DNA of 64,000 bases, taken from positions 251,575-315,574 of the forward strand of contig JAENZE010000002.1 in NCBI GenBank assembly GCA_016841425.1, given 5' to 3'. The notes under the pieces were generated by a model that was not told the DNA's origin, did no database searches, and saw only the letters and a list, made by a program, of their open reading frames with translations. The position numbers and the translations under genes were made by a program. Positions 1-64,000 of the stretch are shown here, one piece after another. The number at the start of each line of letters is the position of its first letter. Within the stretch, counting starts at the first letter, position 1. Source of the DNA: Syntrophomonas sp. Its GTDB lineage: Bacteria > Bacillota > Syntrophomonadia > Syntrophomonadales > Syntrophomonadaceae.

Positions 1-267
1 GCCTTAGCGAACGTGAAATTGTGGTCCTGTGGGCTTCCTTATAATTTTGTGAGCCGTGCGAACGTGAAACTGCAACCTTGATTGTGCCGAAAGAAATGAA
101 GGTACATCAGTAGTCCCGCTTCAGCGGGGAGGTCCTGTGGGCTACGCAATATTCCTTTCTTTGATATTGCTGAGCATTGGGAACCCTTAAACTGTGACCC
201 GTTAAGGGTTCTTGTTATCGGTTGGAATTGGGGTACAAGTATCGCTTATTTAGTAATAATATTTATA
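1..267. repeat. Non-coding stretch with short direct repeats and serial hairpins
   Basis: No credible gene lies before position 333. A 12-base phrase (gcgaacgtgaaa) occurs near 7 and again near 58, and a 13-base phrase (ggtcctgtgggct) occurs near 23 and near 131. Three hairpins follow one another: 115-128 (CCCGCT/AGCGGG), 146-170 (GCAATAT/ATATTGC) and 181-211 (GAACCCTTAA/TTAAGGGTTC, 10 bp, perfect). The last is followed by a weak TTGTT and may end transcription entering from outside the window. It could be a structured RNA or a remnant of a mobile element. I do not recognise a family. Confidence 0.4.
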
Positions 268-296
268 TTTTAAATTATGTATGATTTGTATATAAT
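268..296 (+). promoter_or_regulatory. Putative promoter of the polyamine operon
   Basis: A perfect -10 hexamer TATAAT lies at 291-296. The hexamer 17 bases upstream (268-273, TTTTAA) is a poor -35, so this is a -10-driven guess. It sits 37 bases before the first gene in an AT-rich stretch. Confidence 0.4.
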
Positions 297-332
297 ATAT
301 CTGTTTGGATAATTAATCAGGGAGGGCTGGCA

Positions 333-791
333 ATGTTACCGTTACCTAAAAAATATTTCGTTACTGCTGCTGCTGCTGAAGGCGACACCGAACTAACTGC
401 TTTTGATGGGGCTTTATTGAAAGCCCGAGTAGGGAACACCAATTTGCTAAAAGTCAGCAGTATATTGCCTCCAGGTTGTGTGTATGACCCAGAGCTGGTG
501 ATACCCGAAGGTTCTCTGTTACCCATCGCTTATGGGGATATCATCTGTGAAGAACCTGGTACAAAGATAGCTGCCGCCGTATCGGTAGGTATTAAAAAAG
601 ACAGTTTTGGCGTAATCATGGAGTATTCTGGCAAGTGCAGCCGAGAAGAAGCCGAAAAAATGGTAAGCGATATGGTGAAAGAAGCTTTTAGGATTAGAGG
701 TTTGGAGTTAGAAGAAATTAAGATCGCATCTGCTGAGCACGTAGTCGAGAAAATTGGATGTGCCTTTGCAGCTGTACCCTTGTGGTATTAG
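333..791 (+). CDS. pdaD: Pyruvoyl-dependent arginine decarboxylase
   Basis: Converts arginine to agmatine and CO2 in the cytoplasm, the first step of polyamine synthesis here. The 152-residue protein has the expected family length. The self-cleavage site is visible as Ser42-Ser43 in KVSSILPP; by family knowledge Ser43 becomes the pyruvoyl cofactor after the proenzyme splits into beta and alpha chains. The C-terminal signature EKIGCAFAAVPLWY is also typical. ATG start with a GGGAGGG site a few bases upstream. It is followed by speE and speB, which complete the agmatine to putrescine to spermidine route, so the three form one operon. Family assignment is firm. Confidence 0.93.
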   Translation: MLPLPKKYFVTAAAAEGDTELTAFDGALLKARVGNTNLLKVSSILPPGCVYDPELVIPEGSLLPIAYGDIICEEPGTKIAAAVSVGIKKDSFGVIMEYSGKCSREEAEKMVSDMVKEAFRIRGLELEEIKIASAEHVVEKIGCAFAAVPLWY

Positions 792-837
792 AAGCTTTTA
801 GTAGCTAATTATGATTTAAATAAGGGAGGAACTTTGT

Positions 838-1668
838 TTGGAATTGTGGGTTACTGAATATCAAACTCCAGCCATAGGATTTAGTTGTAAAAGCACAGAA
901 ACACTGAGGGTTGAACAGACACCCTTTCAGCATCTTTCGGTTGTCAATACCGAGCAGTTTGGTAAGATGCTGTTATTGGATGGTATGGTAATGACCACCG
1001 AAAAAGACGAATTTGTATATCACGAGATGATAAGCCTGGTAGCGTGCAATTCTCATCCTCACCCAGAAAACGTTCTGATAATAGGTGGCGGAGATGGTGG
1101 TACTTTGAGAGAAGTAGTTCGCCATCCAGCTGTTAAACATGGAACTCTGGTTGAAATAGACGAAAGGGTGGTACAGGCCTCGCGCGATTTCTTCCCATCT
1201 TTAGCATGTGCATTTGAAGATGTTAAGAGCCAGGTGCTTATAGAAGATGGGATTAAATATGTCAGAGAACATAAGAGTTGTTATGACATAGTAATTGTTG
1301 ATTCAACAGATCCTGTGGGTCCTGCAGTAGAATTGTTTTCAAAATCTTTCTATGAAAATGTGTTTGAAGTATTGAAAGAGGATGGCATGCTGGTGGTTCA
1401 GAGTGATTCTCCCTATTACCATCCCGATGTAGTACAGATGGCTTATAACGGCATTGCGGGTATTTTCCCGTTAACCAGACTGTATCTGGCTAATATACCG
1501 ACCTATCCCAGCGGTCTATGGAGTTTTACCATAGGCTCCAAAAAATATGCTCCAGAAAACCTGGTGCATGAGTATGATAATGGATGCCGCTACTATACCC
1601 GGAATATGCATCAGGCTTCATTCCATCTGCCTGCCCTGGTCAAGAAAATAATTACGAGTGAGGAATAG
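838..1668 (+). CDS. speE: Spermidine synthase (polyamine aminopropyltransferase)
   Basis: Transfers the aminopropyl group of decarboxylated S-adenosylmethionine to putrescine. 276 residues, normal for the family. The nucleotide-binding loop GGGDGGTLREV lies near residue 82, followed by the acidic VEIDERV. The active-site segment DSTDPVGPA lies near residue 158 and the substrate Tyr/Asp stretch QSDSPYYH near residue 188. It starts at TTG (838-840), chosen because AAGGGAGGA lies at the right distance and the protein then begins with the expected ELWVTEYQTP. Lies between the decarboxylase and the agmatinase. The aminopropyl donor would come from SpeD, encoded 10 kb downstream. Confidence 0.95.
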   Translation: MELWVTEYQTPAIGFSCKSTETLRVEQTPFQHLSVVNTEQFGKMLLLDGMVMTTEKDEFVYHEMISLVACNSHPHPENVLIIGGGDGGTLREVVRHPAVKHGTLVEIDERVVQASRDFFPSLACAFEDVKSQVLIEDGIKYVREHKSCYDIVIVDSTDPVGPAVELFSKSFYENVFEVLKEDGMLVVQSDSPYYHPDVVQMAYNGIAGIFPLTRLYLANIPTYPSGLWSFTIGSKKYAPENLVHEYDNGCRYYTRNMHQASFHLPALVKKIITSEE

Positions 1669-1677
1669 GTAAAATAT

Positions 1678-2541
1678 ATGGACAACAAAATCGATTTTAT
1701 TGAACAAAAGGCAGTCTTTATGGCTGCCTCTAACAAGTTAGAACAATGTGAGAAAGTACTGCTGGGAATCCCATTCGACACTACTACCAGCTTCAGACCA
1801 GGTACGCGCCTGGCTCCTTTTCGTATCAGGGAAGTATCTGAAGGTATTGAAGAATACAGCCTGTACCAGGATAAATCACTGGAAGATCTGGACTTCTATG
1901 ATGCAGGAGACATCGTACTGCCTTTTGGCAATGTGTCTGAGTGCTTGCAGCGTATAGAGAAGGTCTGTAAATGGTTTTTAAGCAGGGGAAAAAAAGTATT
2001 TTCAATGGGAGGAGAGCACCTGGTGTCCTGGCCGCTGATAAAGGCCTACCATGAATACTATTCAGATCTAGTGGTAGTACAGCTGGATGCTCATGCTGAT
2101 CTAAGGGAAGAATATCTGGGAGAATCATTATCACATGCTGCAGTTATGCGGCAAGTTGTTGAATTACTGGGTGAAAAAAAGGTTTTTCAGCTGGGAATCC
2201 GCTCCTGCACTCGGGATGAGTTGAATTATGCACATAAAAACACCCAATTATATGCGGATAAATTGCTGGATGTGATCGATGAGGTAAAAGAGAAAATCCA
2301 GGGTCGTCCGGTTTATTTTACCCTGGATATTGATGTCATGGATCCAGCCTATGCCCCGGGTACCGGCACTCCTGAAGCGGGAGGGTTTTCATCCCGGGAA
2401 GTAATTAAACTAATGCACGAAATACAGAGCCTGAACGTAGTAGGCTTTGATGTGGTAGAAATATCTCCCCCGTATGATGCTGCAGATATAACCGCAATTT
2501 TGGGGGCAAAAATAATAAGGGAGGCACTCCTGGCATATTAG
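1678..2541 (+). CDS. speB: Agmatinase (ureohydrolase family)
   Basis: Hydrolyses agmatine to putrescine and urea. The manganese-binding motifs of the arginase/agmatinase family are all visible: GGEHLVSWP (about residue 112), DAHADLREEY (about 140) and DIDVMDPAYAPGTGTPEAGG (about 214-233). 287 residues, typical for agmatinase. Nine bases separate it from speE, so it is the last gene of the polyamine operon, and an inverted repeat begins at its stop codon. Arginase or formiminoglutamase would share the motifs, but the adjoining arginine decarboxylase and spermidine synthase favour agmatine as substrate. Confidence 0.93.
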   Translation: MDNKIDFIEQKAVFMAASNKLEQCEKVLLGIPFDTTTSFRPGTRLAPFRIREVSEGIEEYSLYQDKSLEDLDFYDAGDIVLPFGNVSECLQRIEKVCKWFLSRGKKVFSMGGEHLVSWPLIKAYHEYYSDLVVVQLDAHADLREEYLGESLSHAAVMRQVVELLGEKKVFQLGIRSCTRDELNYAHKNTQLYADKLLDVIDEVKEKIQGRPVYFTLDIDVMDPAYAPGTGTPEAGGFSSREVIKLMHEIQSLNVVGFDVVEISPPYDAADITAILGAKIIREALLAY

Positions 2542-2580
2542 ATGACAGTGGTTTCGGAACCGTCCCCACTGTCATCTTAT
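2541..2580 (+). terminator. Terminator-like palindrome after speB
   Basis: GATGACAGTG (2541-2550) pairs perfectly with CACTGTCATC (2567-2576), followed by TTATTTCTT. The loop carries GGAACCGTCCCC, the same core seen in the larger palindromes near 6.9 and 41.3 kb. It lies between convergent genes and could end transcription from both sides. Confidence 0.7.
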
Positions 2581-2583
2581 TTC

Positions 2584-3021
2584 TTAATAAATCGTCAGAC
2601 GGTTAGAATACACATATATCAGATTGCTGTTTGGTTTCTTGTTGAAAGTAAACAGATCGGCTAAAAGGTCATATATTTTATCCATTTCTTCTTCAACATT
2701 TTCACATTCTTCACTTAGTATTACTTCGAAAACAGATACCGGGCTTTCCAACCAATTTAAAAGTTTGAGCTCCTGCATCCCTTCACCCAGAAATTCTAAT
2801 TCCGACACGGGCATGGAAAAAGGTGCCCGGGGTTTACTCTTGATATGGCTTTCTAATTTCTCAATAAAATATTTGAGTTGTGCTTCCTTCTCAGGATCAA
2901 TTACATACTGGAATAAAATATCATAAAGGTTTTGTACCAGTATAATTGAAGTGGTATTGGGCAGCATGATGTGCTGTTCCGGGTTAAGGTAATTTAACTG
3001 AAATTTCTTGGTTTCCTGCAA
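2584..3021 (-). CDS. Conserved-looking hypothetical protein
   Basis: 145 residues, not recognised. The start is TTG (complement of 3019-3021), with AGGAG nine bases upstream on the minus strand. The sequence is soluble, acidic and predicted mostly helical, with an EEECENVEEE-like acidic patch around residues 104-113. There is no signal peptide, membrane segment or metal-binding motif. The gene is alone on the minus strand, convergent with speB, and shares the palindrome at 2541-2580 as a terminator. It is judged a real gene from its ribosome site and from the lack of any better reading on the other strand. Confidence 0.55.
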   Translation of the reverse strand: MQETKKFQLNYLNPEQHIMLPNTTSIILVQNLYDILFQYVIDPEKEAQLKYFIEKLESHIKSKPRAPFSMPVSELEFLGEGMQELKLLNWLESPVSVFEVILSEECENVEEEMDKIYDLLADLFTFNKKPNSNLIYVYSNRLTIY

Positions 3022-3153
3022 ATTTGATCACTCCTAATCCTGGATTTTATTAAATTGTACTTGTTTGATCTGCTTTTAACAACTAAGCCTAATAGAGGCT
3101 ATTAAGCTTAGGATATAATATTAACATACATCTTTAATGAGGAGCAATGCAGC

Positions 3154-3333
3154 ATGCGCAGCAGAAGAAGCGAAAGGAATTTAAAGAAAGATCAAGAAGC
3201 TTCCCATACAGAGAAATTACGTTTGAAATACAACCTGTTGGGGATTCTGGTGCTTGCTTTGATGGGAATCCTGGCCTTTGACCTGGCTGGGGTAAGTACC
3301 TGGATAAGTCGAGTTTTTGGAGGAAATATATAG
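3154..3333 (+). CDS. Small single-span membrane protein (59 aa)
   Basis: Starts at ATG with TGAGGAG nine bases before it; two other ATGs close by are in different frames. The first 27 residues are very basic and polar (MRSRRSERNLKKDQEASHTE at the start). One hydrophobic segment follows at about residues 28-47 (LLGILVLALMGILAF), then a short tail ending in FGGNI. This pattern fits an inner-membrane protein with a cytoplasmic N-terminus. Not recognised. It stands alone between the minus-strand hypothetical gene and the riboswitch leader of the osmolyte importer. The codon pattern and ribosome site support it, but nothing shows its role. Confidence 0.5.
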   Translation: MRSRRSERNLKKDQEASHTEKLRLKYNLLGILVLALMGILAFDLAGVSTWISRVFGGNI

Positions 3334-3433
3334 TACCTATACTTATAAAATCAGAATAGCTTGTGAAAGAAGTTTTTGTTGTAATTCCTGCTTTGAATTC
3401 ACATATGCAAGAAATAGCTTGATTATAGGCCTT

Positions 3434-3463
3434 TTGTCAGCAGCAATTATAATTGATTATAAT
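3434..3463 (+). promoter_or_regulatory. Putative promoter for the opuA riboswitch leader
   Basis: TTGTCA (3434-3439) and TATAAT (3458-3463) are separated by 18 bases. A start site near 3470 would place the whole riboswitch in the leader RNA. Confidence 0.55.
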
Positions 3464-3514
3464 AATTATGGTAAATAACAAAAAATAATAAAAACGGTGT
3501 TTAGCCATTCTCAC

Positions 3515-3640
3515 ATGCCTAATCTCCATTCTTAATAAAGGAGAGCGGGGGAACCAATAATTGGGGTGAATTCCCGGTCTAGCCGGGATAGGGCAGCCCT
3601 TTAGCCCGAATCCGTCAGCTAACCTCGCAGGCCAGGAGGG
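3515..3640 (+). ncRNA. Cyclic di-AMP riboswitch (ydaO-yuaA class)
   Basis: The conserved blocks of this class appear in order: GAGCGGGGGAACCAAT (about 3542), TTGGGGTGAAT (about 3561), a variable hairpin (CCCGGTCTAGCCGGG), AGGGC, and then CCCGAATCCGTCAGCTAACC (3605-3624) followed by CTCGCAGGC. The closing helix can form between GCCT (3517-3520) and AGGC (3629-3632). Members are known to bind c-di-AMP and to switch off downstream genes, often for osmolyte or potassium handling and cell-wall enzymes. Here the next genes encode a glycine-betaine importer, which fits exactly. Confidence 0.9.
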
Positions 3641-3669
3641 GGGAGAATTGGATGTTATGCTGTATATTC

Positions 3670-3697
3670 AGTGTAGATTCCCAATTTACACTTTTTT
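3670..3697 (+). terminator. Riboswitch expression platform: intrinsic terminator
   Basis: AGTGTAGA pairs with TTTACACT (one G-T pair) around a short loop, followed by six T (3692-3697). AATTGG at 3646-3651, just after the aptamer, is complementary to CCAATT at 3681-3686 inside the terminator. An anti-terminator can therefore form, giving a transcriptional OFF switch on ligand binding. About 140 bases remain before the ATG of the ATPase gene. Confidence 0.7.
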
Positions 3698-3839
3698 GAT
3701 TACTGCCCGCATTCAATCCCTTTGTCAGTCTTTACTGCTCCAAATATCAATTTATTTAGCCGTTTGGAAAAATTATATTGTCCATTTATCTGTATGGGCA
3801 TTTAAAACTACGCATACAAAACAATAAAGGAAGGGTATT

Positions 3840-5027
3840 ATGATCGAAATAAATAATCTTACTAAGATTTATGGCAATAATACTGACAAAGCCCTGGAGC
3901 TGTTAAGAAAAGGTATAAGCAATGAAGAAATAAAGAAAAGAACCAAGCAGGTAGTAGGAGTCAGAGATGCCAGCTTCACGGTGAAAGATGGTGAAACCTT
4001 TGTCATCATGGGTCTTTCCGGCAGTGGCAAGTCCACTTTGCTGCGGTGTATTAATCGCTTAATCAAGGCCAGCGCCGGGGAAATTATCATCGACGGCCGG
4101 GACGTACTTACCATGCCTGCCAAAGAACTGGAGGAGCTTCGTAAACGGAAAATGTCCATGGTGTTTCAGCGCTTTGCACTTCTTCCCCACCGGACTATAC
4201 TTGACAATGTTGCCTATGGATTGGAGATACAGGGTATAGACAAGGAGGAACGCCTGGCCAAAGCACAAGAGGTGATTGAATTGGTTGGCCTCAAAGGATG
4301 GGAGGATGCGTATCCTCAAAACCTAAGCGGTGGTATGCAGCAGCGGGTAGGTATCGCCCGGGCTCTGGCTACAGATCCTGATATATTACTTATGGACGAG
4401 CCATTTAGCGCCTTAGATCCTCTAATCCGCCAGGACATGCAGGAAGAACTCGTTGACATCCAGGAGAAATTGCGGAAAACCATAATATTTATTACTCATG
4501 ACCTGGATGAAGCTCTGAAGATTGGAGATCGTATTGCCCTGATGAAAGATGGACAGATCGTGCAGATTGGATCTCCGGAAGATATTCTTCTTTCCCCGGC
4601 CACTGAATATGTGGCTCGTTTTGTTGAAAACGTTAACCGCTCCCTGGCTTTAACTGCTTCCTCGGTAATGGTCAGACCGCGCTATGTGGTTCATCCCAAA
4701 GATGGGCCCAGGACAGCTCTGAATTTTATGGAAAAACATGGGTTATCGACTTTGTTTGTTCTGGACCGCTTTGGAAAGCTCAAGGGATATATAAAAGCTG
4801 AAGATTCTTCTGAATTGACTGCCCAGGGGGTTAAGGATCTGGCAGGCATCATCCAGACCGATATGCCAACTACCAGACCTGATAGTCCATTGGCAGATCT
4901 GCTTGATGTGATGGCTTATACTAAAGTACCTATCGCTGTTATTGATGACAACAACAAACTGCAGGGGACCCTGGTAAGGGGATCTGTTATTGCGGGACTT
5001 GCTGGTGGAAGGGGGGGAGACAAATAA
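3840..5027 (+). CDS. opuAA: Glycine betaine/proline ABC importer, ATP-binding subunit with CBS domains
   Basis: Energises uptake of compatible solutes at the cytoplasmic membrane. Walker A GLSGSGKST at residues 58-66, signature LSGGMQQRVG near 161 and Walker B ILLMDEP near 182. After about residue 275 come two CBS-type repeats, which in this family sense ionic strength or bind nucleotides such as c-di-AMP. 395 residues, typical for OpuAA/ProV. The ATG has AAGGAAGG upstream. The permease gene begins at the base after its stop codon. The riboswitch leader suggests control by c-di-AMP at the RNA level, possibly with a second layer through the CBS domains. Confidence 0.95.
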   Translation: MIEINNLTKIYGNNTDKALELLRKGISNEEIKKRTKQVVGVRDASFTVKDGETFVIMGLSGSGKSTLLRCINRLIKASAGEIIIDGRDVLTMPAKELEELRKRKMSMVFQRFALLPHRTILDNVAYGLEIQGIDKEERLAKAQEVIELVGLKGWEDAYPQNLSGGMQQRVGIARALATDPDILLMDEPFSALDPLIRQDMQEELVDIQEKLRKTIIFITHDLDEALKIGDRIALMKDGQIVQIGSPEDILLSPATEYVARFVENVNRSLALTASSVMVRPRYVVHPKDGPRTALNFMEKHGLSTLFVLDRFGKLKGYIKAEDSSELTAQGVKDLAGIIQTDMPTTRPDSPLADLLDVMAYTKVPIAVIDDNNKLQGTLVRGSVIAGLAGGRGGDK

Positions 5028-5858
5028 ATGGATAGCATACCAAGGATCCCGCTGGCAGAATGGACGGATGCCTTAATCGCTTACCTGCAGAGTAATTTCG
5101 GTACTGGTACCCAGGCATTTGCAGATGGGCTGGAAGGATTAATAAAAGGACTTCAAGGACTATTTATTGCTCTTCCGCCCGAATTTATTATTATTGTGAT
5201 AGCAATTATAGCCTGGTGGTTAGCTGGGAAGAAAATCGCTATATTTAGTCTCTTAGGATTATTGTTTGTCTACAACCTGGGGTTGTGGATGGTAACTATG
5301 GAGACAATTGCCATGGTAATTTCCGCAGTATTATTATGTATGCTTATCGGGGTACCACTGGGTATACTGGGAGCAAAAAACGAAACGGCTCACCGGATTA
5401 TAATGCCCATCCTTGATTTCATGCAGACCTTGCCGGCTTTTGTATACCTGTTACCGGCTATTCCCTTTTTCGGACTAGGAGTAGTACCTGGGGTAATTAC
5501 TACCATTATTTTCGCTATGCCTCCAGTCATAAGGTTAACTGACCTGGGTCTTAAGCAGGTACCCGAGGAACTCATAGAATTGGGCAAATCTTTTGGTTCG
5601 ACTTTTTGGCAGATGCTTATAAAGATTGAGCTTCCTCTGGCTAGACCTACCATGCTGGCTGGAATCAACCAGTGCATAATGTTGTCCCTTTCTATGGTAG
5701 TTATAGCTTCAATGATTGGGGCCAAGGGTTTAGGGGGTATAGTATGGCGGGCAATACAAACTCTTAATATGGGTAAAGGGTTCGAGGCTGGGGTAGCAAT
5801 TGTTATTATTGCAATTATCCTGGATAGAATAACTCAGAATCTAGGCAAGTCAAGATAG
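5028..5858 (+). CDS. opuAB: Glycine betaine ABC importer, permease subunit
   Basis: Forms the membrane channel of the importer. 276 residues with several hydrophobic spans, including IIIVIAIIAWWLAG, an early span near residues 58-71. The coupling-loop region contains ELGKSFGSTFWQMLIKIELP (about 187-206), the EAA-type motif that contacts the ATPase. It starts immediately at the stop of the ATPase gene, so translation is probably coupled, and is followed 18 bases later by the binding protein. Choline or carnitine importers look alike; the substrate is inferred from the binding protein. Confidence 0.93.
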   Translation: MDSIPRIPLAEWTDALIAYLQSNFGTGTQAFADGLEGLIKGLQGLFIALPPEFIIIVIAIIAWWLAGKKIAIFSLLGLLFVYNLGLWMVTMETIAMVISAVLLCMLIGVPLGILGAKNETAHRIIMPILDFMQTLPAFVYLLPAIPFFGLGVVPGVITTIIFAMPPVIRLTDLGLKQVPEELIELGKSFGSTFWQMLIKIELPLARPTMLAGINQCIMLSLSMVVIASMIGAKGLGGIVWRAIQTLNMGKGFEAGVAIVIIAIILDRITQNLGKSR

Positions 5859-5876
5859 GGAAAGGAGTGGATCACT

Positions 5877-6800
5877 TTGTTAAGGAAGAAGAAGCTGGTT
5901 CTGATGGTAACTATACTGGCATTTGCTATGTTCAGTGTGGTTGGATGTGGGGGTGGAGACACCGAACCTTCTGATCAGGCGGCGGAGACTGTAAAAGACA
6001 AGTTTGATGGAAAGATTATTGGGATTGATCCCGGTGCAGGAATTATGGCGGCAACTGAAAATGCCCTGGAAAAATATAACCTTGATTATGAACTTATGGA
6101 GGGCAGCGGGGCTACTATGACTGCCACCTTGAAGCAGGCCATTGACAACAATGAATGGGTTGCAGTAACCGGTTGGGCTCCTCATTGGAAATTTGCCCGC
6201 TGGGATCTAAAATTCCTGGAAGATCCCCAGGGGGTATATGGAGAAGCTGAAACTATAAATACTATAGTAAGGCTGGGACTTAAAGAAGATTTACCTGAGG
6301 TATATGAAGTGTGTGACAATTTTAGATGGGATGATGCAGATATTGGCTCAGCTATGGGTTTAGCTGAAGACCTGGGAGATGATGTATTGGCTGCCCGTCA
6401 ATGGGTGCAGGAAAACCCGGATCTGGTTAACACCTGGTTACCTGAAGGCTATGATGCAACTGAGATAGTTGAGAATCCTACTAAAGAAACAGTTACTCTA
6501 TTATATGTTGAATGGGCCTGTGCCCGGGCTGAAACCCATGTAATGGCTGACGTTATTCAGAATATAATGGGTTACAAGGTAGAATTGCTTTCCCTCAGTG
6601 CAGCGGCAATGTATGAAGGCCTGGCCAACGGACAGGGGGATGCTATTTTCACTGCCTGGCTTCCGCTTACCCATGGTGAATACATGAAACAAGTCGGGGA
6701 GCAGGTGGAAGACCTGGGGCCCAGTTATGAAGGAGCCAGGATCGGGCTGGTAGTACCCGCCTATGTGGATATCAATTCCATTGAAGAAATGAACGATTAA
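5877..6800 (+). CDS. opuAC: Glycine betaine-binding lipoprotein
   Basis: Captures the solute outside the membrane and delivers it to the permease. The N-terminus has Lys/Arg, a hydrophobic stretch and the lipobox SVVGC with Cys24 as the likely lipid anchor, as expected in a Gram-positive. The mature part contains GWAPHWKFARWDL (about residue 100), matching the Trp-rich ligand pocket of the OpuAC/ProX family. 307 residues. Start TTG (5877-5879) after AAAGGAGTGG. Last gene of the operon; a large palindrome near 6.9 kb separates it from convergent trpS. Confidence 0.93.
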   Translation: MLRKKKLVLMVTILAFAMFSVVGCGGGDTEPSDQAAETVKDKFDGKIIGIDPGAGIMAATENALEKYNLDYELMEGSGATMTATLKQAIDNNEWVAVTGWAPHWKFARWDLKFLEDPQGVYGEAETINTIVRLGLKEDLPEVYEVCDNFRWDDADIGSAMGLAEDLGDDVLAARQWVQENPDLVNTWLPEGYDATEIVENPTKETVTLLYVEWACARAETHVMADVIQNIMGYKVELLSLSAAAMYEGLANGQGDAIFTAWLPLTHGEYMKQVGEQVEDLGPSYEGARIGLVVPAYVDINSIEEMND

Positions 6801-6861
6801 ACAACTGATCTTATTAAGGTACTAGCATTAAGAAGCAGTTGACCTCTTGAAGGCCAAATGC

Positions 6862-6957
6862 GACCAAGGGGACAATGCGACCAAGGGGACGGTTCTTGTG
6901 GTACAAAGCCAATGGTGTTGTACCACAAGAACCGTCCCCTTGGTCCGTCCCCTTGGT
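6862..6957. repeat. Large nested palindrome with GGGGACGGTTC core (REP-like, probable bidirectional terminator)
   Basis: A perfect 28-bp stem (6879-6906 with 6918-6945) encloses an 11-base loop. A further 12-base copy, GACCAAGGGGAC at 6862-6873, pairs with GTCCCCTTGGTC at 6946-6957. The repeat unit CCAAGGGGAC is thus present twice on each arm. It lies between the convergent opuAC and trpS genes. The core resembles the loop of the 2541-2580 palindrome and the ends of the 41303-41594 element. Confidence 0.85.
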
Positions 6958-6980
6958 CCCTTTCCCCGCGGTGTAAGCAG

Positions 6981-7994
6981 TTAAATTGGAATCTCGTGAT
7001 CGAAATAGTTTATATGCATTGCTTCCCGCACATCCACCATGGTTTCTCTGGCCACCGAATGAGCTTTCCGGGTGCCTTCGATAAGGATTTCTTTAACAAG
7101 TGCAGGATTAGTTTCATATTTGCTGCGTCTTTCTCTCATGGGTTCTAGAAGTTCATTCAATCGGTCAGCCAGTTTCTTCTTGCAGGCTACACAGCCTATG
7201 CTTCCATTGCGGCAGTCTGACTCAACCTCTGGCACTTCTGCCGGATTAAATACCTTATGATATTCAAAAACAGTGCAGATTTCTGGATGGCCGGGATCAG
7301 TTTTTCTTATTCGGGCTGGATCGGTAACCGCATTTCTTATCTTCATATTAACATCGTCTGAAGTATCTGAAAGGAATATTGCGTTGTTTAGACTCTTACT
7401 CATTTTTGCCTTTCCATCCAGTCCTACCAAGCGGGGAACATCTCCAACCAGCACTTCAGGTTCTACCAGCACCGGCCGATAGAGATCATTGAAACGTCTG
7501 ACAATCTTTCTGGCTAGTTCAATATGGGGAACCTGATCTTCTCCTACCGGGACCAGATGAGCTTTAAAAATACTGATATCAGCGGCCTGGCTCACCGGGT
7601 AACCCAGAAATCCATAGGTCATATCTTTAAACCCATGCTGGGCGGCTTCTGTTTTAACGGTAGGATTATGGCGCAGAACATTAACCGAAGTAAACATGGA
7701 ATAGTACATGGTCAGTTCATGTATTTCCGGGATCATACTTTGAATAAAAATAGTTGACAGCTCTGGATTGAGCCCGACTGCCAGATAATCCAGAGTTATC
7801 TGGTATACATCCCGGGTAAGATTTTCTTCTTTTTCCCAGTGGGTAGTTAAAGCCTGAACATCAGCAATAATAATGAAGCTATCGTATTCATCCTGCAATT
7901 TTACCCGGTTAGAGAGGCTGCCTACATAGTGCCCCAGATGAAGACTGCCAGTTGGTCGGTCTCCGGTTAGAATTCTCTTTTTTATTGGCTGCAT
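6981..7994 (-). CDS. trpS: Tryptophanyl-tRNA synthetase
   Basis: Charges tRNA-Trp. Class I signatures are present: GSLHLGHYV (residues 17-25, HIGH-type) and KMSKS near residue 197. The protein has 337 residues, the usual length. Four cysteines near residues 243-270 (CTVFEY and CRNGSIGCVACKKK) resemble the metal-binding extra element found in some bacterial TrpRS. The ATG start has AGGAGG eight to ten bases upstream. A T-box leader precedes it on the minus strand with a Trp (UGG) specifier, so expression should rise when uncharged tRNA-Trp accumulates. Confidence 0.96.
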   Translation of the reverse strand: MQPIKKRILTGDRPTGSLHLGHYVGSLSNRVKLQDEYDSFIIIADVQALTTHWEKEENLTRDVYQITLDYLAVGLNPELSTIFIQSMIPEIHELTMYYSMFTSVNVLRHNPTVKTEAAQHGFKDMTYGFLGYPVSQAADISIFKAHLVPVGEDQVPHIELARKIVRRFNDLYRPVLVEPEVLVGDVPRLVGLDGKAKMSKSLNNAIFLSDTSDDVNMKIRNAVTDPARIRKTDPGHPEICTVFEYHKVFNPAEVPEVESDCRNGSIGCVACKKKLADRLNELLEPMRERRSKYETNPALVKEILIEGTRKAHSVARETMVDVREAMHINYFDHEIPI

Positions 7995-8040
7995 AAGATA
8001 TCGTCCTCCTGATTTTGGGTTTTATAGGTATGCATAAATC

Positions 8041-8262
8041 AAGCCTCCTATCCACCAAGGGACGGAGGCTATTAGCAATCCGCGGTACCACCCTCATTGA
8101 CAAAAATGTCCGCTTTATCCTTTTAACGGTGGAAACCGGCCCAGCCTTATCTGCAAATGCATTCCAGCGGCAACTCAGAAGCCCATTCGATGGGATTATA
8201 GTACCGGTTTACAGCTTCTCCGGCTCTCTGTAACTATAATGCCCCCAACTACTATCTTTCTT
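8041..8262 (-). ncRNA. T-box leader for trpS, Trp specifier
   Basis: Read on the minus strand, the diagnostic T-box sequence AGGGTGGTACCGCG appears (complement of about 8080-8093). A terminator stem made of AGCCTCC and GGAGGCTT follows (complement of 8041-8071). Stem I can be drawn with an AGTA bulge opposite GAA-UGG-GC, putting UGG (complement of 8183-8185) in the specifier loop. The 8-bp upper helix ATTATAGT/ACTATAAT supports this fold. T-boxes bind uncharged tRNA and prevent termination; the specifier agrees with the downstream gene. Confidence 0.92.
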
Positions 8263-8289
8263 CATCGTTTTTAAGTATTTAATGTCTCT

Positions 8290-8318
8290 AAAATACCATT
8301 ATGGAAACCTTTATGCAA
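8290..8318 (-). promoter_or_regulatory. Putative promoter of the trpS T-box
   Basis: On the minus strand TTGCAT (complement of 8313-8318) and TATTTT (complement of 8290-8295) are spaced by 17 bases, just upstream of the T-box. Confidence 0.45.
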
Positions 8319-8354
8319 GTCTAAACACCAAATAATCTGCGGCGGTTTAATTTA

Positions 8355-8383
8355 TTGCAATTAACAGGATTATATAATATTAT
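8355..8383 (+). promoter_or_regulatory. Putative promoter of the MarR-family gene
   Basis: TTGCAA (8355-8360) and TATTAT (8378-8383) are spaced by 17 bases, about 80 bases before the ATG. An overlapping TATAAT at 8373-8378 has too short a spacer. Confidence 0.45.
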
Positions 8384-8462
8384 GATTAAAGATTATCTAA
8401 GATTAAATAATACACTTTGAGCGTATTTGTCTTTGTATTTTCAGGAAAAGGAGTATTAGCCT

Positions 8463-8888
8463 ATGGACAGATTAAATGCATATGTTTGTTTTAATATGCG
8501 TGCCGCTATGAAAAAAATCGATCGTGTATTTAGCAGTAAACTTGAAGAAATAGGTATCAGTATACCCCAGTCATTTATACTTTTTTGTCTGCAGGAAGAA
8601 AATGGGCTAACCCTTAAGGAAATAGGCAGTCGGACTCTTATTGACAGTTCGTCCATGACCGTATTAGTAGACAAACTCGAAAAGGATGAACTGGTTAAAA
8701 GAAAGCTAGATTCCCAGGATAGACGAGCTATAAGGGTATTCATAACTGAAGCTGGTATGGACATGGCGGAAAAGATTTCTATCGTGATATCAAATTTAAA
8801 TACGTTATTATTCGATCTACTAGGTGAGGGAAATCAAAAAGAATTTATTCATGGATTAAATAATATTGTTACTGGCATCGAAGAATAA
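8463..8888 (+). CDS. MarR-family transcriptional regulator
   Basis: 141 residues with the winged-helix layout of MarR proteins. The recognition-helix region GLTLKEIGSRTLIDSSSMT covers about residues 51-69. The wing KRKLDSQDRRAIRVFITEAG follows at about 78-97, with the conserved DxRD/R-type segment DSQDRRA. No sensing cysteine pair is obvious. ATG start after AAAGGAG. The gene is monocistronic: a terminator follows at once and the next gene is on the other strand, so its target cannot be read from context. It may regulate itself or the neighbouring membrane protein. Confidence 0.85.
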   Translation: MDRLNAYVCFNMRAAMKKIDRVFSSKLEEIGISIPQSFILFCLQEENGLTLKEIGSRTLIDSSSMTVLVDKLEKDELVKRKLDSQDRRAIRVFITEAGMDMAEKISIVISNLNTLLFDLLGEGNQKEFIHGLNNIVTGIEE

Positions 8889-8923
8889 TATAAACCTGGA
8901 AAAAAGACAGGTGAGATAATTTG

Positions 8924-8954
8924 GGCTGCAGCTTAAACGAGAGATGCAGCCTTT
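8924..8954 (+). terminator. Terminator after the MarR gene
   Basis: GGCTGCA (8924-8930) pairs with TGCAGCC (8945-8951), followed by TTT. It lies between convergent genes. Confidence 0.65.
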
Positions 8955-9010
8955 ATGGTTTCACCTTATTAACCTGTAGGCGGGAGTCCGGTTGCACTAA
9001 AATTTTTAAT

Positions 9011-11263
9011 CTAAAGCCGGGTTTCCTCATGCTTGCTCATCATTAGCAGGAAAGGCATTACCAGGTAAATGCTGGTGGTAGAAGCTGCCACAATACCGGA
9101 ATCATTTACGATTAAAGCCACCAGTGCAGCAGTTACTATGCCAACAAAACCTTTTAGAATAACGGGACGACGGGCAAAGAGGTTTTTCATAGCCCCTACC
9201 GGGAAATAAATGAATGTAGCCAGTACTAAAAGAATTGCTATAAATACCCGGCTCCATATAGTGTATCTGATGAGCTTAATGTTAACCTGCAGCTTACGCA
9301 TTATTATTGTAAGAGCTTCCTGCCATCCTCCTCCCATTATCTGTTGTGCTGCTCTGCCTATGTGTGACTGGAGTTCAGTGGGGCGGTTCATATCATAAAC
9401 ACTTATCCCCAGTATAGTAACAATAATTATTCCAATAATACTCAAGCAGCCAATGAAATTTAGTCTCATTTCGCTGAAAAGATATAAACTGACCAGAAAA
9501 GCTAATGGAGCTGTAATTACCCCATCGGATTGGGCTCCCAGAGAAGGCATGCCAATAAGATAACACTGAGAGAAAAAGAATAGCGCCAAAAATAATAACA
9601 TCCACTTGTTTTTATACTTTTCAAATAGAGCTGCTCCTGCAGCTATCGAGGCGCCAATCAGTATACCCATATATTCGTTGCCGATCCCATAGTAACGAGC
9701 TCCTGACATAGGATCATAACCCAGAACTGAACATTGAATTAAGCTGGTGCCGGTTATAACGTCTACATCTAAAGCAAGTACGGTAATAATGCTAAGAACT
9801 ACAAAGGATTGGAACCCGTTTCCTCTGCTTAGTAACAGAGACAGGGCAGTTAATATGAGTGTAGACAGAATGGCGACCAGGATGTAAAGCCAATCATAGG
9901 CCAGGCTTAATAATCCCAGGAATAATAATACCAGGGGAAAACATACCATGGCAATAATTATGGGCTGCAAAAGATACTGGAGCTTTTTAAACTTGAGTAT
10001 TATTATTGATGCAAATAATAACGTAATTATGAGTCCGCCTACATAGCCTTTTATGAGGGGCACTCTTAAACGGGTAGTGGTACTGGTATGATTGGCTAAT
10101 TGCTGGGCCTGCTCCAGTGTGTTTATCTGGGGGGCGTCTATATTCTGAATGGGTCTGCCTATCATGGAGTTGTCCGTATCTTTTAAATCATAGAAGTTCA
10201 ATATGGTAGGAGCTATATCGGTGTTTGCTATTATGTATTCGCGCTGGGTGGCCGGGGATGTTAAATACCCTTTATTAATTCCAAATCCACTGGCAATGAT
10301 GGGGGCAAAATTGTTTTTATTTGCTACTTCTAAACGGGAAGAAGAAGGGCTTACTATAAGGAACAAATCCTCGGAATAGTCTACTTCAGCATTTAGCCAA
10401 CCGGCAAAGTCGTCTATTTCTTGAAGTATTCTGCTTTTTTCCTTCTGCATGACTTCTTCAAAGGCAGCCGGTGAATTTTCCAGACGTGCCAGATCAGACA
10501 AATCGATGATTAGCAGATCTGATTCTTCTGATAAATAAGAAGTTTGTTTTTTAAGGTATTCATAGTTGGTTTTATAGCTAAGTATGCTATCCTGAGGAAT
10601 AAGACGCATAGAATCACCTACGTCTCCTAAGGCCACTTTACCGCTGGCGTCCATGCCTATAGCTACTACCGGGCGCATTAAATCAGTACCAATATCTGCA
10701 TTTCCTAAAACCCCGGTTAGGTATCCATTATCAGCCAGGATCTGCCCCATAGATCCTGGAATAGTCGTTACACTTTCGCTTTCCATGCCCACCAGTATAT
10801 CTGGCAGATTTACCAGTAGGCAAGCACTATCACCAGGTTGCCAGGAGGTAATATTCTTATAAAACACTGAAGCGATTTGATGCTGCCCGGGTACCGTTTC
10901 GTCCTTATTAAAGCCCATCAATCCACTCTTATTGGTGCGAGCTAGATTTCCCGCTCCAATAGTAAGGTAGGTATTCATTGTATTGTATCCCCTGAGGGTA
11001 CGGGTACTGCATAGACCAACCGCCCCCTTATTGATAATCTCGGATAGATGAGGGGTAGATGTTTCGCTGATATCATTAATGGAGAGCTTATCAATTATCA
11101 GCAGATATACCTGGCCTGTTTTCGGCTGCGCAGATACCGATGCGTATGCAGGTGACAGAAGGGGAAGAATAAATATAACCATTAATAGCATGCTGATTAA
11201 AATCTGCCAGTTTTTAATTCCAGTGAGGTTCAATTGGAATGACAAAAAAGTTATCTTTTTCAT
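9011..11263 (-). CDS. Membrane protein with an alkaline-phosphatase-like ectodomain
   Basis: About 750 residues from the ATG at 11261-11263, preferred over an upstream GTG because AGGAG lies six bases before it and a signal anchor (WQILISMLLMVIFILPLL) follows. After the anchor comes a soluble region of about 350 residues with alkaline-phosphatase/sulfatase-like signs: YLLIIDKLS near the start and NTDIAPTILNFYDL near its end. The rest has roughly ten membrane spans. The usual metal-binding Asp/Thr set is not clearly complete, so enzyme activity is uncertain. A sugar-phosphate or lipid headgroup transferase is conceivable; the true role is unknown. Monocistronic on the minus strand. Confidence 0.7.
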   Translation of the reverse strand: MKKITFLSFQLNLTGIKNWQILISMLLMVIFILPLLSPAYASVSAQPKTGQVYLLIIDKLSINDISETSTPHLSEIINKGAVGLCSTRTLRGYNTMNTYLTIGAGNLARTNKSGLMGFNKDETVPGQHQIASVFYKNITSWQPGDSACLLVNLPDILVGMESESVTTIPGSMGQILADNGYLTGVLGNADIGTDLMRPVVAIGMDASGKVALGDVGDSMRLIPQDSILSYKTNYEYLKKQTSYLSEESDLLIIDLSDLARLENSPAAFEEVMQKEKSRILQEIDDFAGWLNAEVDYSEDLFLIVSPSSSRLEVANKNNFAPIIASGFGINKGYLTSPATQREYIIANTDIAPTILNFYDLKDTDNSMIGRPIQNIDAPQINTLEQAQQLANHTSTTTRLRVPLIKGYVGGLIITLLFASIIILKFKKLQYLLQPIIIAMVCFPLVLLFLGLLSLAYDWLYILVAILSTLILTALSLLLSRGNGFQSFVVLSIITVLALDVDVITGTSLIQCSVLGYDPMSGARYYGIGNEYMGILIGASIAAGAALFEKYKNKWMLLFLALFFFSQCYLIGMPSLGAQSDGVITAPLAFLVSLYLFSEMRLNFIGCLSIIGIIIVTILGISVYDMNRPTELQSHIGRAAQQIMGGGWQEALTIIMRKLQVNIKLIRYTIWSRVFIAILLVLATFIYFPVGAMKNLFARRPVILKGFVGIVTAALVALIVNDSGIVAASTTSIYLVMPFLLMMSKHEETRL

Positions 11264-11506
11264 ATAAGCTCCTCTGCAGCTAATATTAATAATTCTGACC
11301 ACTTCTTATATATTCTAGTATAAAAATGTTATATTAGCCAAAAAAATATGATTGATTAATAACAGATTGTTTAATGAATACTCAACTAATCATGTTAGTA
11401 AACTTGGCCAGATCAAGCTGCATATTATAGTAATTGAAGAATACTGGTTTCTATTCTGCTGTACCCCTTATATTTACCATAATTTAAAGAAAAATAGAGT
11501 CATTTA
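11264..11506. other. AT-rich intergenic region, no gene seen
   Basis: Divergent spacer between the membrane protein (minus) and speD (plus). It must hold the minus-strand promoter, but no hexamer pair stands out. No riboswitch or repeat was recognised. Confidence 0.5.
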
Positions 11507-11534
11507 TTGACATGCAGCAGAAATATGCTAAAAT
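11507..11534 (+). promoter_or_regulatory. Strong putative promoter of speD
   Basis: Consensus TTGACA (11507-11512) and TAAAAT (11529-11534) with a 16-base spacer, about 85 bases before the speD start. Confidence 0.7.
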
Positions 11535-11619
11535 TCTACATGTGCCAAACATCAGATAGGTTTTTAAATAACTGAAAGGGAGGTTTGGGAAAACAAAAAA
11601 TCATAGGGAGGCGATATTA

Positions 11620-12000
11620 TTGCAGTCTTTAGGGCGTCATGTACTTGCCGAGGTGTACGGATGTCGGTTTGATGTGTTAAATGATGTCCGGCAGGTTGAG
11701 GACATCATGGTTAACGCTGCTTTGGAGGCTGGTGCTGAAGTCAGAGAAGTCGTATTTCACAAATTCAGCCCGCAGGGTGTGAGTGGAGTGGTTGTGATTT
11801 CAGAGTCCCACCTGGCGATTCATACCTGGCCCGAACTGGGGTATGCTGCTGTAGATGTCTTCACATGTGGGGATTCGGTTAATCCATGGGATGCATGTAA
11901 ATATCTCCAGGAACAATTTGGAGCAGATTACGTGGATGCTTCCGAAGTTAAACGAGGATTAATTGAAAAACAGGAAGAGCGCCTGGCGGTAAATATTTAG
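11620..12000 (+). CDS. speD: S-adenosylmethionine decarboxylase proenzyme
   Basis: Produces decarboxylated S-adenosylmethionine, the aminopropyl donor for SpeE. 126 residues, the short bacterial class. The self-processing site is in [13 protein letters not shown], with Glu62-Ser63 as the cleavage pair and Ser63 as pyruvoyl precursor. Residues downstream (DVFTCGDS) carry the conserved catalytic Cys. TTG start (11620-11622) after GGGAGG. It stands alone, with its own strong promoter and terminator, 9 kb from speE/speB. Both decarboxylases of the pathway here are pyruvoyl enzymes, so the route needs no PLP at these steps. Confidence 0.95.
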
Positions 12001-12056
12001 GAGGGATACTATTTTAGTAGACCGATGCAGGTTTAGATATAGTTATAACTGTCTCT

Positions 12057-12101
12057 AACAAGCCTTACTTGAATTGTGAACTGCAAGTAAGGCTTGTTTT
12101 T
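12057..12101 (+). terminator. Strong terminator after speD
   Basis: A perfect 15-bp stem, AACAAGCCTTACTTG (12057-12071) with CAAGTAAGGCTTGTT (12084-12098), ends in a T run. Confidence 0.9.
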
Positions 12102-12127
12102 ATTGAGGGTCACGGCGCAAAAAAAAT

Positions 12128-12210
12128 TTGTAAGATGATAGGAATTTTCCTATTATAATGATAGATGAGTTATAAGCTAATCATGCTTAATGATAATGAT
12201 AATGAATATC
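12128..12210 (+). promoter_or_regulatory. Putative promoter with two operator-like palindromes, one Fur-box-like
   Basis: TTGTAA (12128-12133) and TATTAT (12151-12156) are spaced by 17 bases. A palindrome ATAGGAA-TT-TTCCTAT (12138-12153) fills the spacer. Downstream, GATAATGATAATGAATATC (12192-12210) matches 17 of 19 bases of the classical Fur box. Either site could let a repressor block the menaquinone cluster that starts at 12245. This is motif matching by eye only. Confidence 0.5.
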
Positions 12211-12244
12211 ATAAGCGCCTGGGAATTTAGAAGGAAGAAAATAC

Positions 12245-13078
12245 ATGGAGAAGATTGGGCCGGTCAGCTATAAAATAGATGTAAGAATTAGGAGAGAGAA
12301 AGAAGGAAGCGGAGGATCTGAGGGGGATGTTATGGTTTTTCAATTTACCAGGGATTTAAGTACAGAATTGCTCGATGTGGATGGTTTATTTAAAAAAAGC
12401 ATACTGCCCTGGTGGCAGGAAATAGAGATTTACATGGAATTAATAAGATTGGATCATACCTGGAGAACACTCCCGGCAGTTGTATTCAGCATATACCGGG
12501 GTACTGGTTTTAATCGCGAGTTCTGTATATCAATGGCCAATATTTTTAAAGTTCTTTATTTATCTGTTTTTATTCATGAATTAATTAAGGATGATGAAGA
12601 GGGACAGGAATTTAATCAGGACATGCAGTTTTCCATTCTTATAGGTGACTTCATGTTTGGGCGTATTCTGGCACTCCTTATTGAGGCAGGAGCGGACAGG
12701 CTTTTACCTATATTTTCTGATATGATATGTGAAATAAATGAAGGAATGGTTAAGAGGTACAAACTTGGTGGGAATCAGGAGGAGTTTATAGAGAATACCA
12801 GAGCATCTTTCTATAAAACTGCTTTTTTGACGGCAGCTTATTATGCAGGAAAGAATATGGAAGAACAGGAGTGTTTCAAAGAAGCAGGTTATAAGCTGGG
12901 ACTGGCGTTAGAATTTTTAAAAGACGAAGTGCTGCGGGAAGAAGCCCTATCATATCTGGGAGACAGCGAAGAGTTATTGAGCTCACAACAGGGAAGCATG
13001 ATTAGCACCTCAATGGGACCAATCTATGAGGAGATGCGCAGCTTTCTTACAGCCAGCAACAAACTGGCAGTGGTTTAA
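12245..13078 (+). CDS. Degenerate trans-prenyl-synthase-like protein of the menaquinone cluster
   Basis: 277 residues from ATG 12245; an alternative ATG at 12332 with a GAGGGGG site would remove a low-complexity N-terminus (29 residues). Parts resemble polyprenyl diphosphate synthases: IHELIKDDEEG where these enzymes have HDDxxD, then ILIGDFMFGRILALL in place of the GNY/DYLFARA region, and FYKTAFLTAAYYAG in place of the KTA segment. The first Asp motif is altered (DDEEG) and no second DDxxD is present. It is therefore probably not a working synthase by itself. It may be a partner subunit of the synthase at 16161, analogous to the small subunit of Bacillus heptaprenyl diphosphate synthase. This role is inference. 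Confidence 0.5.
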   Translation: MEKIGPVSYKIDVRIRREKEGSGGSEGDVMVFQFTRDLSTELLDVDGLFKKSILPWWQEIEIYMELIRLDHTWRTLPAVVFSIYRGTGFNREFCISMANIFKVLYLSVFIHELIKDDEEGQEFNQDMQFSILIGDFMFGRILALLIEAGADRLLPIFSDMICEINEGMVKRYKLGGNQEEFIENTRASFYKTAFLTAAYYAGKNMEEQECFKEAGYKLGLALEFLKDEVLREEALSYLGDSEELLSSQQGSMISTSMGPIYEEMRSFLTASNKLAVV

Positions 13079-13115
13079 GCAAAAAGTTATATTGGGTGAA
13101 ATTTGTTTATCTAAT

Positions 13116-13138
13116 GGCAGGCTTGGTACAAGCATGCC
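13116..13138 (+). other. Intercistronic hairpin
   Basis: GGCAGGCTTG (13116-13125) and CAAGCATGCC (13129-13138) pair with one mismatch around a 3-base loop, without a proper T run. It may modulate read-through into the UbiD-type gene. Confidence 0.35.
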
Positions 13139-13175
13139 GTTTATTATGAAAACCTATTAATACGGGGGGATAGCT

Positions 13176-14624
13176 GTGGCCTATAAGGATTTGCACGAAT
13201 TCATTCAGGTCCTGGAAAAGAATGATGAATTAATACGAGTTACTACTGAAGTTGACCCGGAATTAGAAATTACAGAAATTACTGATCGAGTAAGCAAAAT
13301 GTATGGACCGGCTCTGCTGTTTGAAAATGTTAAAGGTTCAAATATGCCGGTACTAATAAATGCTTATGGCAGCAAAAGTCGTATGGCATTAAGCCTGGGT
13401 GTTCAGAACCTGGATGATATTGCCGCCGAAATTCTGGAATTCATACAGATTGCAGATAATGTACCTGCCTCCATGCTGGATAAGGTTAAGATACTCCCTC
13501 GTTTAGCTCAGATTTCGTCTTATATGCCCAAAATAGTCAAAAACGGGGCCTGCCAGGAAGTGATAGATTATGAACCATCCCTGGATAGATTACCGGTTTT
13601 GAAATGCTGGCCGGAAGATGCAGGACGATTTATTACTCTGCCTCAAGTTTACACAAGAAATCCAGATAACGGTAAGAGAAATTCTGGAATGTATCGTCTG
13701 CAGGTTTTTGATAACAGGACTACCGGTATGCACTGGCATATTCATCACGATGGAGCTGAAAATTATCGAAAAAACTGCGAACTGGGTCAGGCTACCGAGG
13801 TTGCTGTAGCCCTGGGAGGAGATCCGGCTGTTACCTACGCTGCGACTGCGCCCCTGCCCAAAGATATTGATGAATTAATTTTTGCCGGGTTTCTAAGGAA
13901 AAAACCCGTAGAATTAGTTAAGTGCAAAACAGTTGATCTAGAGGTTCCAGCTGATGCGGAGATAATAATCGAGGGATATGTTGATCCCATCGAGCGCAGA
14001 ATTGAAGGACCCTTTGGTGACCATACCGGTTATTACTCTCTGGCGGGCGAATATCCGGTATTTCATATTAAATGTATTACCCATAAAAAGAATGCAGTTT
14101 ATCCGACCACTATCGTAGGAAAACCTCCCCAGGAGGATTGCTATATGGCTCTGGCTACTGAACGTATATTTTTACCGTTGTTAAAGTTCCAGCTGCCCGA
14201 GGTTATTGATATGCACTTGCCCATGGAAGGTGTATTCCACAACTGTGTGCTGCTTTCGATTAAAAAGAGTTTTCCCGGTCATGCCAGGAAAATAATGAGT
14301 TCTTTATGGGGTATGGGACAAATGATGTTTGCCAAGTTCATCGTGGTTGTCGATGAAGACGTTAATGTTCAAAATGTCTCGGAAGTGATGTGGAAAGTAT
14401 TTAATAATGTTGATCCGCGCAGAGATACGATGATTGTTGACGGACCCCTGGAAGTTTTAGACCATTCCGCTCCGTTGCCATTGCTCGGTTCTAAGATGGG
14501 TATAGATGCTACCCGGAAATTTCCGGAAGAGGGACATAATCGGGAGTGGCCTAAGGATATAGCTATGAGCAAGGATATAATTGATATGGTAAATAAAAAA
14601 TGGAGCGAATACGGAATTGAATAA
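13176..14624 (+). CDS. mqnL: UbiD-family decarboxylase, menaquinone biosynthesis
   Basis: Probably removes the carboxyl group of the prenylated dihydroxynaphthoate in the late futalosine route to menaquinone, using prenylated FMN. 482 residues, usual for UbiD. Typical motifs are GMYRLQVFD and MHWHIHHDGA (about residues 171-195) and IEGPFGDHTGYYSLAGEYP (about 275-293), which bind cofactor and metal. GTG start (13176) with GGGGGGATA upstream. The next gene (UbiA type) overlaps it by eight bases and a UbiX-type gene follows, the usual trio. The early futalosine genes are not in this window, so pathway placement is inferred from the cluster. Confidence 0.85.
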   Translation: MAYKDLHEFIQVLEKNDELIRVTTEVDPELEITEITDRVSKMYGPALLFENVKGSNMPVLINAYGSKSRMALSLGVQNLDDIAAEILEFIQIADNVPASMLDKVKILPRLAQISSYMPKIVKNGACQEVIDYEPSLDRLPVLKCWPEDAGRFITLPQVYTRNPDNGKRNSGMYRLQVFDNRTTGMHWHIHHDGAENYRKNCELGQATEVAVALGGDPAVTYAATAPLPKDIDELIFAGFLRKKPVELVKCKTVDLEVPADAEIIIEGYVDPIERRIEGPFGDHTGYYSLAGEYPVFHIKCITHKKNAVYPTTIVGKPPQEDCYMALATERIFLPLLKFQLPEVIDMHLPMEGVFHNCVLLSIKKSFPGHARKIMSSLWGMGQMMFAKFIVVVDEDVNVQNVSEVMWKVFNNVDPRRDTMIVDGPLEVLDHSAPLPLLGSKMGIDATRKFPEEGHNREWPKDIAMSKDIIDMVNKKWSEYGIE

Positions 14625-15465
14625 ATTAGGTAAGTTTCTTAAGTTAATAGATTTCAGCCATACTCTTTTTGGGCTGCCATTTGCATATTTAGGTGCTATT
14701 TTAGCTGTGGGGGGTATACCAGCGTTTTATCAGTTATTCTGGATTACGGTGGCTATGATAGCTGCCCGGACTGCTGCCCTTTGTTTAAATCGCTTGATTG
14801 ACAGAAGCATTGATAAGGCGAATCCACGTACTTCGGGATGGATTCTGCCATCAGGGCAGCTATCCATACCTTTAATATGGACAGCGGTTTTCTTTTTTCT
14901 GTTCTGGCTCTTTTTTGCGGCATCAAAACTTAATCCCCTATGCTTAAAACTTTCTCCTCTGGCAGTAATTGTGCTGTGGGGCTATTCTTACACTAAACGT
15001 TTTACCTGGTGGTGTCATCTAATATTAGGGATTGCGATTGGAACTGGTACAGTAGGGGCCTGGATCGCCGTTACTGGTACCTTTGATTGGTATCCAATAG
15101 TACTGGGTATGGCAGTTGCATGCTGGATAGCTGGTTTTGATACCATGTACGCCTGTCAGGATATTGAGTTTGACAGAAAAAACCATCTTTATTCTATACC
15201 TGCTCGTTTTGGCGAAACGGGTGCCCTTAGATTTTCGGCATGGTTTCATTTTTTTGCCGTGTTTTTCTTATTTGTTAATGGGGTAATTCTCGGTTTGGGT
15301 ATCTGTTATTATCTGGGTGTAGGGTTTGCTGCAGTGATACTCATCTATGAACATATAATCGTTAAACCTGGGAATTTAAGCAGGGTTAATTTTGCTTCTT
15401 TTAAAATAAATCATTATGTTGGGCTGATAATATTTGCAGCAACGCTAATGGACATACTAATATAA
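14617..15465 (+). CDS. mqnP: UbiA-family prenyltransferase, menaquinone biosynthesis
   Basis: Attaches the polyprenyl tail to the naphthoate ring in the membrane. 282 residues with about eight hydrophobic spans. Both Asp motifs are present: NRLIDRSIDKANPRT (near residue 58, NxxxDxxxD) and DIEFDRKNHLYSIPARFGE (near 181). TTG start overlapping the UbiD stop by eight bases, which implies coupled translation. A 4-hydroxybenzoate substrate is possible in principle. The neighbouring UbiD, UbiX and polyprenyl synthase genes, in an anaerobe, favour dihydroxynaphthoate and menaquinone. Confidence 0.87.
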   Translation: MNKLGKFLKLIDFSHTLFGLPFAYLGAILAVGGIPAFYQLFWITVAMIAARTAALCLNRLIDRSIDKANPRTSGWILPSGQLSIPLIWTAVFFFLFWLFFAASKLNPLCLKLSPLAVIVLWGYSYTKRFTWWCHLILGIAIGTGTVGAWIAVTGTFDWYPIVLGMAVACWIAGFDTMYACQDIEFDRKNHLYSIPARFGETGALRFSAWFHFFAVFFLFVNGVILGLGICYYLGVGFAAVILIYEHIIVKPGNLSRVNFASFKINHYVGLIIFAATLMDILI

Positions 15466-15496
15466 ATCTGCTTTAGAGTAAACGTGGGGGATAGTT

Positions 15497-16078
15497 GTGG
15501 GAAAGTATATTGTAGCAATAAGTGGTGCCAGCGGGGCAGTTTACGGCATAAGACTACTGCGGGAACTACTGCTGCGAGATAATGAACTGCATATACTGGT
15601 GAGTGAGCCTGCTTCGTTGGTAATTGGCCACGAGTTAGGTTGGGACTTATCGGGTTCGGTGGAAAAGACCTTTAGAAATTATCTGCCGAATGGGGATATC
15701 TATTTTTATGATAACAATGATATTGCTGCTCCATTGGCAAGCGGGTCATTTATTACGGATGCTATGGTTATAATTCCCTGCAGCATGGCCTGTATTTCTG
15801 GAATAGCTGTAGGAAGTTCCAGAAATTTGATGGAAAGAACCGCCGATGTTATGTTAAAAGAAAAGCGTCGTCTGATACTGGTGCCTCGTGAAACACCTCT
15901 GAATTCTATTCACTTACGTAACATGTTAACCTTATCTGATTTGGGGGCTCACCTTGTACCTGCTATGCCAGCCTTTTACCACCAGCCCCATACGGTAGAG
16001 GATATGATTAATTTCATAGTTGGTAAGGTGATGGATGCCCTTAATATTTCCCATGATATTTTCCAAAGATATAAGTAA
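15497..16078 (+). CDS. ubiX: UbiX-family flavin prenyltransferase
   Basis: Makes prenylated FMN, the cofactor needed by the UbiD-type decarboxylase two genes upstream. 193 residues with the Rossmann-like start IVAISGASGAVYGIRLLREL (residues 4-23). It has the phosphate-binding IIPCSMACISGIAVGSS (about 96-112) and LVPRETPLNSIHLRNM (about 136-151). GTG start (15497) with GTGGGGGATAG upstream. In futalosine clusters this gene is often called mqnM. Position within the run UbiD-UbiA-UbiX-polyprenyl synthase supports a shared function. Confidence 0.93.
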   Translation: MGKYIVAISGASGAVYGIRLLRELLLRDNELHILVSEPASLVIGHELGWDLSGSVEKTFRNYLPNGDIYFYDNNDIAAPLASGSFITDAMVIIPCSMACISGIAVGSSRNLMERTADVMLKEKRRLILVPRETPLNSIHLRNMLTLSDLGAHLVPAMPAFYHQPHTVEDMINFIVGKVMDALNISHDIFQRYK

Positions 16079-16160
16079 AACGGCAGGTAAACAAGAATTG
16101 GTTGGAATCTATTAAAATTAGCTATATAATAAATTGTAATTCGCGTTTGGAGAGGGAATC

Positions 16161-17129
16161 ATGCAGCATAAGCAAATGTTCAATCCGGTTGCCAGGGAAT
16201 TAGAAATGGTAGAAGGCAATTTGAAACAAAACATAAACTCGGGAGTCGATGTTCTGAACCAGGCTTCCATGCATCTAATAAAAGCCGGGGGGAAAAGACT
16301 TAGACCGGCCTTCGTTTTATTGGCCGCAAGATTCTTTATGGACAGCCTGGAGGAAATTATACCTATGGCTACTGCTCTTGAGTTAACTCACCTGGCTACT
16401 CTGGTTCATGATGATGTCATAGATAACTCAACTCTGCGGCGAGGAACTTATACCGTAAAACACCAATGGGGGAACCGGGTTTCAATTAATGCTGGGAACT
16501 ACATTTTTGCCCGGGCGCTAGCTCTAAGCGCCTCCTATAATAGAAAAGATATTCTCGAGGTACTGGCTGATGCTAGTATGAGAATTTGCGAAGGCGAGAT
16601 ATATCAAATGATGAGTTCATACAATGTAAATGTGGGGCTTAAGAACTATTTACGCCGAATAGAACGTAAAACCGCGCTGTTAATATCTGTCAGCTGTAAA
16701 CTGGGGGCTATGCTTGGTAACGCTCCCCAAGAGCAGGTTAGAGCTCTGGAGCTTTATGGGTATTATCTCGGGATGGCTTTTCAGGTAACTGACGATATCC
16801 TGGATTTTGTAGCAGACGAAGAAGTACTGGGAAAGCCAACCGGAAGCGATGTCAAGCAAGGAGTTATTACCCTGCCAGCCATTTATGCCTTGCATCACAG
16901 CCCGTATAAAATAGAATTAAAGAGGCTGTTAGCTTCACCTATCATATGTGCGGAAAATTCAGACCAGATATTGGAAATTATTTTGGATTCGGATGGAATT
17001 GAATACGCTTATTTTATTACCGAACATTTTGCGAGAAAAGCCAGAAAACAGCTGGATTATCTGCCAGATAGACCGGTAAAGGAAACCTTATATGAAATAG
17101 CGGATTTTATCTCTGCCCGTGACTATTAG
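16161..17129 (+). CDS. hepT: Polyprenyl diphosphate synthase
   Basis: Builds the long isoprenoid tail for menaquinone from farnesyl-type primer and IPP. 322 residues. Both aspartate motifs are intact: HDDVID (first DDxxD, near residue 83) and TDDILDFVAD (second, near 211). GGKRLRPAFVLLA near residue 44 and KTALLISVSCKLGA near 171 also match. Chain length (hepta, octa or other) cannot be read reliably from sequence by eye. The Asp-less relative at 12245 may be its partner. The gene ends 36 bases before the tatC reading frame region. Confidence 0.9.
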   Translation: MQHKQMFNPVARELEMVEGNLKQNINSGVDVLNQASMHLIKAGGKRLRPAFVLLAARFFMDSLEEIIPMATALELTHLATLVHDDVIDNSTLRRGTYTVKHQWGNRVSINAGNYIFARALALSASYNRKDILEVLADASMRICEGEIYQMMSSYNVNVGLKNYLRRIERKTALLISVSCKLGAMLGNAPQEQVRALELYGYYLGMAFQVTDDILDFVADEEVLGKPTGSDVKQGVITLPAIYALHHSPYKIELKRLLASPIICAENSDQILEIILDSDGIEYAYFITEHFARKARKQLDYLPDRPVKETLYEIADFISARDY

Positions 17130-17180
17130 CTTAAGAAATAATAAGCAGCCTGTAAACAGGTTGTTTTGGGGGGAATCCTT

Positions 17181-17948
17181 GTGGCATTCAATGATCTTTC
17201 ACCTGAAGATAAACAGACCATACTGGAACATTTGGAAGAATTACGAAAATCCCTTATAGTAAGCGTAATAGCGATAATCGTTGCCGCAGTGCTTTCGTTT
17301 TCATTCAATGAGCAAATTCTGGCCATAATTACATCGCCTTTAACCAATCTGAATGAGAATCTCGTCGTAACCGGAGTCACAGAAGCTTTTTTTGTCAAGC
17401 TTAAGCTGGCTTTCCTATCTGGTTTTATTATCGCTTCTCCAATTGTTTTATGGTCGTTCTGGAATTTCTTCAAACCAGCCCTGTACCCTTCGGAAAGGAA
17501 GTATATTTATGTATTGCTGCCGATAAGTCTGCTCCTTTTTGCAGGAGGGGTACTATTTTCTTATTTTGGTATATTGGGTCTGGTATTGAAGTTTTTTATT
17601 TATATAGCAGGGGATACCCTGGAGACAATGTTTAAAGTAGATCAGTATGTGGCTTTTGTAATGGCGTTTACTATCCCCTTTGGGATTGTTTTTGAGCTGC
17701 CGGTGGTCGTTTATTTCTTGACTATTATTGGGGTAATAAGATATGAACTGCTGGCTAACAATAGAAAATATGCATTATTGATTATAGTGATTCTGGCTGC
17801 TGCCTTGACTCCCGGTCCAGATCCCGTTTCTCAGATGATGATGGCAGTACCAGTATATTTATTATTTGAGATCAGCATCTGGATATCAAAATGGGCGGGC
17901 AAGAAAAAACGGTCAGCCAGAGAAGCTGAGGAAAATCCGGATGATTAA
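17181..17948 (+). CDS. tatC: Twin-arginine translocase subunit TatC
   Basis: Core receptor of the Tat system, which exports folded, cofactor-bearing proteins. 255 residues from GTG 17181, chosen because GGGGGGA lies seven bases upstream; an in-frame TTG at 17166 overlaps that site. The N-terminus has the hallmark EHLEELRKSL (about residue 15), and PxxLYPSERK-like FKPALYPSERKY and FELPVVVYFLT lie in the periplasmic and membrane parts. About six spans are expected and visible. Followed by tatA. Tat in a syntroph is needed for periplasmic formate dehydrogenases or hydrogenases; none of those substrates is encoded here. Confidence 0.93.
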   Translation: MAFNDLSPEDKQTILEHLEELRKSLIVSVIAIIVAAVLSFSFNEQILAIITSPLTNLNENLVVTGVTEAFFVKLKLAFLSGFIIASPIVLWSFWNFFKPALYPSERKYIYVLLPISLLLFAGGVLFSYFGILGLVLKFFIYIAGDTLETMFKVDQYVAFVMAFTIPFGIVFELPVVVYFLTIIGVIRYELLANNRKYALLIIVILAAALTPGPDPVSQMMMAVPVYLLFEISIWISKWAGKKKRSAREAEENPDD

Positions 17949-18103
17949 CCGGAAGTAAAGGACCGGGTCTAAATTCTTTACAAAAGAAGGCCTTTTTGTC
18001 ATAATAGCAATATGTATGGGGAAGGTAATTGAATATAAAACTAAGCATATCAGGTATATATAATATAGACGCCGAAACATTCGAAGTAAAGGAGGGGAAT
18101 GCC

Positions 18104-18286
18104 TTGTTCGGTTTGATTGGTAATTTTGGTCCCTGGGAATTAGCCCTGGTTTTGGTTATCGTATTGATTATAGTAGGACCAGGAAAACTACCGCAGGTTG
18201 GGCAATCCGTGGGAAAGGCTCTGCAAAACTTCAGAAAAGCAAAAGATGAAGATCTTGAGGAACTGGAAGAGAAGAAGGATGAATAA
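18104..18286 (+). CDS. tatA: Twin-arginine translocase subunit TatA
   Basis: Pore-forming partner of TatC. 60 residues if translation starts at TTG 18104, which has AAGGAGG eight bases upstream and gives the typical MFGLIGNFGPWEL start; a TTG at 18029 would add 25 unlikely residues. One membrane span (LALVLVIVLIIVGPGKLP, with the hinge GPGKLP), an amphipathic helix VGQSVGKALQNFRKA and an acidic tail EDLEELEEKKDE follow, as in the family. A terminator lies directly after it. Confidence 0.92.
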   Translation: MFGLIGNFGPWELALVLVIVLIIVGPGKLPQVGQSVGKALQNFRKAKDEDLEELEEKKDE

Positions 18287-18296
18287 CCGATTGATG

Positions 18297-18319
18297 GGTC
18301 TGGCTTCAGGCCTTTTTTT
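18297..18319 (+). terminator. Terminator after tatA
   Basis: GGTCTG (18297-18302) pairs with CAGGCC (18307-18312, one G-T pair), followed by seven T. The heme operon begins 20 bases later, so read-through is possible. Confidence 0.7.
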
Positions 18320-18339
18320 CATAGGTCCGGAGGCAGTTA

Positions 18340-18981
18340 ATGGCGAATTTATATCCAGTTTACATTGATCTAACAGATAAAAAGTGCCTGGTAATAGGGG
18401 GAGGGAAGGTTGCTGAACGGAAAATTTACCACCTCCTTGATTATGGCTGTTCAATCCTGGTAGTCAGCCCGCAGGCAGAAAATAGTATTGAAAAATGGGC
18501 TCATCGAAAATTTATACAATGGTACCCAAGAGAATTTCAGGATCAGGATATTACAGACTGTTTTATGGTCTTTGTAGCCACAGATGACTGCCAAATCAAT
18601 GAGAAGGTGAGCAGATTGTGTCGCGAAAAGGGTATCATGGTTAATGCTGTCGATGACCCTCCTAATTGCGATTTTTATGTTCCTTCTATAGTAAGGCAAA
18701 ATTCACTGGTCCTGGCTATTTCTACCGGGGGTAAGAGTCCGGCATTTGCTCGTAGGTTGCGCAGCGAACTCGAACAAGTCATCACTCCTGCTTATGGAGA
18801 ATTTGTAGATATGCTGGGAGAGCAAAGAGAATTGGTTAAAGGACACATCAAGGATATTGAAATACGCAAAAAGATATTTGAAGAATTGGTTTATTCAGAC
18901 ATCCTGGATTTGCTCAAGGTGGGGGAAAAAGAAAAGGCTAGGGAGAAGGTTAAAAAATGTATGTCTTACTGGTTGGATTAA
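18340..18981 (+). CDS. sirC: Precorrin-2 dehydrogenase / sirohydrochlorin ferrochelatase
   Basis: NAD-dependent oxidation of precorrin-2 to sirohydrochlorin, possibly with iron insertion, on the way to siroheme. 213 residues, equal to the N-terminal half of CysG or to Met8/SirC. The NAD-binding loop is VIGGGKVAERK (residues 18-28). The conserved DPPNCDFYVPSIVR (near 106) and STGGKSPAFARRLR (near 129) follow. ATG start after GGTCCGGAGG. It overlaps hemA by 25 bases and opens the siroheme-dependent heme operon. Whether it also chelates iron is not decidable by eye; no separate chelatase is seen in the cluster. Confidence 0.92.
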   Translation: MANLYPVYIDLTDKKCLVIGGGKVAERKIYHLLDYGCSILVVSPQAENSIEKWAHRKFIQWYPREFQDQDITDCFMVFVATDDCQINEKVSRLCREKGIMVNAVDDPPNCDFYVPSIVRQNSLVLAISTGGKSPAFARRLRSELEQVITPAYGEFVDMLGEQRELVKGHIKDIEIRKKIFEELVYSDILDLLKVGEKEKAREKVKKCMSYWLD

Positions 18982-20267
18982 ACCACAAGACGGCTCCGGT
19001 TGAGATCCGCGAAAAACTGGCCATTACCGGGGGCGTTATGAGTAAAGCGTATAAATATCTAATGCAAAAGGAAGATATTGAAGGTGCAGTTATACTGGAC
19101 ACCTGCAATCGTACCGAGGTTTATGCCACGGCCAGGGATATTGAAAAAGGCATGCAGGCTCTGCAAGAGTTTGCGCTTAGATTTTCTCGGCTGGCCCCGG
19201 AAGAGCTTGACAAATTCGTGTACAAGCCTAACTGTTATGACGCTATTTTGAACCTGTTTCGGGTTGCATCAGGTCTTGACTCCATGATACTGGGAGAATC
19301 GCAGATTCTCGGTCAGGTAAAGGAGGCATATAAAACAGCTGTCGAAGAAGGGGCTTCAGATGGTGTTTTAAATACTCTGTTTCAACAAGCTATAAGCGTT
19401 GGTAAAAGAGTGAGAACCGAAACTGACATAGATAAACATCCGATCTCAGTCAGCTCAGCTGCGGTAGAGATGGCTCGCAGCCAGCTGGGAGACCTGCACG
19501 GTAAGAGCGTAGTGGTAGTTGGCGCTGGAGAAATGAGCGAATTAACCACCCGTTATCTTATGCAATACGGGTTAAGCTCAGTAATTGTATCTAACCGGTC
19601 TTATGAAAAAGCGTTGGCCATGGCTGAATTGTTCTCTGGCCGAGCTGTTCGTTTTGATATGCTGCCGGCTGAATTGAGCAAGGCCGATATTGTGATCAGC
19701 TGTACATCTGCCAGCCATTATGTGTTAAGCCTGGAAAGCTGCGGGGATATATTAAAATCCCGTCAGGGAGACAGAATAATAATGATTGACATCGCGGTTC
19801 CACGTGATATAGAGCCTGCTTTAGGGACTATCGAGGGCGTACAAATTTATGATATTGATGATTTGCAGAATGTTATTGATGAGAATTATCTGGAACGCAG
19901 AAAGGCCTCTCGCCAGGCAGAGAGTATTATCGCAGAAGAGCTGGAGAAATTCAACGAATGGCTGGCTGCACTATATGTAGTACCGGTCATTTCTGCTTTA
20001 AAACAAAAAGGTGAAGCTATTAAGAATCATGAATTAGAGAGAGTATTTAATCGCTTGGATGTAAGCGCCTATGAGAGAAAAGTAATATCAACCATGGCTA
20101 ACAATATTATCAACCAGCTCCTGCATCACCCGGTAGTTAACTTGAAAGAGATGGCCTGCAGCAATCAGGGACACTTGTATGCAGAGGTGAGTAAAAAGTT
20201 GTTTGATCTACAGTTGGAGATGGAGGAAAGTGATATTGGAGATATTAAGACTAGGCACCAGGGGTAG
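18957..20267 (+). CDS. hemA: Glutamyl-tRNA reductase
   Basis: Reduces glutamyl-tRNA to glutamate-1-semialdehyde with NADPH, the first committed tetrapyrrole step. 436 residues. N-terminal GLNHKTAPVEIREKL, catalytic Cys in LDTCNRTEVYA (near residue 50), SGLDSMILGESQILGQVKEA (near 106-125) and the NADPH loop VGAGEMSELTTRYL (near 187) are all present. ATG 18957 with AGGGAGAAGG upstream; overlaps sirC by 25 bases and hemC by about 30. HemL, which uses its product, is encoded nine genes later in the same operon. Confidence 0.96.
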   Translation: MYVLLVGLNHKTAPVEIREKLAITGGVMSKAYKYLMQKEDIEGAVILDTCNRTEVYATARDIEKGMQALQEFALRFSRLAPEELDKFVYKPNCYDAILNLFRVASGLDSMILGESQILGQVKEAYKTAVEEGASDGVLNTLFQQAISVGKRVRTETDIDKHPISVSSAAVEMARSQLGDLHGKSVVVVGAGEMSELTTRYLMQYGLSSVIVSNRSYEKALAMAELFSGRAVRFDMLPAELSKADIVISCTSASHYVLSLESCGDILKSRQGDRIIMIDIAVPRDIEPALGTIEGVQIYDIDDLQNVIDENYLERRKASRQAESIIAEELEKFNEWLAALYVVPVISALKQKGEAIKNHELERVFNRLDVSAYERKVISTMANNIINQLLHHPVVNLKEMACSNQGHLYAEVSKKLFDLQLEMEESDIGDIKTRHQG

Positions 20268-21171
20268 CAAACTGGCCCTGTGGCAGGCCGAGCATGTCAA
20301 GAACGCTTTGGCGGCAGCAGTTCCCGATCTTCAAGTAGAAATTCATATAATAAAAACCACCGGGGATAAAATATTGGATGTAGCCCTTTCTAAAATAGGC
20401 GATAAAGGACTGTTCACCAGGGAAATCGAAAAAGAGCTTTTGGAAGAAAAAATTGATATAGCGGTCCATAGTATGAAAGACCTGCCATCCAGGCTTGAGG
20501 AGGGACTTGGTATTGGGGCTGTCTTGCCCAGGGAAAATCCCCAGGATGTATTAATATCAGATATCAAAGGCCGGCTTATGGACTTGCCTGATGGAGCTGT
20601 TTTAGGTACCTCCAGTCTGAGGAGAAAGGCCCAAATAAAGTATGTGCGCCCAGATATCCAGGTAGCAGACCTGCGGGGGAATGTAGAAACTCGCATTCGG
20701 AAAATGAGAGAAGAGGGTATGGACGGTATTATTCTCGCCTATGCAGGTGTTAAAAGACTGGGATATGAAAGCCTTATAAGCGAGCATCTGGATTATGACC
20801 TGTTAATGCCAGCTGCGGGGCAGGGTGCTATAGCGGTGGAAATGCGGGCAGTAGATCCGGAAGTATTTGAGATAATTCGACTTATTAATGATGAGCAGAC
20901 CAGAATAGAGGTGGAAGCAGAAAGAAGCTTCCTGGCTGAACTGGAAGGCGGATGTCAGGTACCTATAGCCGCTGCAGCAGGTTTTAGAGGAGACTCTCTG
21001 ATTCTCAAGGGTCTGGTAGCATCCCTGGACGGACAGGATATTTTACGTGCGGAAATGACGGGCAGTATGGAACAACCAGCACAGCTGGGTCAGGATTTAG
21101 GTCGGCAATTACTCGAGGCTGGAGCAGGGAGAATACTGGATAGAATAAGGCATATGGGAGCAAGTGAATGA
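20236..21171 (+). CDS. hemC: Porphobilinogen deaminase (hydroxymethylbilane synthase)
   Basis: Joins four porphobilinogens into hydroxymethylbilane. About 311 residues from TTG 20236, chosen because GGAGG lies nine bases upstream and the protein then begins EILRLGTRGSKLALWQ as the family requires; GTG 20230 and ATG 20203 are upstream alternatives. The dipyrromethane-cofactor Cys is in LEGGCQVPIA (near residue 239). GTSSLRRKAQ and DLRGNVETRIRKM provide the substrate-binding arginines. Start lies within hemA, end overlaps cobA-hemD by four bases (ATGA), so translation is tightly coupled. Confidence 0.95.
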   Translation: MEILRLGTRGSKLALWQAEHVKNALAAAVPDLQVEIHIIKTTGDKILDVALSKIGDKGLFTREIEKELLEEKIDIAVHSMKDLPSRLEEGLGIGAVLPRENPQDVLISDIKGRLMDLPDGAVLGTSSLRRKAQIKYVRPDIQVADLRGNVETRIRKMREEGMDGIILAYAGVKRLGYESLISEHLDYDLLMPAAGQGAIAVEMRAVDPEVFEIIRLINDEQTRIEVEAERSFLAELEGGCQVPIAAAAGFRGDSLILKGLVASLDGQDILRAEMTGSMEQPAQLGQDLGRQLLEAGAGRILDRIRHMGASE

Positions 21172-22709
21172 GTAAGGGAATGGTTTATCTAGTCGGAGCC
21201 GGACCGGGAGATCCGGGTCTATTTACGCTTAGAGGAAAAATCCTGCTGGAGCAAGCAGATGTGGTAGTGTTTGACCGTCTGGTAGGAGATGAAATATTGG
21301 CTTATGCTCCCCGCGGAGCTGAATTCATTTATGTGGGGAAAGAGTCCGGACGACACGCTTTGTCTCAGGATGAAATCAATGCCCTGCTGGTGGAAAAAGC
21401 GCGGGAAGGCAAGCAGGTAGTGCGGTTAAAAGGAGGAGATCCCTTTCTATATGGCAGAGGTGGAGAAGAGGCGATATATGTCAGAGAACATGGTTTGGAT
21501 TATGAAGTTGTTCCTGGTATTACGTCTGCCATAGCTGTTCCTGCTTATGCTGGTATACCAGTGACCCATCGTGATGCTACTTCCAGCTTTGCGGTTATAA
21601 CCGGTCATGAAAAGCCTGGTAAAACGGATAGTTCCATAAACTGGGACAAGATTTCCACCGGTATTGGAACCCTGGTATTCTTGATGGGGGTAGAAAATCT
21701 TAATTATATTTGTTCTAAATTAGTGGAAAATGGAAGGGGAGGAGATACTCCAGTAGCACTTATTCGATGGGGCACTCGCCCACAGCAGGAAGTCCTGACC
21801 GGAACCCTGGACAATATAGTGCAGCGGGTAAAAGATGCTGATTTCCAGCCTCCTGCTGTGATAGTGGTAGGCGAGGTGGTTCAATTAAGGAATACATTGA
21901 GTTGGGTTGAAAATAAACCCCTATGGGGTAAAAAGATAATTGTGACCAGGTCCAGGGAGCAGGCCAGTGTTTTAGCTCAAAAAATTAGTGAACTGGGAGG
22001 TACTCCACTGGAATTTCCCACTATTGAAATTATAAAAGAAACTGATCTGACTCAGCTGGCAGAAGCATTCAATTGCATTCAGGATTATCATTGGATTGTT
22101 TTTACCAGTGTAAACGCAGTAGAAATATTTTTCCAGGAGATGAAATTAAATGGTATTGATATCCGTGCCTTATATGGAATAAAAATTTGTGCAATAGGGC
22201 CGGCTACCCGAAAGAAACTGGAGGATTGGGGTCTGAGGGTAGAGGTGATGCCTGATGAGTACCGAGCAGAAGGCGTTTTAGAAGCATTGCAAGGTATAAT
22301 TGCTAAAGGGGAGCGGGTTTTGATGCCCCGGGCCAGAGGAGCCCGTGATATTCTGCCGGAAACCCTGAGAAAATGGGGCCTGCAGGTTGATGAAATTAAT
22401 ATTTATAGTGCTGCTTTAGTCACAGCCCAAAATGCTGCTATACCTGATGATATAATCAAGGGTAAAGTGGATTACCTGACTTTTACCAGTTCCTCAACTG
22501 TTAATAACTTTGTTGAAATAATGGGACCGGAGAATATAAACAGATTAGGGAAGCATATCAGAATTGCATGCATAGGACCGATAACTGCAGATAAAGCCAG
22601 GGAACTCGGATTTAAAGTAACAATAGTTGCTGAAAAGTATACGATCGATGGACTGGTTCAGGCTATTCTTAATGATGCTGAGGACCATCAGGGGGGAGAG
22701 AATAATTAA
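21168..22709 (+). CDS. cobA-hemD: Fused uroporphyrinogen-III C-methyltransferase / uroporphyrinogen-III synthase
   Basis: 513 residues, two enzymes in one chain. Residues 1 to about 245 are the SUMT (CobA) half, with GAGPGDPGLFTLRG (10-23), VRLKGGDPFLYGRGGEE (near 84) and GIPVTHRD (near 127), which methylates uroporphyrinogen III to precorrin-2. About 255 to 505 is the HemD half, which cyclises hydroxymethylbilane; it contains VFTSVNAVEIFF and FTSSSTVNNFVE. The fusion is common in Clostridia and channels flux towards siroheme. ATG overlaps the hemC stop, and its own stop overlaps the ahbC start by one base. Confidence 0.95.
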   Translation: MSKGMVYLVGAGPGDPGLFTLRGKILLEQADVVVFDRLVGDEILAYAPRGAEFIYVGKESGRHALSQDEINALLVEKAREGKQVVRLKGGDPFLYGRGGEEAIYVREHGLDYEVVPGITSAIAVPAYAGIPVTHRDATSSFAVITGHEKPGKTDSSINWDKISTGIGTLVFLMGVENLNYICSKLVENGRGGDTPVALIRWGTRPQQEVLTGTLDNIVQRVKDADFQPPAVIVVGEVVQLRNTLSWVENKPLWGKKIIVTRSREQASVLAQKISELGGTPLEFPTIEIIKETDLTQLAEAFNCIQDYHWIVFTSVNAVEIFFQEMKLNGIDIRALYGIKICAIGPATRKKLEDWGLRVEVMPDEYRAEGVLEALQGIIAKGERVLMPRARGARDILPETLRKWGLQVDEINIYSAALVTAQNAAIPDDIIKGKVDYLTFTSSSTVNNFVEIMGPENINRLGKHIRIACIGPITADKARELGFKVTIVAEKYTIDGLVQAILNDAEDHQGGENN

Positions 22710-23887
22710 TGATAGGATGTACTAAACTGCTTTGTGGAACAGCTACCGTTTCGGACGTGATTAAATATAGTGGGGATGGTACTATACCCCCGGAATTACT
22801 GCAATTTTCTGATATCAACCGCCCGCTGGTGGTATGGAATATGACTAACCGCTGTAATCTAAGATGCAAACACTGCTATATCGAAGCAGAAGATCGCAGT
22901 TATCAAAATGAATTAAGCACGGAAGAGGCTAGAAGTTTTATTTATGATTTGGGACAGATGAAGGCGCCTGTATTGTTGTTTTCAGGCGGTGAGCCTCTCA
23001 TACGGAAGGACCTCTTTGAATTAGGGGCACTGGCAGTTGAACAGGGATTAAGACCGGTTATATCCAGTAATGGTACTTTGATTGATGATGAAGTAGCAAG
23101 AAAAATAAAGGAAACTGGTTTTCAATATGTAGGGATAAGCATTGATGGGGGACCCAAGACTCATGATGATTTCCGCAATTTAGATGGGGCATTTGATTTG
23201 GCTCTTCGAGGGGTAAGAGCTTGTATGAATAATGGCGTTAAAACTGGCTTAAGGTTTACTGTTAATAAGTATAATCAAGATGATCTGCCAGAGGTTTTGG
23301 GTATTCTGGAGAAAGAAAAGATTCCGCGTTTCTGTATGTATCATCTGGTCTATGCCGGAAGAGGTGCGGAAATGGCAGAAATGGATACTACCACCAGGGA
23401 AAAACGCGATATTTTGGATTATGTAGCCAGGAAAACCCTGGAATTACACCAAAAAGGTGTTGAAGTTGAAATATTGACTACGGATAACCATGCCGATGGC
23501 ATTTATCTGCTCAATCATATAAGAAAACACGATCCCCAGAGGGCGGAAGAAGTAATTAGTCTCCTGAAAATGCATGGCGGCTGTTCTGCCGGCACCAAAT
23601 TTGCGAATGTAGACCCGCGCGGTAATGTTCATCCCTGCCAGTTTTGGCAGGACTATACTGTAGGTAATGTTCGAGAGAAGCCATTCAGTGAAATTTGGAT
23701 GTCTGATGATGAGCTGATGATTAAACTCAGGGAGAAGGAAAAGCATGTGACCGGCAAATGCGGGGACTGTAATTATAAATCTTTATGCAGTGGGTGCAGG
23801 ATTAGAGCCAGAGCGGTATATGGTGACATGTGGGCTGAAGATCCGGCCTGCTATCTGAGTGAAGCGGAATTAAAAGGGGAAATCTAG
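22709..23887 (+). CDS. ahbC: 12,18-didecarboxysiroheme deacetylase (radical SAM)
   Basis: By family, removes the acetate side chains of didecarboxysiroheme to give Fe-coproporphyrin. 392 residues. The radical SAM cluster motif is CNLRCKHC (about residues 49-56), followed by LFSGGEPLIR (near 92, SAM binding). A C-terminal cysteine set, CGDCNYKSLCSGC (near 351), plus earlier Cys residues in GGCSAGTKF and HPCQFW, likely bind an auxiliary 4Fe-4S cluster (SPASM type). Related NirJ proteins serve heme d1; the rest of this operon (AhbA, AhbB, AhbD, no cd1 nitrite reductase) points to heme b. Confidence 0.85.
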   Translation: MIGCTKLLCGTATVSDVIKYSGDGTIPPELLQFSDINRPLVVWNMTNRCNLRCKHCYIEAEDRSYQNELSTEEARSFIYDLGQMKAPVLLFSGGEPLIRKDLFELGALAVEQGLRPVISSNGTLIDDEVARKIKETGFQYVGISIDGGPKTHDDFRNLDGAFDLALRGVRACMNNGVKTGLRFTVNKYNQDDLPEVLGILEKEKIPRFCMYHLVYAGRGAEMAEMDTTTREKRDILDYVARKTLELHQKGVEVEILTTDNHADGIYLLNHIRKHDPQRAEEVISLLKMHGGCSAGTKFANVDPRGNVHPCQFWQDYTVGNVREKPFSEIWMSDDELMIKLREKEKHVTGKCGDCNYKSLCSGCRIRARAVYGDMWAEDPACYLSEAELKGEI

Positions 23888-23981
23888 CAGTCGGGCTGTG
23901 ATTACCAGTTCCAGAAGTATCAATAATTGGGATGCACAGGTGTCAACATTTGTACTTTAATTATAAGTGAGGTGTTTATTG

Positions 23982-24965
23982 ATGGGATTTCCGATTAACC
24001 GAATGCGGAGACTGAGAAGCAATGAAACCATTCGCAGGATGGTAAGGGAGACTGCTATGTCAGTAGATGATTTCATCTACCCTCTATTCGTAATCTATGG
24101 CAAGGATCAGCAAAATCCGATAAAATCCATGCCAGGAGTTTTCCAATTTTCAGTTGATGACAAATTGAGAAAGGAAATAAAAGAACTGGAATCACTCCGT
24201 ATCCCAGCAGTAATACTCTTTGGCATTCCGGATGTTAAAGATAGCGTAGGCAGCAGTGCTTATCATGATCATGGTGTAGTGCAGCAGGCTATCCGCTTGA
24301 TAAAGGATACCTGTCCTGACTTGATGGTTATCACAGATGTATGTATGTGTGAATACACCGATCATGGTCACTGTGGAATAGTTGATAAAGACGGTACTAT
24401 TAATAATGATGCCACCCTTGAACTGCTGGCTAAAGAAGCTCTGTCTCATGTACAGGCGGGCTGTGATATGGTTGCCCCGTCAGACATGATGGACGGCAGG
24501 ATAGGGTATATTCGAAAGTGCTTGGATGAAAATGCTTATGAGAATATACCTATTATGGCCTATGCAGCGAAATATGCTTCAGGGTTCTATGGACCATTTC
24601 GTGATGCTGCTGATTCAACTCCTCAATTTGGGGATAGAAGAACCCATCAGATGGACAGCGCGAATATAAGAGAAGCTTTGCGAGAAGTAGCTCTGGATAT
24701 TGAAGAAGGTGCAGACATTGTTATGGTTAAGCCAGCCCTGGCTTATCTGGATGTAATTAAAGCCGTAAAAGATCGTTTTGATCTCCCGGTTTCAGCTTAC
24801 AATGTCAGCGGAGAATACTCCATGGTAAAAGCAGCAGCCGCAAATGGCTGGCTGGATGGAGATCGGGTAATGATGGAGATTCTGATGTCTATAAAAAGAG
24901 CCGGTGCTGATATGATTCTAACTTATGCAGCCAAGGAAGCAGCCAGACTGCTGATCGATATTTAA
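23982..24965 (+). CDS. hemB: Delta-aminolevulinic acid dehydratase (porphobilinogen synthase)
   Basis: Condenses two aminolevulinates to porphobilinogen. 327 residues from ATG 23982, which has GTGAGG nine bases upstream; a GTG at 23967 is less well placed. N-terminal [18 protein letters not shown] is typical. The zinc-type cysteines are in [14 protein letters not shown] (near residue 119). The two Schiff-base lysines lie in [14 protein letters not shown] (near 193) and [11 protein letters not shown] (near 246). Lies between the two radical SAM genes of the heme operon after a 94-base gap in which no terminator is evident. Confidence 0.95.
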
Positions 24966-25012
24966 TAGCTAGAATCCTTAGAACAAAAGGCTTTTGGGGC
25001 CGGAGGTGAATA

Positions 25013-25045
25013 ATGGTAGTATTATACTATCAAATGATATGTTAA
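25013..25045 (+). CDS. Possible 10-codon leader ORF coupled to ahbD
   Basis: ATG at 25013 lies six bases after a full GGAGGTGA site and encodes MVVLYYQMIC before TAA at 25043-25045. The stop falls four bases past an in-frame ahbD ATG at 25039, the geometry of stop-restart coupling. No proper ribosome site serves any in-frame ahbD start. An indel in the assembly would be an alternative explanation. Confidence 0.35.
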   Translation: MVVLYYQMIC

Positions 25046-26043
25046 TTTCATGGAATAGTACTAATCAATGTAACTTATACTGTGAGCATTGTTACCGGGA
25101 TGCCGGAGCTAGATTGAATGAAGAATTATCAACTTCGGAAGCTCAAAAAATGATCCGGGAAATAAAGCAGGCAGGCTTTCAAATTATGATATTTAGCGGT
25201 GGCGAACCAGTAATGCGGCCGGATATTTATGAACTGGTTGCTTACGCGACATCAACAGGTTTGAGAGCGGTTATGGGAACCAATGCCACCTTAATTACAG
25301 CGGAAGTAGCCGAGAGGCTCAAGCAGGCTGGCATTATGGCGGCTGCAGTGAGTTTGGATAGCCTGGATGCAGATAAACATGATAAATTCCGGGGTATGCC
25401 GGATGCATTTAATATGACTCTGGCTGGGATAAAAAACCTGCAGGAGAAAGGCATACCAGTGCAGATAAATACCACCGTGATGGATTGGAACGTGGAAGAA
25501 ATAGAAGCCTTATGCGATTATGCCATACAGCTCGGTGCGGTGGCTTATCATGTCTTTTTTCTGGTTCCTACCGGACGGGCTATAGATATTGAAGAAGAGG
25601 CCTTACGGGTTAGCGCTTACGAAAAGACCATTAAGAGGCTCATGAAGAAGCAGCAGGAAGTTGATATAGAAATAAAACCCACCTGTGCCCCTCAATTTTT
25701 ACGGATAGCTGAGATGATGGGAATGAACCTGCGCTTCAGCCGGGGATGTCTGGCGGGAATTAGCTATTGTATTATCAGTCCTAAAGGAGATGTACAGCCA
25801 TGTGCCTACCTGGATATACCACTGGGAAATGTCCGGGATAAACCTTTCGATGAGATTTGGGAAGAAAATGATTTATTAATAAAATTGAGGACGATGGACT
25901 ATTCAGGGAAATGTGGAGTTTGTGAATATAAATTAAAGTGCGGTGGATGCAGAGCCCGGGCTTATTATTACAGCAATGGAGACTTTATGGCTGAAGATGA
26001 GTGGTGCTTGTATAAACCGAAGGGAGTCGGAGAGTGTGGATAG
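25039..26043 (+). CDS. ahbD: Heme b synthase (radical SAM), last step of the siroheme route
   Basis: By family, oxidatively decarboxylates the two propionates of Fe-coproporphyrin to vinyl groups, giving heme b. 334 residues from ATG 25039; TTG 24994 and GTG 25006 are in frame but poorly served by a ribosome site (see the leader ORF entry). Radical SAM motif CNLYCEHC at residues 12-19, FSGGEPVMRPD near 52. The AhbD-type RGCLAGISYC and CAYLDIPLGNVRD come later, and the auxiliary-cluster cysteines CGVCEYKLKCGGC lie near 292. Its stop overlaps the start of the next gene by eight bases. Confidence 0.85.
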   Translation: MLISWNSTNQCNLYCEHCYRDAGARLNEELSTSEAQKMIREIKQAGFQIMIFSGGEPVMRPDIYELVAYATSTGLRAVMGTNATLITAEVAERLKQAGIMAAAVSLDSLDADKHDKFRGMPDAFNMTLAGIKNLQEKGIPVQINTTVMDWNVEEIEALCDYAIQLGAVAYHVFFLVPTGRAIDIEEEALRVSAYEKTIKRLMKKQQEVDIEIKPTCAPQFLRIAEMMGMNLRFSRGCLAGISYCIISPKGDVQPCAYLDIPLGNVRDKPFDEIWEENDLLIKLRTMDYSGKCGVCEYKLKCGGCRARAYYYSNGDFMAEDEWCLYKPKGVGECG

Positions 26044-26491
26044 GCTGGACGATATAGATAAAAGACTGCTAGATATCCTGCAGAACCAATTTCCCGTTGC
26101 CGTCAATCCCTTTCAGGCTATAGCTGACAAGCTGGGAATTAGTCTCTCTGATGTGGTGCAAAGGATAGAAAGTCAAAAAGAAATGGGAATAATAAGGCGA
26201 GTAGGAGCGATTATTGATGCCAGCAGAGTAGGATATAAATCTACTCTTTGTGCCTGTAAGATGCCTGAGCATATAATAGGTGAATTTGCAGCGGCAGTAA
26301 ACGATATACCTTATATTACTCATAACTATGTTCGAGATCATGAATTAAACATCTGGTTCACGCTCACCACTCCCTCAATAGAGGACAGAGGAAGAATTAT
26401 CAAGGAGCTTGAGGCAGCATTTCATATTATAATTATTTGTATGCCGGCCCAAAAAGTATATAAAATCAGGGTATCGCTGGGAATGGAGTAA
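26036..26491 (+). CDS. ahbA: Siroheme decarboxylase subunit, AhbA type
   Basis: Together with AhbB removes two acetate carboxyls of siroheme to give didecarboxysiroheme. 151 residues from GTG 26036 after GGGAGTCGG. It has the Lrp/AsnC-like plan of the family: a DNA-binding-type helix-turn-helix (LLDILQNQFPVAVNPFQAIA) followed by a ferredoxin-like domain with RRVGAIIDASRVGYKSTLCA. Assigned AhbA because of GAIIDASRVGY, where AhbB-type proteins have GAVLRH; that distinction is from memory. Starts inside the end of ahbD. Despite the fold it is an enzyme subunit, not a regulator. Confidence 0.82.
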   Translation: MDRLDDIDKRLLDILQNQFPVAVNPFQAIADKLGISLSDVVQRIESQKEMGIIRRVGAIIDASRVGYKSTLCACKMPEHIIGEFAAAVNDIPYITHNYVRDHELNIWFTLTTPSIEDRGRIIKELEAAFHIIIICMPAQKVYKIRVSLGME

Positions 26492-26495
26492 ACTT

Positions 26496-26969
26496 GTGAA
26501 TTATGATCAGGTTGATAAAGATATTATTAAAATGATTCAAACTGATATTCCTGTATCTGAACGACCTTATAAAGCCCTGGCAGATATGATTAATATCTCA
26601 GAGCAGGAGATCGTCGAGCGCATAAAAATGATGCAGGAACAAGGTGTAATCAGACGAATGGGAGCTGTTTTACGCCATCAAAGAGCCGGATACACGGTTA
26701 ATGCGATGGTAGCCTGGAAAACTGATTCCATCGATGCAGACCAGGCCGGAGAGATAATGGCCGGCTATAAAGAAGTCAGCCACTGTTATTTCAGGGAGGT
26801 GCCAGAATCATTTCCTTATCCATTGTTCACTATGATTCATGCCAGAACTGAAGAGCAGTTGAAAAGGTTAATAGATAATATAGCAATCAGTACAGGTCTA
26901 TATGATTATTTGGTAATTAAAAGCAAACAGGAATTAAAAAAAACCAGTATGGAGTATTTTAATAGTTAG
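26496..26969 (+). CDS. ahbB: Siroheme decarboxylase subunit, AhbB type
   Basis: Partner of the preceding protein; 157 residues with the same two-part Lrp-like layout. The characteristic [20 protein letters not shown] lies near residues 52-71, with the AhbB/NirDL-type GAVLRH and VNAMVAW; the His is a candidate substrate ligand. [20 protein letters not shown] near 93-112 also fits the family. GTG start four bases after the previous stop, with GGAG upstream. The two genes clearly derive from a duplication. Confidence 0.83.
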
Positions 26970-27006
26970 TTCTTTACATCAGCTTATTTTGAGATGGGGG
27001 TGCGGC

Positions 27007-28308
27007 ATGAACGAACCAATAAAGTCCCGGGCGAGCTTTGCCAGGGCTCAGGAGCTAATACCTGGTGGAGTAAACAGTCCCGTAAGAGCATTTAAAGCGG
27101 TTGGGCTCGATCCTCTATTTATCGAAAAAGCCAGCGGGGCTAAGATATATGATATAGACAGTAATGAATTTATAGATTATGTATGTTCCTGGGGTCCGTT
27201 GATCCTTGGACATGCACATCCAGAAATAGTCGAGGCTATCTGTCATGCTGCAGAAATGGGGACCAGCTATGGTGCCCCCTGTGAAAAAGAAATAGAATTA
27301 GCCGAGTTAATATGTGACGCAATACCATCAATAGACAAAGTCCGCATGGTAAATTCTGGCACCGAAGCTACCATGAGCGCAGCCAGGTTGGCCCGAGCCT
27401 ATACTGGCCGGGATAAAATCCTTAAATTTGAAGGCTGTTATCATGGACATGCTGATTCCTTTTTGATTAAAGCAGGGTCCGGGCTATTGACTTCCGGTGT
27501 CCCAACCAGTCCTGGAATCCCCGTAGATTATGCTGGGAGCACCCTGGTTACGCGTTATAATGACATTGAGTCACTGCAAAAGATTTTTGATCTATCAGGG
27601 AAAGATATTGCAGCGGTAATCATCGAACCAATTGCTGGCAACATGGGGCTGGTTATACCTGAAAAAGAATTTTTATTGGAGTGCCGTAGAATCACCGATC
27701 AATATGGAAGTCTGCTGATATTTGATGAGGTTATAAGTGGTTTCAGAACCTGTTATGGAGGGTATCAGAATTTAATTAATGTACAACCGGACATTACTAC
27801 TCTGGGTAAGATAATCGGAGGAGGGCTTCCGGTTGGGGCATACGGCGGACGTAAGGAAATTATGGCCCGGGTTGCTCCCGAAGGAGATGTATATCAGGCC
27901 GGAACTCTGTCTGGAAATCCTCTGGCTATGGCTGCAGGATTGGCCACGCTGAATCTATTAAAAAACAGTGACTTATATTCTTACCTTGAAGACCTGGGTC
28001 AATATATGGTTAAGGGAATAAAAGAAAGTCTGGTTTCTCTTGGATTAGAATATGAGATTAATCATCTGGGTTCTATGTTTTCGCTTTTCTTTACCAGGAA
28101 AAAGGTAACAGATTATGATACTGCTGTTAGTAGTGACACCCATATATTTGCCAAATTTTATAAAGCGTTGTTGGGTGAAGGGGTTTATTTTCCGCCATCA
28201 CAGTTTGAAGTATGTTTCATATCAAGTGCTCATACCAAAAGGGATATAGACACAACCGTCACTGCTATTGGAAAAGCGCTGGAATCAAGTATGCAGGAGG
28301 CAAATTGA
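27007..28308 (+). CDS. hemL: Glutamate-1-semialdehyde 2,1-aminomutase
   Basis: PLP enzyme that turns the HemA product into 5-aminolevulinate. 433 residues from ATG 27007 (an upstream in-frame ATG at 26989 lacks a site). N-terminal [22 protein letters not shown]-site [16 protein letters not shown] (near 108), [10 protein letters not shown] (near 237) and Schiff-base Lys in [18 protein letters not shown] (near 266) are all as expected. Its TGA overlaps the cheR ATG by one base, so it ends the heme set but not the transcript. Confidence 0.96.
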
Positions 28309-29087
28309 TGGCAGCAGCTAGAACGTGGGAATGGTTTATCGGGAATTTCGAACATATAAGTAAAATCGATCTTACTTATTACAAACGACCGCAGATGGAG
28401 AGACGTATAAGCAGTTTTATGCGTTCTATTGATATAAATGATTATGAAGAATTTATCCGGGTCTTGAAAAGTGATAAGGTAATACTGGAACGATTTATTC
28501 TGCACATCACTATTAATGTATCTGAATTTTTTAGGAACAATAATCACTGGCAGAAGCTTGTGAATGATATAATACCCGACCTGCTTAAACAGCATAGCCG
28601 GATAAAGATTTGGAGTGCAGGATGTTCAACCGGAGAAGAAGCTTACTCGCTGGCCATACTAGCTTTGGAATATAATCTGCCTCTGGATGGCAAGATACTT
28701 GCTACAGACATTGATCGAGGAGTGCTGGAGAAGGCTGATATTGGGCTTTACAGTAAGAAAGCGGTGGAAAATGTACCTGCCGCCTATCTCAAAAAATATT
28801 TTACGCAGCAGGGTGATTTCTATCGAATCAATGATGAGATTAAAAAGATGGTTAGTTTTCAACGGCAGGACCTATTGAGAGACAAATTTGATAAAGGATT
28901 TGACCTTATTTTATGCAGGAATGTAGTAATTTATTTTACAGAGGAAAGTAAGAATCTCTTGTACAAAAAGTTTGCAGATGCTATGAGGGTAAAGGGTATA
29001 CTATTTATTGGCAGCACTGAGCAGATATTTCAGGCCAAAGAACTTGGTTTAACATCCGTAGCCATATTTTTTTATCAAAAACAATAG
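28308..29087 (+). CDS. cheR: CheR-type protein-glutamate methyltransferase
   Basis: Methylates glutamates of chemoreceptors with S-adenosylmethionine. 259 residues. The N-terminal CheR helical domain includes YYKRPQMERRISSFM (near 25). The SAM-binding signature IWSAGCSTGEEAYSLAIL lies near 103-120, ATDIDR and FDLILCRNVVIYF later. ATG 28308 overlaps hemL's stop, with GCAGGAGG upstream. It is odd to find it at the end of a heme operon with no receptor or cheB nearby; the position may be fortuitous co-transcription or may feed a sensory system elsewhere. Confidence 0.9.
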   Translation: MAAARTWEWFIGNFEHISKIDLTYYKRPQMERRISSFMRSIDINDYEEFIRVLKSDKVILERFILHITINVSEFFRNNNHWQKLVNDIIPDLLKQHSRIKIWSAGCSTGEEAYSLAILALEYNLPLDGKILATDIDRGVLEKADIGLYSKKAVENVPAAYLKKYFTQQGDFYRINDEIKKMVSFQRQDLLRDKFDKGFDLILCRNVVIYFTEESKNLLYKKFADAMRVKGILFIGSTEQIFQAKELGLTSVAIFFYQKQ

Positions 29088-29350
29088 GATAGATAATAGT
29101 ATTACAATCAATAAAAATGAGGCAAAAACAGGACAATAGCAAAATAAATGTCGAAATATAAATATAAGCAGGAAATGCCGTATGGGCATAGAAATATTAA
29201 TTGGATATTCATTTATTTCTGTATGGGCGGTAAACTGCCGTAGGCAATCATAAATATATACAATTTTTCGTGGGGGTGATGGATACTATCACGGAACTCT
29301 GGAGTTAAAACTTAGAAAAAAACATTATTAGATGAAAAGGAGGAATGGAC
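29088..29350 (+). promoter_or_regulatory. Leader region of etfB with unassigned hairpins
   Basis: About 260 bases without a gene. Short hairpins stand close together: ATGCC/GGCAT (29175-29189), GGCGG/CTGCC (29226-29239) and TGCC/GGCA (29236-29246, alternative to the previous one). GTGAT/ATCAC lies at 29277-29292. Two phrases, GCCGTATGGGCATAG and TGTATGGGCGGTAAAC, are similar. The mutually exclusive pairings are suggestive of a leader RNA, but no known riboswitch class is recognised and no convincing promoter pair was seen. Confidence 0.35.
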
Positions 29351-30103
29351 TTGAAGGTTCTAGTTTGTGTAAAGCAGACATTTGACACTGAAGCCAAAAT
29401 TGAATTAAAGGATGGCAAAATAGCAGATGCAGGGATTAATTTAATTATTAATCCGTACGATGAAGTTGCTGTAGAAGGTGGTATCCAGCTGAAGGAAAAG
29501 AAAGTCGTAGATGAAGTAGTTGTACTATCTGCGGGATCTGACAAGGCTATGGATGCTATTCGTACAGCTCTGGCAATGGGCGCAGACCGGGGAATTCTGA
29601 TCAAACAGGACACCGGAGCGGATGAATATGCAAGAGCAATTGCTCTGGCTGCTGCCATTAAAGAAGAAAATCCCGACATCATATTAGCGGGCCATGTTGC
29701 TGCTGATGATGGTTCATCACAGGTTCCTACCCGTATTGCAGAAATTTTAGGATTGCCGCATATAAACGTCATCACCAATGTAGAGATTGCTGACGGAAAA
29801 GCAACCTGCACATGTGAAGCTGACGGTGGAACTCTGGTAGCAGAAGTTGCGCTGCCGGCGGTTATATCTTCACAGGTAAGCTGGAATGAACCTCGTTATC
29901 CTTCGATGAAGGGTATCATGCAGGCTAAGAAAAAACCTGTCACCACTGCTGACGCGGTAGCAGCTGACAACAAGGTAAAGATCATTGAATTCGCAATGCC
30001 GCCTGCAAAACAGGCTGGTGTCAAGATTGACGATGAACCTGATGTATGTGCTGCCAAACTGGCAGATTGGATGCTGAACACCGTTAAAATCGAAGTTAAA
30101 TAG
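29351..30103 (+). CDS. etfB: Electron-transfer flavoprotein beta subunit
   Basis: Carries electrons from acyl-CoA dehydrogenases to the membrane oxidoreductase encoded two genes on. About 250 residues from TTG 29351, preferred because AAGGAGG ends seven bases upstream and the product starts MKVLVCVKQTFDTEAKI, while ATG 29345 almost touches that site. NPYDEVAVEGGIQLKE (near 36) and the AMP/flavin-site DDGSSQVPTRIAEILGLP (near 119-136) match EtfB. Forms a dimer with EtfA encoded 40 bases downstream. Confidence 0.95.
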   Translation: MKVLVCVKQTFDTEAKIELKDGKIADAGINLIINPYDEVAVEGGIQLKEKKVVDEVVVLSAGSDKAMDAIRTALAMGADRGILIKQDTGADEYARAIALAAAIKEENPDIILAGHVAADDGSSQVPTRIAEILGLPHINVITNVEIADGKATCTCEADGGTLVAEVALPAVISSQVSWNEPRYPSMKGIMQAKKKPVTTADAVAADNKVKIIEFAMPPAKQAGVKIDDEPDVCAAKLADWMLNTVKIEVK

Positions 30104-30143
30104 TTGTTATACCTGTTACTTAATAATAAAAGGAGGGTAATTG

Positions 30144-31097
30144 ATGGCAGGAACATGGGTAATTGTAGAACAGAGAGACGGTAATATTCGTAAGGTTACT
30201 TACGAGATGCTGTCAGAAGCCAAAAAAATTGGCGATGAAGTAAGTGCGGTCGTCTTCGGAAAAAGCGTAGAGGGCATGGCTTCCGAATTTGCTAAATATG
30301 GTGCAGATAAGGTTTACGCTGTGGAAGGCGATGTATTTGCAGAATATAATACTGGTGCTTATGTAGCACAATTAGCTGCTATGATAGCAGAATACAGCCC
30401 CAATGCGGTGCTTTTTGCTCACACATTTAACGGCAGGGATTTCGCTTCCCGGTTAGCTCAGAAACTTGAAGCAGGATTGGCAACTGACGCTATTGCAGTT
30501 GAACTATCAGCAGGCAGAGGCGTATTTACCAGAGCTATTTATGCTGGAAAAGCTATTGCCAAAGTTGAAGTTACTACCAATCCAGTTTTGGCTACTATTC
30601 GTGCGGGTGTTATGGAAGTAGCCGAATCAGCAGGTGCTGGAGCAGTTGTTAAACCGGCTATTGCTGCTACTGCTGGAGATGTTTATCAAAATATTAAGTC
30701 CTTCGTCCCCACTGTGTCAGCCAGACCAGATCTGACTGAAGCTGAAACTGTAGTATCCGGTGGACGCGGATGTAAAGGCCCCGATGGAATTAAGATAGTT
30801 GAAACTCTGGCCGACTTGCTGGGAGCAGCTGTTGGTGGTTCCCGTGCATCAATCGACTCAGGATGGTTAGGACATGAGCTGCAGGTTGGACAGACCGGAA
30901 AGGTTGTCTGCCCGAATCTGTATATTGCAGCTGGTATTTCCGGCGCTATCCAGCATCTGGCTGGTATGTCCTCCTCCAAGTTTATTGCAGCTATTAATAC
31001 TGACCCTGAAGCTCCCATATTTAACGTATCAGATTTTGGTGTGGTAGCGGATTTATTCAAAGTAATACCCACACTTTGTACAGAACTGAAGAAATAG
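30144..31097 (+). CDS. etfA: Electron-transfer flavoprotein alpha subunit
   Basis: FAD-bearing partner of EtfB. 317 residues from ATG 30144 with AAGGAGGG six bases upstream. The C-terminal FAD domain contains GGSRASIDSGWLGHELQVGQ (about residues 231-250, with the Arg and Ser that contact FAD) and YIAAGISGAIQHLAGM (near 261). AINTDPEAPIF follows near 283. In syntrophic butyrate oxidisers this pair links butyryl-CoA dehydrogenase to quinone reduction. A perfect hairpin separates it from the oxidoreductase gene. Confidence 0.95.
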   Translation: MAGTWVIVEQRDGNIRKVTYEMLSEAKKIGDEVSAVVFGKSVEGMASEFAKYGADKVYAVEGDVFAEYNTGAYVAQLAAMIAEYSPNAVLFAHTFNGRDFASRLAQKLEAGLATDAIAVELSAGRGVFTRAIYAGKAIAKVEVTTNPVLATIRAGVMEVAESAGAGAVVKPAIAATAGDVYQNIKSFVPTVSARPDLTEAETVVSGGRGCKGPDGIKIVETLADLLGAAVGGSRASIDSGWLGHELQVGQTGKVVCPNLYIAAGISGAIQHLAGMSSSKFIAAINTDPEAPIFNVSDFGVVADLFKVIPTLCTELKK

Positions 31098-31124
31098 TTA
31101 TTCTGGCAGGGGTGAGGAAGAGGC

Positions 31125-31159
31125 TTTTACTGGATATACCTTGGGTATATCCAGTAAAA
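31125..31159 (+). other. Perfect 16-bp intercistronic hairpin between etfA and the oxidoreductase gene
   Basis: TTTTACTGGATATACC (31125-31140) pairs without mismatch with GGTATATCCAGTAAAA (31144-31159) around a 3-base loop. There is no T run after it, and A rather than G-C pairs form its base. It may protect the etfBA message end or set the ratio of Etf to the membrane protein by mRNA processing. Confidence 0.7.
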
Positions 31160-31188
31160 CCAGCTGTATTTAAGGAGGGAATTGTACG

Positions 31189-33339
31189 ATGATTTTTGGA
31201 TTTCATCCAATAGAAGGTGGTTATGATGTCCCTATGCGTATGGTAGGGGCTAACATTCCCTACGAATGGCTGATTTATCTGTTTATGTTTATACCCATTG
31301 GCATTCTTCTGTATGGTTTTTATAAAAGATTCCAGGTTTGGACACTGGCAAAAGGTGAACTGCATCGTAATGACAGAATTGGTGAAAGAATAGTTTCATT
31401 GTTACTGTACAGCTTTGCTCAGGCTAAAGTTATTAAAAAGCCGCTGGCAGGGTGGATGCATTTTCTTCTGTTCTGGGGATTTTTAGTTTTGGCTCTGGCG
31501 GCCGGAGTAGACGCCTCTCATTACTGGCTGGGATGGCCGCATATTGAGGGTCATTCTTATATATACTTCTCCGCCGTAGTTGACGTTCTTGGCTTCCTGG
31601 CTCTGGTTGGAGTTTTAGTTCTGGCAGTAGTCAGATATGTACAGAAACCAGATCGTTTAAACGATACTAAAACCTCAGATGGATGGGTTTTATTACTCAT
31701 TATTGCAATACTTTTAACCGGTTTCTTTATAGAAGGTTTAAGAATAGCGGCACAGACTATCCAGTCAACTACTCTGGCGCAGATTGCCTATGAGCAGCAG
31801 GCATCACCCATAGGCTGGATCTTTGCACAGTGGTTTGTAGACACTCAGTCATTTGTGAACGGGCAACTGGAATCAATTCTAATGTGGCACCGGCTTCTCT
31901 GGTGGTTCCATATGGCCATTGCATTCCTGTTCATTGCTTTGATGCCATTTACTAAATTGTGGCATATAGTAGCCAGCATGCTGAATTATACCTTCCGGGA
32001 TCTGGAACCTTCAGCGTGCCGCATGGTAGAGAATATAGAGGAAGCTGAATCTTTTGGTGTTGAAAATATCGAAGAGTTCGGTTGGAAAGATTTGTTGGAT
32101 TTGGATGCCTGTATCCGCTGTGGAAGATGCCAGGAAAATTGCCCGGCATTTAATACTGGAAAACATCTGAATCCCAAAATTACTCTTATACAGAATATGA
32201 AACAACATCTGGATGCTAAAGCTCCTTATTTAATTGCTGCCAAGGATGCACATCACGATGAAGCTGAAATGGTGGCTATGACCGAAGAAGCTGTAGAAGC
32301 AGTTAATCCGATGGAACAGAGCCTGATTTATGATGTGGTTACTACCGAGGTAATCTGGGACTGCACCAATTGTCGTGCATGTATGGAACACTGCCCGATG
32401 TTTATTGAGCATATTCCCAAGATTGTTGAGATGCGCAGAAACCTGGTTATGTGGCAGGGGGATATGCTGGGTGAAGCACAGATGGCGTTTACCAACATGG
32501 AACGTAACTATAATCCCTGGGGTGTTGGTTGGGCTGGCCGTGCTGAATGGTTAAACGAAAGAGGAGTCAGAGATATTGTAAACCTGCTTCCTGAAGACGG
32601 CGGAGAATTTGAATATCTGCTCTATGCAGGCTGTGCAGTATCTTTCGATGATCGCTACAAGAAAGTTGGAGAGGCACTGGTTAGATTGCTGAACGAAGCC
32701 GGAATATCTTTTGGCTATCTGGGAACAGAAGAGTTCTGCTGTGGAGATTCGGCCAGAAGGTTGGGTAATGAATATCTATACCAGACCCTGGTACAGCAAA
32801 ATCTCGAGTCGTTTAATAACTACGGAGTTAAGAAGATTATCGTAGTATGTCCGCATGGTTATAACGCATTGAAGAACGAATATCCTCAGATGGGCGGCAA
32901 GTATGAAGTATACCATTATGCTGAATTCCTTGCTCAGCTTATTGCCGAAGGCAAGCTGAAACCTGGAAGCCTTGGAGCAAAGATAACTTATCACGATTCC
33001 TGCTTCTTGGGCCGGCATAATAATATCTATGATGAGCCCAGAAAGGTACTGGCGACAGCAGGATTAAACTTGGTGGAAATTGAAAAAGCCAGAAACTTTG
33101 GATTCTGCTGTGGAGCCGGCGGCGGTCGGATGTGGTTAGAAGAAGACGCGGTAGAAGGTTACAAGCGTATCAATGATACCAGGACCGATCAACTGCTGGA
33201 GCCTGCTCCAGAAATGATCATAACCAACTGCCCCTTCTGTTTGACTATGATTTCAGACGGTGTAAAAGCTGCTGAAGCGGAAGAACAGACCAAGGTATTT
33301 GATCTGGCTGAAGTTGTATGGCAGTCACTAAATAAATAA
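31189..33339 (+). CDS. Membrane-bound heme/iron-sulfur oxidoreductase, EtfAB:menaquinone type
   Basis: 716 residues. The first 270 hold five to six membrane spans of NarI-like character, with histidines suited to b-heme (WMHFLLFWGF, SHYWL, WHRLLWWFHM, KLWHIV). Two 4Fe-4S motifs follow, CIRCGRCQENCP (near 306) and CTNCRACMEHCP (near 391). Two CCG domains come next (FCCGDSARR near 513 and FGFCCGAGGGRMW near 637), as in HdrD. Direct linkage to etfBA makes it the likely route from Etf to menaquinone, the EMO/DUF224-type protein known from Syntrophomonas. ATG with AAGGAGGG upstream. The requirement for heme and quinone fits the neighbouring biosynthesis clusters. Confidence 0.9.
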   Translation: MIFGFHPIEGGYDVPMRMVGANIPYEWLIYLFMFIPIGILLYGFYKRFQVWTLAKGELHRNDRIGERIVSLLLYSFAQAKVIKKPLAGWMHFLLFWGFLVLALAAGVDASHYWLGWPHIEGHSYIYFSAVVDVLGFLALVGVLVLAVVRYVQKPDRLNDTKTSDGWVLLLIIAILLTGFFIEGLRIAAQTIQSTTLAQIAYEQQASPIGWIFAQWFVDTQSFVNGQLESILMWHRLLWWFHMAIAFLFIALMPFTKLWHIVASMLNYTFRDLEPSACRMVENIEEAESFGVENIEEFGWKDLLDLDACIRCGRCQENCPAFNTGKHLNPKITLIQNMKQHLDAKAPYLIAAKDAHHDEAEMVAMTEEAVEAVNPMEQSLIYDVVTTEVIWDCTNCRACMEHCPMFIEHIPKIVEMRRNLVMWQGDMLGEAQMAFTNMERNYNPWGVGWAGRAEWLNERGVRDIVNLLPEDGGEFEYLLYAGCAVSFDDRYKKVGEALVRLLNEAGISFGYLGTEEFCCGDSARRLGNEYLYQTLVQQNLESFNNYGVKKIIVVCPHGYNALKNEYPQMGGKYEVYHYAEFLAQLIAEGKLKPGSLGAKITYHDSCFLGRHNNIYDEPRKVLATAGLNLVEIEKARNFGFCCGAGGGRMWLEEDAVEGYKRINDTRTDQLLEPAPEMIITNCPFCLTMISDGVKAAEAEEQTKVFDLAEVVWQSLNK

Positions 33340-33384
33340 AATTATTCTAACGAGAATCAGGAAGACCTTTTCTATCAAAAAGGT

Positions 33385-33413
33385 GGGGCTGTCCAGAAGG
33401 GCAGCCCTTTTTA
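33385..33413 (+). terminator. Terminator after the oxidoreductase gene
   Basis: GGGCTG (33386-33391) pairs with CAGCCC (33402-33407), followed by TTTTT. Confidence 0.85.
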
Positions 33414-33529
33414 AAAATTAACCAAACTACTCACGTAACAGGCGGGAGTTAAAAGTAAAAGTTGTTCTCGTGGCTTAATAAATCGAAAAAGCAGTTTAAT
33501 AATAACAATATTAATACCAAAGTTAATGA

Positions 33530-33549
33530 TGTGATAATTAATTGTTACA
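33530..33549 (+). promoter_or_regulatory. Operator-like palindrome upstream of the hydrogenase gene
   Basis: TGTGATAA-TTAA-TTGTTACA is an imperfect 20-base palindrome about 50 bases before the hydrogenase ATG. It overlaps a possible -35 (GTGATA, with TATAGT 17 bases on at 33554-33559). Its shape recalls redox or Crp-type operators such as Rex sites, but it is not a clean match to any. Confidence 0.35.
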
Positions 33550-33598
33550 CCTTTATAGTTGATAAACTAAAGAAAAATTGGGAAGGGGAATTGTTTGA

Positions 33599-35290
33599 AT
33601 GATAGACTTACAAGTTAACGGTATTACCGTGTCTGTTCCAGAAGGTGCCACGGTTATGCAAGCCTGTGCCGAAGCTGGATTCATTATTCCTTCATTATGC
33701 AGCCATCCAGATCTCCAGGTTAAAGATAACTGCAAGGTATGTGTGGTAGACATCAATGGTGAGATTAAGACTTGCTGTGCCACGGAAGCTGCTGCGGGGA
33801 TGAATGTTAAGACATTCACGCCAGAAGTAGTAAAAGCCAGGCAGGAAAATCTTAAGAAAATATTACAGGTGCATCCTCAGGATTGCTTAAGCTGTGCCCG
33901 TAATCAAAACTGTGAACTGCAGACTTTGGCTGAGACCTTAATTATACGTGATGTTGTGAATAAGCCCTTAGACCTGCCCATGGATACTTCCACCCTGGCC
34001 ATCGTAAGAGAGCCGTCAAAATGTACTCTTTGTTTAAGATGTGTAGAAATGTGCAATGATATCCAGACCGTGGGAGCATTAGAAGTTGTGGACGGGATTC
34101 CCCGAACAACAGGAAGTAAGCCTCTGAGTGAAACCACTTGTGTTACCTGTGGACAGTGCGCTCTGGTATGCCCGGTTGGCGCTATAACTGAATATGAAGA
34201 GATGGAAGAATTTTTAGCAGCGGTAGCAGACCCGGAAAAGATCGTTATAACTCAGATCGCCCCGGCAGTCAGAGTGGCTATAGCTGAAGAATTGGGCATG
34301 CCTACCGGTTCACTGGATATGCTTAAGTTTGTATCCGGGCTAAGGCAGCTGGGATTTGATTATGTATTCCATACTAATTTTACCGCTGATCTTACGATTT
34401 TAGAAGAAGGAAACGAATTATTGAAACGCCTCAAAGAAGGTGGCACTTTGCCTATGCTGACTTCGTGCAGCCCCGGGTGGATCAACTTTATTGAAACCTT
34501 CTATCCAGATCAGCTTGACCATGTATCCAGCTGCAAATCACCACAGCAGATGTTTGGCGCGCTGGCCAAGACCTACTGGGCTGAAAAATCCGGGGTAGAT
34601 CCTGCTAATATTTACTCGGTATCAATAATGCCCTGTACAGCCAAAAAATTTGAATCCGCTCGCCCGGAAATGAATTCTTCTGGTTATCGAGATGTAGATC
34701 TGGTACTTACTACCAGAGAAATAGGCAAGCTATTCCGTATCGGCGGACCTTATTGGGATAAGTTAGAACCTTCTAATTTTGATTCCCTGCTGGGAGCCTA
34801 TACTGGCGCTGCGGTAATATTTGGTGCATCTGGAGGAGTAATGGAAGCAGCTCTCAGAACTGTTTATGAAGTTGTAACCGGCAAAACTCTGGAAGATGTT
34901 AATTTCACTGGAGTACGTGGTTTTGAGGGGATGAAAGAAGCTGAAGTTGATCTGGACGGAACCAGGATCAAAGTAGCCGTAGCCAACTCATTGGGATGCG
35001 CACGCAAAATAATGGATGAAATTAAAACAGGCACCTCTCCCTATACCTTTATCGAAGTTATGTGCTGTCCGGGTGGTTGTATTGGTGGCGGTGGCCAGCC
35101 TATCCCTTCAACTATAGCCAAAAAGTGTGAAAGGATTGAGGCTATATATCTAGAAGATGAAGCTTGTGAACTCAGAAAATCTCACGATAACCCAGAAGTT
35201 AAAAAAATATATGAAGACTTTTTACATGAGCCCTTGGGACACAAATCCCATGAACTCCTTCATACGCATTATACACCGAAAAACAAATAG
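33599..35290 (+). CDS. hydA: Stand-alone [FeFe]-hydrogenase catalytic subunit
   Basis: Cytoplasmic (no signal peptide) enzyme that reduces protons to H2. 563 residues. The order is: 2Fe-2S domain (Cys in PSLCSHP, DNCKVC, KTCC), then HxxxCxxCxxxxxC (HPQDCLSCARNQNC, near 92). Two 4Fe-4S motifs follow (CTLCLRCVEMC and CVTCGQCALVCP), then the H-cluster domain. The latter shows TSCSPGW (near 288), MPCTAKKFE (near 344) and VMCCPGGCIGGGGQP (near 487), and ends in the small-subunit-like KSHELLHTHYT. The usual second Cys of the first motif is Ser. No HydB/HydC partners or maturases adjoin, so the electron donor is unclear; ferredoxin or NADH-linked partners elsewhere are possible. Confidence 0.93.
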   Translation: MIDLQVNGITVSVPEGATVMQACAEAGFIIPSLCSHPDLQVKDNCKVCVVDINGEIKTCCATEAAAGMNVKTFTPEVVKARQENLKKILQVHPQDCLSCARNQNCELQTLAETLIIRDVVNKPLDLPMDTSTLAIVREPSKCTLCLRCVEMCNDIQTVGALEVVDGIPRTTGSKPLSETTCVTCGQCALVCPVGAITEYEEMEEFLAAVADPEKIVITQIAPAVRVAIAEELGMPTGSLDMLKFVSGLRQLGFDYVFHTNFTADLTILEEGNELLKRLKEGGTLPMLTSCSPGWINFIETFYPDQLDHVSSCKSPQQMFGALAKTYWAEKSGVDPANIYSVSIMPCTAKKFESARPEMNSSGYRDVDLVLTTREIGKLFRIGGPYWDKLEPSNFDSLLGAYTGAAVIFGASGGVMEAALRTVYEVVTGKTLEDVNFTGVRGFEGMKEAEVDLDGTRIKVAVANSLGCARKIMDEIKTGTSPYTFIEVMCCPGGCIGGGGQPIPSTIAKKCERIEAIYLEDEACELRKSHDNPEVKKIYEDFLHEPLGHKSHELLHTHYTPKNK

Positions 35291-35650
35291 CCGAACAATA
35301 AATAGGGGCTGCTCCCTAGGGAGCAACCCTTATTTCATTATCTAGCATATTTGCTGATACTATTAATTGAACCCTATTGACTTACCAGCGGACAGTCGAG
35401 GCTGAAAGCGTCATAGTAATGTTGAGTTAGGTACTAAACATCTGTTATTTAGCGCCAAATTTATAACCTAATTTATACTTGGGGTTATTTTTATTAGTAT
35501 ATATACAAAAAATATAAAAAATATGAATTACGTTGAAGAGAATGTTTTTACATAGCAGATGGAGCAAAATTTGTTATATTGATCTTAATAGGAATTTAAT
35601 ATAAAAAATATCTATGCTGTATACAGGCATACGGGGCTGGGAAGGATAAA
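35291..35650 (+). terminator. Terminator (35301-35335) and otherwise empty AT-rich spacer
   Basis: AATAGGGGCTGCTCCC pairs imperfectly with GGGAGCAACCCTTATT, followed by T-rich sequence, a good terminator for hydA. The remaining 310 bases up to the next start are AT-rich with no gene, riboswitch or convincing promoter pair that I can see. Confidence 0.75.
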
Positions 35651-36367
35651 GTGAGGCTATCAAAGTATTTAGCTGATGCAGGTATTGCATCACGGCGTAA
35701 ATCAGAAAAATTAATATCAGATGGCAGGGTTCAGGTTAACGGGATGGTAGTACTTGAACAGGGGTGTATTGTCAATACGGAGAAAGATATCGTACTGTGT
35801 GATGGCATTCGCGTTAGTGGCCAGGAAAAGATATATTTGCTGCTTAATAAACCTGCTGGCTACTTAAGCAGTGTTAATGATCCCCAGGGCAGGCCAACGG
35901 TGATGGAATTGGTGAAAGATATAAAAGGCAGATTATACCCGGTGGGCCGCCTGGATATGGATACAGAAGGACTGCTTATAATGAGCAATGATGGTGAATT
36001 TACAAATTTGATGATTCATCCCCGGTATCATATCAGTAAAAAATATCAAACATTGGTTGCAGGTCGTATAAATACAGCAGCACTACAAAATTTAGCCCAG
36101 GGCGTGGGACTGGAGGATGGGCTTACTGCACCTGCTTCGGTTGTTATTCTTGAACAAAGGCAGAAATCGACGCTGATTGAGATAGAAATACATGAAGGGC
36201 GTAAAAGACAGGTTAAGAGAATGTGTGCTGCAGTTGGGTTTCCTGTCATTAGTCTCAAAAGAACCCATTTTGGCTTCTTAACACTGGGGAATTTAGGAAT
36301 TGGACAGTACAGACACCTGCATCCGCAGGAGATTGAAGGTTTGTATACACTGGCAACAAGAGATTAG
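35651..36367 (+). CDS. rluB: Ribosomal pseudouridine synthase, RluB/RsuA family
   Basis: Isomerises a uridine in rRNA, probably 23S by similarity to RluB. 238 residues. N-terminal S4 RNA-binding domain (MRLSKYLADAGIASRRKSEK, residues 1-20, and GRVQVNG). The catalytic Asp lies in GRLDMDTEGLLIMSNDGEF (near 101-119), with KKYQTLVAGRI and EGRKRQVKRMCAAVGFPV further on. GTG start (35651) with GGGAAGGA upstream. Alone between two terminator-bearing spacers. RsuA or RluE would share these motifs; the exact target site is not certain. Confidence 0.9.
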   Translation: MRLSKYLADAGIASRRKSEKLISDGRVQVNGMVVLEQGCIVNTEKDIVLCDGIRVSGQEKIYLLLNKPAGYLSSVNDPQGRPTVMELVKDIKGRLYPVGRLDMDTEGLLIMSNDGEFTNLMIHPRYHISKKYQTLVAGRINTAALQNLAQGVGLEDGLTAPASVVILEQRQKSTLIEIEIHEGRKRQVKRMCAAVGFPVISLKRTHFGFLTLGNLGIGQYRHLHPQEIEGLYTLATRD

Positions 36368-36562
36368 ATGCTACTTCTGCTTGGTATCCAGAAATTTAGA
36401 TTCAAAAAAAAGGTCCTATAATAAATTAATATTGAAGTGAAAATATGACTCAAGTCGGTTATAATTATACAAATAGCAGCTTACAGGCTAAAAATATTAA
36501 GTTATAATGAATTTAAATCATGTGCTGTAGCATATTTCAATAGATTGATTGGAGGTAACCCG

Positions 36563-36997
36563 GTGGCAAAACTTAAATTTAAAGTGCGTTTCGATTTTGC
36601 TGCAGAAAGTAAACCAGGCAAACTGTTCTTTGGCAACAAGAATACCATGGAACAGGCTGAGGAAGTACGACAGCACAAGGTAACTCTCTTGAGGAATATA
36701 CCGGTACAAGGTATAAATATTGAGGACATCGATATGGGGCATGAGATTTATTCAATAATAGATGATTATACAAACAAGGTAACCTATTATGCGCCCGTTG
36801 CAATATTTTTCACCGCAGATTCCCTGGAGAATGCCGTGAAATTCACGATGAAGGAAGAGTTCAGGACTATCGAAATCATAGATCCTGATGAGATAAAATT
36901 ATCCCAGATGGAAACTGTAAGGCTTATCCAGAACGTGAATGAGGAGATGCTGAATTTCAAGCAAATTCTGGAGAGAAGAATGGATAACTGGAAGTAG
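36563..36997 (+). CDS. Hypothetical protein upstream of the HDOD gene
   Basis: 144 residues from GTG 36563, chosen for GGAGG seven bases upstream. Not recognised. The N-terminal half alternates basic and hydrophobic residues (AKLKFKVRFDFAAE), then comes an acidic stretch (INIEDIDMGHEIYSIIDDYT). A mixed alpha/beta core follows, with YYAPVAIFFTADSLENAV and a helical end (LIQNVNEEMLNFKQILERR). No signal, membrane span or metal motif. Twenty-four bases separate it from the HDOD gene, so a shared transcript and possibly a shared signalling role are plausible, but this is only context. Confidence 0.6.
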   Translation: MAKLKFKVRFDFAAESKPGKLFFGNKNTMEQAEEVRQHKVTLLRNIPVQGINIEDIDMGHEIYSIIDDYTNKVTYYAPVAIFFTADSLENAVKFTMKEEFRTIEIIDPDEIKLSQMETVRLIQNVNEEMLNFKQILERRMDNWK

Positions 36998-37021
36998 TAG
37001 TTTAACGGGGAGGGTTTTGAT

Positions 37022-37870
37022 ATGAACCAAGTAGCTCTAGAATCAGTAGTTCAATCGGTTGATGAACTGCCATCATTGCCTCAAGTGGCATTAGAAGTAA
37101 TGAGACTTACCAGAGATCCTAATACTTCTGCTCGCGAGCTTAATGATGTGATTTGCCAGGATCAAGCAATAACTGCTAACATGTTACGATTGGCTAATTC
37201 CGCCTATTATGGATTTCCGCGTCTTATAGGTACGGTAGGTGAAGCGGTGGTATTATTGGGCTTTCAGACCGTGCGCAGCATAATACTTACTGCTGCTCTT
37301 GGGGATACCCTTAATAAAGAGGTTAAAGCATATTCCCTGGAAAAGGGAGAGTTGTGGAAGCATTCGATTGGGGTAGCTACAGCGGGCCGAATGATTGCGA
37401 AAAGGGTTGGTTATAAATATCAGGATTTAGCCTATACGGCAGGATTGCTTCACGATGTAGGGAAAATAGTACTAGCAGACTATCTGGATAAATATTGTGC
37501 TGAAGTTATAGAAAAAGTTAATGCTGATAATGTTTCTTTTGCCGATGCTGAATATGAAATACTGGGAATTGATCATGCCCAAACCGGTGGAGAGGTTGCC
37601 AAGAAGTGGAATTTTCCGGCGGAGATAGTAGAAGCAATCAATTTCCATCACACACCTGATTCAGCGGTTCAAGATCCAAAGCTTACCGCTATTACACATA
37701 TTGCGGACATTATGTGTACCGTAATTGGAATAGGAATTGGTGTAGATGGTTTGTTGTATCAAGCATCCGGTCGTGCAGTTGAGATTTTGGGATTGGATGA
37801 GACTATACTGGAAGAGCTTATAGCAGATCTTATAGATGTATTTACTGCTGAGGCCACTGAAGACAAGTAA
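37022..37870 (+). CDS. HDOD-domain signalling protein
   Basis: 282 residues. The HDOD domain starts near residue 13 (VDELPSLPQVALEVMRLT) and includes QAITANMLRLANSAYYGFPR (near 45-64) and LGFQTVRSIILTAAL. An HD-type motif, LLHDVGKIVLADYL (near 143), is retained, with a further His in HAQTGGEVAKKWNFP and NFHHTPD. Some members may therefore hydrolyse cyclic nucleotides while others only bind partners. HDOD proteins are usually signalling adaptors in motility or stress responses. ATG with GGGGAGGG upstream and a strong terminator after it. The specific input is unknown. Confidence 0.85.
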   Translation: MNQVALESVVQSVDELPSLPQVALEVMRLTRDPNTSARELNDVICQDQAITANMLRLANSAYYGFPRLIGTVGEAVVLLGFQTVRSIILTAALGDTLNKEVKAYSLEKGELWKHSIGVATAGRMIAKRVGYKYQDLAYTAGLLHDVGKIVLADYLDKYCAEVIEKVNADNVSFADAEYEILGIDHAQTGGEVAKKWNFPAEIVEAINFHHTPDSAVQDPKLTAITHIADIMCTVIGIGIGVDGLLYQASGRAVEILGLDETILEELIADLIDVFTAEATEDK

Positions 37871-37884
37871 ATATTGGTGTTTAC

Positions 37885-37933
37885 AACGCCTGCGCAAATC
37901 AAAAATAATTTGATTTTGGGCAGGCGTTTTTTT
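37885..37933 (+). terminator. Strong terminator after the HDOD gene
   Basis: AACGCCTGC (37885-37893) pairs with GCAGGCGTT (37920-37928), with an inner TCAAA/TTTGA helix, followed by seven T. Confidence 0.9.
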
Positions 37934-38027
37934 GTGATAATTAACACAAAATTAATTGATATATAACCATTTTACAAGTATACTTTTACACAGTAATTAT
38001 TTTTAAGTCCCATGAAAGGAGAGGCTT

Positions 38028-38711
38028 TTGGGTCATGTAACTATTTTTTCAGGTGCCTTTGGCAGTGGAAAAACAGAAATAGCATTAAATTTTGCCCTGG
38101 AAAGAGCGGGGCAGAGCAAATACAATAAGGTGCTGTTGGCAGACCTGGATACGGCTAATCCCTACTTTGTTGCTAGAGATGCCCGGGACATGCTGGAAGC
38201 AAAAGGAGAGAAAATTAGTATTATCGCACCGGTCCGGGAGTTGGCGCAAGCCGATGTACCTAACTTGCCAGTTGAAATTATTGGTCTATTGCGGACCGAT
38301 AACGAAATGGTAATAGACCTGGCGGGTGACAAATTCGGTGCCCTGGTACTGGGATATATAAGCGGACATATCAGGGCTAGAGAAAATTATGATATGTACC
38401 TGGTCATTAATCCATTCCGGCCTTTTTCCTCTAGTCTGGATGAAGTGATGGAATTAAGCAACCTGCTGGAGAGGGCTGGAAAAATAAAATTTACTGGTAT
38501 TATTAGCAACCCCAACCTGGTAGAAGAAACAACAGCGGACTTGATAAAAGAAGGACATCGTAGGGTGGTAGGATTTGCAACAAAACTGAAAATTCCTGTA
38601 GCATACCTTGCGGTAGAGAGCAAACACTATCAGGAACTTTATCCTGAATATGGCAGCAGTCTTAAACAGATCAAATTATTTTTGAGACCCGATTGGATAA
38701 GGGGCTTTTAG
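38028..38711 (+). CDS. P-loop ATPase associated with 2-oxoacid:ferredoxin oxidoreductase
   Basis: 227 residues from TTG 38028 after AAAGGAGAGG. Walker A is IFSGAFGSGKTEIALN (residues 5-20), a deviant SIMIBI-like loop. LLADLDTANPYFVARDAR (near 36) resembles the switch region of MinD/ParA-like and GTPase-adaptor ATPases, and VIDLAGDKFGALVLG (near 95) supplies the Walker B-type Asp. Function unknown. It lies 13 bases before the ferredoxin subunit gene of the oxidoreductase, in the same direction. A role in assembling or loading that Fe-S/TPP enzyme is an attractive inference, not shown. Confidence 0.65.
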   Translation: MGHVTIFSGAFGSGKTEIALNFALERAGQSKYNKVLLADLDTANPYFVARDARDMLEAKGEKISIIAPVRELAQADVPNLPVEIIGLLRTDNEMVIDLAGDKFGALVLGYISGHIRARENYDMYLVINPFRPFSSSLDEVMELSNLLERAGKIKFTGIISNPNLVEETTADLIKEGHRRVVGFATKLKIPVAYLAVESKHYQELYPEYGSSLKQIKLFLRPDWIRGF

Positions 38712-38724
38712 GAGGGAATGAAGG

Positions 38725-38940
38725 ATGGCGAAGGGCAGGGTTAAGTTTTTTACTGACCGCTGCAAAGCCTGTGGGCTTTGTATAGAATTTTGTCCCCAAG
38801 ATGTACTGGGCTTTGATGAACATACTATCAATACCCTGGGTTATCATCCCATAAAAGATTTAAAACCTGAATTATGTACAGGCTGTGCTATATGTGGAGT
38901 GGTCTGCCCGGATCTGGTTATTGAGGTTGAGAGGGAGTGA
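38725..38940 (+). CDS. korD: 2-oxoacid:ferredoxin oxidoreductase, delta (ferredoxin-like) subunit
   Basis: 71 residues with two 4Fe-4S motifs, CKACGLCIEFCP (near 13) and CTGCAICGVVCP (near 51), that carry electrons out of the enzyme to ferredoxin. ATG with AGGAGGGAATGA upstream. First of the four oxidoreductase genes, in the order delta, alpha, beta, gamma typical of KorDABC/VorDABC. Substrate could be 2-oxoglutarate or branched-chain 2-oxoacids. Confidence 0.9.
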   Translation: MAKGRVKFFTDRCKACGLCIEFCPQDVLGFDEHTINTLGYHPIKDLKPELCTGCAICGVVCPDLVIEVERE

Positions 38941-38944
38941 TAGT

Positions 38945-40000
38945 ATGGAAAGAGTATTGATGAAAGGTAATGAAGCGTTGGCCGAAGGAGCGATTCTTGC
39001 AGGCTGCCGGGGGTTTTTCGGATATCCGATTACACCTTCCAGTGAGATAGCTGAATATATGGCAAGGAAAATGCCTAAAATAGGTGGAGTTTTTGTTCAG
39101 GCGGAGAGCGAGCTAGCAGCAATTAATATGGTTTACGGCGGAGCATCAACAGGTGCACGGGTAATGACAGCATCTTCCAGTCCGGGTTTAAGTCTTAAAC
39201 AGGAAGGTATATCATTTATTGCTGAAGCGGAGCTTCCCTGTTTGATTGTAAATATTTCTCGTGGTGGGCCTGGTCTGGGAGGTATACAGCCGGCCCAATC
39301 TGACTATTTCCAGGCAACCCGCGGTGGCGGCCATGGAGATTATCATACTATAGTCCTGGCCCCTTCAGGATCCCAGGAAATGATGGATTTTGCTATGGAA
39401 GCTTTTGAACTGGCCGATAAATATCGCATTCCAGTTATGATTATGGCTGAAGGAACCTTGGGTAATATTATGGAACCTATTATCATGAGAGAACCGGTAT
39501 CAAAATTTATCGAAAAACCTTGGGCAACAACTGGATGTAAGGATAGGAAACCCAACATTGTAAATACCCTTCATCTAGGAAATGAAGAATTAGAAAACAG
39601 AAATCATCAGCTATTTAATAAATATCAGATTATCAATGAAAATGAAAAAAGGGCAGATACTTTTCTGGTAGAGGATGCAGAATTGGTAGTGGTAGCTTTT
39701 GGAATTATGTCACGTATAGTGAAAAAGGCAGTTGTTGAAGCACGTAAGCAAGGGGTAAAAGCTGGTTTAGTAAGACCGGTTACCCTGTGGCCATTCCCCG
39801 ATGAGCATATACGTACAGCCGCGAAGAACGCCAGGTTATTCCTATCGGTGGAGATCAGCATGGGACAGATGATACAGGACATACAATTAGCACTGGCAGG
39901 CAGTGTGCCGGTTGAATTTTACGGACGAATAGGATTTACACCTAACCCAGAGGAAATACTGCAGGAAATTCTTCGTCTAGCTGAAAGGGAGGGATTATAA
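38945..40000 (+). CDS. korA: 2-oxoacid:ferredoxin oxidoreductase, alpha subunit
   Basis: 351 residues from ATG 38945. [17 protein letters not shown] (near 24) is the family N-terminal signature, and [20 protein letters not shown] (near 53-72) and [17 protein letters not shown] (near 105) follow. Domain II carries [13 protein letters not shown]. Pairs with the TPP-binding beta subunit, whose ATG overlaps its stop by one base. In a syntroph the enzyme may run in the synthetic direction to make 2-oxoglutarate for glutamate, or oxidise branched 2-oxoacids; the sequence alone does not decide. Confidence 0.92.
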
Positions 40001-40743
40001 TGAAGAAAGTATTCCAGAAGCCTGAGAGTTTGACGGATGCCAAGAATCATTATTGTCCCGGTTGTTCTCATGGTATAATTCATCGACTGGTAGCTGAGTG
40101 TATGGACGAAATGAATATACGTGAGAAGACCATTGGAGTTTGTCCGGTGGGATGCTCAGTCCTGGCCTATGATTATTTTAACTGTGACATGCTGGAGGCA
40201 GCTCATGGAAGGGCACCTGCCATCGCGACTGCCATTAAAAGGCTATTACCCGACCGGTTTTTATTCACCTATCAGGGTGATGGAGACCTGGCATCCATTG
40301 GAATGGCAGAAATTGTTCATGCATCAGCCCGGGGTGAAAAAATTACCGTAATATTTGTGAATAATACCCTTTACGGGATGACCGGTGGACAGATGGCCCC
40401 GACCACTCTGCTGGGGCAGGTGACAACTACATCGCCTTATGGCAGGAAAGCTGAAAACGAAGGATATCCTATGAAGATGGCTGAGCTGTTGAGCAGTAAT
40501 GAGGGATCAGCATATATTTGCAGGACTGCAGTCAATAATCCTGCTAATATAAATCGAACTAAACGGGCTATTAAGAAGGCGCTGCAAGTACAGGAGAAAG
40601 GTTTGGGATTTTCGATGGTAGAGGTCCTATCGGCCTGTCCTACCAACTGGGGTTTAAGTCCGCTGGATGGGATGAAATGGATAGAGGATAATATGATACC
40701 GTACTATCCTCTGGGAGAATTTAAGGTTAAGGAGGAGCAGTAG
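40000..40743 (+). CDS. korB: 2-oxoacid:ferredoxin oxidoreductase, beta (TPP-binding) subunit
   Basis: 247 residues. Binds thiamine diphosphate: [13 protein letters not shown] (near residue 18) holds two cysteines of the family. The TPP/Mg motif is [16 protein letters not shown] ending in [18 protein letters not shown] (about 90-131). ATG 40000 overlaps korA; AGGGAGGG lies upstream. Forms the catalytic core with KorA. Confidence 0.93.
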
Positions 40744-40744
40744 A

Positions 40745-41296
40745 ATGGATAGGGAACAGCAGGTATTGTTTGCAGGATTTGGAGGACAGGGAGTTCTTTC
40801 CATGGGACAATTTCTCACTCACCTGGCTATGAATGCAGGAAAAGAAGTGTCCTGGGTACCTTCCTATGGAGCTGAAATGAGGGGCGGTACTGCTAACTGC
40901 CTGGTAACTATAAGTGAAGAAGAGATAAGTTCTCCTCTAACCGAGAACCCAATGGCAGCAGTAATTATGAATGGACCTTCGTTGGACAAATTTGAAAATC
41001 GGATTAAACCTAATGGAACCCTGGTGATTAACTCTTCCATGGTAAATCGGATGCCGGAAAGGAATGACCTTAATGTCCTTCAGATGCCAGTGAATCAGAT
41101 TGCTGCAGAAATAGGCAATGTGCGGGGAGCTAATATGATTATACTGGGAGCTTATCTGCAGAAGACGGGTATAGTTGAAGTAGAGGAGGCTCTGGAATAT
41201 CTGGGGGTAGTATTTAAAGGTAAAAGTGAGAATATAATAGAACAGAATAGGGCTGCCTTTATGGCCGGGGTAGAATATGCCCGCAGCGAATGGTGA
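40745..41296 (+). CDS. korC: 2-oxoacid:ferredoxin oxidoreductase, gamma subunit
   Basis: 183 residues. The signature LFAGFGGQGVLSMGQFL (residues 8-24), VSWVPSYGAEMRGGTANCLV (about 35-54) and the C-terminal NRAAFMAGVEYAR are typical of the gamma domain that closes the complex and binds CoA-side elements. Starts one base after the korB stop with AAGGAGGAG upstream. The 292-bp palindromic element begins seven bases after its stop, so that element may have replaced or serves as its terminator. Confidence 0.93.
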   Translation: MDREQQVLFAGFGGQGVLSMGQFLTHLAMNAGKEVSWVPSYGAEMRGGTANCLVTISEEEISSPLTENPMAAVIMNGPSLDKFENRIKPNGTLVINSSMVNRMPERNDLNVLQMPVNQIAAEIGNVRGANMIILGAYLQKTGIVEVEEALEYLGVVFKGKSENIIEQNRAAFMAGVEYARSEW

Positions 41297-41302
41297 TTCA
41301 AA

Positions 41303-41594
41303 GGGACGGTCCGAGACCACTGAAAAAGTCCCAAAACTTGCGCCAGGGTATGTATAAATATACTGGCGGCCGTTGGCGAAGCATGGGTAACAACATCCTG
41401 CGAAGGCGATTAGCGGAAGGGGGCGAGCGGCACGGACGCCGCGAGAGCGCCGCTGAGCACGGATGCGAATTGGCGCTGTACCCCTGGAGGTAATCGACAA
41501 GCAGTTAATGTTGTCCATGCGCAGACTGGGAGCAAGTGTATTTATGCATACCCGTTTACCCAAATAGCCTTTTTCAGTGGTCTCGGACGGTCCC
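41303..41594. repeat. MITE-like palindromic element, 292 bp
   Basis: The ends are 26-base inverted repeats with one central mismatch: 41303-41328 (GGGACGGTCCGAGACCACTG then AAAAAG) against 41569-41594. Pairing continues imperfectly inwards (GGGTATGTATAAATATACTG against GGGTATGCATAAATACACTT). The interior around 41400-41470 is far richer in G and C than the surrounding DNA. No transposase gene is inside; the longest frame is about 67 codons and meaningless. No clear target duplication flanks it. Probably a non-autonomous mobile element or a large REP-type element. Confidence 0.8.
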
Positions 41595-41894
41595 TGACTC
41601 ATTTTTCTAACAGATAAATATGAATTATGATTATTGATAGGGGGAAGCAATCGTTTTCCTCTTTCTTATTTTTGTTGATTTTTAACCTGGACTCAAGCAA
41701 CTATAAGGATAATACCTTAATCAGACTAATTGAGTAAATTGCTGCACGCTGCTTTGAATCGGCATATACCAAACGCAAAGTATTAATTAACTGTTTCACT
41801 TACAGGCTGCCAACCTTCTTTATTTGCAATTTAATGGATATTCTTATACTTCCGGGCATAATATAGAGGAGAAATTACTGCCGGGGGGATAATT
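41595..41894 (+). other. Intergenic spacer
   Basis: Three hundred AT-rich bases. A weak hairpin (AGGGGGAA with TTTTCCTCT near 41639-41662, then a T-rich run) could end korC transcription. Nothing else was seen; the promoter of the next gene is not obvious. Confidence 0.4.
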
Positions 41895-42383
41895 TTGAAA
41901 AAGTTCATTGAAAAGGTTGAAAAATACCTTATTCGTACCGTTGTTCTGGCGTTCGTAGCCTTAATTATTGTTCAGGGGTTAATGACCCATGATGACATGC
42001 GTCTCTACTTGAGTTGGGGAGAAAGACTGGATGGTCAAGCTATTGAATATCCCGTTAACTCAGCAGAGCAGGATAATGGAGCGGAGAATATGGATACTAT
42101 TAATTCCCCCTATGCCAAACTGGTCCTATCATTAGAAAAGTTTTCTTCCCTGCCCCGGGCATCAGTTCTGGTTAACGGGAAAGAATACGCTTCTTTTGAA
42201 AAAGATGAAGTACAGATTAAGCTTATGGCCGGGGACGTGGTTGAAATAGATGCCTCAGCCTACGAATTTCCAGTATCATTTAAAGTGGAGCAGGTGTCCG
42301 ATAATGTTGCTTTTCCAGTTGAGGAAGAAATTTATGTATGCAATCACGATATAGTAATGATAGGTAAAATTGTAGTAAAATAG
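41895..42383 (+). CDS. Hypothetical signal-anchored protein
   Basis: 162 residues from TTG 41895 with CCGGGGGGAT upstream. The N-terminus is basic (KKFIEKVEKYLIRT) and followed by one span (VVLAFVALIIVQGLMT, residues 16-31), so it is probably anchored with its remainder outside. The outer part has a poorly conserved, Asn/Glu-rich linker (about 48-68). A beta-rich domain with PRASVLVNGKEYASFEKDEV and a DVVEIDAS segment follows, reminiscent of small Ig-like or secretion-associated folds. Not recognised. It precedes the HutP-family gene by 47 bases. Confidence 0.6.
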   Translation: MKKFIEKVEKYLIRTVVLAFVALIIVQGLMTHDDMRLYLSWGERLDGQAIEYPVNSAEQDNGAENMDTINSPYAKLVLSLEKFSSLPRASVLVNGKEYASFEKDEVQIKLMAGDVVEIDASAYEFPVSFKVEQVSDNVAFPVEEEIYVCNHDIVMIGKIVVK

Positions 42384-42430
42384 ACTCACACTCGTTAAGC
42401 AGGCATGATTTATAAACTGGGAGGCTAAAA

Positions 42431-42847
42431 ATGGTTATTGGCAGCAAGGTAGTAGCAAGTGCAGCGATTAAAATGGCAGTTACTCTTTCCCGTGATGAAG
42501 AAAACATGTTGAAAAAACAACTGATGAAAGAATGTGAAGTTAAATCAGTAGCAGTAGATTATGGAGGAGAGTTCGTAAGTTCAGTAGGTAAGATAGTAGA
42601 ACGGGCCGTTGTTGCTGCAAAGAGAGAAGGTGTCATCAGAGATACCCATGCAGAGGAAGGAGCAGTTGCCGGGGCTACCCGGGAAGCCATCAGTCAGATA
42701 ATGCCCAAGGCTTTGGGATTGAATGTAGGGGGAAAGATAGGCATCGCCAGGCATCAGGATCATGTTAGTGTAGCTATTTTTCTTGGTATAGGACTGCTTC
42801 ATTTGGATGAAGTCAGCATTGGATTAGGGCATAGAGCAGTATCTTAG
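42431..42847 (+). CDS. HutP-family protein
   Basis: 138 residues. The C-terminal part, HAEEGAVAGATREAISQIMP (near 73-92) and GLNVGGKIGIARHQDHVSVAIFLG... (near 96 on) ending in GLGHRAVS, matches the HutP family. Bacillus HutP is an RNA-binding antiterminator that needs histidine and Mg2+ to switch on histidine utilisation genes. No hut genes are present here. The next gene is chorismate mutase, so this clostridial relative may sense another metabolite or act elsewhere. ATG with GGGAGG upstream. Confidence 0.8.
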   Translation: MVIGSKVVASAAIKMAVTLSRDEENMLKKQLMKECEVKSVAVDYGGEFVSSVGKIVERAVVAAKREGVIRDTHAEEGAVAGATREAISQIMPKALGLNVGGKIGIARHQDHVSVAIFLGIGLLHLDEVSIGLGHRAVS

Positions 42848-42874
42848 AACTAAAATGGAAGAGGTAGAAGAAGT

Positions 42875-43237
42875 ATGTTGGTCAGAGGAATACGTGGTGC
42901 GACCACCATTGAAAAAGACCAGGAAGATGAAATCCTGGCCGCAACTATTGAATTGCTGCAGGTGATAAAGCAGGAAAATAAGATAGATATAGAAGATATA
43001 GCAAGTATTTTATTTACTACTACTTCTGATATTAAGTCAGCTTTTCCTGCCCTGGCGGCTCGTAAGATTGGTTGGGATAAAGTACCCTTGTTATGTTTTC
43101 AGGAAATAGAGGTTCCAGGCGCTCTGTCCCGATGCATAAGGGTGCTGATGCATGTAAATACCGATAAAAAGCAGGATGAAATTAAGCATATTTACCTCAA
43201 GGATGCCCGTCAATTAAGAAAAGACATTTCCGGATGA
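42875..43237 (+). CDS. aroH: Chorismate mutase, AroH type
   Basis: Rearranges chorismate to prephenate for Phe/Tyr synthesis. 120 residues, like Bacillus AroH. Active-site elements are visible: RGIRGATTIEKDQEDEI (residues 4-20, with Arg7), LFTTTSDIKSAFPALAARK (near 49-67), and PLLCFQEIEVPGALSRCIRV (about 71-90) with Cys and Arg. ATG with GGAAGAGG upstream. The stop lies nine bases from the convergent yjbQ-type gene, leaving no room for a separate terminator. DAHP synthase lies 1.6 kb further on. Confidence 0.93.
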   Translation: MLVRGIRGATTIEKDQEDEILAATIELLQVIKQENKIDIEDIASILFTTTSDIKSAFPALAARKIGWDKVPLLCFQEIEVPGALSRCIRVLMHVNTDKKQDEIKHIYLKDARQLRKDISG

Positions 43238-43246
43238 TTGCCCCGG

Positions 43247-43660
43247 CTATTCACCCATTATCTTTATCACTACTCGCTTTCTGCGTTTTCCATCGAATTC
43301 TGCATAAAATATCTGCTGCCAGGGGCCGAGATCCAGTTTACCTTCAGTAACCGGCACCACTACTTGATGATGAACAAGTATACTCTTCAAATGAGCATCG
43401 CCGTTGTCTTCACCAGTACGATGATGGTTATAATCTGGTCCGAAAGGGGCAATTGACTCCAGCATGTTGTCTATATCCTGGATAATACCTGATTCATTAT
43501 CGTTTACATAAACACCAGCACTAATATGCATGGCGCTTACCAGGACCATACCCTCAGATATGCCGCTATTTTTTAATGCCGATTTAACATGGTCGGTTAT
43601 CCTAACATATTCTCTGCGAGTAGACGTGTTAAACCACAGATATTCGGTATGAAACTTCAC
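43247..43660 (-). CDS. YjbQ/UPF0047-family protein
   Basis: 137 residues. The family core [19 protein letters not shown] (near 45-63), the His-rich [19 protein letters not shown] (near 76-94), and [20 protein letters not shown] (near 103-122) are all seen. Members are annotated as secondary thiamine-phosphate synthases from a multicopy-suppressor activity; their real role is unsettled. GTG start with AGGAGG eight bases upstream. It directly follows the nitrilase gene on the minus strand with no gap, so the two are co-transcribed. Confidence 0.9.
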
Positions 43661-44533
43661 TTATTTATCCTCCTGTCCGGTATATTCTTCCATATTGCTG
43701 ATTGGTTGGTATTCAAGTCTATATAAATCTGTGCGACGATGTTTAAATAAAGGAATCTCTCGGCGAACTGCCTCGTTCACTGAGAGATCCAGTTCTGCAA
43801 AAACTATCTGCTCCCGGTCATCAGCCCGGGCTATTATACGTCCCCAGGGGTCAACTACCAGTGAATTTCCCCAGGCATGATAACTGGCATCTTTATTAGT
43901 GGCCGGTGCCGCTGCTGCCACGTAAACCTGCTGGTCCACAGCCCGACTGCGCAGCACTAGTTCCCAGAACAGAGGTCCGGAAGTGTGATTAAAAGCTGCT
44001 GGGACTATTAGGAGTTCAGCTCCAGCCAGGGCTAGAGCCCTGCTAACTTCAGGAAAGCGTATATCGTAACAGATTAACAGGCCTATACTAATGCCATTGT
44101 ATTGAAACAGAGTAATATTATTACCTGGGCTTAAGGTATCAGATTCTTTAAAAGTGATCCGTCCTGGCATATCCACATCGAAGAGATGCATTTTACGATG
44201 TTTGCCAATTAGGTTGCCATGTTTATCAAACACAAAAGAACTATTGTATAATCTGCCCTCAGTTGACCGTTCAATAATTGAACCACCAACAATACCAACT
44301 CCTTTGTCGCGTGCAGTCCTGCACAAAAAATCTGTTGAGGGACCCGGGTATGGTTCAGCGTATACAGGGAATAAGTCAGCCTGATAGGGCGAGTTAAAAA
44401 CCTCGGGAAGTATTATTAAGTCTACACTTCTTTCACAGGCCTGGTCTATCATTTTACCTGCTCGGGCCAGATTTTCAGTTTTGCTTGGGCCGGGCATCAA
44501 CTGACACAGGGCTATGGACAGCTTGCTGTTCAC
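43661..44533 (-). CDS. Carbon-nitrogen hydrolase (nitrilase superfamily), omega-amidase-like
   Basis: 290 residues. The Glu-Lys-Cys triad is visible: ILPEVFNSPYQADLFP (near 42), GKHRKMHLFDVDMPG (near 110) and LLICYDIRFPEVSRALAL (near 152-169). The FNSPY and HLFD-DxPG motifs are those of the Nit2/omega-amidase branch, which hydrolyses 2-oxoglutaramate or 2-oxosuccinamate. Other amides are possible. GTG start after GGAAGGAGGG. First gene of a two-gene minus-strand operon with the YjbQ-type gene. Confidence 0.88.
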   Translation of the reverse strand: MNSKLSIALCQLMPGPSKTENLARAGKMIDQACERSVDLIILPEVFNSPYQADLFPVYAEPYPGPSTDFLCRTARDKGVGIVGGSIIERSTEGRLYNSSFVFDKHGNLIGKHRKMHLFDVDMPGRITFKESDTLSPGNNITLFQYNGISIGLLICYDIRFPEVSRALALAGAELLIVPAAFNHTSGPLFWELVLRSRAVDQQVYVAAAAPATNKDASYHAWGNSLVVDPWGRIIARADDREQIVFAELDLSVNEAVRREIPLFKHRRTDLYRLEYQPISNMEEYTGQEDK

Positions 44534-44836
44534 AATAGACCCTCCTTCCTTATCCGTGCTTAAACAAAGAAAAATCCCGTTGCAGTTTCAAGTATCAAAG
44601 TTTAATTAATTATATATTATTTGGTATTATGCTTGAAAAATATTTGTTGAGCCGCATACCAGGTAATCCTAAATATTTTGAACAACCCGGTCCCCCTGAC
44701 ATTGTCTGTGCTTAGTGTTATACTGATTACAAGCGGTTAATGATAGAAACTACCGAATACTATCATTATTCGCATAATATTAAGATTAATGTATGTACAA
44801 ATTTTAAATAGCAGTTTAGTAAATGGTGGGGGAATG
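44534..44836 (+). promoter_or_regulatory. Divergent spacer with a putative aroF promoter (44696-44724)
   Basis: CTGACA (44696-44701) and TATACT (44719-44724) are spaced by 17 bases, a good plus-strand promoter about 110 bases before the DAHP synthase start. No attenuator or riboswitch was recognised in the leader. The minus-strand promoter must lie nearer 44540-44620 but is not clear. Confidence 0.55.
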
Positions 44837-45676
44837 ATGGGTATGGCGTCTTATGCGCTCGCTTCCCGTGATTGTCAGGCGCAGGATACAATAGTTGAAA
44901 TTAATACTTCTCATAAAAAAATTTTTATAGGTGAAGGTTACTGTACTGTTATTGCTGGACCGTGCGCAGTGGAGGGAATAGAAGAATATCTGGCTATTGC
45001 ACGTATTTTACAAACTTCAGGGGTTCACGTCTTGAGAGGTGGAGTCTTTAAGCCGCGTACTTCTCCTTATTCTTTTAAGGGACTGGGCAGTGAGGGTCTA
45101 AAAATAATCTCAGAAGCTAGAGACATAACCGGCTTACCAGTAATTACTGAGATTATGGACGTTAGAGATTTGGATCTGCTATATGAAAATGTTGATGTTT
45201 TACAGATTGGCAGCAGGAATATGCAGAATTTTACCTTGCTGGAAGAAGTGGGCAAAATTGATAAACCAGTTATGCTAAAGCGAGGCCTTTCTGCAACTAT
45301 TGAGGAATGGCTCCTGGCGGCCGAATATATTTTAAGCGGCGGCAATCGGAGAGTTATCCTATGTGAAAGAGGTATACGGACTTTTGAGCATTTTACCCGT
45401 AATACGGTAGATATAGGTGCGGTTGCTCTCCTTAAACAATTATCGCATCTCCCGATTATAGTGGATCCCAGCCATGCTACAGGAAGATGGAAAATGGTCA
45501 GTCCCATAGCCCGCGCGGCTGTAGCTGCAGGAGCAGATGGCATTATGGTGGAAGTACACCAGAATCCGGACCAGGCTTTGTCAGATGGAAAGCAGTCATT
45601 AACACCACAGAACTTCGATAAAATGTTTAAGAAAATTATACAGCTGGCTGAATTGGATGGCAAAATCATACAGTGA
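44837..45676 (+). CDS. aroF: 3-deoxy-7-phosphoheptulonate (DAHP) synthase
   Basis: Condenses phosphoenolpyruvate and erythrose-4-phosphate, the first shikimate step. About 279 residues from ATG 44837 after GGTGGGGG; ATG 44834 or 44843 are alternatives. Core motifs are VIAGPCAVEG (near 36), RGGVFKPRTSPYSFKGLG (near 64-81), QIGSRNMQNF, MLKRGLSATIEEW and PIIVDPSHATGR. This is the short KDO8P-like (I-beta) type. No fused chorismate mutase or ACT domain is present, so feedback may need the separate AroH or another partner. Monocistronic, with a hairpin at 45710-45735 behind it. Confidence 0.94.
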   Translation: MGMASYALASRDCQAQDTIVEINTSHKKIFIGEGYCTVIAGPCAVEGIEEYLAIARILQTSGVHVLRGGVFKPRTSPYSFKGLGSEGLKIISEARDITGLPVITEIMDVRDLDLLYENVDVLQIGSRNMQNFTLLEEVGKIDKPVMLKRGLSATIEEWLLAAEYILSGGNRRVILCERGIRTFEHFTRNTVDIGAVALLKQLSHLPIIVDPSHATGRWKMVSPIARAAVAAGADGIMVEVHQNPDQALSDGKQSLTPQNFDKMFKKIIQLAELDGKIIQ

Positions 45677-45774
45677 TATAAAACATAATTAATTATATTG
45701 TATTGCTTTGGAGTATGGATTTTTGTTAATACTCCCGAGTGACTAAAAAACGCCATTAACCGACAATAAATTCT

Positions 45775-45802
45775 TTGCATTATATAATGAAAATGCTAGA
45801 AT
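45775..45802 (+). promoter_or_regulatory. Putative promoter of the liv operon
   Basis: TTGCAT (45775-45780) and TAGAAT (45797-45802) with a 16-base spacer. A hairpin (GGAGTAT/ATACTCC, 45710-45735) lies just upstream and may insulate it from aroF. Confidence 0.5.
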
Positions 45803-45857
45803 AAAAGCATATGCAAACGGACGTTTTTTGCCAGAAAGAGAAGAGGAGGAATTTGGA

Positions 45858-47036
45858 TTGATTAAACTAAGAAGAGGAAAGTATGTATTACTCATGGTGC
45901 TGCTTCTTACAGTCAGCCTAATTGCTATAGGTTGTGGCGGCAGCGAAAAGGACGAGCCGGCAGAAACTGGCCAGGCTGAAGTGATAAAGATAGGGGTATA
46001 TGAACCTCTTACCGGTACCAACGCAGCCGGTGGTCAGATGACGGTGGAGGGAATCGAACTTGCCAACCAGCTATACCCTGAAGTGTTAGGGCAAAAGGTT
46101 GAATTAGTAATAGTAGATAATAAGAGCGAAAAACAGGAAGCAGCTAATGCGGTAGAAAGACTGATTGGACAGGAAAATGTTAACCTTATTATCGGCAGTT
46201 ACGGAAGTTCACTCTCCATGTCCGGGGGACCGATAGCAATGGACAATGGAATTCCGGTAATAGGATGTTCGCCTACTAATCCCGCAGTAACTCTGGACAA
46301 TGATTATTATTTCAGGGTTTGTTTCATTGATCCTTTCCAGGGAACAGTCATGTCAAATTATGCGGTCAACACCTTAGGGGCTAAGACAGCAGCTATTGTC
46401 CAGGATGTACAACAGGATTATTCAGTCGGATTGGCTTCATATTTTGAGAAGGCTTTTGTAGCTTCAAACGGAGAAGGGTCAATAGTTGAAAAAGTTAATT
46501 ATAATACTGGTGATAAAGACTTTTCAGCTCAGCTAACTGCCATAAAGGCTGCTAACCCTGATGTTATATTTGCACCGGGTAACTTCCTGGAATGCGGTAT
46601 CCTGGTGGCAAAAGCACGTGAATTAGGAATAACCGTACCAATCCTGGGAGGAGATACCTGGGAAGCAGAAGAATTCTTGAATCAAGTCAAGGATTATCAG
46701 GACATCTATTTCAGCACTCATTTCACTGCTGAAGAACCAGTTACACCAGTTTCTACAGTATTCCTGGACGAATATGCCAAAGCATATCCTGATAAACCGG
46801 CTAATGCTTTTGGCGCACTGGGATTTGATACCTATATACTAGCTCTAGATGCCATTGAAAGAGCAGGATCAGCAGAACCAGAAGCCATAAAGAATGCCCT
46901 TGCGGCAACTGAAGGTTTTGAAGGTGCAACTGGAATTATAACTCTGGATGCAAACGGTGATGCTACCAAGACTGCTGTTATTAAGAAGGTTGATGGCGGG
47001 CAGTTTGTATACGAATCCAAAGTAGATCCGCAATAA
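45858..47036 (+). CDS. livK: Branched-chain amino acid ABC importer, substrate-binding lipoprotein
   Basis: About 392 residues from TTG 45858, which has AGAGGAGG eight bases upstream; an ATG at 45828 would put ten acidic residues before the signal. Basic start, hydrophobic core and lipobox IAIGC with Cys26 as anchor. The mature part has the type I periplasmic-binding fold typical of LivJ/K (IKIGVYEPLTGTNAAGGQM near 45-63 and VIFAPGNFLECG). By family it may bind Leu/Ile/Val or other short-chain ligands. A stable hairpin separates it from the permease genes, as is common for more abundant binding proteins. Confidence 0.93.
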   Translation: MIKLRRGKYVLLMVLLLTVSLIAIGCGGSEKDEPAETGQAEVIKIGVYEPLTGTNAAGGQMTVEGIELANQLYPEVLGQKVELVIVDNKSEKQEAANAVERLIGQENVNLIIGSYGSSLSMSGGPIAMDNGIPVIGCSPTNPAVTLDNDYYFRVCFIDPFQGTVMSNYAVNTLGAKTAAIVQDVQQDYSVGLASYFEKAFVASNGEGSIVEKVNYNTGDKDFSAQLTAIKAANPDVIFAPGNFLECGILVAKARELGITVPILGGDTWEAEEFLNQVKDYQDIYFSTHFTAEEPVTPVSTVFLDEYAKAYPDKPANAFGALGFDTYILALDAIERAGSAEPEAIKNALAATEGFEGATGIITLDANGDATKTAVIKKVDGGQFVYESKVDPQ

Positions 47037-47057
47037 GTTATTAATTCTGATATATAA

Positions 47058-47089
47058 ATACTCCCCTCTTGAGAGCAGGAGGGGAGTAT
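47058..47089 (+). terminator. Hairpin between livK and livH, probable partial terminator
   Basis: ATACTCCCCTC (47058-47068) pairs perfectly with GAGGGGAGTAT (47079-47089), followed by ATATTTGTTT. It would let livK be expressed above the membrane and ATPase genes. Confidence 0.75.
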
Positions 47090-47150
47090 ATATTTGTTTG
47101 GAACGTTTTAACAAAAGATACCGATACAAGAAGAAGAAGGAGTGGTGAAA

Positions 47151-48044
47151 ATGTCAATGGATATTCTGCTGCAAAACATTGCCAATAGTATTACTCTGGG
47201 CAGTTTGTATGCACTGATCGCCATTGGCTATACCATGGTATACGGCATTATCAGGTTGATCAACTTTGCTCATGCTGACTTACTTATGGTGGCAGCCTAT
47301 ATTGCCTTTTATGGAATATTGATTTTTACTCTGCCCTGGTGGGTAGCTTTTTTAATTGCGATTGCGTTAACTGCTTTACTAGGTATAAGCATTGAGAAGG
47401 TAGCTTACAAACCACTCCGTTCATCTCCACGGATTACGGTATTGATATCAGCTATCGGGGTATCTTTCTTGCTTGAGAACTTGGGTATTGTAGCTATCGG
47501 CGCTCGTCCTAAACCATTTCCCCGACCTGAGGAATTGGTATGGAATATTCACCTGGGTGATATATCATTTCTTTCACTAACTATAATAATCCCTATAGTA
47601 ACCTTCATACTGCTGGCAGCTATAATATTTCTGGTAAAAAAAACCAAAATAGGAATTGCCATGCGCGCAGTATCCAAGGATGTTGAAACTGCAGGCTTGA
47701 TGGCTGTGGACGCTAATAGAGTTATTTCCACTACTTTTGCTGTAGGTTCAAGCTTGGCAGCAATAGGGGGAATATTATGGAGCATGCAGTATCCGCAGGT
47801 AGACCCGTTAATGGGAGTATTTCCGGGACTGAAGTGTTTCATAGCTGCCGTACTGGGTGGGATTGGCAGCATACCAGGGGCTATGCTGGGTGGATTCGTA
47901 CTTGGTTTTCTTGAAATCATGCTGGTAGCCTTTTTTCCACATATATCAGGTTATCGAGATGCCTTCGCTTTTGTAATTCTAATACTTATTTTACTCTTCA
48001 GACCTGGTGGAATTCTGGGTGAAAATGTAGTAGAGAAGGTGTGA
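47151..48044 (+). CDS. livH: Branched-chain amino acid ABC importer, permease
   Basis: 297 residues from ATG 47151 (AAGGAG eight bases upstream). Multi-span protein. Family motifs are LGSLYALIAIGYTMVYGIIR (near 17-36), NFAHADLLMVAAYIA and AAVLGGIGSIPGAMLGGFVLG (the EAA-type loop region, near 238). Forms the membrane pore with LivM, four bases downstream. Confidence 0.94.
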   Translation: MSMDILLQNIANSITLGSLYALIAIGYTMVYGIIRLINFAHADLLMVAAYIAFYGILIFTLPWWVAFLIAIALTALLGISIEKVAYKPLRSSPRITVLISAIGVSFLLENLGIVAIGARPKPFPRPEELVWNIHLGDISFLSLTIIIPIVTFILLAAIIFLVKKTKIGIAMRAVSKDVETAGLMAVDANRVISTTFAVGSSLAAIGGILWSMQYPQVDPLMGVFPGLKCFIAAVLGGIGSIPGAMLGGFVLGFLEIMLVAFFPHISGYRDAFAFVILILILLFRPGGILGENVVEKV

Positions 48045-48048
48045 GTAT

Positions 48049-49116
48049 ATGGACGAGCAGCTGAGGACAAAATTCATTCTTAATATCGTGTTCTTGTTAG
48101 CAGTGGCATTACTAATATATTGGGGACAGCACAACCTTAATAACTTTGAGATAAGAATACTTAACCTGGCAGCAATTTTTGCTATTCTGGGGGTTAGTCT
48201 TAACCTGGTCCTTGGCTTTACCGGAATGTTTTCATTAGGGCATGCCGGGTTTATGTGTGTGGGAGCATATACAACGGCCATCCTGACCATGTCCCCTGGC
48301 AGTAAAGCGATAATATATTTTATGGAGCCAATTCACCCAGTACTGGCCAATATTCAATGGCCGCTTCTGCCAGCTATACTGCTGGGGGGAATTACTGCAG
48401 CGGTATTCGGTTTTGTTATTGGATTTCCTGCATTAAGGCTTAGAGATGACTATCTGGCGATAGCTACCCTCGGGTTTTCTGAGATAATAAGGATCATCGT
48501 AACTAATACCATTACTATAACTAATGGCGCACTGGGTTTAAAGAATATTCCATCTATAAAGAGCCTGTGGATATATTGGTTAGCAGCTATTCTAACCATA
48601 TTAGTTATTAAACGCATACTAAACAGCAGTTGGGGATATGCATTCAGAGCTATAAGGGATAATGAAATCGCTGCGGAGGCTATGGGTATAAATATTTTCA
48701 AGCATAAACTGCTGTCTTTCACTATTGGGGCGTTTTTCGCGGGACTTGCAGGAGCGCTGATGGCTCATCTCATAACATCAGTTGATCCAACCATGTTCAG
48801 ATTCCTATTTACTTTCCAGATTCTTTTAATAGTAGTGCTTGGGGGTATGGGCAGTATTTCGGGTTCAGTAGTTGCTGCCCTTATTGTCACCATTGGGATG
48901 GAAGTACTGCGTATAGTTGAACAACCGATGGATTTGTTTGGAGTAGTGGAGATTCCAGGATTACCGGGAATGAGAATGGTTATATTTTCGATTCTGCTGC
49001 TTCTGGTTATTCTATTTTATCGGCAGGGGCTTATGGGTACCCGGGAGTTTAATTGGGATTGGCTGCTGAACAAATTGGACAGATTGAAGGATAGAATGCG
49101 GGGTGAAGCAGCTTGA
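48049..49116 (+). CDS. livM: Branched-chain amino acid ABC importer, permease
   Basis: 355 residues with about ten hydrophobic spans. Typical motifs are LGVSLNLVLGFTGMFSLGHA (near 48-67), FMCVGAYTTAIL, RLRDDYLAIATLGFSEI (near 131) and VVLGGMGSISGSVVAALI (near 262). The C-terminal tail is basic. ATG with GTGTGAG upstream. The livG TTG start overlaps its TGA by four bases. Confidence 0.94.
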   Translation: MDEQLRTKFILNIVFLLAVALLIYWGQHNLNNFEIRILNLAAIFAILGVSLNLVLGFTGMFSLGHAGFMCVGAYTTAILTMSPGSKAIIYFMEPIHPVLANIQWPLLPAILLGGITAAVFGFVIGFPALRLRDDYLAIATLGFSEIIRIIVTNTITITNGALGLKNIPSIKSLWIYWLAAILTILVIKRILNSSWGYAFRAIRDNEIAAEAMGINIFKHKLLSFTIGAFFAGLAGALMAHLITSVDPTMFRFLFTFQILLIVVLGGMGSISGSVVAALIVTIGMEVLRIVEQPMDLFGVVEIPGLPGMRMVIFSILLLLVILFYRQGLMGTREFNWDWLLNKLDRLKDRMRGEAA

Positions 49117-49892
49117 ATAAGCCAATTTTGCAAACAGATAACATTTCCATGCAGTTTGGTGGACTTACAGCCGTTTCGGAATTATCAATACAGGTTTTAC
49201 CTGGTGAGATAGTTGGATTGATAGGCCCTAATGGTGCGGGGAAAACTACAGTATTTAATATGATTACTGGAGTGTATACACCAACCCTGGGCAAAATTTA
49301 TTACCAGGGCAATGAAATAACGGGATTAAAACCTGATCGAATTACATCCCTGGGGGTAGCTCGTACCTTTCAGAATATACGACTTTTTGAATCTATGTCA
49401 GTGCTGGAAAATGTTATGATATCAAAGCACGTGAGGTTAAATGCTTCCTTGGCGGAAGCAGTACTGGGACTCCCTCGCTATACGAATAACAGAAAAGCGC
49501 AAAAGGAAGAATGCATAGAACTGTTGAAAAGGGTTGAACTGGAAGATGTTATAAATGAACCGGCTGTTTCGCTTCCCTATGGAAAGCAGCGACGCCTGGA
49601 AATAGTACGTGCTCTGGCTACAAATCCACAATTGCTGCTCCTGGATGAACCGGCGGCAGGAATGAATCCCAACGAATCAATAGAATTAATGCAATTCATA
49701 AGAAGAATCCGAGATGAATTCCATATCACTGTCTTAATGATTGAACACCATATGGAGGTAGTGATGGGAATATGTGAAAGGATATATGTTCTAGACTATG
49801 GCTTGACTCTAGCCCAGGGGAATCCTGAACAAATTCAGAACAACGAAAAAGTAATTGAAGCATATCTAGGGGTGGTGGAACTGGATGCTTAG
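49113..49892 (+). CDS. livG: Branched-chain amino acid ABC importer, ATPase LivG
   Basis: 259 residues. Walker A GPNGAGKTTVFN (near 37), the LivG-specific ARTFQNIRLFESMSVLENVM near 83-102, and a degenerate signature (SLPYGKQRRLEIVRALA, near 151). Walker B is LLLLDEPAAGMNP (near 173). TTG start within the end of livM, and its end overlaps livF by eight bases. Works as a heterodimer with LivF. Confidence 0.94.
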   Translation: MNKPILQTDNISMQFGGLTAVSELSIQVLPGEIVGLIGPNGAGKTTVFNMITGVYTPTLGKIYYQGNEITGLKPDRITSLGVARTFQNIRLFESMSVLENVMISKHVRLNASLAEAVLGLPRYTNNRKAQKEECIELLKRVELEDVINEPAVSLPYGKQRRLEIVRALATNPQLLLLDEPAAGMNPNESIELMQFIRRIRDEFHITVLMIEHHMEVVMGICERIYVLDYGLTLAQGNPEQIQNNEKVIEAYLGVVELDA

Positions 49893-50592
49893 AATTGAAG
49901 ACATACAGGTTTATTATGGCGGAATACATGCCTTAAAGGGAATCAGTCTTGAAGTTCCGGAAAATAAGATTGTTACCCTGGTGGGAGCAAATGGTGCAGG
50001 CAAAAGCACTACGCTCAGGGCAGTCTGCAATCAGGTACCAGTTTCTTCCGGTGCCATCTACTTTCAAAACGAGGATATTACAAATAAGAGGACAGTTGAT
50101 ATTATTAAAAGAGGGATAACTCTGGTTCCCGAAGGCAGGAGAATATTTCCCAACCTGAGTGTACTGGAGAATTTGCAAATGGGCGCTTACACTAGGAGCA
50201 ATAAAATTGAGATTAGAAAAGACATTGAGAAGATGTATGATATCTTTCCCCGCTTAAAAGAAAGGGAATGGCAGATAGCTGGTACTCTTTCGGGGGGGGA
50301 ACAACAGATGCTGGCAATAGCCAGGGCTCTGATGTCCAGACCACGTTTTTTAATGATGGACGAACCATCCCTGGGCCTGGCACCACTTCTAGTTAAAGAG
50401 GTATTCAGGGTTATAAGAGATATATATGAACAGGGTGTAACTATACTGCTTATTGAACAGAATGCTACTGCAGCGCTGCAAATTGCTCACTATGGCTACG
50501 TGCTGGAAACAGGGAATATTGTACTTCAAGGCCCCGGTAAGGAACTGGCTGTTAATGAAGATGTACGTAAAGCATATCTTGGAAAAGCATAA
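49885..50592 (+). CDS. livF: Branched-chain amino acid ABC importer, ATPase LivF
   Basis: 235 residues. Walker A GANGAGKSTTLR (near 33), VPEGRRIFPNLSVLENLQMG (near 77-96, LivF-specific), signature SGGEQQMLAIARALM (near 136) and Walker B FLMMDEPSLGLAP (near 155). Starts inside livG with GGGGTGGTGG upstream. Last gene of the operon; an 8-bp GC-rich terminator follows. Confidence 0.94.
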   Translation: MLRIEDIQVYYGGIHALKGISLEVPENKIVTLVGANGAGKSTTLRAVCNQVPVSSGAIYFQNEDITNKRTVDIIKRGITLVPEGRRIFPNLSVLENLQMGAYTRSNKIEIRKDIEKMYDIFPRLKEREWQIAGTLSGGEQQMLAIARALMSRPRFLMMDEPSLGLAPLLVKEVFRVIRDIYEQGVTILLIEQNATAALQIAHYGYVLETGNIVLQGPGKELAVNEDVRKAYLGKA

Positions 50593-50644
50593 AATCGACG
50601 ATGTTATATCAATTATACAGAGTGAATAGTACTATATTTATAGA

Positions 50645-50668
50645 GCCCGGGACATCCCGGGCGTTTTA
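50645..50668 (+). terminator. Terminator after livF
   Basis: GCCCGGGA (50645-50652) pairs perfectly with TCCCGGGC (50655-50662), followed by GTTTTAT. Confidence 0.85.
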
Positions 50669-50760
50669 TAATTAATTAATGTTGAAATATACGAGATTTA
50701 CAAAGAATGCCAAACCATGTTCGGGCATCTGCATTTGTATATGGTGGTGATAATAGGAAA

Positions 50761-51963
50761 TTGGATAGTGCCAACCGAAATACCTGGATAATGTTCTTCT
50801 CTATCTTGATGGTAGGGATGGGTTTCAGTATCATCATGCCCGTGCTTCCTTTTTATGTCACATCTCTGGGTGCCAATGCTTTCCAACTGGGCATGTTAAT
50901 AACCGTATATGCTCTGTGTCAGTTTATTTTTGCACCTATCTGGGGTAATTATTCGGACCGGGTCGGAAGGCGACCGGTCTTAATTATGGGTGTAATTGGA
51001 TTTGCTATTACCTTTATTCTCATGGGTTTATCTACCAGGTTATGGATGCTGTTTGCTGCGCGCATTTTGGGAGGGATTTTATCCTGTGCGGCACTCCCGA
51101 CTGCAATGGCTTATGTGGGTGATACTACCAGTGATGAAAAACGGGGCTCCACAATGGGATTGGTAGGTGCATCCATGGGAATGGGCATGATATTCGGCCC
51201 TGCTATTGGAGGACTCCTATCCGGGTTTTCTATTGCGCTGCCCTTTTTTTGTGCGGGAGGCCTGGCGGCATTAAACTCCTTAATGGTTATCTTATGGATA
51301 AAAGAGTCATTGCCTCCGGAAAAGAGAACTGAACAACGGGAAGTTATTATAGTCCCGCCTTTTTGGGATGGTTTGAAAAGCTCTTTAGTAGTATTTTTTA
51401 TAGTGATTTTCATGGTCAGCACCTCTGAAGCAATTCATCAAGGTACATTCGCCCTGTTCATAAATGGGCGGCTCGGATTTGGGGCCCGGGAAGTAAGTAT
51501 GGCTTTTGTCGCTGCTGGGGTTGGTTCAGTACTGGTACAGGGTCTGTTGGTTGGCAGGATTATGAACCGGATGGGTGAGGAAAAAACTGCCAGGATGGGT
51601 ATAATAACTATGGCGCTTAGCTTTGCATTATTTTTGAATGCTTTCAGCCTGTGGAGCATTATCCTTTTTATGGCCATGTATTCTGCCGGAATAGGTATGA
51701 TTCGGCCATCAATAACAACCGCCGTATCCAGGAGAACGGAACTGCAGCAGGGAAAATCCATGGGTATACTACAGGGATTCGACAGCCTGGGAAGGGTTAT
51801 CGGACCTGCTCTGGGAGGGTTCTTATTAGATATTCATTTAAATTTCGCCTATACAGCAGCTATAAGCATTCTAGTAGTCGCAATGGTAGTGCTTCTGTTA
51901 TACATCCGTCGTAGAAGCGAGGAGAAGATAGCCGAGTCCGCACCCAAATCTGCACCCGATTAG
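50761..51963 (+). CDS. MFS drug-efflux-type transporter
   Basis: About 400 residues from TTG 50761, which has GGTGGTGAT upstream; ATG 50707 lies in frame but has no ribosome site. Twelve hydrophobic spans are visible. The MFS loop-2 signature is GNYSDRVGRRPVLIMG (about residues 62-77 from this start). GASMGMGMIFGPAIGGLLSG is the motif-C-like stretch of DHA1 drug/H+ antiporters. The substrate cannot be read from sequence. It stands alone between two terminators, and no regulator adjoins it. Confidence 0.88.
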   Translation: MDSANRNTWIMFFSILMVGMGFSIIMPVLPFYVTSLGANAFQLGMLITVYALCQFIFAPIWGNYSDRVGRRPVLIMGVIGFAITFILMGLSTRLWMLFAARILGGILSCAALPTAMAYVGDTTSDEKRGSTMGLVGASMGMGMIFGPAIGGLLSGFSIALPFFCAGGLAALNSLMVILWIKESLPPEKRTEQREVIIVPPFWDGLKSSLVVFFIVIFMVSTSEAIHQGTFALFINGRLGFGAREVSMAFVAAGVGSVLVQGLLVGRIMNRMGEEKTARMGIITMALSFALFLNAFSLWSIILFMAMYSAGIGMIRPSITTAVSRRTELQQGKSMGILQGFDSLGRVIGPALGGFLLDIHLNFAYTAAISILVVAMVVLLLYIRRRSEEKIAESAPKSAPD

Positions 51964-52071
51964 CAGGAAAAGTTCTATAAATGAATCAGCCCTGGTTAAT
52001 ATTATTCTGCACAGCAGCAGTAACCCTGTCCGCGAGTATTACCAAAGCCAGGATATTCTTGGGGAGAATAG

Positions 52072-52103
52072 TTGATATTGATTGTCTTTATATACGATAT
52101 CAA
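52072..52103 (+). promoter_or_regulatory. Inverted repeat upstream of the flavodiiron gene
   Basis: TTGATAT (52072-52078) and ATATCAA (52097-52103) form a 7-base inverted repeat about 60 bases before the start codon. TTGATA could also serve as a -35. An oxygen- or NO-responsive operator would make sense here but is speculative. Confidence 0.3.
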
Positions 52104-52161
52104 TTATCATAGAAAAAACCAGCTAAATGTCGTTCAATCGTTAATTTTAGGAGGTGGATAT

Positions 52162-54777
52162 ATGCAGTCAGTTGAAATCAAAAGTGATGTCTACTGGGTG
52201 GGGGTACAGGATCCGGATCTGAAAGTGTTTGACATAATTATGACCACTGAATATGGAACCAGTTATAATGCCTACTTGATACGAGGAAGAGAAAAAACGG
52301 TTTTGATCGAAGCAGTAAAAGCAAATTTCTTTAACGAGTTTGTTGAAGACCTGCAAAAGATTTGTCCCCTATCTGAAATCGATTACCTGATATTGAACCA
52401 CACGGAACCCGATCATTCTGGATCGGTAGAGATGCTGCTGCAGAAGATACCTAACCTGGTAGTGATGGGAAGCTCTACCGCATTAACTTTTCTTAAGGAG
52501 ATAAGCAATTCCCGCTTTAATTCCAAGGAATTAGCGGATGGCGAAGAACTGGACTTAGGCGGAAAGACCCTTCGATTTATCAGTGCTCCTTTTTTACACT
52601 GGCCTGACACCATCTATACCTATCTTAAGGAAGATAAGATTCTGTTCAGCTGTGATTCATTCGGCAGTCATTTTTCTGATACACGTATCTTTAATGATCT
52701 CATCGAACAGGACTTCACTGATGCTTATAAATACTATTTTGATGAGATCATGGGACCCTTTAAGCCCTATATTATAGAGGCGCTGGACAAGATTAAGGAT
52801 TTGGAGCTGGATATCATTTGTCCCGGACATGGACCGGTGTTGAGAAGCAGATTGGAGTATTATATTGACCTGTATCGTAAGTGGGCAACTCCTGTTCCCC
52901 GTTCAACAGATAAAGCAATTATTGTAATAGCTTATGTTACAGCTTATGGATATACAGAATTGATGGCCAACAGCATCGAGGAAGGGCTGTTTATGCTGGG
53001 GGACTTTGATATCAAAAAATTTGATTTAATCTATACTCCGGTAAGCACCGTTCTTAAAGAACTTGAGCATGCTGATGGGCTTCTGATAGGTTCACCAACC
53101 ATAAATGGCGATACCCTGCCTCCGGTTTGGGAACTTCTGACCAGACTATCGCCCATAACCCATTCAGATATGGTGGCCGGAGCTTTCGGTGCCTATGGCT
53201 GGAGTGGGGAAGCTGTTCCCAACATTGAAAATCGTCTCCATATGCTTCGTATGCAGGTGCTGCCGGGCTTGAGAATAAACTTTAAACCGACTCAGAGAGG
53301 TCTGGAAGATGCCTTTAGTTTTGGTATGGAGTTTGCCAGGCAGGTTTTGGCGAAGAAGCAGGATGTTTCTGAAACTGAATGGCGCTGCCTGGTCTGCGGC
53401 CACATACACAGAGGTGAACAGCCGCCTGAAATCTGCCCGGCCTGTGGAGTTGGCAAAGAAAACTTTGTCAAGCAGTCTAAAGAAGATATTTACTTAAATG
53501 ATACCGAAGAACACCTGGTGATCATCGGAGGCGGGATAGCTGCCCTCTCCGCTGCGGAAGCTATCCGTAAAAGAAATACTACTGCCTCCATAACTTTACT
53601 CAGCGAGGAAGAGGATATACCTTATTACCGACCAATGCTGTCTGATTATTTGAGTGAGGAGCTTGCCGAGGAAAGGCTCTATATAAAATCCCTGGCCTGG
53701 TATGAAGAAAATAAGATTGAATTAAGAACTAACAGCAGAGTTGCCTCCATAGATGGAACCAACCGCCAGCTTATAATGGAAAATGGGGCTAGATTTGGTT
53801 ATGACAAACTTATAATTGCGACCGGAGCTCGCAGCAACATCCCACCTATACCCGGAGCTGACAAAAATGGGGTTTTTGCGTTGAGGAACATAGCGGATGC
53901 CAGAAAAATCAAGGCAGAATTAGCAGAAGGCAAAAAGGCAGTAGTTATCGGTGGTGGCGTTTTGGGCCTGGAAGCAGTATCGGAAATGGTAAGCCTGGGT
54001 ATGCAGGTATCAGTGGTAGAGTTTTCTGAGCGGATAATGCCCAGACAGCTAGATAAAAGTGCTTCCCTGCGACTGCAAAAACTTATCCAGGACCAGGGAG
54101 TGATGCTCTATTTAGGGATGGGTACCGAAGAAATACTGGGAGACGAAAATGCTAAGGCCGTAAAATTGAACAATGGTCAGATAATAGAAGCCGATATGGT
54201 ACTGTTGTCTACCGGGGTGAAGCCTAATATTGAACTGGCCCGGGATGCAGGTATCGAGACAGACCGGGGAATAGTTGTTGATGCCGGAATGCATACCGGG
54301 ATGTCAGGCGTATTTGCAGCTGGAGATGCAGCACAGTTTGAAGATAAAATGATCGGACTATGGCCGATTGCCATGGAGATGGGAAGAATTGCTGGTGCTA
54401 ATGCCGCCGGGGATTGGGTGGAATATAAACAGCCACCGATATCGACCATGTTGGCAGCTTTTGATATGGAGTTGTTTTCTATTGGTGAAGTTAACCTGCC
54501 GACAGAGGAGATGCGTATAACTGAAACTTATGATCCCATAGAAAATTATTATAAAAAAAGCTTTTTGAAAGATGGAGTGCTGATAGGTGAAATTATTATG
54601 GCTCCGGAGGTGAAGACGGAATCATCACTTGCTTCTTTAGGCAAGGATGCCAGTGGTAAGCTAAAGGTTAATCGATGGAAATGCAGAGTATGCGGTTATA
54701 TACATGAAGGTCCGGAACCGCCTGATATATGTCCAGTTTGTGGAGCAAGTAAGGAGATGTTTGATCCTCTGGTATAA
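52162..54777 (+). CDS. Multidomain flavodiiron protein: FDP - rubredoxin - NADH:rubredoxin oxidoreductase - rubredoxin
   Basis: 871 residues from ATG 52162 (AGGAGG upstream). Domains in order: metallo-beta-lactamase-like diiron domain 1-250 with ligands His80, Glu82, Asp84 (NHTEPDH), SFGSHFSDT and CPGHGPVL. The flavodoxin (FMN) domain is about 251-400. A short-spaced rubredoxin follows at 406-435 (CLVCG and CPACG, 12 residues between the pairs). The FAD/NAD(P)H oxidoreductase is 450-830 (IIGGGIAALSA and VIGGGVLGLEA), and a second short-spaced rubredoxin is 839-871 (CRVCG, CPVCG). It should reduce O2 to water (or NO to N2O) directly from NADH, protecting this anaerobe. The C-terminal second rubredoxin is the odd part. 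Confidence 0.93.
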   Translation: MQSVEIKSDVYWVGVQDPDLKVFDIIMTTEYGTSYNAYLIRGREKTVLIEAVKANFFNEFVEDLQKICPLSEIDYLILNHTEPDHSGSVEMLLQKIPNLVVMGSSTALTFLKEISNSRFNSKELADGEELDLGGKTLRFISAPFLHWPDTIYTYLKEDKILFSCDSFGSHFSDTRIFNDLIEQDFTDAYKYYFDEIMGPFKPYIIEALDKIKDLELDIICPGHGPVLRSRLEYYIDLYRKWATPVPRSTDKAIIVIAYVTAYGYTELMANSIEEGLFMLGDFDIKKFDLIYTPVSTVLKELEHADGLLIGSPTINGDTLPPVWELLTRLSPITHSDMVAGAFGAYGWSGEAVPNIENRLHMLRMQVLPGLRINFKPTQRGLEDAFSFGMEFARQVLAKKQDVSETEWRCLVCGHIHRGEQPPEICPACGVGKENFVKQSKEDIYLNDTEEHLVIIGGGIAALSAAEAIRKRNTTASITLLSEEEDIPYYRPMLSDYLSEELAEERLYIKSLAWYEENKIELRTNSRVASIDGTNRQLIMENGARFGYDKLIIATGARSNIPPIPGADKNGVFALRNIADARKIKAELAEGKKAVVIGGGVLGLEAVSEMVSLGMQVSVVEFSERIMPRQLDKSASLRLQKLIQDQGVMLYLGMGTEEILGDENAKAVKLNNGQIIEADMVLLSTGVKPNIELARDAGIETDRGIVVDAGMHTGMSGVFAAGDAAQFEDKMIGLWPIAMEMGRIAGANAAGDWVEYKQPPISTMLAAFDMELFSIGEVNLPTEEMRITETYDPIENYYKKSFLKDGVLIGEIIMAPEVKTESSLASLGKDASGKLKVNRWKCRVCGYIHEGPEPPDICPVCGASKEMFDPLV

Positions 54778-55080
54778 TTGAATGATATAATGGATTTGTA
54801 AGGTCCTCGGGTATTGCCGGGGACCAGTTATTTTAGGCCGGTATATAACCAGGCAAAGAAAACCCATTTTCCAGGGCATGACTGTCCCATTACTAGCCAG
54901 GGTTTCCACAAGGTAGAATTTGAGTGAGTGAGCCCGGGGCATAATCCCGGCCCTAGTTCTCCTCCCAAATAAGATTTATATCTATTATAATAATATTTAT
55001 TTAATCTAAGTCGAATCAGTTTTAACCATCTTTAAAGATATGATAGAATTATATGTGGAAACTTACAGGTGGGTTGATAG
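54778..55080 (+). terminator. Terminator (54802-54825) and empty spacer
   Basis: GGTCCTCGG pairs with CCGGGGACC, followed by AGTTATTTTA, a terminator for the flavodiiron gene. The next 240 bases contain another GC hairpin (CCCGGG-type, near 54930-54951) but no gene or recognised riboswitch; a cmk promoter should lie near 55010-55055. Confidence 0.65.
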
Positions 55081-55737
55081 ATGAAGATTGCGATTGATGG
55101 ACCAGCGGGAGCTGGAAAGAGTACGGTGGCCAGGCAGTTAGCGGCTGAACTGGGGTATGTATATATTGATACGGGTGCGATGTACAGGGCTTTGACCTGG
55201 AAAGCTATTCAGGAATCTCTTGACCTGGATAATGAAGACTCTCTTTATGAGCTAGCTAAAAACACTGAAATCCACTTCGAATACAATTCCCATGGGCAAA
55301 AATTAATATGTGATAATCAAGACGTGAGTGATTACATACGCTCACCGCTGATTAATGGTGAAGTCTCAAAAGTAGCTTCTAAGACATTGCTGCGCACAGT
55401 CATGGTTGCTCAGCAAAGGAAAATGGCGGAATCCAAGTCGGTAGTTATGGACGGACGTGATATTGGAGAATATGTGCTTCCGGATGCTGATTACAAATTT
55501 TTTCTGACCGCCCGCATTGAGAAGAGGGTTATGAGAAGGGCAGAAGAACTAAGGTCCGGCGGCTATGATATAGATGTTAATATTATAGAAAAAGAAATAA
55601 TAGAACGGGACCAGATTGATTCCAGCCGGGAAATGGGAGCGCTAAAGGTGCTGCAGGATTCTATAGTTATTGATACCAGTGATTTAAGTATTAATGAAGT
55701 TATAGCTGTGATGAAATCCTACCTGAAGGAGGACTGA
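55081..55737 (+). CDS. cmk: Cytidylate kinase
   Basis: Phosphorylates CMP/dCMP with ATP. 218 residues. P-loop IDGPAGAGKSTVARQLA (4-20), YIDTGAMYRALTWKA (near 29), the CMP-binding DGRDIGEYVLPDADYKFFLT (near 123-142) and lid residues in RDQIDSSREMGAL. ATG after AGGTGGG. First of the cmk-plsC-ispH/rpsA order widely conserved in Clostridia; plsC starts one base after its stop. Confidence 0.96.
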   Translation: MKIAIDGPAGAGKSTVARQLAAELGYVYIDTGAMYRALTWKAIQESLDLDNEDSLYELAKNTEIHFEYNSHGQKLICDNQDVSDYIRSPLINGEVSKVASKTLLRTVMVAQQRKMAESKSVVMDGRDIGEYVLPDADYKFFLTARIEKRVMRRAEELRSGGYDIDVNIIEKEIIERDQIDSSREMGALKVLQDSIVIDTSDLSINEVIAVMKSYLKED

Positions 55738-55738
55738 G

Positions 55739-56335
55739 ATGTTCTATTATTTTATTAGAGGTCTGGTCAAATTTGCCTTATTATTTCTTGGTTTGAAATA
55801 TGAAGGAATACATAACCTACCAAAAAAGGGATCTGCAATAATTGCTGCTAACCATAACAGTTCCTGGGATCCATTCCTGGTTGCAGTTGCTTCATCCCGA
55901 CCGGTTTTTTTTATGGCCAAAGCCGAGCTCTATAATAACAGATTACTGGCCGTTATCTTAGCAGGCTTGCACGCTTTCCCGGTCAAAAGAGGTACTGCTG
56001 ATAGAGGGGCCATACGCAGGGCTCTTGACATATTGAATGAAGGAAAAATTCTTGGTATATTCCCGGAGGGGACTAGAACAAAAAACAGTTCGGTCCAGGC
56101 AGCTCAGACGGGTGCTGCCATGCTGGCTTTAAAGTCAGGTACAGAAGTGATTCCAGTGGCGTGTATCGGAACTGCTCGTAAAATTCCCTGGGGATGGGGC
56201 AGAAACAAACTGAGGGTGCGCGTTGGCAGACCGATGAATATGGATAAATTTAGGGGACAAAAAGCTAACTCAGCCACCCTGGAAAAACTAAGTTTAGATA
56301 TTATGAAGGAAATAAATCTGCTTTTATCTGAATAA
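55739..56335 (+). CDS. plsC: 1-acyl-sn-glycerol-3-phosphate acyltransferase
   Basis: Adds the second acyl chain in phospholipid synthesis at the membrane. 198 residues. Catalytic Hx4D in AANHNSSWDPFLVAV (near 39), substrate motif IFPEGTRTKNS (near 107) and VIPVACIGTARKIPWG near 138 are present. A hydrophobic N-terminus (LVKFALLFLGL) gives membrane contact. AAGGAGG lies before the ATG. Conserved neighbour of cmk. Confidence 0.94.
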   Translation: MFYYFIRGLVKFALLFLGLKYEGIHNLPKKGSAIIAANHNSSWDPFLVAVASSRPVFFMAKAELYNNRLLAVILAGLHAFPVKRGTADRGAIRRALDILNEGKILGIFPEGTRTKNSSVQAAQTGAAMLALKSGTEVIPVACIGTARKIPWGWGRNKLRVRVGRPMNMDKFRGQKANSATLEKLSLDIMKEINLLLSE

Positions 56336-56390
56336 AAGCAGGAATTAAGGGTTGTTGTACGAAAATATATAAATACTTGTGAGGTAGTTT

Positions 56391-58430
56391 ATGCATACAG
56401 TTATTGCCAGCCATGCAGGTTTTTGTGCTGGAGTTAAGAGGGCCTTTAAGATAGCTGAAGAGACTGCAAATAGTCCTGGAAGATGGTACACACTGGGCCA
56501 GCTGGTGCATAACGAATCGGTAATAGATTATTTTAGACAAAAAGGAATTAACCCGGTTAATAATCTGGATGAAATTACAGAAGGAGCAGGCATCATTATC
56601 AGATCACATGGTGTTGCGCCGGATATAATAAGTATAGCCAAGAATCGGGGATTGAATATAAAGGATGCCACCTGTCCACGGGTAAACAGGGTACATGAAA
56701 TTGTACAAACCCTGGAAGCAGAAGGATATGATATAGTCATTTTTGGTGACCCAGAGCACCCGGAAGTTGAGGGTATATTAGGTTGGTGCGGTGGACGGGC
56801 ATCAGTTGTCTCTGAAATAAATGACATAATGAAACTGAAGGCCTATGACCGGCTGGGGATAGTGTCGCAAACCACTAAAGATGAAAAAGAGTTTTTTCAG
56901 GTAGTGAACAGCCTGTCAGAAATAGCAGGTGAAATCAAGGTTTTTAATACCATATGTTCAGCTACCCAGAGGAGACAGAAGTCAGCACTTGAATTGTGCC
57001 GTGAAGTAGATTTAATGATTGTGGTAGGGGGGGAATATAGTTCCAATACTACTACTCTTTTTAAAGAGTGTTTAAATACCGGGGTTCGAACATACCAGGT
57101 TCAAGATGCAGCAGGGATTAACCCTCAATGGTTTGAGGGGGTTTCGACAGCAGGTATTACTGCTGGTGCTTCAACTCCGGATTGGATTATTAAGGAGGTA
57201 TTGTGTAGGATGACAGAGTATGAGGAAAAGGAAATCCAGGCCCAGGCTCAGGAGCAAGAGGTTGAGTCTCAAGAGCAGGAGAGTAACGTTCAGGAACAAT
57301 CCAGCGAAGAAGCCAACGACGAATTATTTGCCCGTATGGAGGCAGAAATGGCTGAATATGAAACCCCTGGCAGAGGGGATGTTATAAAGGGCACCATTGT
57401 TCAGGTACTTGATGATGAAGTTATGGTGGATGTTGGTGGTAAATCAGAAGGTATTATACCTTTGAGAGAATTATCTTTAACCCCGGTTGATTCTGCCAAG
57501 GACTTTGTGCAGGTTGGCGACGAAATTGAAGTAATGATCTTAAAATGGGATGACGATGGTACGATTCTGCTTTCTAAAAAACGAGTAGATTCCAAGAAAG
57601 TACTGGATGACTTAGAAGAAGTATTCGAAAAGGGTGAGACGGTTCGGGGTACTGTCAAGGACATAGTAAAAGGTGGGTTAATTGTGGATGTCGGTGTGGT
57701 AGGGTTCCTGCCCGCATCCCATGTTGAAGATGGATATGTTAAAAACCTTGATGAATATAAAGATAAAACTTATGATTTCAAAATTATAGAGTTTAATCGT
57801 AATAAAAGGCGTGGTTCACAGGTTGTTCTATCTCGTCGGGAATTGGTTTTGGCTGAAAAACAACAGCAGAAGCAGGATTTTTGGAATAACATCGAAGAAG
57901 GGCAGACCCGTACTGGCAAGGTAAAACGCATAGTTGATTATGGCGCATTTATTGATCTGGGGGGATATGAGGGATTGCTTCATGTATCCGAACTGGATCA
58001 TAAGCGGGTTGAACATCCAGCCGATGTACTGCACGAAGGCGAAGAATTAGAGGTTTATGTACTGGGAGTTGACCTGGAAAAAGAACGAGTATCTTTAAGC
58101 CGTAAAAAGTTGTTAAAGAGTCCCTGGGAGATAGCGGTGGAAACATACTCCGAGGGTGATATTGTGGATGGAATCATAGTTAGAATTGCTCCCTTCGGCG
58201 CGTTTGTGGAGCTGGACCCCGGGGTAGATGGTCTGGTTCATATATCCCAACTGGCTGATTATCGGGTTGAAAAACCAGAGGATGTTGTTTCAGTAAACCA
58301 GCAGGTCAAAGTGAAAATATTAAGTGTTGATGCTAAAGAAAAGAGAATCGGTTTATCAATCAGAGAAGCGCAAAGAGATGAGGAACAGCAAGGGGTAGAA
58401 GACTATATAGCACAGCAGGACCAGGAATAA
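56391..58430 (+). CDS. ispH-rpsA: Fused HMBPP reductase (IspH) and ribosomal protein S1-like protein
   Basis: 679 residues. About 1-275 is IspH (LytB), the last enzyme of the MEP isoprenoid pathway, with cluster cysteines in HAGFCAGVKRAFK (near 12), DATCPRVNRVHE (near 97) and NTICSATQRRQ (near 189). A Gln/Glu-rich linker (about 278-310) leads to four S1 RNA-binding repeats beginning near 328, 415, 504 and 589 (for example GKVKRIVDYGAFIDLGGYEG). The fusion is known from several Clostridia; whether the chain is cleaved is unclear. It supplies IPP/DMAPP for the menaquinone tail, as does fni downstream. Confidence 0.95.
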   Translation: MHTVIASHAGFCAGVKRAFKIAEETANSPGRWYTLGQLVHNESVIDYFRQKGINPVNNLDEITEGAGIIIRSHGVAPDIISIAKNRGLNIKDATCPRVNRVHEIVQTLEAEGYDIVIFGDPEHPEVEGILGWCGGRASVVSEINDIMKLKAYDRLGIVSQTTKDEKEFFQVVNSLSEIAGEIKVFNTICSATQRRQKSALELCREVDLMIVVGGEYSSNTTTLFKECLNTGVRTYQVQDAAGINPQWFEGVSTAGITAGASTPDWIIKEVLCRMTEYEEKEIQAQAQEQEVESQEQESNVQEQSSEEANDELFARMEAEMAEYETPGRGDVIKGTIVQVLDDEVMVDVGGKSEGIIPLRELSLTPVDSAKDFVQVGDEIEVMILKWDDDGTILLSKKRVDSKKVLDDLEEVFEKGETVRGTVKDIVKGGLIVDVGVVGFLPASHVEDGYVKNLDEYKDKTYDFKIIEFNRNKRRGSQVVLSRRELVLAEKQQQKQDFWNNIEEGQTRTGKVKRIVDYGAFIDLGGYEGLLHVSELDHKRVEHPADVLHEGEELEVYVLGVDLEKERVSLSRKKLLKSPWEIAVETYSEGDIVDGIIVRIAPFGAFVELDPGVDGLVHISQLADYRVEKPEDVVSVNQQVKVKILSVDAKEKRIGLSIREAQRDEEQQGVEDYIAQQDQE

Positions 58431-58449
58431 TCTTATGAGGTGACACGTG

Positions 58450-58650
58450 ATGCCAATATTTGAATATAAATGCGGGGATTGCGGAAGTAAATTTGATCTT
58501 TTAATATCGAACTCTGAGAAAAAAGATATCCAATGTCCGGAGTGTTCTTCCACTAGAGTAGAGCAGCAGCTGTCTTTATTTAACACAGGTGGAAAGCGAA
58601 CTTCAGCTGCACCCATGAAATGTGACACCTGCAGCATCAGTGGTGGGTGA
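58450..58650 (+). CDS. FmdB-family zinc-ribbon protein
   Basis: 66 residues from ATG 58450 (GAGGTG seven bases upstream). N-terminal MPIFEYKCGDCGSKFDLL and a second pair, CPECSS (near 32), form the FmdB-type zinc ribbon. A further CDTC lies near the C-terminus. FmdB-like proteins are small putative regulators or chaperones of unproven function. Follows ispH-rpsA after 19 bases, with a terminator just behind. Confidence 0.88.
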   Translation: MPIFEYKCGDCGSKFDLLISNSEKKDIQCPECSSTRVEQQLSLFNTGGKRTSAAPMKCDTCSISGG

Positions 58651-58664
58651 AAAGTCAATTATTA

Positions 58665-58687
58665 AGCTGCCTTGGGCAGCTTTTTTT
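58665..58687 (+). terminator. Terminator after the FmdB-like gene
   Basis: AGCTGCC (58665-58671) pairs perfectly with GGCAGCT (58675-58681), followed by T to 58687. Confidence 0.88.
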
Positions 58688-58729
58688 ATACTAATATACA
58701 AAACACCACAGGAGCACAGGGGGGTTAGT

Positions 58730-59317
58730 ATGCAAGCCAGTGGAGTTATACTATCAGGGGGAAGAAGCTCACGTATGACCTTTAATAAAGCATTTGCTGA
58801 CATATGCGGCAAATCGGTATTGGAAATAATTATGGAAAAATTCATAAAACATTTTGACGATTTGATGATAATAACTAATGAGCCTGAATTATACCAAGGA
58901 ATGGGAACCGCGGTATACGGTGATGTTTATCCTCATATGGGACCCATGGCCGGGATACACTCGGGTTTATATCATTCCCGGTATGATACCATATTCTTAT
59001 TGGGCTGTGATATGCCTTTTTTTAATATGGACGTAGCAATATATATGTTAAATAACTGTACGGGATATGATTGTGTGGTACCGGTAATCAATAATAAACT
59101 TCAGCCGTTGTCTGCGGTATACAATTCCAGCTGTCTGGCAGCTTTAACTGAATGTCTGGAAAATAATAAGTTGAAATTAACCTGGTTCGTAGATAGTCTT
59201 AATACAAGATATGTGAATGAGAATGAAATCAGATCTTTTGGCGAGATAGAAACCATGTTTCTGAATGTTAATGATCTGGCCGCGTTAAAAAGAGCCCGAG
59301 AGATGTCAGGAGGTTAG
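58730..59317 (+). CDS. mobA: Molybdenum cofactor guanylyltransferase
   Basis: Attaches GMP to molybdopterin for bis-MGD enzymes such as formate dehydrogenases. 195 residues from ATG 58730 with GGGGGG upstream. The nucleotide-binding loop VILSGGRSSRMTFNKAFADI (near 6-25) deviates from the usual RMGxDKA (Thr for Gly, Asn for Asp), although the Lys is kept. LLGCDMPFFNMDV (near 89) holds the Mg-binding Asp, and MGPMAGIHSGL also matches. It overlaps nothing, but fni begins only four bases after its stop. Formate dehydrogenase is a likely client in a syntroph. Confidence 0.85.
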   Translation: MQASGVILSGGRSSRMTFNKAFADICGKSVLEIIMEKFIKHFDDLMIITNEPELYQGMGTAVYGDVYPHMGPMAGIHSGLYHSRYDTIFLLGCDMPFFNMDVAIYMLNNCTGYDCVVPVINNKLQPLSAVYNSSCLAALTECLENNKLKLTWFVDSLNTRYVNENEIRSFGEIETMFLNVNDLAALKRAREMSGG

Positions 59318-59321
59318 GAAG

Positions 59322-60368
59322 ATAAGAGGCAAACGCAAGAATGAGCATATACTCTTAGCCCATCAAATACCAGACGGACCATGTTCAAATGGTTTTGAAA
59401 ATATACATCTTATCAATAACTCCATACCCGAGCTGGATATGGATGAAATTGACCTGGGACTGGACTTTTTGGGAAAGCGGCTAAGACTACCTATGGTGAT
59501 AAATGCCATAACCGGAGGTACCGAGCAAGCAGCACGAATTAACCAGATCTTATCGTCTATAGCTGTCCGGTACGAAATTGCCATGGCGGTAGGATCACAA
59601 ACTATAGCTATCCATGACCCTGGTTTAAGATATACCTTTTCTATCGTCAGGGAATATAATCCAGATGGGCTGGTTTTTGCTAATGTTGCTGCTGGAAGTG
59701 CTGTGAGTGAAGCAGTGGAAGCAGTTGAAATGATAAATGCGGATGCGCTGCAGATTCATTTTAATATTCCACAGGAACTGGCCATGTCCGAAGGAGAACG
59801 TTCCTTTAGAGGTATCCTGAATCGGGTGCAGAAAATAGTCGACAACTGTCCAGTGCCAGTTATTGCCAAGGAAGTAGGATTTGGTTTTTCCCGGGAGAGT
59901 ATCTGCCGTCTTTATGAGGCCGGAATTTCCATATATGATATTAGCGGCCAGGGAGGTACTAACTTCATAACTATAGAAGACCAGCGCAGTGGTAAATTTA
60001 TGGGTGAGATGGATCAATGGGGTATTCCAACTGCTGTGAGCCTGATGGAGGCTATTAGTCTGGATCTGCCCATACAGATAATTGCATCGGGAGGAATACG
60101 GACTGCTGCTGATGCCGCTAAAGCTTATGCCCTGGGTGCAGATATGGTCGGGATAGCAGGGCCGTTTCTAAGAACACTTTTAAATCATGGGCCGGAGGAA
60201 TTAGAAAGAGAAATAGAAGAAATGATTTACCGATTAAAGGCGGTTTTTTTAATGACTGGTTCTGGCAACCTGGAACAAATAAAAAAGCAGCCCCTGATTA
60301 TCCTGAATGAAACCGCTCAATGGATTGAATCTCGGGGTATAGATAAGCTCATGTGGTCCAGGCGATAA
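59322..60368 (+). CDS. fni: Isopentenyl-diphosphate delta-isomerase, type 2, with apparent ATA start
   Basis: FMN- and Mg-dependent isomerisation of IPP and DMAPP. Family N-terminus RGKRKNEHILLAHQ, then IDLGLDFLGKRLRLPMVINA and ITGGTEQA. DALQIHFNIPQE, VIAKEVGFGFS, GQGGTNF and IASGGIRTAADAAKAYALGA also match, all as in Fni. The conserved RKxEH segment is encoded upstream of the first ATG in frame (59439). No ATG, GTG or TTG exists in that frame between the stop at 59286 and 59439. GGAGG lies eight bases before ATA 59322, giving 348 residues, normal for the family. I therefore place the start at that ATA, pending check of the sequence. Confidence 0.85.
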   Translation: MRGKRKNEHILLAHQIPDGPCSNGFENIHLINNSIPELDMDEIDLGLDFLGKRLRLPMVINAITGGTEQAARINQILSSIAVRYEIAMAVGSQTIAIHDPGLRYTFSIVREYNPDGLVFANVAAGSAVSEAVEAVEMINADALQIHFNIPQELAMSEGERSFRGILNRVQKIVDNCPVPVIAKEVGFGFSRESICRLYEAGISIYDISGQGGTNFITIEDQRSGKFMGEMDQWGIPTAVSLMEAISLDLPIQIIASGGIRTAADAAKAYALGADMVGIAGPFLRTLLNHGPEELEREIEEMIYRLKAVFLMTGSGNLEQIKKQPLIILNETAQWIESRGIDKLMWSRR

Positions 60369-60386
60369 AGCGAATTTAAATAGAGA

Positions 60387-60420
60387 GCTGAGAAGCCGCC
60401 CCATAAAGGCGGCTTCTTAT
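60387..60420 (+). repeat. Terminator hairpin, copy 1 of a 34-bp direct repeat
   Basis: GAAGCCGCC and GGCGGCTTC pair around CCATAAA, then TTAT. The same 34 bases recur exactly at 60564-60597. It follows fni by 18 bases. Confidence 0.85.
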
Positions 60421-60563
60421 CTTGTCGACAAGTCAGCAAGATACCAGGCCGATGAGAGCGGTGAAGATCAAGGCATAAGAAAATACCGCGATTGAGGCGT
60501 ACCTGAGTACGCTGATTGAGCGGAATTTTTGAAATTAACGCGGAGATTCGCCGTTATCATCGG
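60421..60563. repeat. Insert with a 115-nt long imperfect palindrome (60449-60563)
   Basis: It opens with a perfect 12-base palindrome, CTTGTCGACAAG (60421-60432). Then CCGATGAGAGCGGTGAA (60449-60465) pairs with the end TTCGCCGTTATCATCGG (60547-60563). An inner AAATACCGC/GCGGAATTT helix and an apex GCGTAC-CTGA-GTACGC complete a long hairpin. No reading frame is convincing. I believe related sequences occur between genes in other Clostridia, from memory only. A REP-like element or a structured RNA are the options. Confidence 0.65.
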
Positions 60564-60597
60564 GCTGAGAAGCCGCCCCATAAAGGCGGCTTCTTAT
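60564..60597 (+). repeat. Terminator hairpin, copy 2 of a 34-bp direct repeat
   Basis: Identical to 60387-60420. Two exact terminators flanking the palindromic insert look like a duplication that arose when the insert arrived, or a 177-base tandem duplication that later diverged. Confidence 0.85.
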
Positions 60598-60669
60598 AGC
60601 TTTAATTCTACATAAAAAGGAGCTGTAAGGGAAACATACTCACATAACTACAAGTGAAAGGATGAGTAA

Positions 60670-61452
60670 ATGATGGCTAATTTTCCCTTGGGGCTTATCG
60701 CGCTGCTGGTTGTGTCGATACTTATCTATTTTGGGGTCGCTCACCGGGTATTGGACCGTATGAGGTTAAGTGACCGAGCAGCGCTGGCAATTATAGTTGC
60801 CATAATAGCAGGTAGTTTTGTCGATATTCCAATCAGTTCACGTATCATAATCAATCTTGGAGGGCTAGTAGCTGTAGGACTGGCGGTATATGTGCTGGCA
60901 GGAGCTGGTACGGTATATGAGAAGATCCGAGCTATTGCAGCTGCGGTAGTTACTGCGCTGGCCCTATTTATAGCAGCAAGATATCTGGGGGCTGAACCTG
61001 AAAATATGTTTATCGATCCTATCTATATTTATCCTTTGGTAGCAGGTATAGTAGGTTATTTAGCCGGTCGTTCCAGGAGAGGTGCATTTTTCGCAGCAGT
61101 TATGGCAGTGCTGGCGCTTGATATTGCTCAATACTTTTATTTGGCAAACAGCGGGGTAAGGGGAGTAGTTCATATTGGTGGGGCGGGTGCTTTTGATTCA
61201 CTAATACTGGCAGGTATTCTGGCCGTGCTGCTGGCAGAGCTTATTGGCGAAACCCTCGAAAGAGTTCAAGGTGGGCCAAAAACCGAGGGCAGATCGGAAG
61301 AATTGATAAAGAATCTCAGGGAGCCCGAACCTTCGCGAAAACCCCTGGAAGAAAGCAATAAAGGTCAGGAACCTGGACCTGAAGAGAGAAAGCATGATGA
61401 TGATAAAAAAGATGGGGATGACTCGGAGGAACGGGGTGATATTTATGCCTAG
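60670..61452 (+). CDS. DUF1614-type membrane protein
   Basis: 260 residues. About seven membrane spans occupy residues 1-195, for example LGLIALLVVSILIYFGVA (near 7) and LILAGILAVLLAELIGETL (near 178-196). The conserved LSDRAALAIIVAIIAGSFVD lies near 33-52, with IPIS after it. The tail from about 200 is highly charged (Glu, Lys, Asp repeats such as HDDDKKDGDDSEE) and lies in the cytoplasm or mother cell. Matches the DUF1614 family, of unknown function but common in spore formers. ATG after AAAGGATGAG. Its end overlaps the SpoIIP-like gene by eight bases. Confidence 0.78.
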   Translation: MMANFPLGLIALLVVSILIYFGVAHRVLDRMRLSDRAALAIIVAIIAGSFVDIPISSRIIINLGGLVAVGLAVYVLAGAGTVYEKIRAIAAAVVTALALFIAARYLGAEPENMFIDPIYIYPLVAGIVGYLAGRSRRGAFFAAVMAVLALDIAQYFYLANSGVRGVVHIGGAGAFDSLILAGILAVLLAELIGETLERVQGGPKTEGRSEELIKNLREPEPSRKPLEESNKGQEPGPEERKHDDDKKDGDDSEERGDIYA

Positions 61453-62503
61453 AAAGAAACTCCTCGCCATAGCTTTGATTACGGGTTTATGGTTTAATCT
61501 GATTGCTGTTTCTATAAGTACAGCCAATGAAGAGATGCCCTCTGGGCAATATTTTACCATGGTTGACGAGAATAACAATATTATTCATCAAACTGGAATG
61601 ATAGTCAGTGTAGGAGATGAATATATCAGTGCAGATAATGCTCGATACAAAGTAGTGAATATTGAGGGTGACATTGCCATCTGTACGTATCAGGGTGAAG
61701 AGAGGATGCCAGTAGTAGGATATGATACTGCTACCCAGGCCTGGGTTCTTAGAGGTCAGGAAGTACCAGTTCTGGCTGGAGAAAAGAAGCCTGCTATTGC
61801 TGTTTACCATACTCATAGCGATGAATCTTATGTACCTTCAGACGGCAAAGAGAGCATAGCAGGAAATGGAGGTATTTATGATGTGGGTCAGGCTTTTGTA
61901 AACGAGCTTAAGAAGTTAGGCTTTGATGTTAAATACAACAAGAATAATCATAATCCACATGATATCAATGCCTACACCAGATCCAGAAAAACCGCGGTTT
62001 CTCTCTTGAAGCAGGAGAATCCAGATGTAATTGTAGATGTACACCGGGATGCTGTACCTGCTGATGTTTATGAGGCTGAAGTGGAAGGTGAGGATGTTAC
62101 CAAAATCAAGCTAGTGATAGGCAAACAGAATCCCAATATGAAGACAAATCTGGAATTTGCCAAGAAAATAAAGGCAGTTATGGATAAACAGAATCCAGGT
62201 CTTTCCAACGGTATTTTTATAGGCAAGAGCGACTTCAACCAGGATTTAAGCCCCAGGGCCATATTGATAGAAGTGGGGGCACATACCAATAGCAAACAGG
62301 CTGCATCAGAGGGTGTAAAATTGTTTGCCAGTACTATGAAATCGGTAGTAGGTGGATCTTCAGGGGACAGCCAGAGTCCGGCTGCCAAGCCTTTAAACCA
62401 GGATAACCAGGGCTCCTTTACTACCATTCTAATTCTTCTAGTAGTAGTTGCCGCTGCAGGTGGAGGCTTTTATCTCTTGAACAAAGGGTCAAGCAGTAAA
62501 TAA
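61445..62503 (+). CDS. SpoIIP-like stage II sporulation amidase/endopeptidase
   Basis: 352 residues from ATG 61445 (in frame with earlier ATGs, but with GGGGTGAT upstream). A signal anchor (LLAIALITGLWFNLIAVSIS, about 5-24) is followed by a beta domain. The SpoIIP catalytic domain has AVYHTHSDESYVPSDGKES (near 118-136, metal His), VDVHRDAVPAD (near 199) and AILIEVGAHTNS (near 271, catalytic Glu). Such proteins hydrolyse septal peptidoglycan during engulfment. Unusually a second membrane span, ILILLVVVAAAGGGFYLL, closes the protein near 328-345. It lies between DUF1614 and YIEGIA genes, not next to gpr as the classical spoIIP does, so it is a paralogue. Confidence 0.82.
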   Translation: MPRKKLLAIALITGLWFNLIAVSISTANEEMPSGQYFTMVDENNNIIHQTGMIVSVGDEYISADNARYKVVNIEGDIAICTYQGEERMPVVGYDTATQAWVLRGQEVPVLAGEKKPAIAVYHTHSDESYVPSDGKESIAGNGGIYDVGQAFVNELKKLGFDVKYNKNNHNPHDINAYTRSRKTAVSLLKQENPDVIVDVHRDAVPADVYEAEVEGEDVTKIKLVIGKQNPNMKTNLEFAKKIKAVMDKQNPGLSNGIFIGKSDFNQDLSPRAILIEVGAHTNSKQAASEGVKLFASTMKSVVGGSSGDSQSPAAKPLNQDNQGSFTTILILLVVVAAAGGGFYLLNKGSSSK

Positions 62504-62504
62504 T

Positions 62505-63395
62505 ATGGACAACTATGATATAGTGATAGCTGCTGGAATAGCTGCCGGATCGTTGAACAGATGGCTGTTATTGCGCAGCGATTACCGTCATTATCCAACC
62601 TATCCCCACGGTCAGCTCATTCATCTGGCACTGGGGTTCATTGCTGCCAGCCTAGGAGCTGTAGCTGTCCCGGCAATAGCTAAACCTGATTTTGTAGCGG
62701 TAACGTTTTTAGTTCTGGCCGCCCAGCAGTTTCGTGAAGTAAGGAATATGGAGCGGGAAACTCTCACGAAACTTGAGGAGAGCAAGCTTATCAGCAGGGG
62801 AACAGACTATATAGAAGGGATAGCCAGAGTTTTTGAAGCCCGGAATTATCTTACCATCATGACTGCACTGCTTACCAGTGGAGCAGTGCAGTTGTGGGGA
62901 TGGAAATATGCCTTTATTATTGGACCGTTAATTATGATATTGACCCTAAGACTTATGAGTGGTTCATTTATAGGAGACATTGCCGAAGTAAAGAAGGGCA
63001 CAGTCCATTTTAAAGGATCATTGCTTATGATCGAAGATGTAGTAATTATGAATGTAGGTCTACCCCAAACTCGGAAAAAAATAATCGAAGAAGGTATGGG
63101 GGTTATTATAAAACCTTTAGACGATAATGCCAGGCTAAACCTGGATGCTCCCGGGCAGCGAAAAGCTATTGTTCATGATGTAGTATCAATTTTAGGCAGT
63201 AAGGTTGATATAAATGAAACTGAGTTGATGCCCATGGCTAGAAAACAGGTTGACAAAGGTTATCTGGCCTTTTTTATAGTAGCCAATGAACCGGATCTGG
63301 AGATGTTGATAGAAATTGTCAAAAGAGTGCCGGTACTGGAGTCGACCCGGGGAACTACTCTTTTGAGCTACTTTGGCAGAAAGGCGGCAGATTAA
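62505..63395 (+). CDS. YIEGIA-family membrane protein
   Basis: 296 residues. The family name motif is present literally in RGTDYIEGIARVFEARNYL (near residues 98-116). About four spans lie in the first 155 residues (for example GLNR-like GIAAGSLNRWLLLRSDYR, then LIHLALGFIAASLGAVAVPA). A soluble domain follows with VVIMNVGLPQTRKKIIEEG (near 183) and DLEMLIEIVKRVPVL near the end. The family is confined largely to spore-forming Firmicutes and has no settled function. It starts one base after the SpoIIP-like stop, and its small partner gene follows by one base. Confidence 0.85.
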   Translation: MDNYDIVIAAGIAAGSLNRWLLLRSDYRHYPTYPHGQLIHLALGFIAASLGAVAVPAIAKPDFVAVTFLVLAAQQFREVRNMERETLTKLEESKLISRGTDYIEGIARVFEARNYLTIMTALLTSGAVQLWGWKYAFIIGPLIMILTLRLMSGSFIGDIAEVKKGTVHFKGSLLMIEDVVIMNVGLPQTRKKIIEEGMGVIIKPLDDNARLNLDAPGQRKAIVHDVVSILGSKVDINETELMPMARKQVDKGYLAFFIVANEPDLEMLIEIVKRVPVLESTRGTTLLSYFGRKAAD

Positions 63396-63396
63396 A

Positions 63397-63591
63397 ATGA
63401 ATACGGGCTTAAACGAATATATCCTGGCTATCATAACCTGTGACCTGGATAAGGTCAAGAGTGGGGGCTGCCCGGTATTTCTTGCCTCTGACCAGGAAGA
63501 AAAGGAAAAAATAAGTTTGCTCCTGGCCCGTATTCTGGGAGGAATAGTGCATGATTTAGAAAATGGTATTTACTTTATATGCAAACATTAA
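63397..63591 (+). CDS. Small partner protein of YIEGIA (capping-complex-subunit type)
   Basis: 64 residues from ATG 63397, one base after the YIEGIA stop. The start MNTGLNEYILAIITCDLDKV and GGCPVFLASDQEEKEKISL (near 23-41) are typical of the small proteins annotated as capping complex subunits for YIEGIA. No signal or span, so probably cytoplasmic. Co-translation with the membrane protein suggests a complex. Assignment rests on context plus remembered family features. Confidence 0.7.
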   Translation: MNTGLNEYILAIITCDLDKVKSGGCPVFLASDQEEKEKISLLLARILGGIVHDLENGIYFICKH

Positions 63592-63662
63592 AACAACAAA
63601 AAGCTGCGGATCGAAGAAGGCTCATCAGATAAATTCTGGCTTAACTATTGGGAGGTGCGGTT

Positions 63663-64000
63663 GTGAAAGTAATTTATCATTGTTATGGTGGAGCACATTC
63701 ATCGGTTATGGCAGCTGCCCTGCATCTTAAGATAATAGAAAAACAGCGCTTGCCTACTGAAGAAGAAATGATGGCTGTACCATATTATGATAAAACTGAT
63801 AATGGCGATTTTGGTTCTATCCGCTTTATGGGTATAGATGACAGCGGCAACGAGGTGTATGTGCTGGGTAAAAAAAGCATGGGTGATAAATACAGTCGAA
63901 TTCTTATGGGAGTGGCCGAAATTCTTGGAGCCGGCGATGAAATAATAGCCATCGATTGTTTAAACCGGGTCAATATGAGCATGAAACTGGGCGGTTTCCT
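63663..64000 (+). CDS. DUF3189-family protein, 3' end outside window
   Basis: 112 codons visible, running off the edge. GTG 63663 with GGGAGGTG upstream. VIYHCYGGAHSSVMAAALHL (residues 3-22) has a P-loop-like Gly/Ser/His start. DKTDNGDFGSIRFMGIDDSGN (near 41-61) and VYVLGKKSMGDKY (near 63) agree with DUF3189, whose function is unknown. Neighbourhood with YIEGIA and a SpoIIP-like gene again points to spore formers. Confidence 0.78.
   Translation, partial: MKVIYHCYGGAHSSVMAAALHLKIIEKQRLPTEEEMMAVPYYDKTDNGDFGSIRFMGIDDSGNEVYVLGKKSMGDKYSRILMGVAEILGAGDEIIAIDCLNRVNMSMKLGGF

Follow-up and report, generated by a model that had tools for sequence, protein, structure and literature searches.

The gene neighborhood of DUF1614 (arCOG02159), SpoIIP, and YIEGIA has been known since the work of Makarova, Galperin, and Koonin in 2015 (PMC5898192), and that paper already proposes a membrane-remodeling job or complex shared by the three proteins. 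The arrangement of wall cutting across the septal membranes is unsettled; SpoIIP acts in the mother cell in B. subtilis and in the forespore in C. difficile (PMC6934232). The C. difficile SpoIIP is controlled by sigma-F, carries a signal-peptide-like N terminus, and is described as having no transmembrane helix (PMC6934232). With respect to YIEGIA, the B. subtilis gene yphB is under sigma-F control, as cited in PMC12017682, and a B. cereus protein of the family is located in the spore inner membrane (PMC8624511).

Here, we analyzed a window of 64,000 nucleotides from Syntrophomonas sp. (GCA_016841425.1, contig JAENZE010000002.1, positions 251,575 to 315,574), in which a five-gene set occupies the plus strand from position 60670 to the end (Table 1). 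A preliminary description had named five families from the sequence, and all of them are real, each being matched by its Pfam profile (PF07758, PF07454, PF14045, PF21835, and PF11385) on that strand. The tight packing that it reported was seen at three junctions: DUF1614 and the second SpoIIP, hereafter SpoIIP2, overlap by 8 bases (SpoIIP2 ATG at 61445, DUF1614 stop at 61450 to 61452), and single bases separate SpoIIP2 from YIEGIA (62504) and YIEGIA from YIEGIA_cap (63396). It does not extend to DUF3189, where about 71 bases lie between the YIEGIA_cap stop at 63591 and a GTG start at 63663 that is backed by a ribosome site. Beyond the window, the genome continues with a second DUF3189 gene, followed by a DUF512 radical SAM protein, Der, PlsY, GpsA, and SpoIVA. 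The order DUF1614-SpoIIP-YIEGIA was found in 74 of 81 loci, the remainder being mostly truncated contigs, and is far beyond chance.

TABLE 1 Features of the SpoIIP2 locus in the Syntrophomonas sp. window
Feature	Coordinates	Strand	Basis
Hairpin AAGCCGCCCCATAAAGGCGGCTT, two copies, between IPP isomerase and operon	60393-60415, 60570-60592		
Predicted forespore-type promoter: ACATAA (60610-60615), 13 bases, GGGAAACATA (60629-60638)	60610..60638	+	Conserved motif
DUF1614 (PF07758), polytopic membrane protein, 260 aa, 6-7 predicted spans	60670..61452	+	Pfam
SpoIIP2, predicted SpoIIP-family amidase/endopeptidase paralog, 352 aa	61445..62503	+	PF07454, residues, trees, spans
SpoIIP2 C-terminal transmembrane span, paralog hallmark (residues 327-345)	62423..62479	+	Kyte-Doolittle 2.4
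YIEGIA (PF14045; B. subtilis YphB family), 296 aa, membrane helices and cytosolic alpha/beta domain	62505..63395	+	391 bits
YIEGIA_cap (PF21835), 64-aa soluble partner of YIEGIA	63397..63591	+	84 bits
DUF3189 (PF11385), cut by window end, continues to equivalent of 64127	63663..64000	+	135 bits

The SpoIIP2 sequence scored 188 bits against PF07454 (cutoff, 24.4) and 180 against TIGR02867 (cutoff, 123). Its catalytic and zinc residues (HxH, Glu, His, Glu) are complete, with His122/His124, Glu127, His200, and Glu276, and they are invariant in all 75 sequences compared, apart from the first His of the HxH motif, which is kept in 63. Amidase/endopeptidase activity is predicted. In two trees, SpoIIP2 formed a clade of its own, apart from canonical SpoIIP, with support values of 98/98 and 100/99. 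The C-terminal span was present in all 95 locus-linked SpoIIP2 proteins checked and in none of 42 other SpoIIPs; the 16 single-copy SpoIIPs that were checked all lack it and all fall outside the SpoIIP2 clade. The Syntrophomonas sp. genome also encodes a canonical SpoIIP elsewhere (L006, 8526 to 9581). What is new here is SpoIIP2 as a separate clade with a C-terminal span and intact catalytic residues; on the evidence of the trees it is an ancient paralog, not an ortholog, of canonical SpoIIP. A sequence search for a solved structure of a SpoIIP relative found none.

The preliminary description had singled out an unusual, doubly anchored SpoIIP-like hydrolase, and the extra C-terminal span is indeed real and universal in the subfamily, where it marks the ancient paralog. 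The second anchor is probably wrong for Syntrophomonas sp. An N-terminal span is present in the sequence, but the N terminus (residues 1 to 27) reads as a signal peptide, with SISTA/NEEM and a predicted cleavage site after Ala27, which makes two anchors in the mature protein doubtful. The N terminus is probably a cleavable signal peptide in this organism, leaving SpoIIP2 anchored at its C terminus only.

YIEGIA, YIEGIA_cap, and DUF3189 were missing from all 24 genomes that lack both SpoIVA and SpoIIP, an absence not previously described. The gene set is almost confined to spore-forming bacteria, and a role in sporulation is supported, because of this absence and because of the conserved forespore-type promoter described below. 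The preliminary description had named equal presence of the families in nonsporulating relatives as grounds for refutation, and this was not observed.

The DUF1614 protein itself matched PF07758 with 31.1 bits (cutoff, 23.9). Its presence tracks that of at least two SpoIIPs, a relationship newly seen here across 199 genomes: 140 had both, 51 had neither, 5 had DUF1614 only, and 3 had multiple SpoIIPs only. Moreover, 53 SpoIVA-positive genomes retain DUF1614 and a second SpoIIP without YIEGIA, and in all 20 of the YIEGIA-less loci examined, the DUF1614-SpoIIP2-DUF3189 core was kept, several of them with the same promoter. The operon core is DUF1614 plus the second SpoIIP. These distributions weigh against a forespore membrane transport or signaling unit made of YIEGIA, its partner, and DUF1614, with SpoIIP2 a mere hitchhiker in the operon, since DUF1614 goes with the second SpoIIP and not with YIEGIA. 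Such a unit would accord with the YIEGIA-YIEGIA_cap pairs that also occur alone, with the retention of YphA, YIEGIA, and its partner in Bacilli without SpoIIP2, and with the most conserved YIEGIA residues, which are charged and probably cytosolic. We regard it as quite improbable.

YIEGIA and YIEGIA_cap have an identical distribution, in the same 93 genomes, and where YIEGIA is present twice, in four genomes, YIEGIA_cap is too. They are an obligate pair that leaves the operon as one unit, a plug-in that is likewise a new observation. The AlphaFold2 model of YIEGIA (pLDDT, 86; pTM, 0.78) gave no match with an E value of 0.001 or below in a fold search against the PDB, and a search of viral contigs for YIEGIA found none. 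DUF3189 has a separate and wider distribution. A low-molecular-weight phosphatase was considered for it and is not claimed, because the fold match was weak (E value, 0.1; TM score, 0.33) and sequence support was absent. The single module with a shared job proposed earlier is not supported as an indivisible set; the core, the pair, and DUF3189 distribute separately. Components are lost independently, 82 of the 174 genomes with SpoIVA having neither YIEGIA nor its partner, and DUF3189 is distributed differently again, which could be taken to mean that the genes have forespore timing in common and no common task. Against this stand the overlapping or one-base junctions, a gene order preserved across distant families, and the near one-to-one co-occurrence of DUF1614 with a second SpoIIP, and an operon of mere convenience appears very improbable indeed.

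The predicted promoter ends 31 bases upstream of the DUF1614 ATG. Its strict motif was found in 33 of 72 loci, compared to 0.4 in shuffled sequences. Scored against sigma consensus sequences taken from B. subtilis, 58 of 70 loci reached at least 10 of 12 sigma-F positions (about 14 in shuffles), the window promoter matching 10; in 56 of the 58, the site lies 20 to 55 bases before the start. Upstream regions of the operon were approximately 9 to 11 standard deviations (SD) above shuffles for sigma-F, and sigma-E and sigma-A promoters were rejected, both being within about 2 SD. The preliminary description had suggested looking for SigE, SigG, or SigF promoters upstream of 60670, and it is a sigma-F-type motif, not a sigma-E one, that was found. 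In the -10 motif, GGGnAAnnTA, position 7 is not the A that is usual there. Canonical SpoIIP upstream regions were enriched for sigma-E instead (z, 0.86 ± 0.17; sigma-F z, 0.06 ± 0.13). This conserved, sigma-F-like candidate promoter is new here, and it suggests that SpoIIP2 is probably expressed by the forespore and not by the mother cell. As a positive control, spoIIR showed weak pooled enrichment (z, 0.48 ± 0.19), and none of 30 spoIIR upstream regions contained the strict motif. By eye, GTTTA-N15-GGGAATAATT was seen at spoIIR of the Syntrophomonas sp. genome. A genome-wide search with the promoter pattern gave 16 sites, the operon included, compared to 8 in a reversed control, a yield too unspecific to delimit a regulon. 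The AAGCCGCCCCATAAAGGCGGCTT hairpins farther upstream are terminator-like but without a good T-run; a terminator scan gave no flag, and we do not call them terminators.

Outside the Syntrophomonadaceae, sigma-G was enriched as strongly as sigma-F and the two are inseparable. SpoIIP2 might then act later than engulfment, under sigma-F and/or sigma-G, either at the forespore (inner) membrane, from which it would trim the germ cell wall or cortex, or in readying the spore for outgrowth. The inner-membrane location of the B. cereus YIEGIA protein in the mature spore (PMC8624511) and the sigma-G-like sites upstream of a third SpoIIP in Syntrophomonadaceae (n = 4) point the same way. However, the motif in Syntrophomonadaceae, this genome included, is sigma-F-like and hardly sigma-G-like, and engulfment is the role of the SpoIIP family enzymes studied so far; we consider a later role rather unlikely.

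The reading that we favor, with modest confidence, is a forespore-side peptidoglycan-remodeling unit in which SpoIIP2 and its constant partner DUF1614 would be accompanied by an accessory YIEGIA-YIEGIA_cap pair under sigma-F-type transcription. After export, SpoIIP2 would stay tethered to the membrane through its C-terminal span, and its catalytic domain would lie in the intermembrane space. DUF1614 may be its polytopic counterpart of SpoIIM, an analogy drawn from gene linkage. If transcription takes place in the forespore, then SpoIIP2 would act on the septal and intermembrane wall from the side opposite the SpoIID-SpoIIM-SpoIIP complex of the mother cell (sigma-E), with a role in engulfment or in thinning of the septum. 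The inserted, separable membrane/cytosol pair would probably have an accessory or regulatory function at the forespore membrane. Sigma-F control of B. subtilis yphB (PMC12017682) and the spore inner-membrane location of a B. cereus YIEGIA protein (PMC8624511) speak for this reading. That a SpoIIP should work in the forespore is biologically feasible, as that of C. difficile is itself under sigma-F (PMC6934232). It is conceivable, at somewhat less than even chances, that many spore-forming Clostridia divide two SpoIIPs by compartment, a canonical one in the mother cell and a tail-anchored, DUF1614-scaffolded SpoIIP2 in the forespore, and cut the septal wall from both sides. Because a conserved second SpoIIP exists alongside the canonical gene and has an anchor, a partner, and a forespore-type promoter of its own, this model can be tested directly, and sigma-F control of the only SpoIIP of C. 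difficile would be a variation on it. The operon may help explain how spore formers engulf their spores. DUF1614 gains a likely partner, and YIEGIA with its partner is set apart as an independent unit. Genome annotation should distinguish SpoIIP2 from SpoIIP; a match to PF07454 does not by itself suffice to call a canonical engulfment gene.

Compared to the account of Makarova et al. (PMC5898192), the three neighbors and the idea of a membrane-remodeling complex are the same; in its accessible text, SpoIIP is not split from the canonical protein, and the C-terminal anchor, the promoter, the partner and DUF3189 genes, and the two-unit structure are not described. The Bacillus yphA-yphB locus, as read in a Bacilli-type locus, has the same surroundings, with an rpsA-like gene and IPP isomerase upstream and der and gpsA downstream, and YIEGIA and its partner are likewise present. 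YphA sits there in the place of DUF1614, as a positional counterpart; a distant relation is only hinted at by the match of the YphA profile PF24124 to the DUF1614 protein (E value, 0.008, below the PF24124 cutoff). Unlike the Syntrophomonas sp. operon, the loci read (L217 and L093) lack SpoIIP2 and DUF3189. The C. difficile SpoIIP shares with SpoIIP2 a signal-peptide-like N terminus and forespore control, predicted in the case of SpoIIP2, and differs by its description as having no transmembrane helix (PMC6934232). With the SpoIIP of the SpoIID-SpoIIM-SpoIIP complex, SpoIIP2 has the family and catalytic residues in common, whereas its separate ancient clade, C-terminal span, and DUF1614 neighbor set it apart, as does, on motif evidence, a putative forespore-type promoter in place of the sigma-E type at canonical SpoIIP.

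The operon resolves into a forespore-type unit with two parts, a core of an ancient tail-anchored SpoIIP paralog (SpoIIP2) and DUF1614, and a separable pair of YIEGIA and its small partner, YIEGIA_cap. The neighborhood of a DUF1614-family gene, SpoIIP, and yphB, along with a proposed role in membrane remodeling, appears in Makarova et al. 2015 (PMC5898192). Equating its arCOG02159 with the DUF1614 family is our own interpretation, based on the anatomy and neighbors described, and not the paper's. A YIEGIA protein occurs in the Bacillus cereus spore inner membrane proteome (PMC8624511). SpoIIP is controlled by sigma-F in Clostridioides difficile versus sigma-E in Bacillus subtilis, and the arrangement of its complex is unsettled (PMC6934232). 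Our search, mainly of open-access papers, found none that names DUF1614 or DUF3189, or in which the terms "SpoIIP homologs" and "SpoIIP paralog" occur. A connection with sporulation and the neighborhood itself were already known; added here are the SpoIIP paralog, its anchor, its co-occurrence with DUF1614, the promoter, and the two-unit structure. A function in engulfment would be the most likely reading.

On the plus strand, Pfam families follow the order DUF1614, SpoIIP, YIEGIA, YIEGIA_cap, and DUF3189. Single bases separate SpoIIP from YIEGIA and YIEGIA from its partner, about 71 bases precede DUF3189, and the latter is incomplete at the window end. Upstream lies IPP isomerase, then 301 bases with a predicted promoter and two hairpin copies; downstream are a second DUF3189, a DUF512 radical-SAM protein, Der, PlsY, GpsA, and SpoIVA. 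The window also encodes a 679-aa single protein, IspH (LytB) fused to S1 domains (four matched stretches).

Positions of features in the window and in named loci
Feature	Position	Strand	Remark
IspH-S1 fusion	56391-58430		
Hairpin AAGCCGCCCCATAAAGGCGGCTT	60393-60415, 60570-60592		23 bases, exact copies, between IPP isomerase and operon
Predicted promoter, ACATAA	60610		shared upstream motif
Predicted promoter, GGGAAACATA	60629		shared upstream motif
Operon	60670-64000	+	
SpoIIP2	61445-62503	+	ATG start; 8-base overlap with DUF1614
DUF3189 copies	63663-64000; L004:7238-8126		tandem, diverged
Lone third SpoIIP	L005:5714-6667	-	N-terminal span only
YIEGIA-partner pair	L218:3795-6960		genome G143

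One set of 199 genomes from the phylum was searched for all six families, and the resulting sets were compared as raw counts, ignoring kinship. YIEGIA and its partner occupied an identical set of 93 genomes, including four with two copies of YIEGIA, each with two partners. SpoIVA was present in 92 of the 93; it was missing only from G072, which is assembled in 280 contigs and does have SpoIIP and SpoIIR. The spore association proposed in the preliminary description was supported, with YIEGIA, partner, and DUF3189 in none of 24 genomes without either SpoIVA or SpoIIP; weak DUF1614 occurred in three of these. DUF1614 followed the presence of multiple SpoIIPs: DUF1614 and at least two SpoIIPs occurred together in 140 genomes, DUF1614 only in 5, multiple SpoIIPs only in 3, and neither in 51. 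Fifty-three SpoIVA-positive genomes combined DUF1614 and at least two SpoIIPs without YIEGIA. All 20 YIEGIA-less loci read were DUF1614-SpoIIP-DUF3189, with YIEGIA and partner cleanly absent; the operon is therefore a core (DUF1614 and SpoIIP2, usually DUF3189) plus a plug-in pair. Second pairs stand alone, without SpoIIP or DUF1614, in differing contexts in four genomes (L213 to L216). In genome G143 (L218), the YIEGIA-partner pair is divergent from a gene resembling, by eye, the sporulation kinase PrkA.

The genome carries three SpoIIPs. The copy close to lepA and murJ was treated as canonical, another is lone, and the third belongs to the operon. Maximum-likelihood trees set locus-linked SpoIIPs apart from canonical ones (support 98/98; 100/99 with a wider sample) and grouped the lone Syntrophomonadaceae paralog as their relative. 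CATAATA-like sites upstream of the latter (n = 4) suggest a sigma-G promoter of the late forespore. Among the catalytic residues of SpoIIP2 (HxH, Glu, His, and Glu), each was kept in 75/75 proteins except the first His (63/75).

A C-terminal span was found in all locus-linked SpoIIP2 (75/75, plus 20/20 from YIEGIA-less loci) and in 0/42 other SpoIIPs checked (22, 16 single-copy, and 4 further canonical). By a crude cleavage rule rather than SignalP (an AxA-like site, then polar residues), N-terminal sites occurred in 28/30 Syntrophomonadaceae SpoIIP2, 17/45 other SpoIIP2, and 5/18 canonical SpoIIPs. The double anchoring first proposed may thus apply to Desulfotomaculum-like relatives, the window species' protein probably having the tail as its sole anchor. 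After the span, a conserved cytosolic extension carrying an STGS...K...EF..F.G-like motif, frequent outside Syntrophomonadaceae (e.g., L067, L077, L205), is probably not a YIEGIA docking site because YIEGIA-less genomes also keep it.

Many loci share [AG][CT]ATAW-N13/14-GGGnAAnnTA about 25 to 50 bases upstream of DUF1614, the strict form in 33/72 versus a shuffle mean of 0.4 (maximum 3). Upstream regions were compared with B. subtilis consensus sequences for each sigma factor, with dinucleotide shuffles for operon and spoIIR upstreams and base-composition shuffles for canonical SpoIIP. The check for a sporulation promoter upstream of 60670, suggested in the preliminary description, gave a candidate: sigma-F reached at least 10/12 of the consensus in 27/30 Syntrophomonadaceae (shuffles 6.8) and in 31/40 upstreams elsewhere (shuffles 7.5), where sigma-G enrichment equaled it. 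Sigma-E and sigma-A scores of operon upstreams lay within about 2 SD of shuffles. Canonical SpoIIP upstreams showed the opposite (z of 0.86 ± 0.17 for sigma-E, 0.06 ± 0.13 for sigma-F). By eye, spoIIR of the window genome has GTTTA-N15-GGGAATAATT; spoIIR upstreams pooled across genomes were only weakly enriched. The operon scores point to a forespore-type motif, with sigma-F favored in Syntrophomonadaceae.

YIEGIA was modeled well (pLDDT 86, pTM 0.78), with an alpha/beta domain after the membrane helices, and matched no solved structure at E ≤ 0.001. Its most conserved residues fall in charged segments (D26YR, R80..ER, RG.DYIEGI, FEARNY), which we infer face the cytosol. For DUF3189, modeled very well (pLDDT 92), the nearest folds were low-molecular-weight phosphatases, at nonsignificant scores; its HC[YF]GGxHSSV loop is co-linear with their CX5RS loop, with Arg replaced by Ser.

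Across 80 named loci from the genome scan and the window's own, DUF1614-SpoIIP-YIEGIA order was kept in 74/81, most other exceptions being truncated contigs. The partner was present in 79, the contig stopping directly after YIEGIA in the remaining two. The closest relatives of the window's YIEGIA are from Syntrophomonas and other Syntrophomonadaceae, at up to 91% identity. Bacilli-type loci (Ammoniphilus L093 and L217 of G128) carry YphA-YIEGIA-partner without SpoIIP, and the neighbors of L217 are those of the window: an S1-domain protein, IPP isomerase, der, and gpsA.
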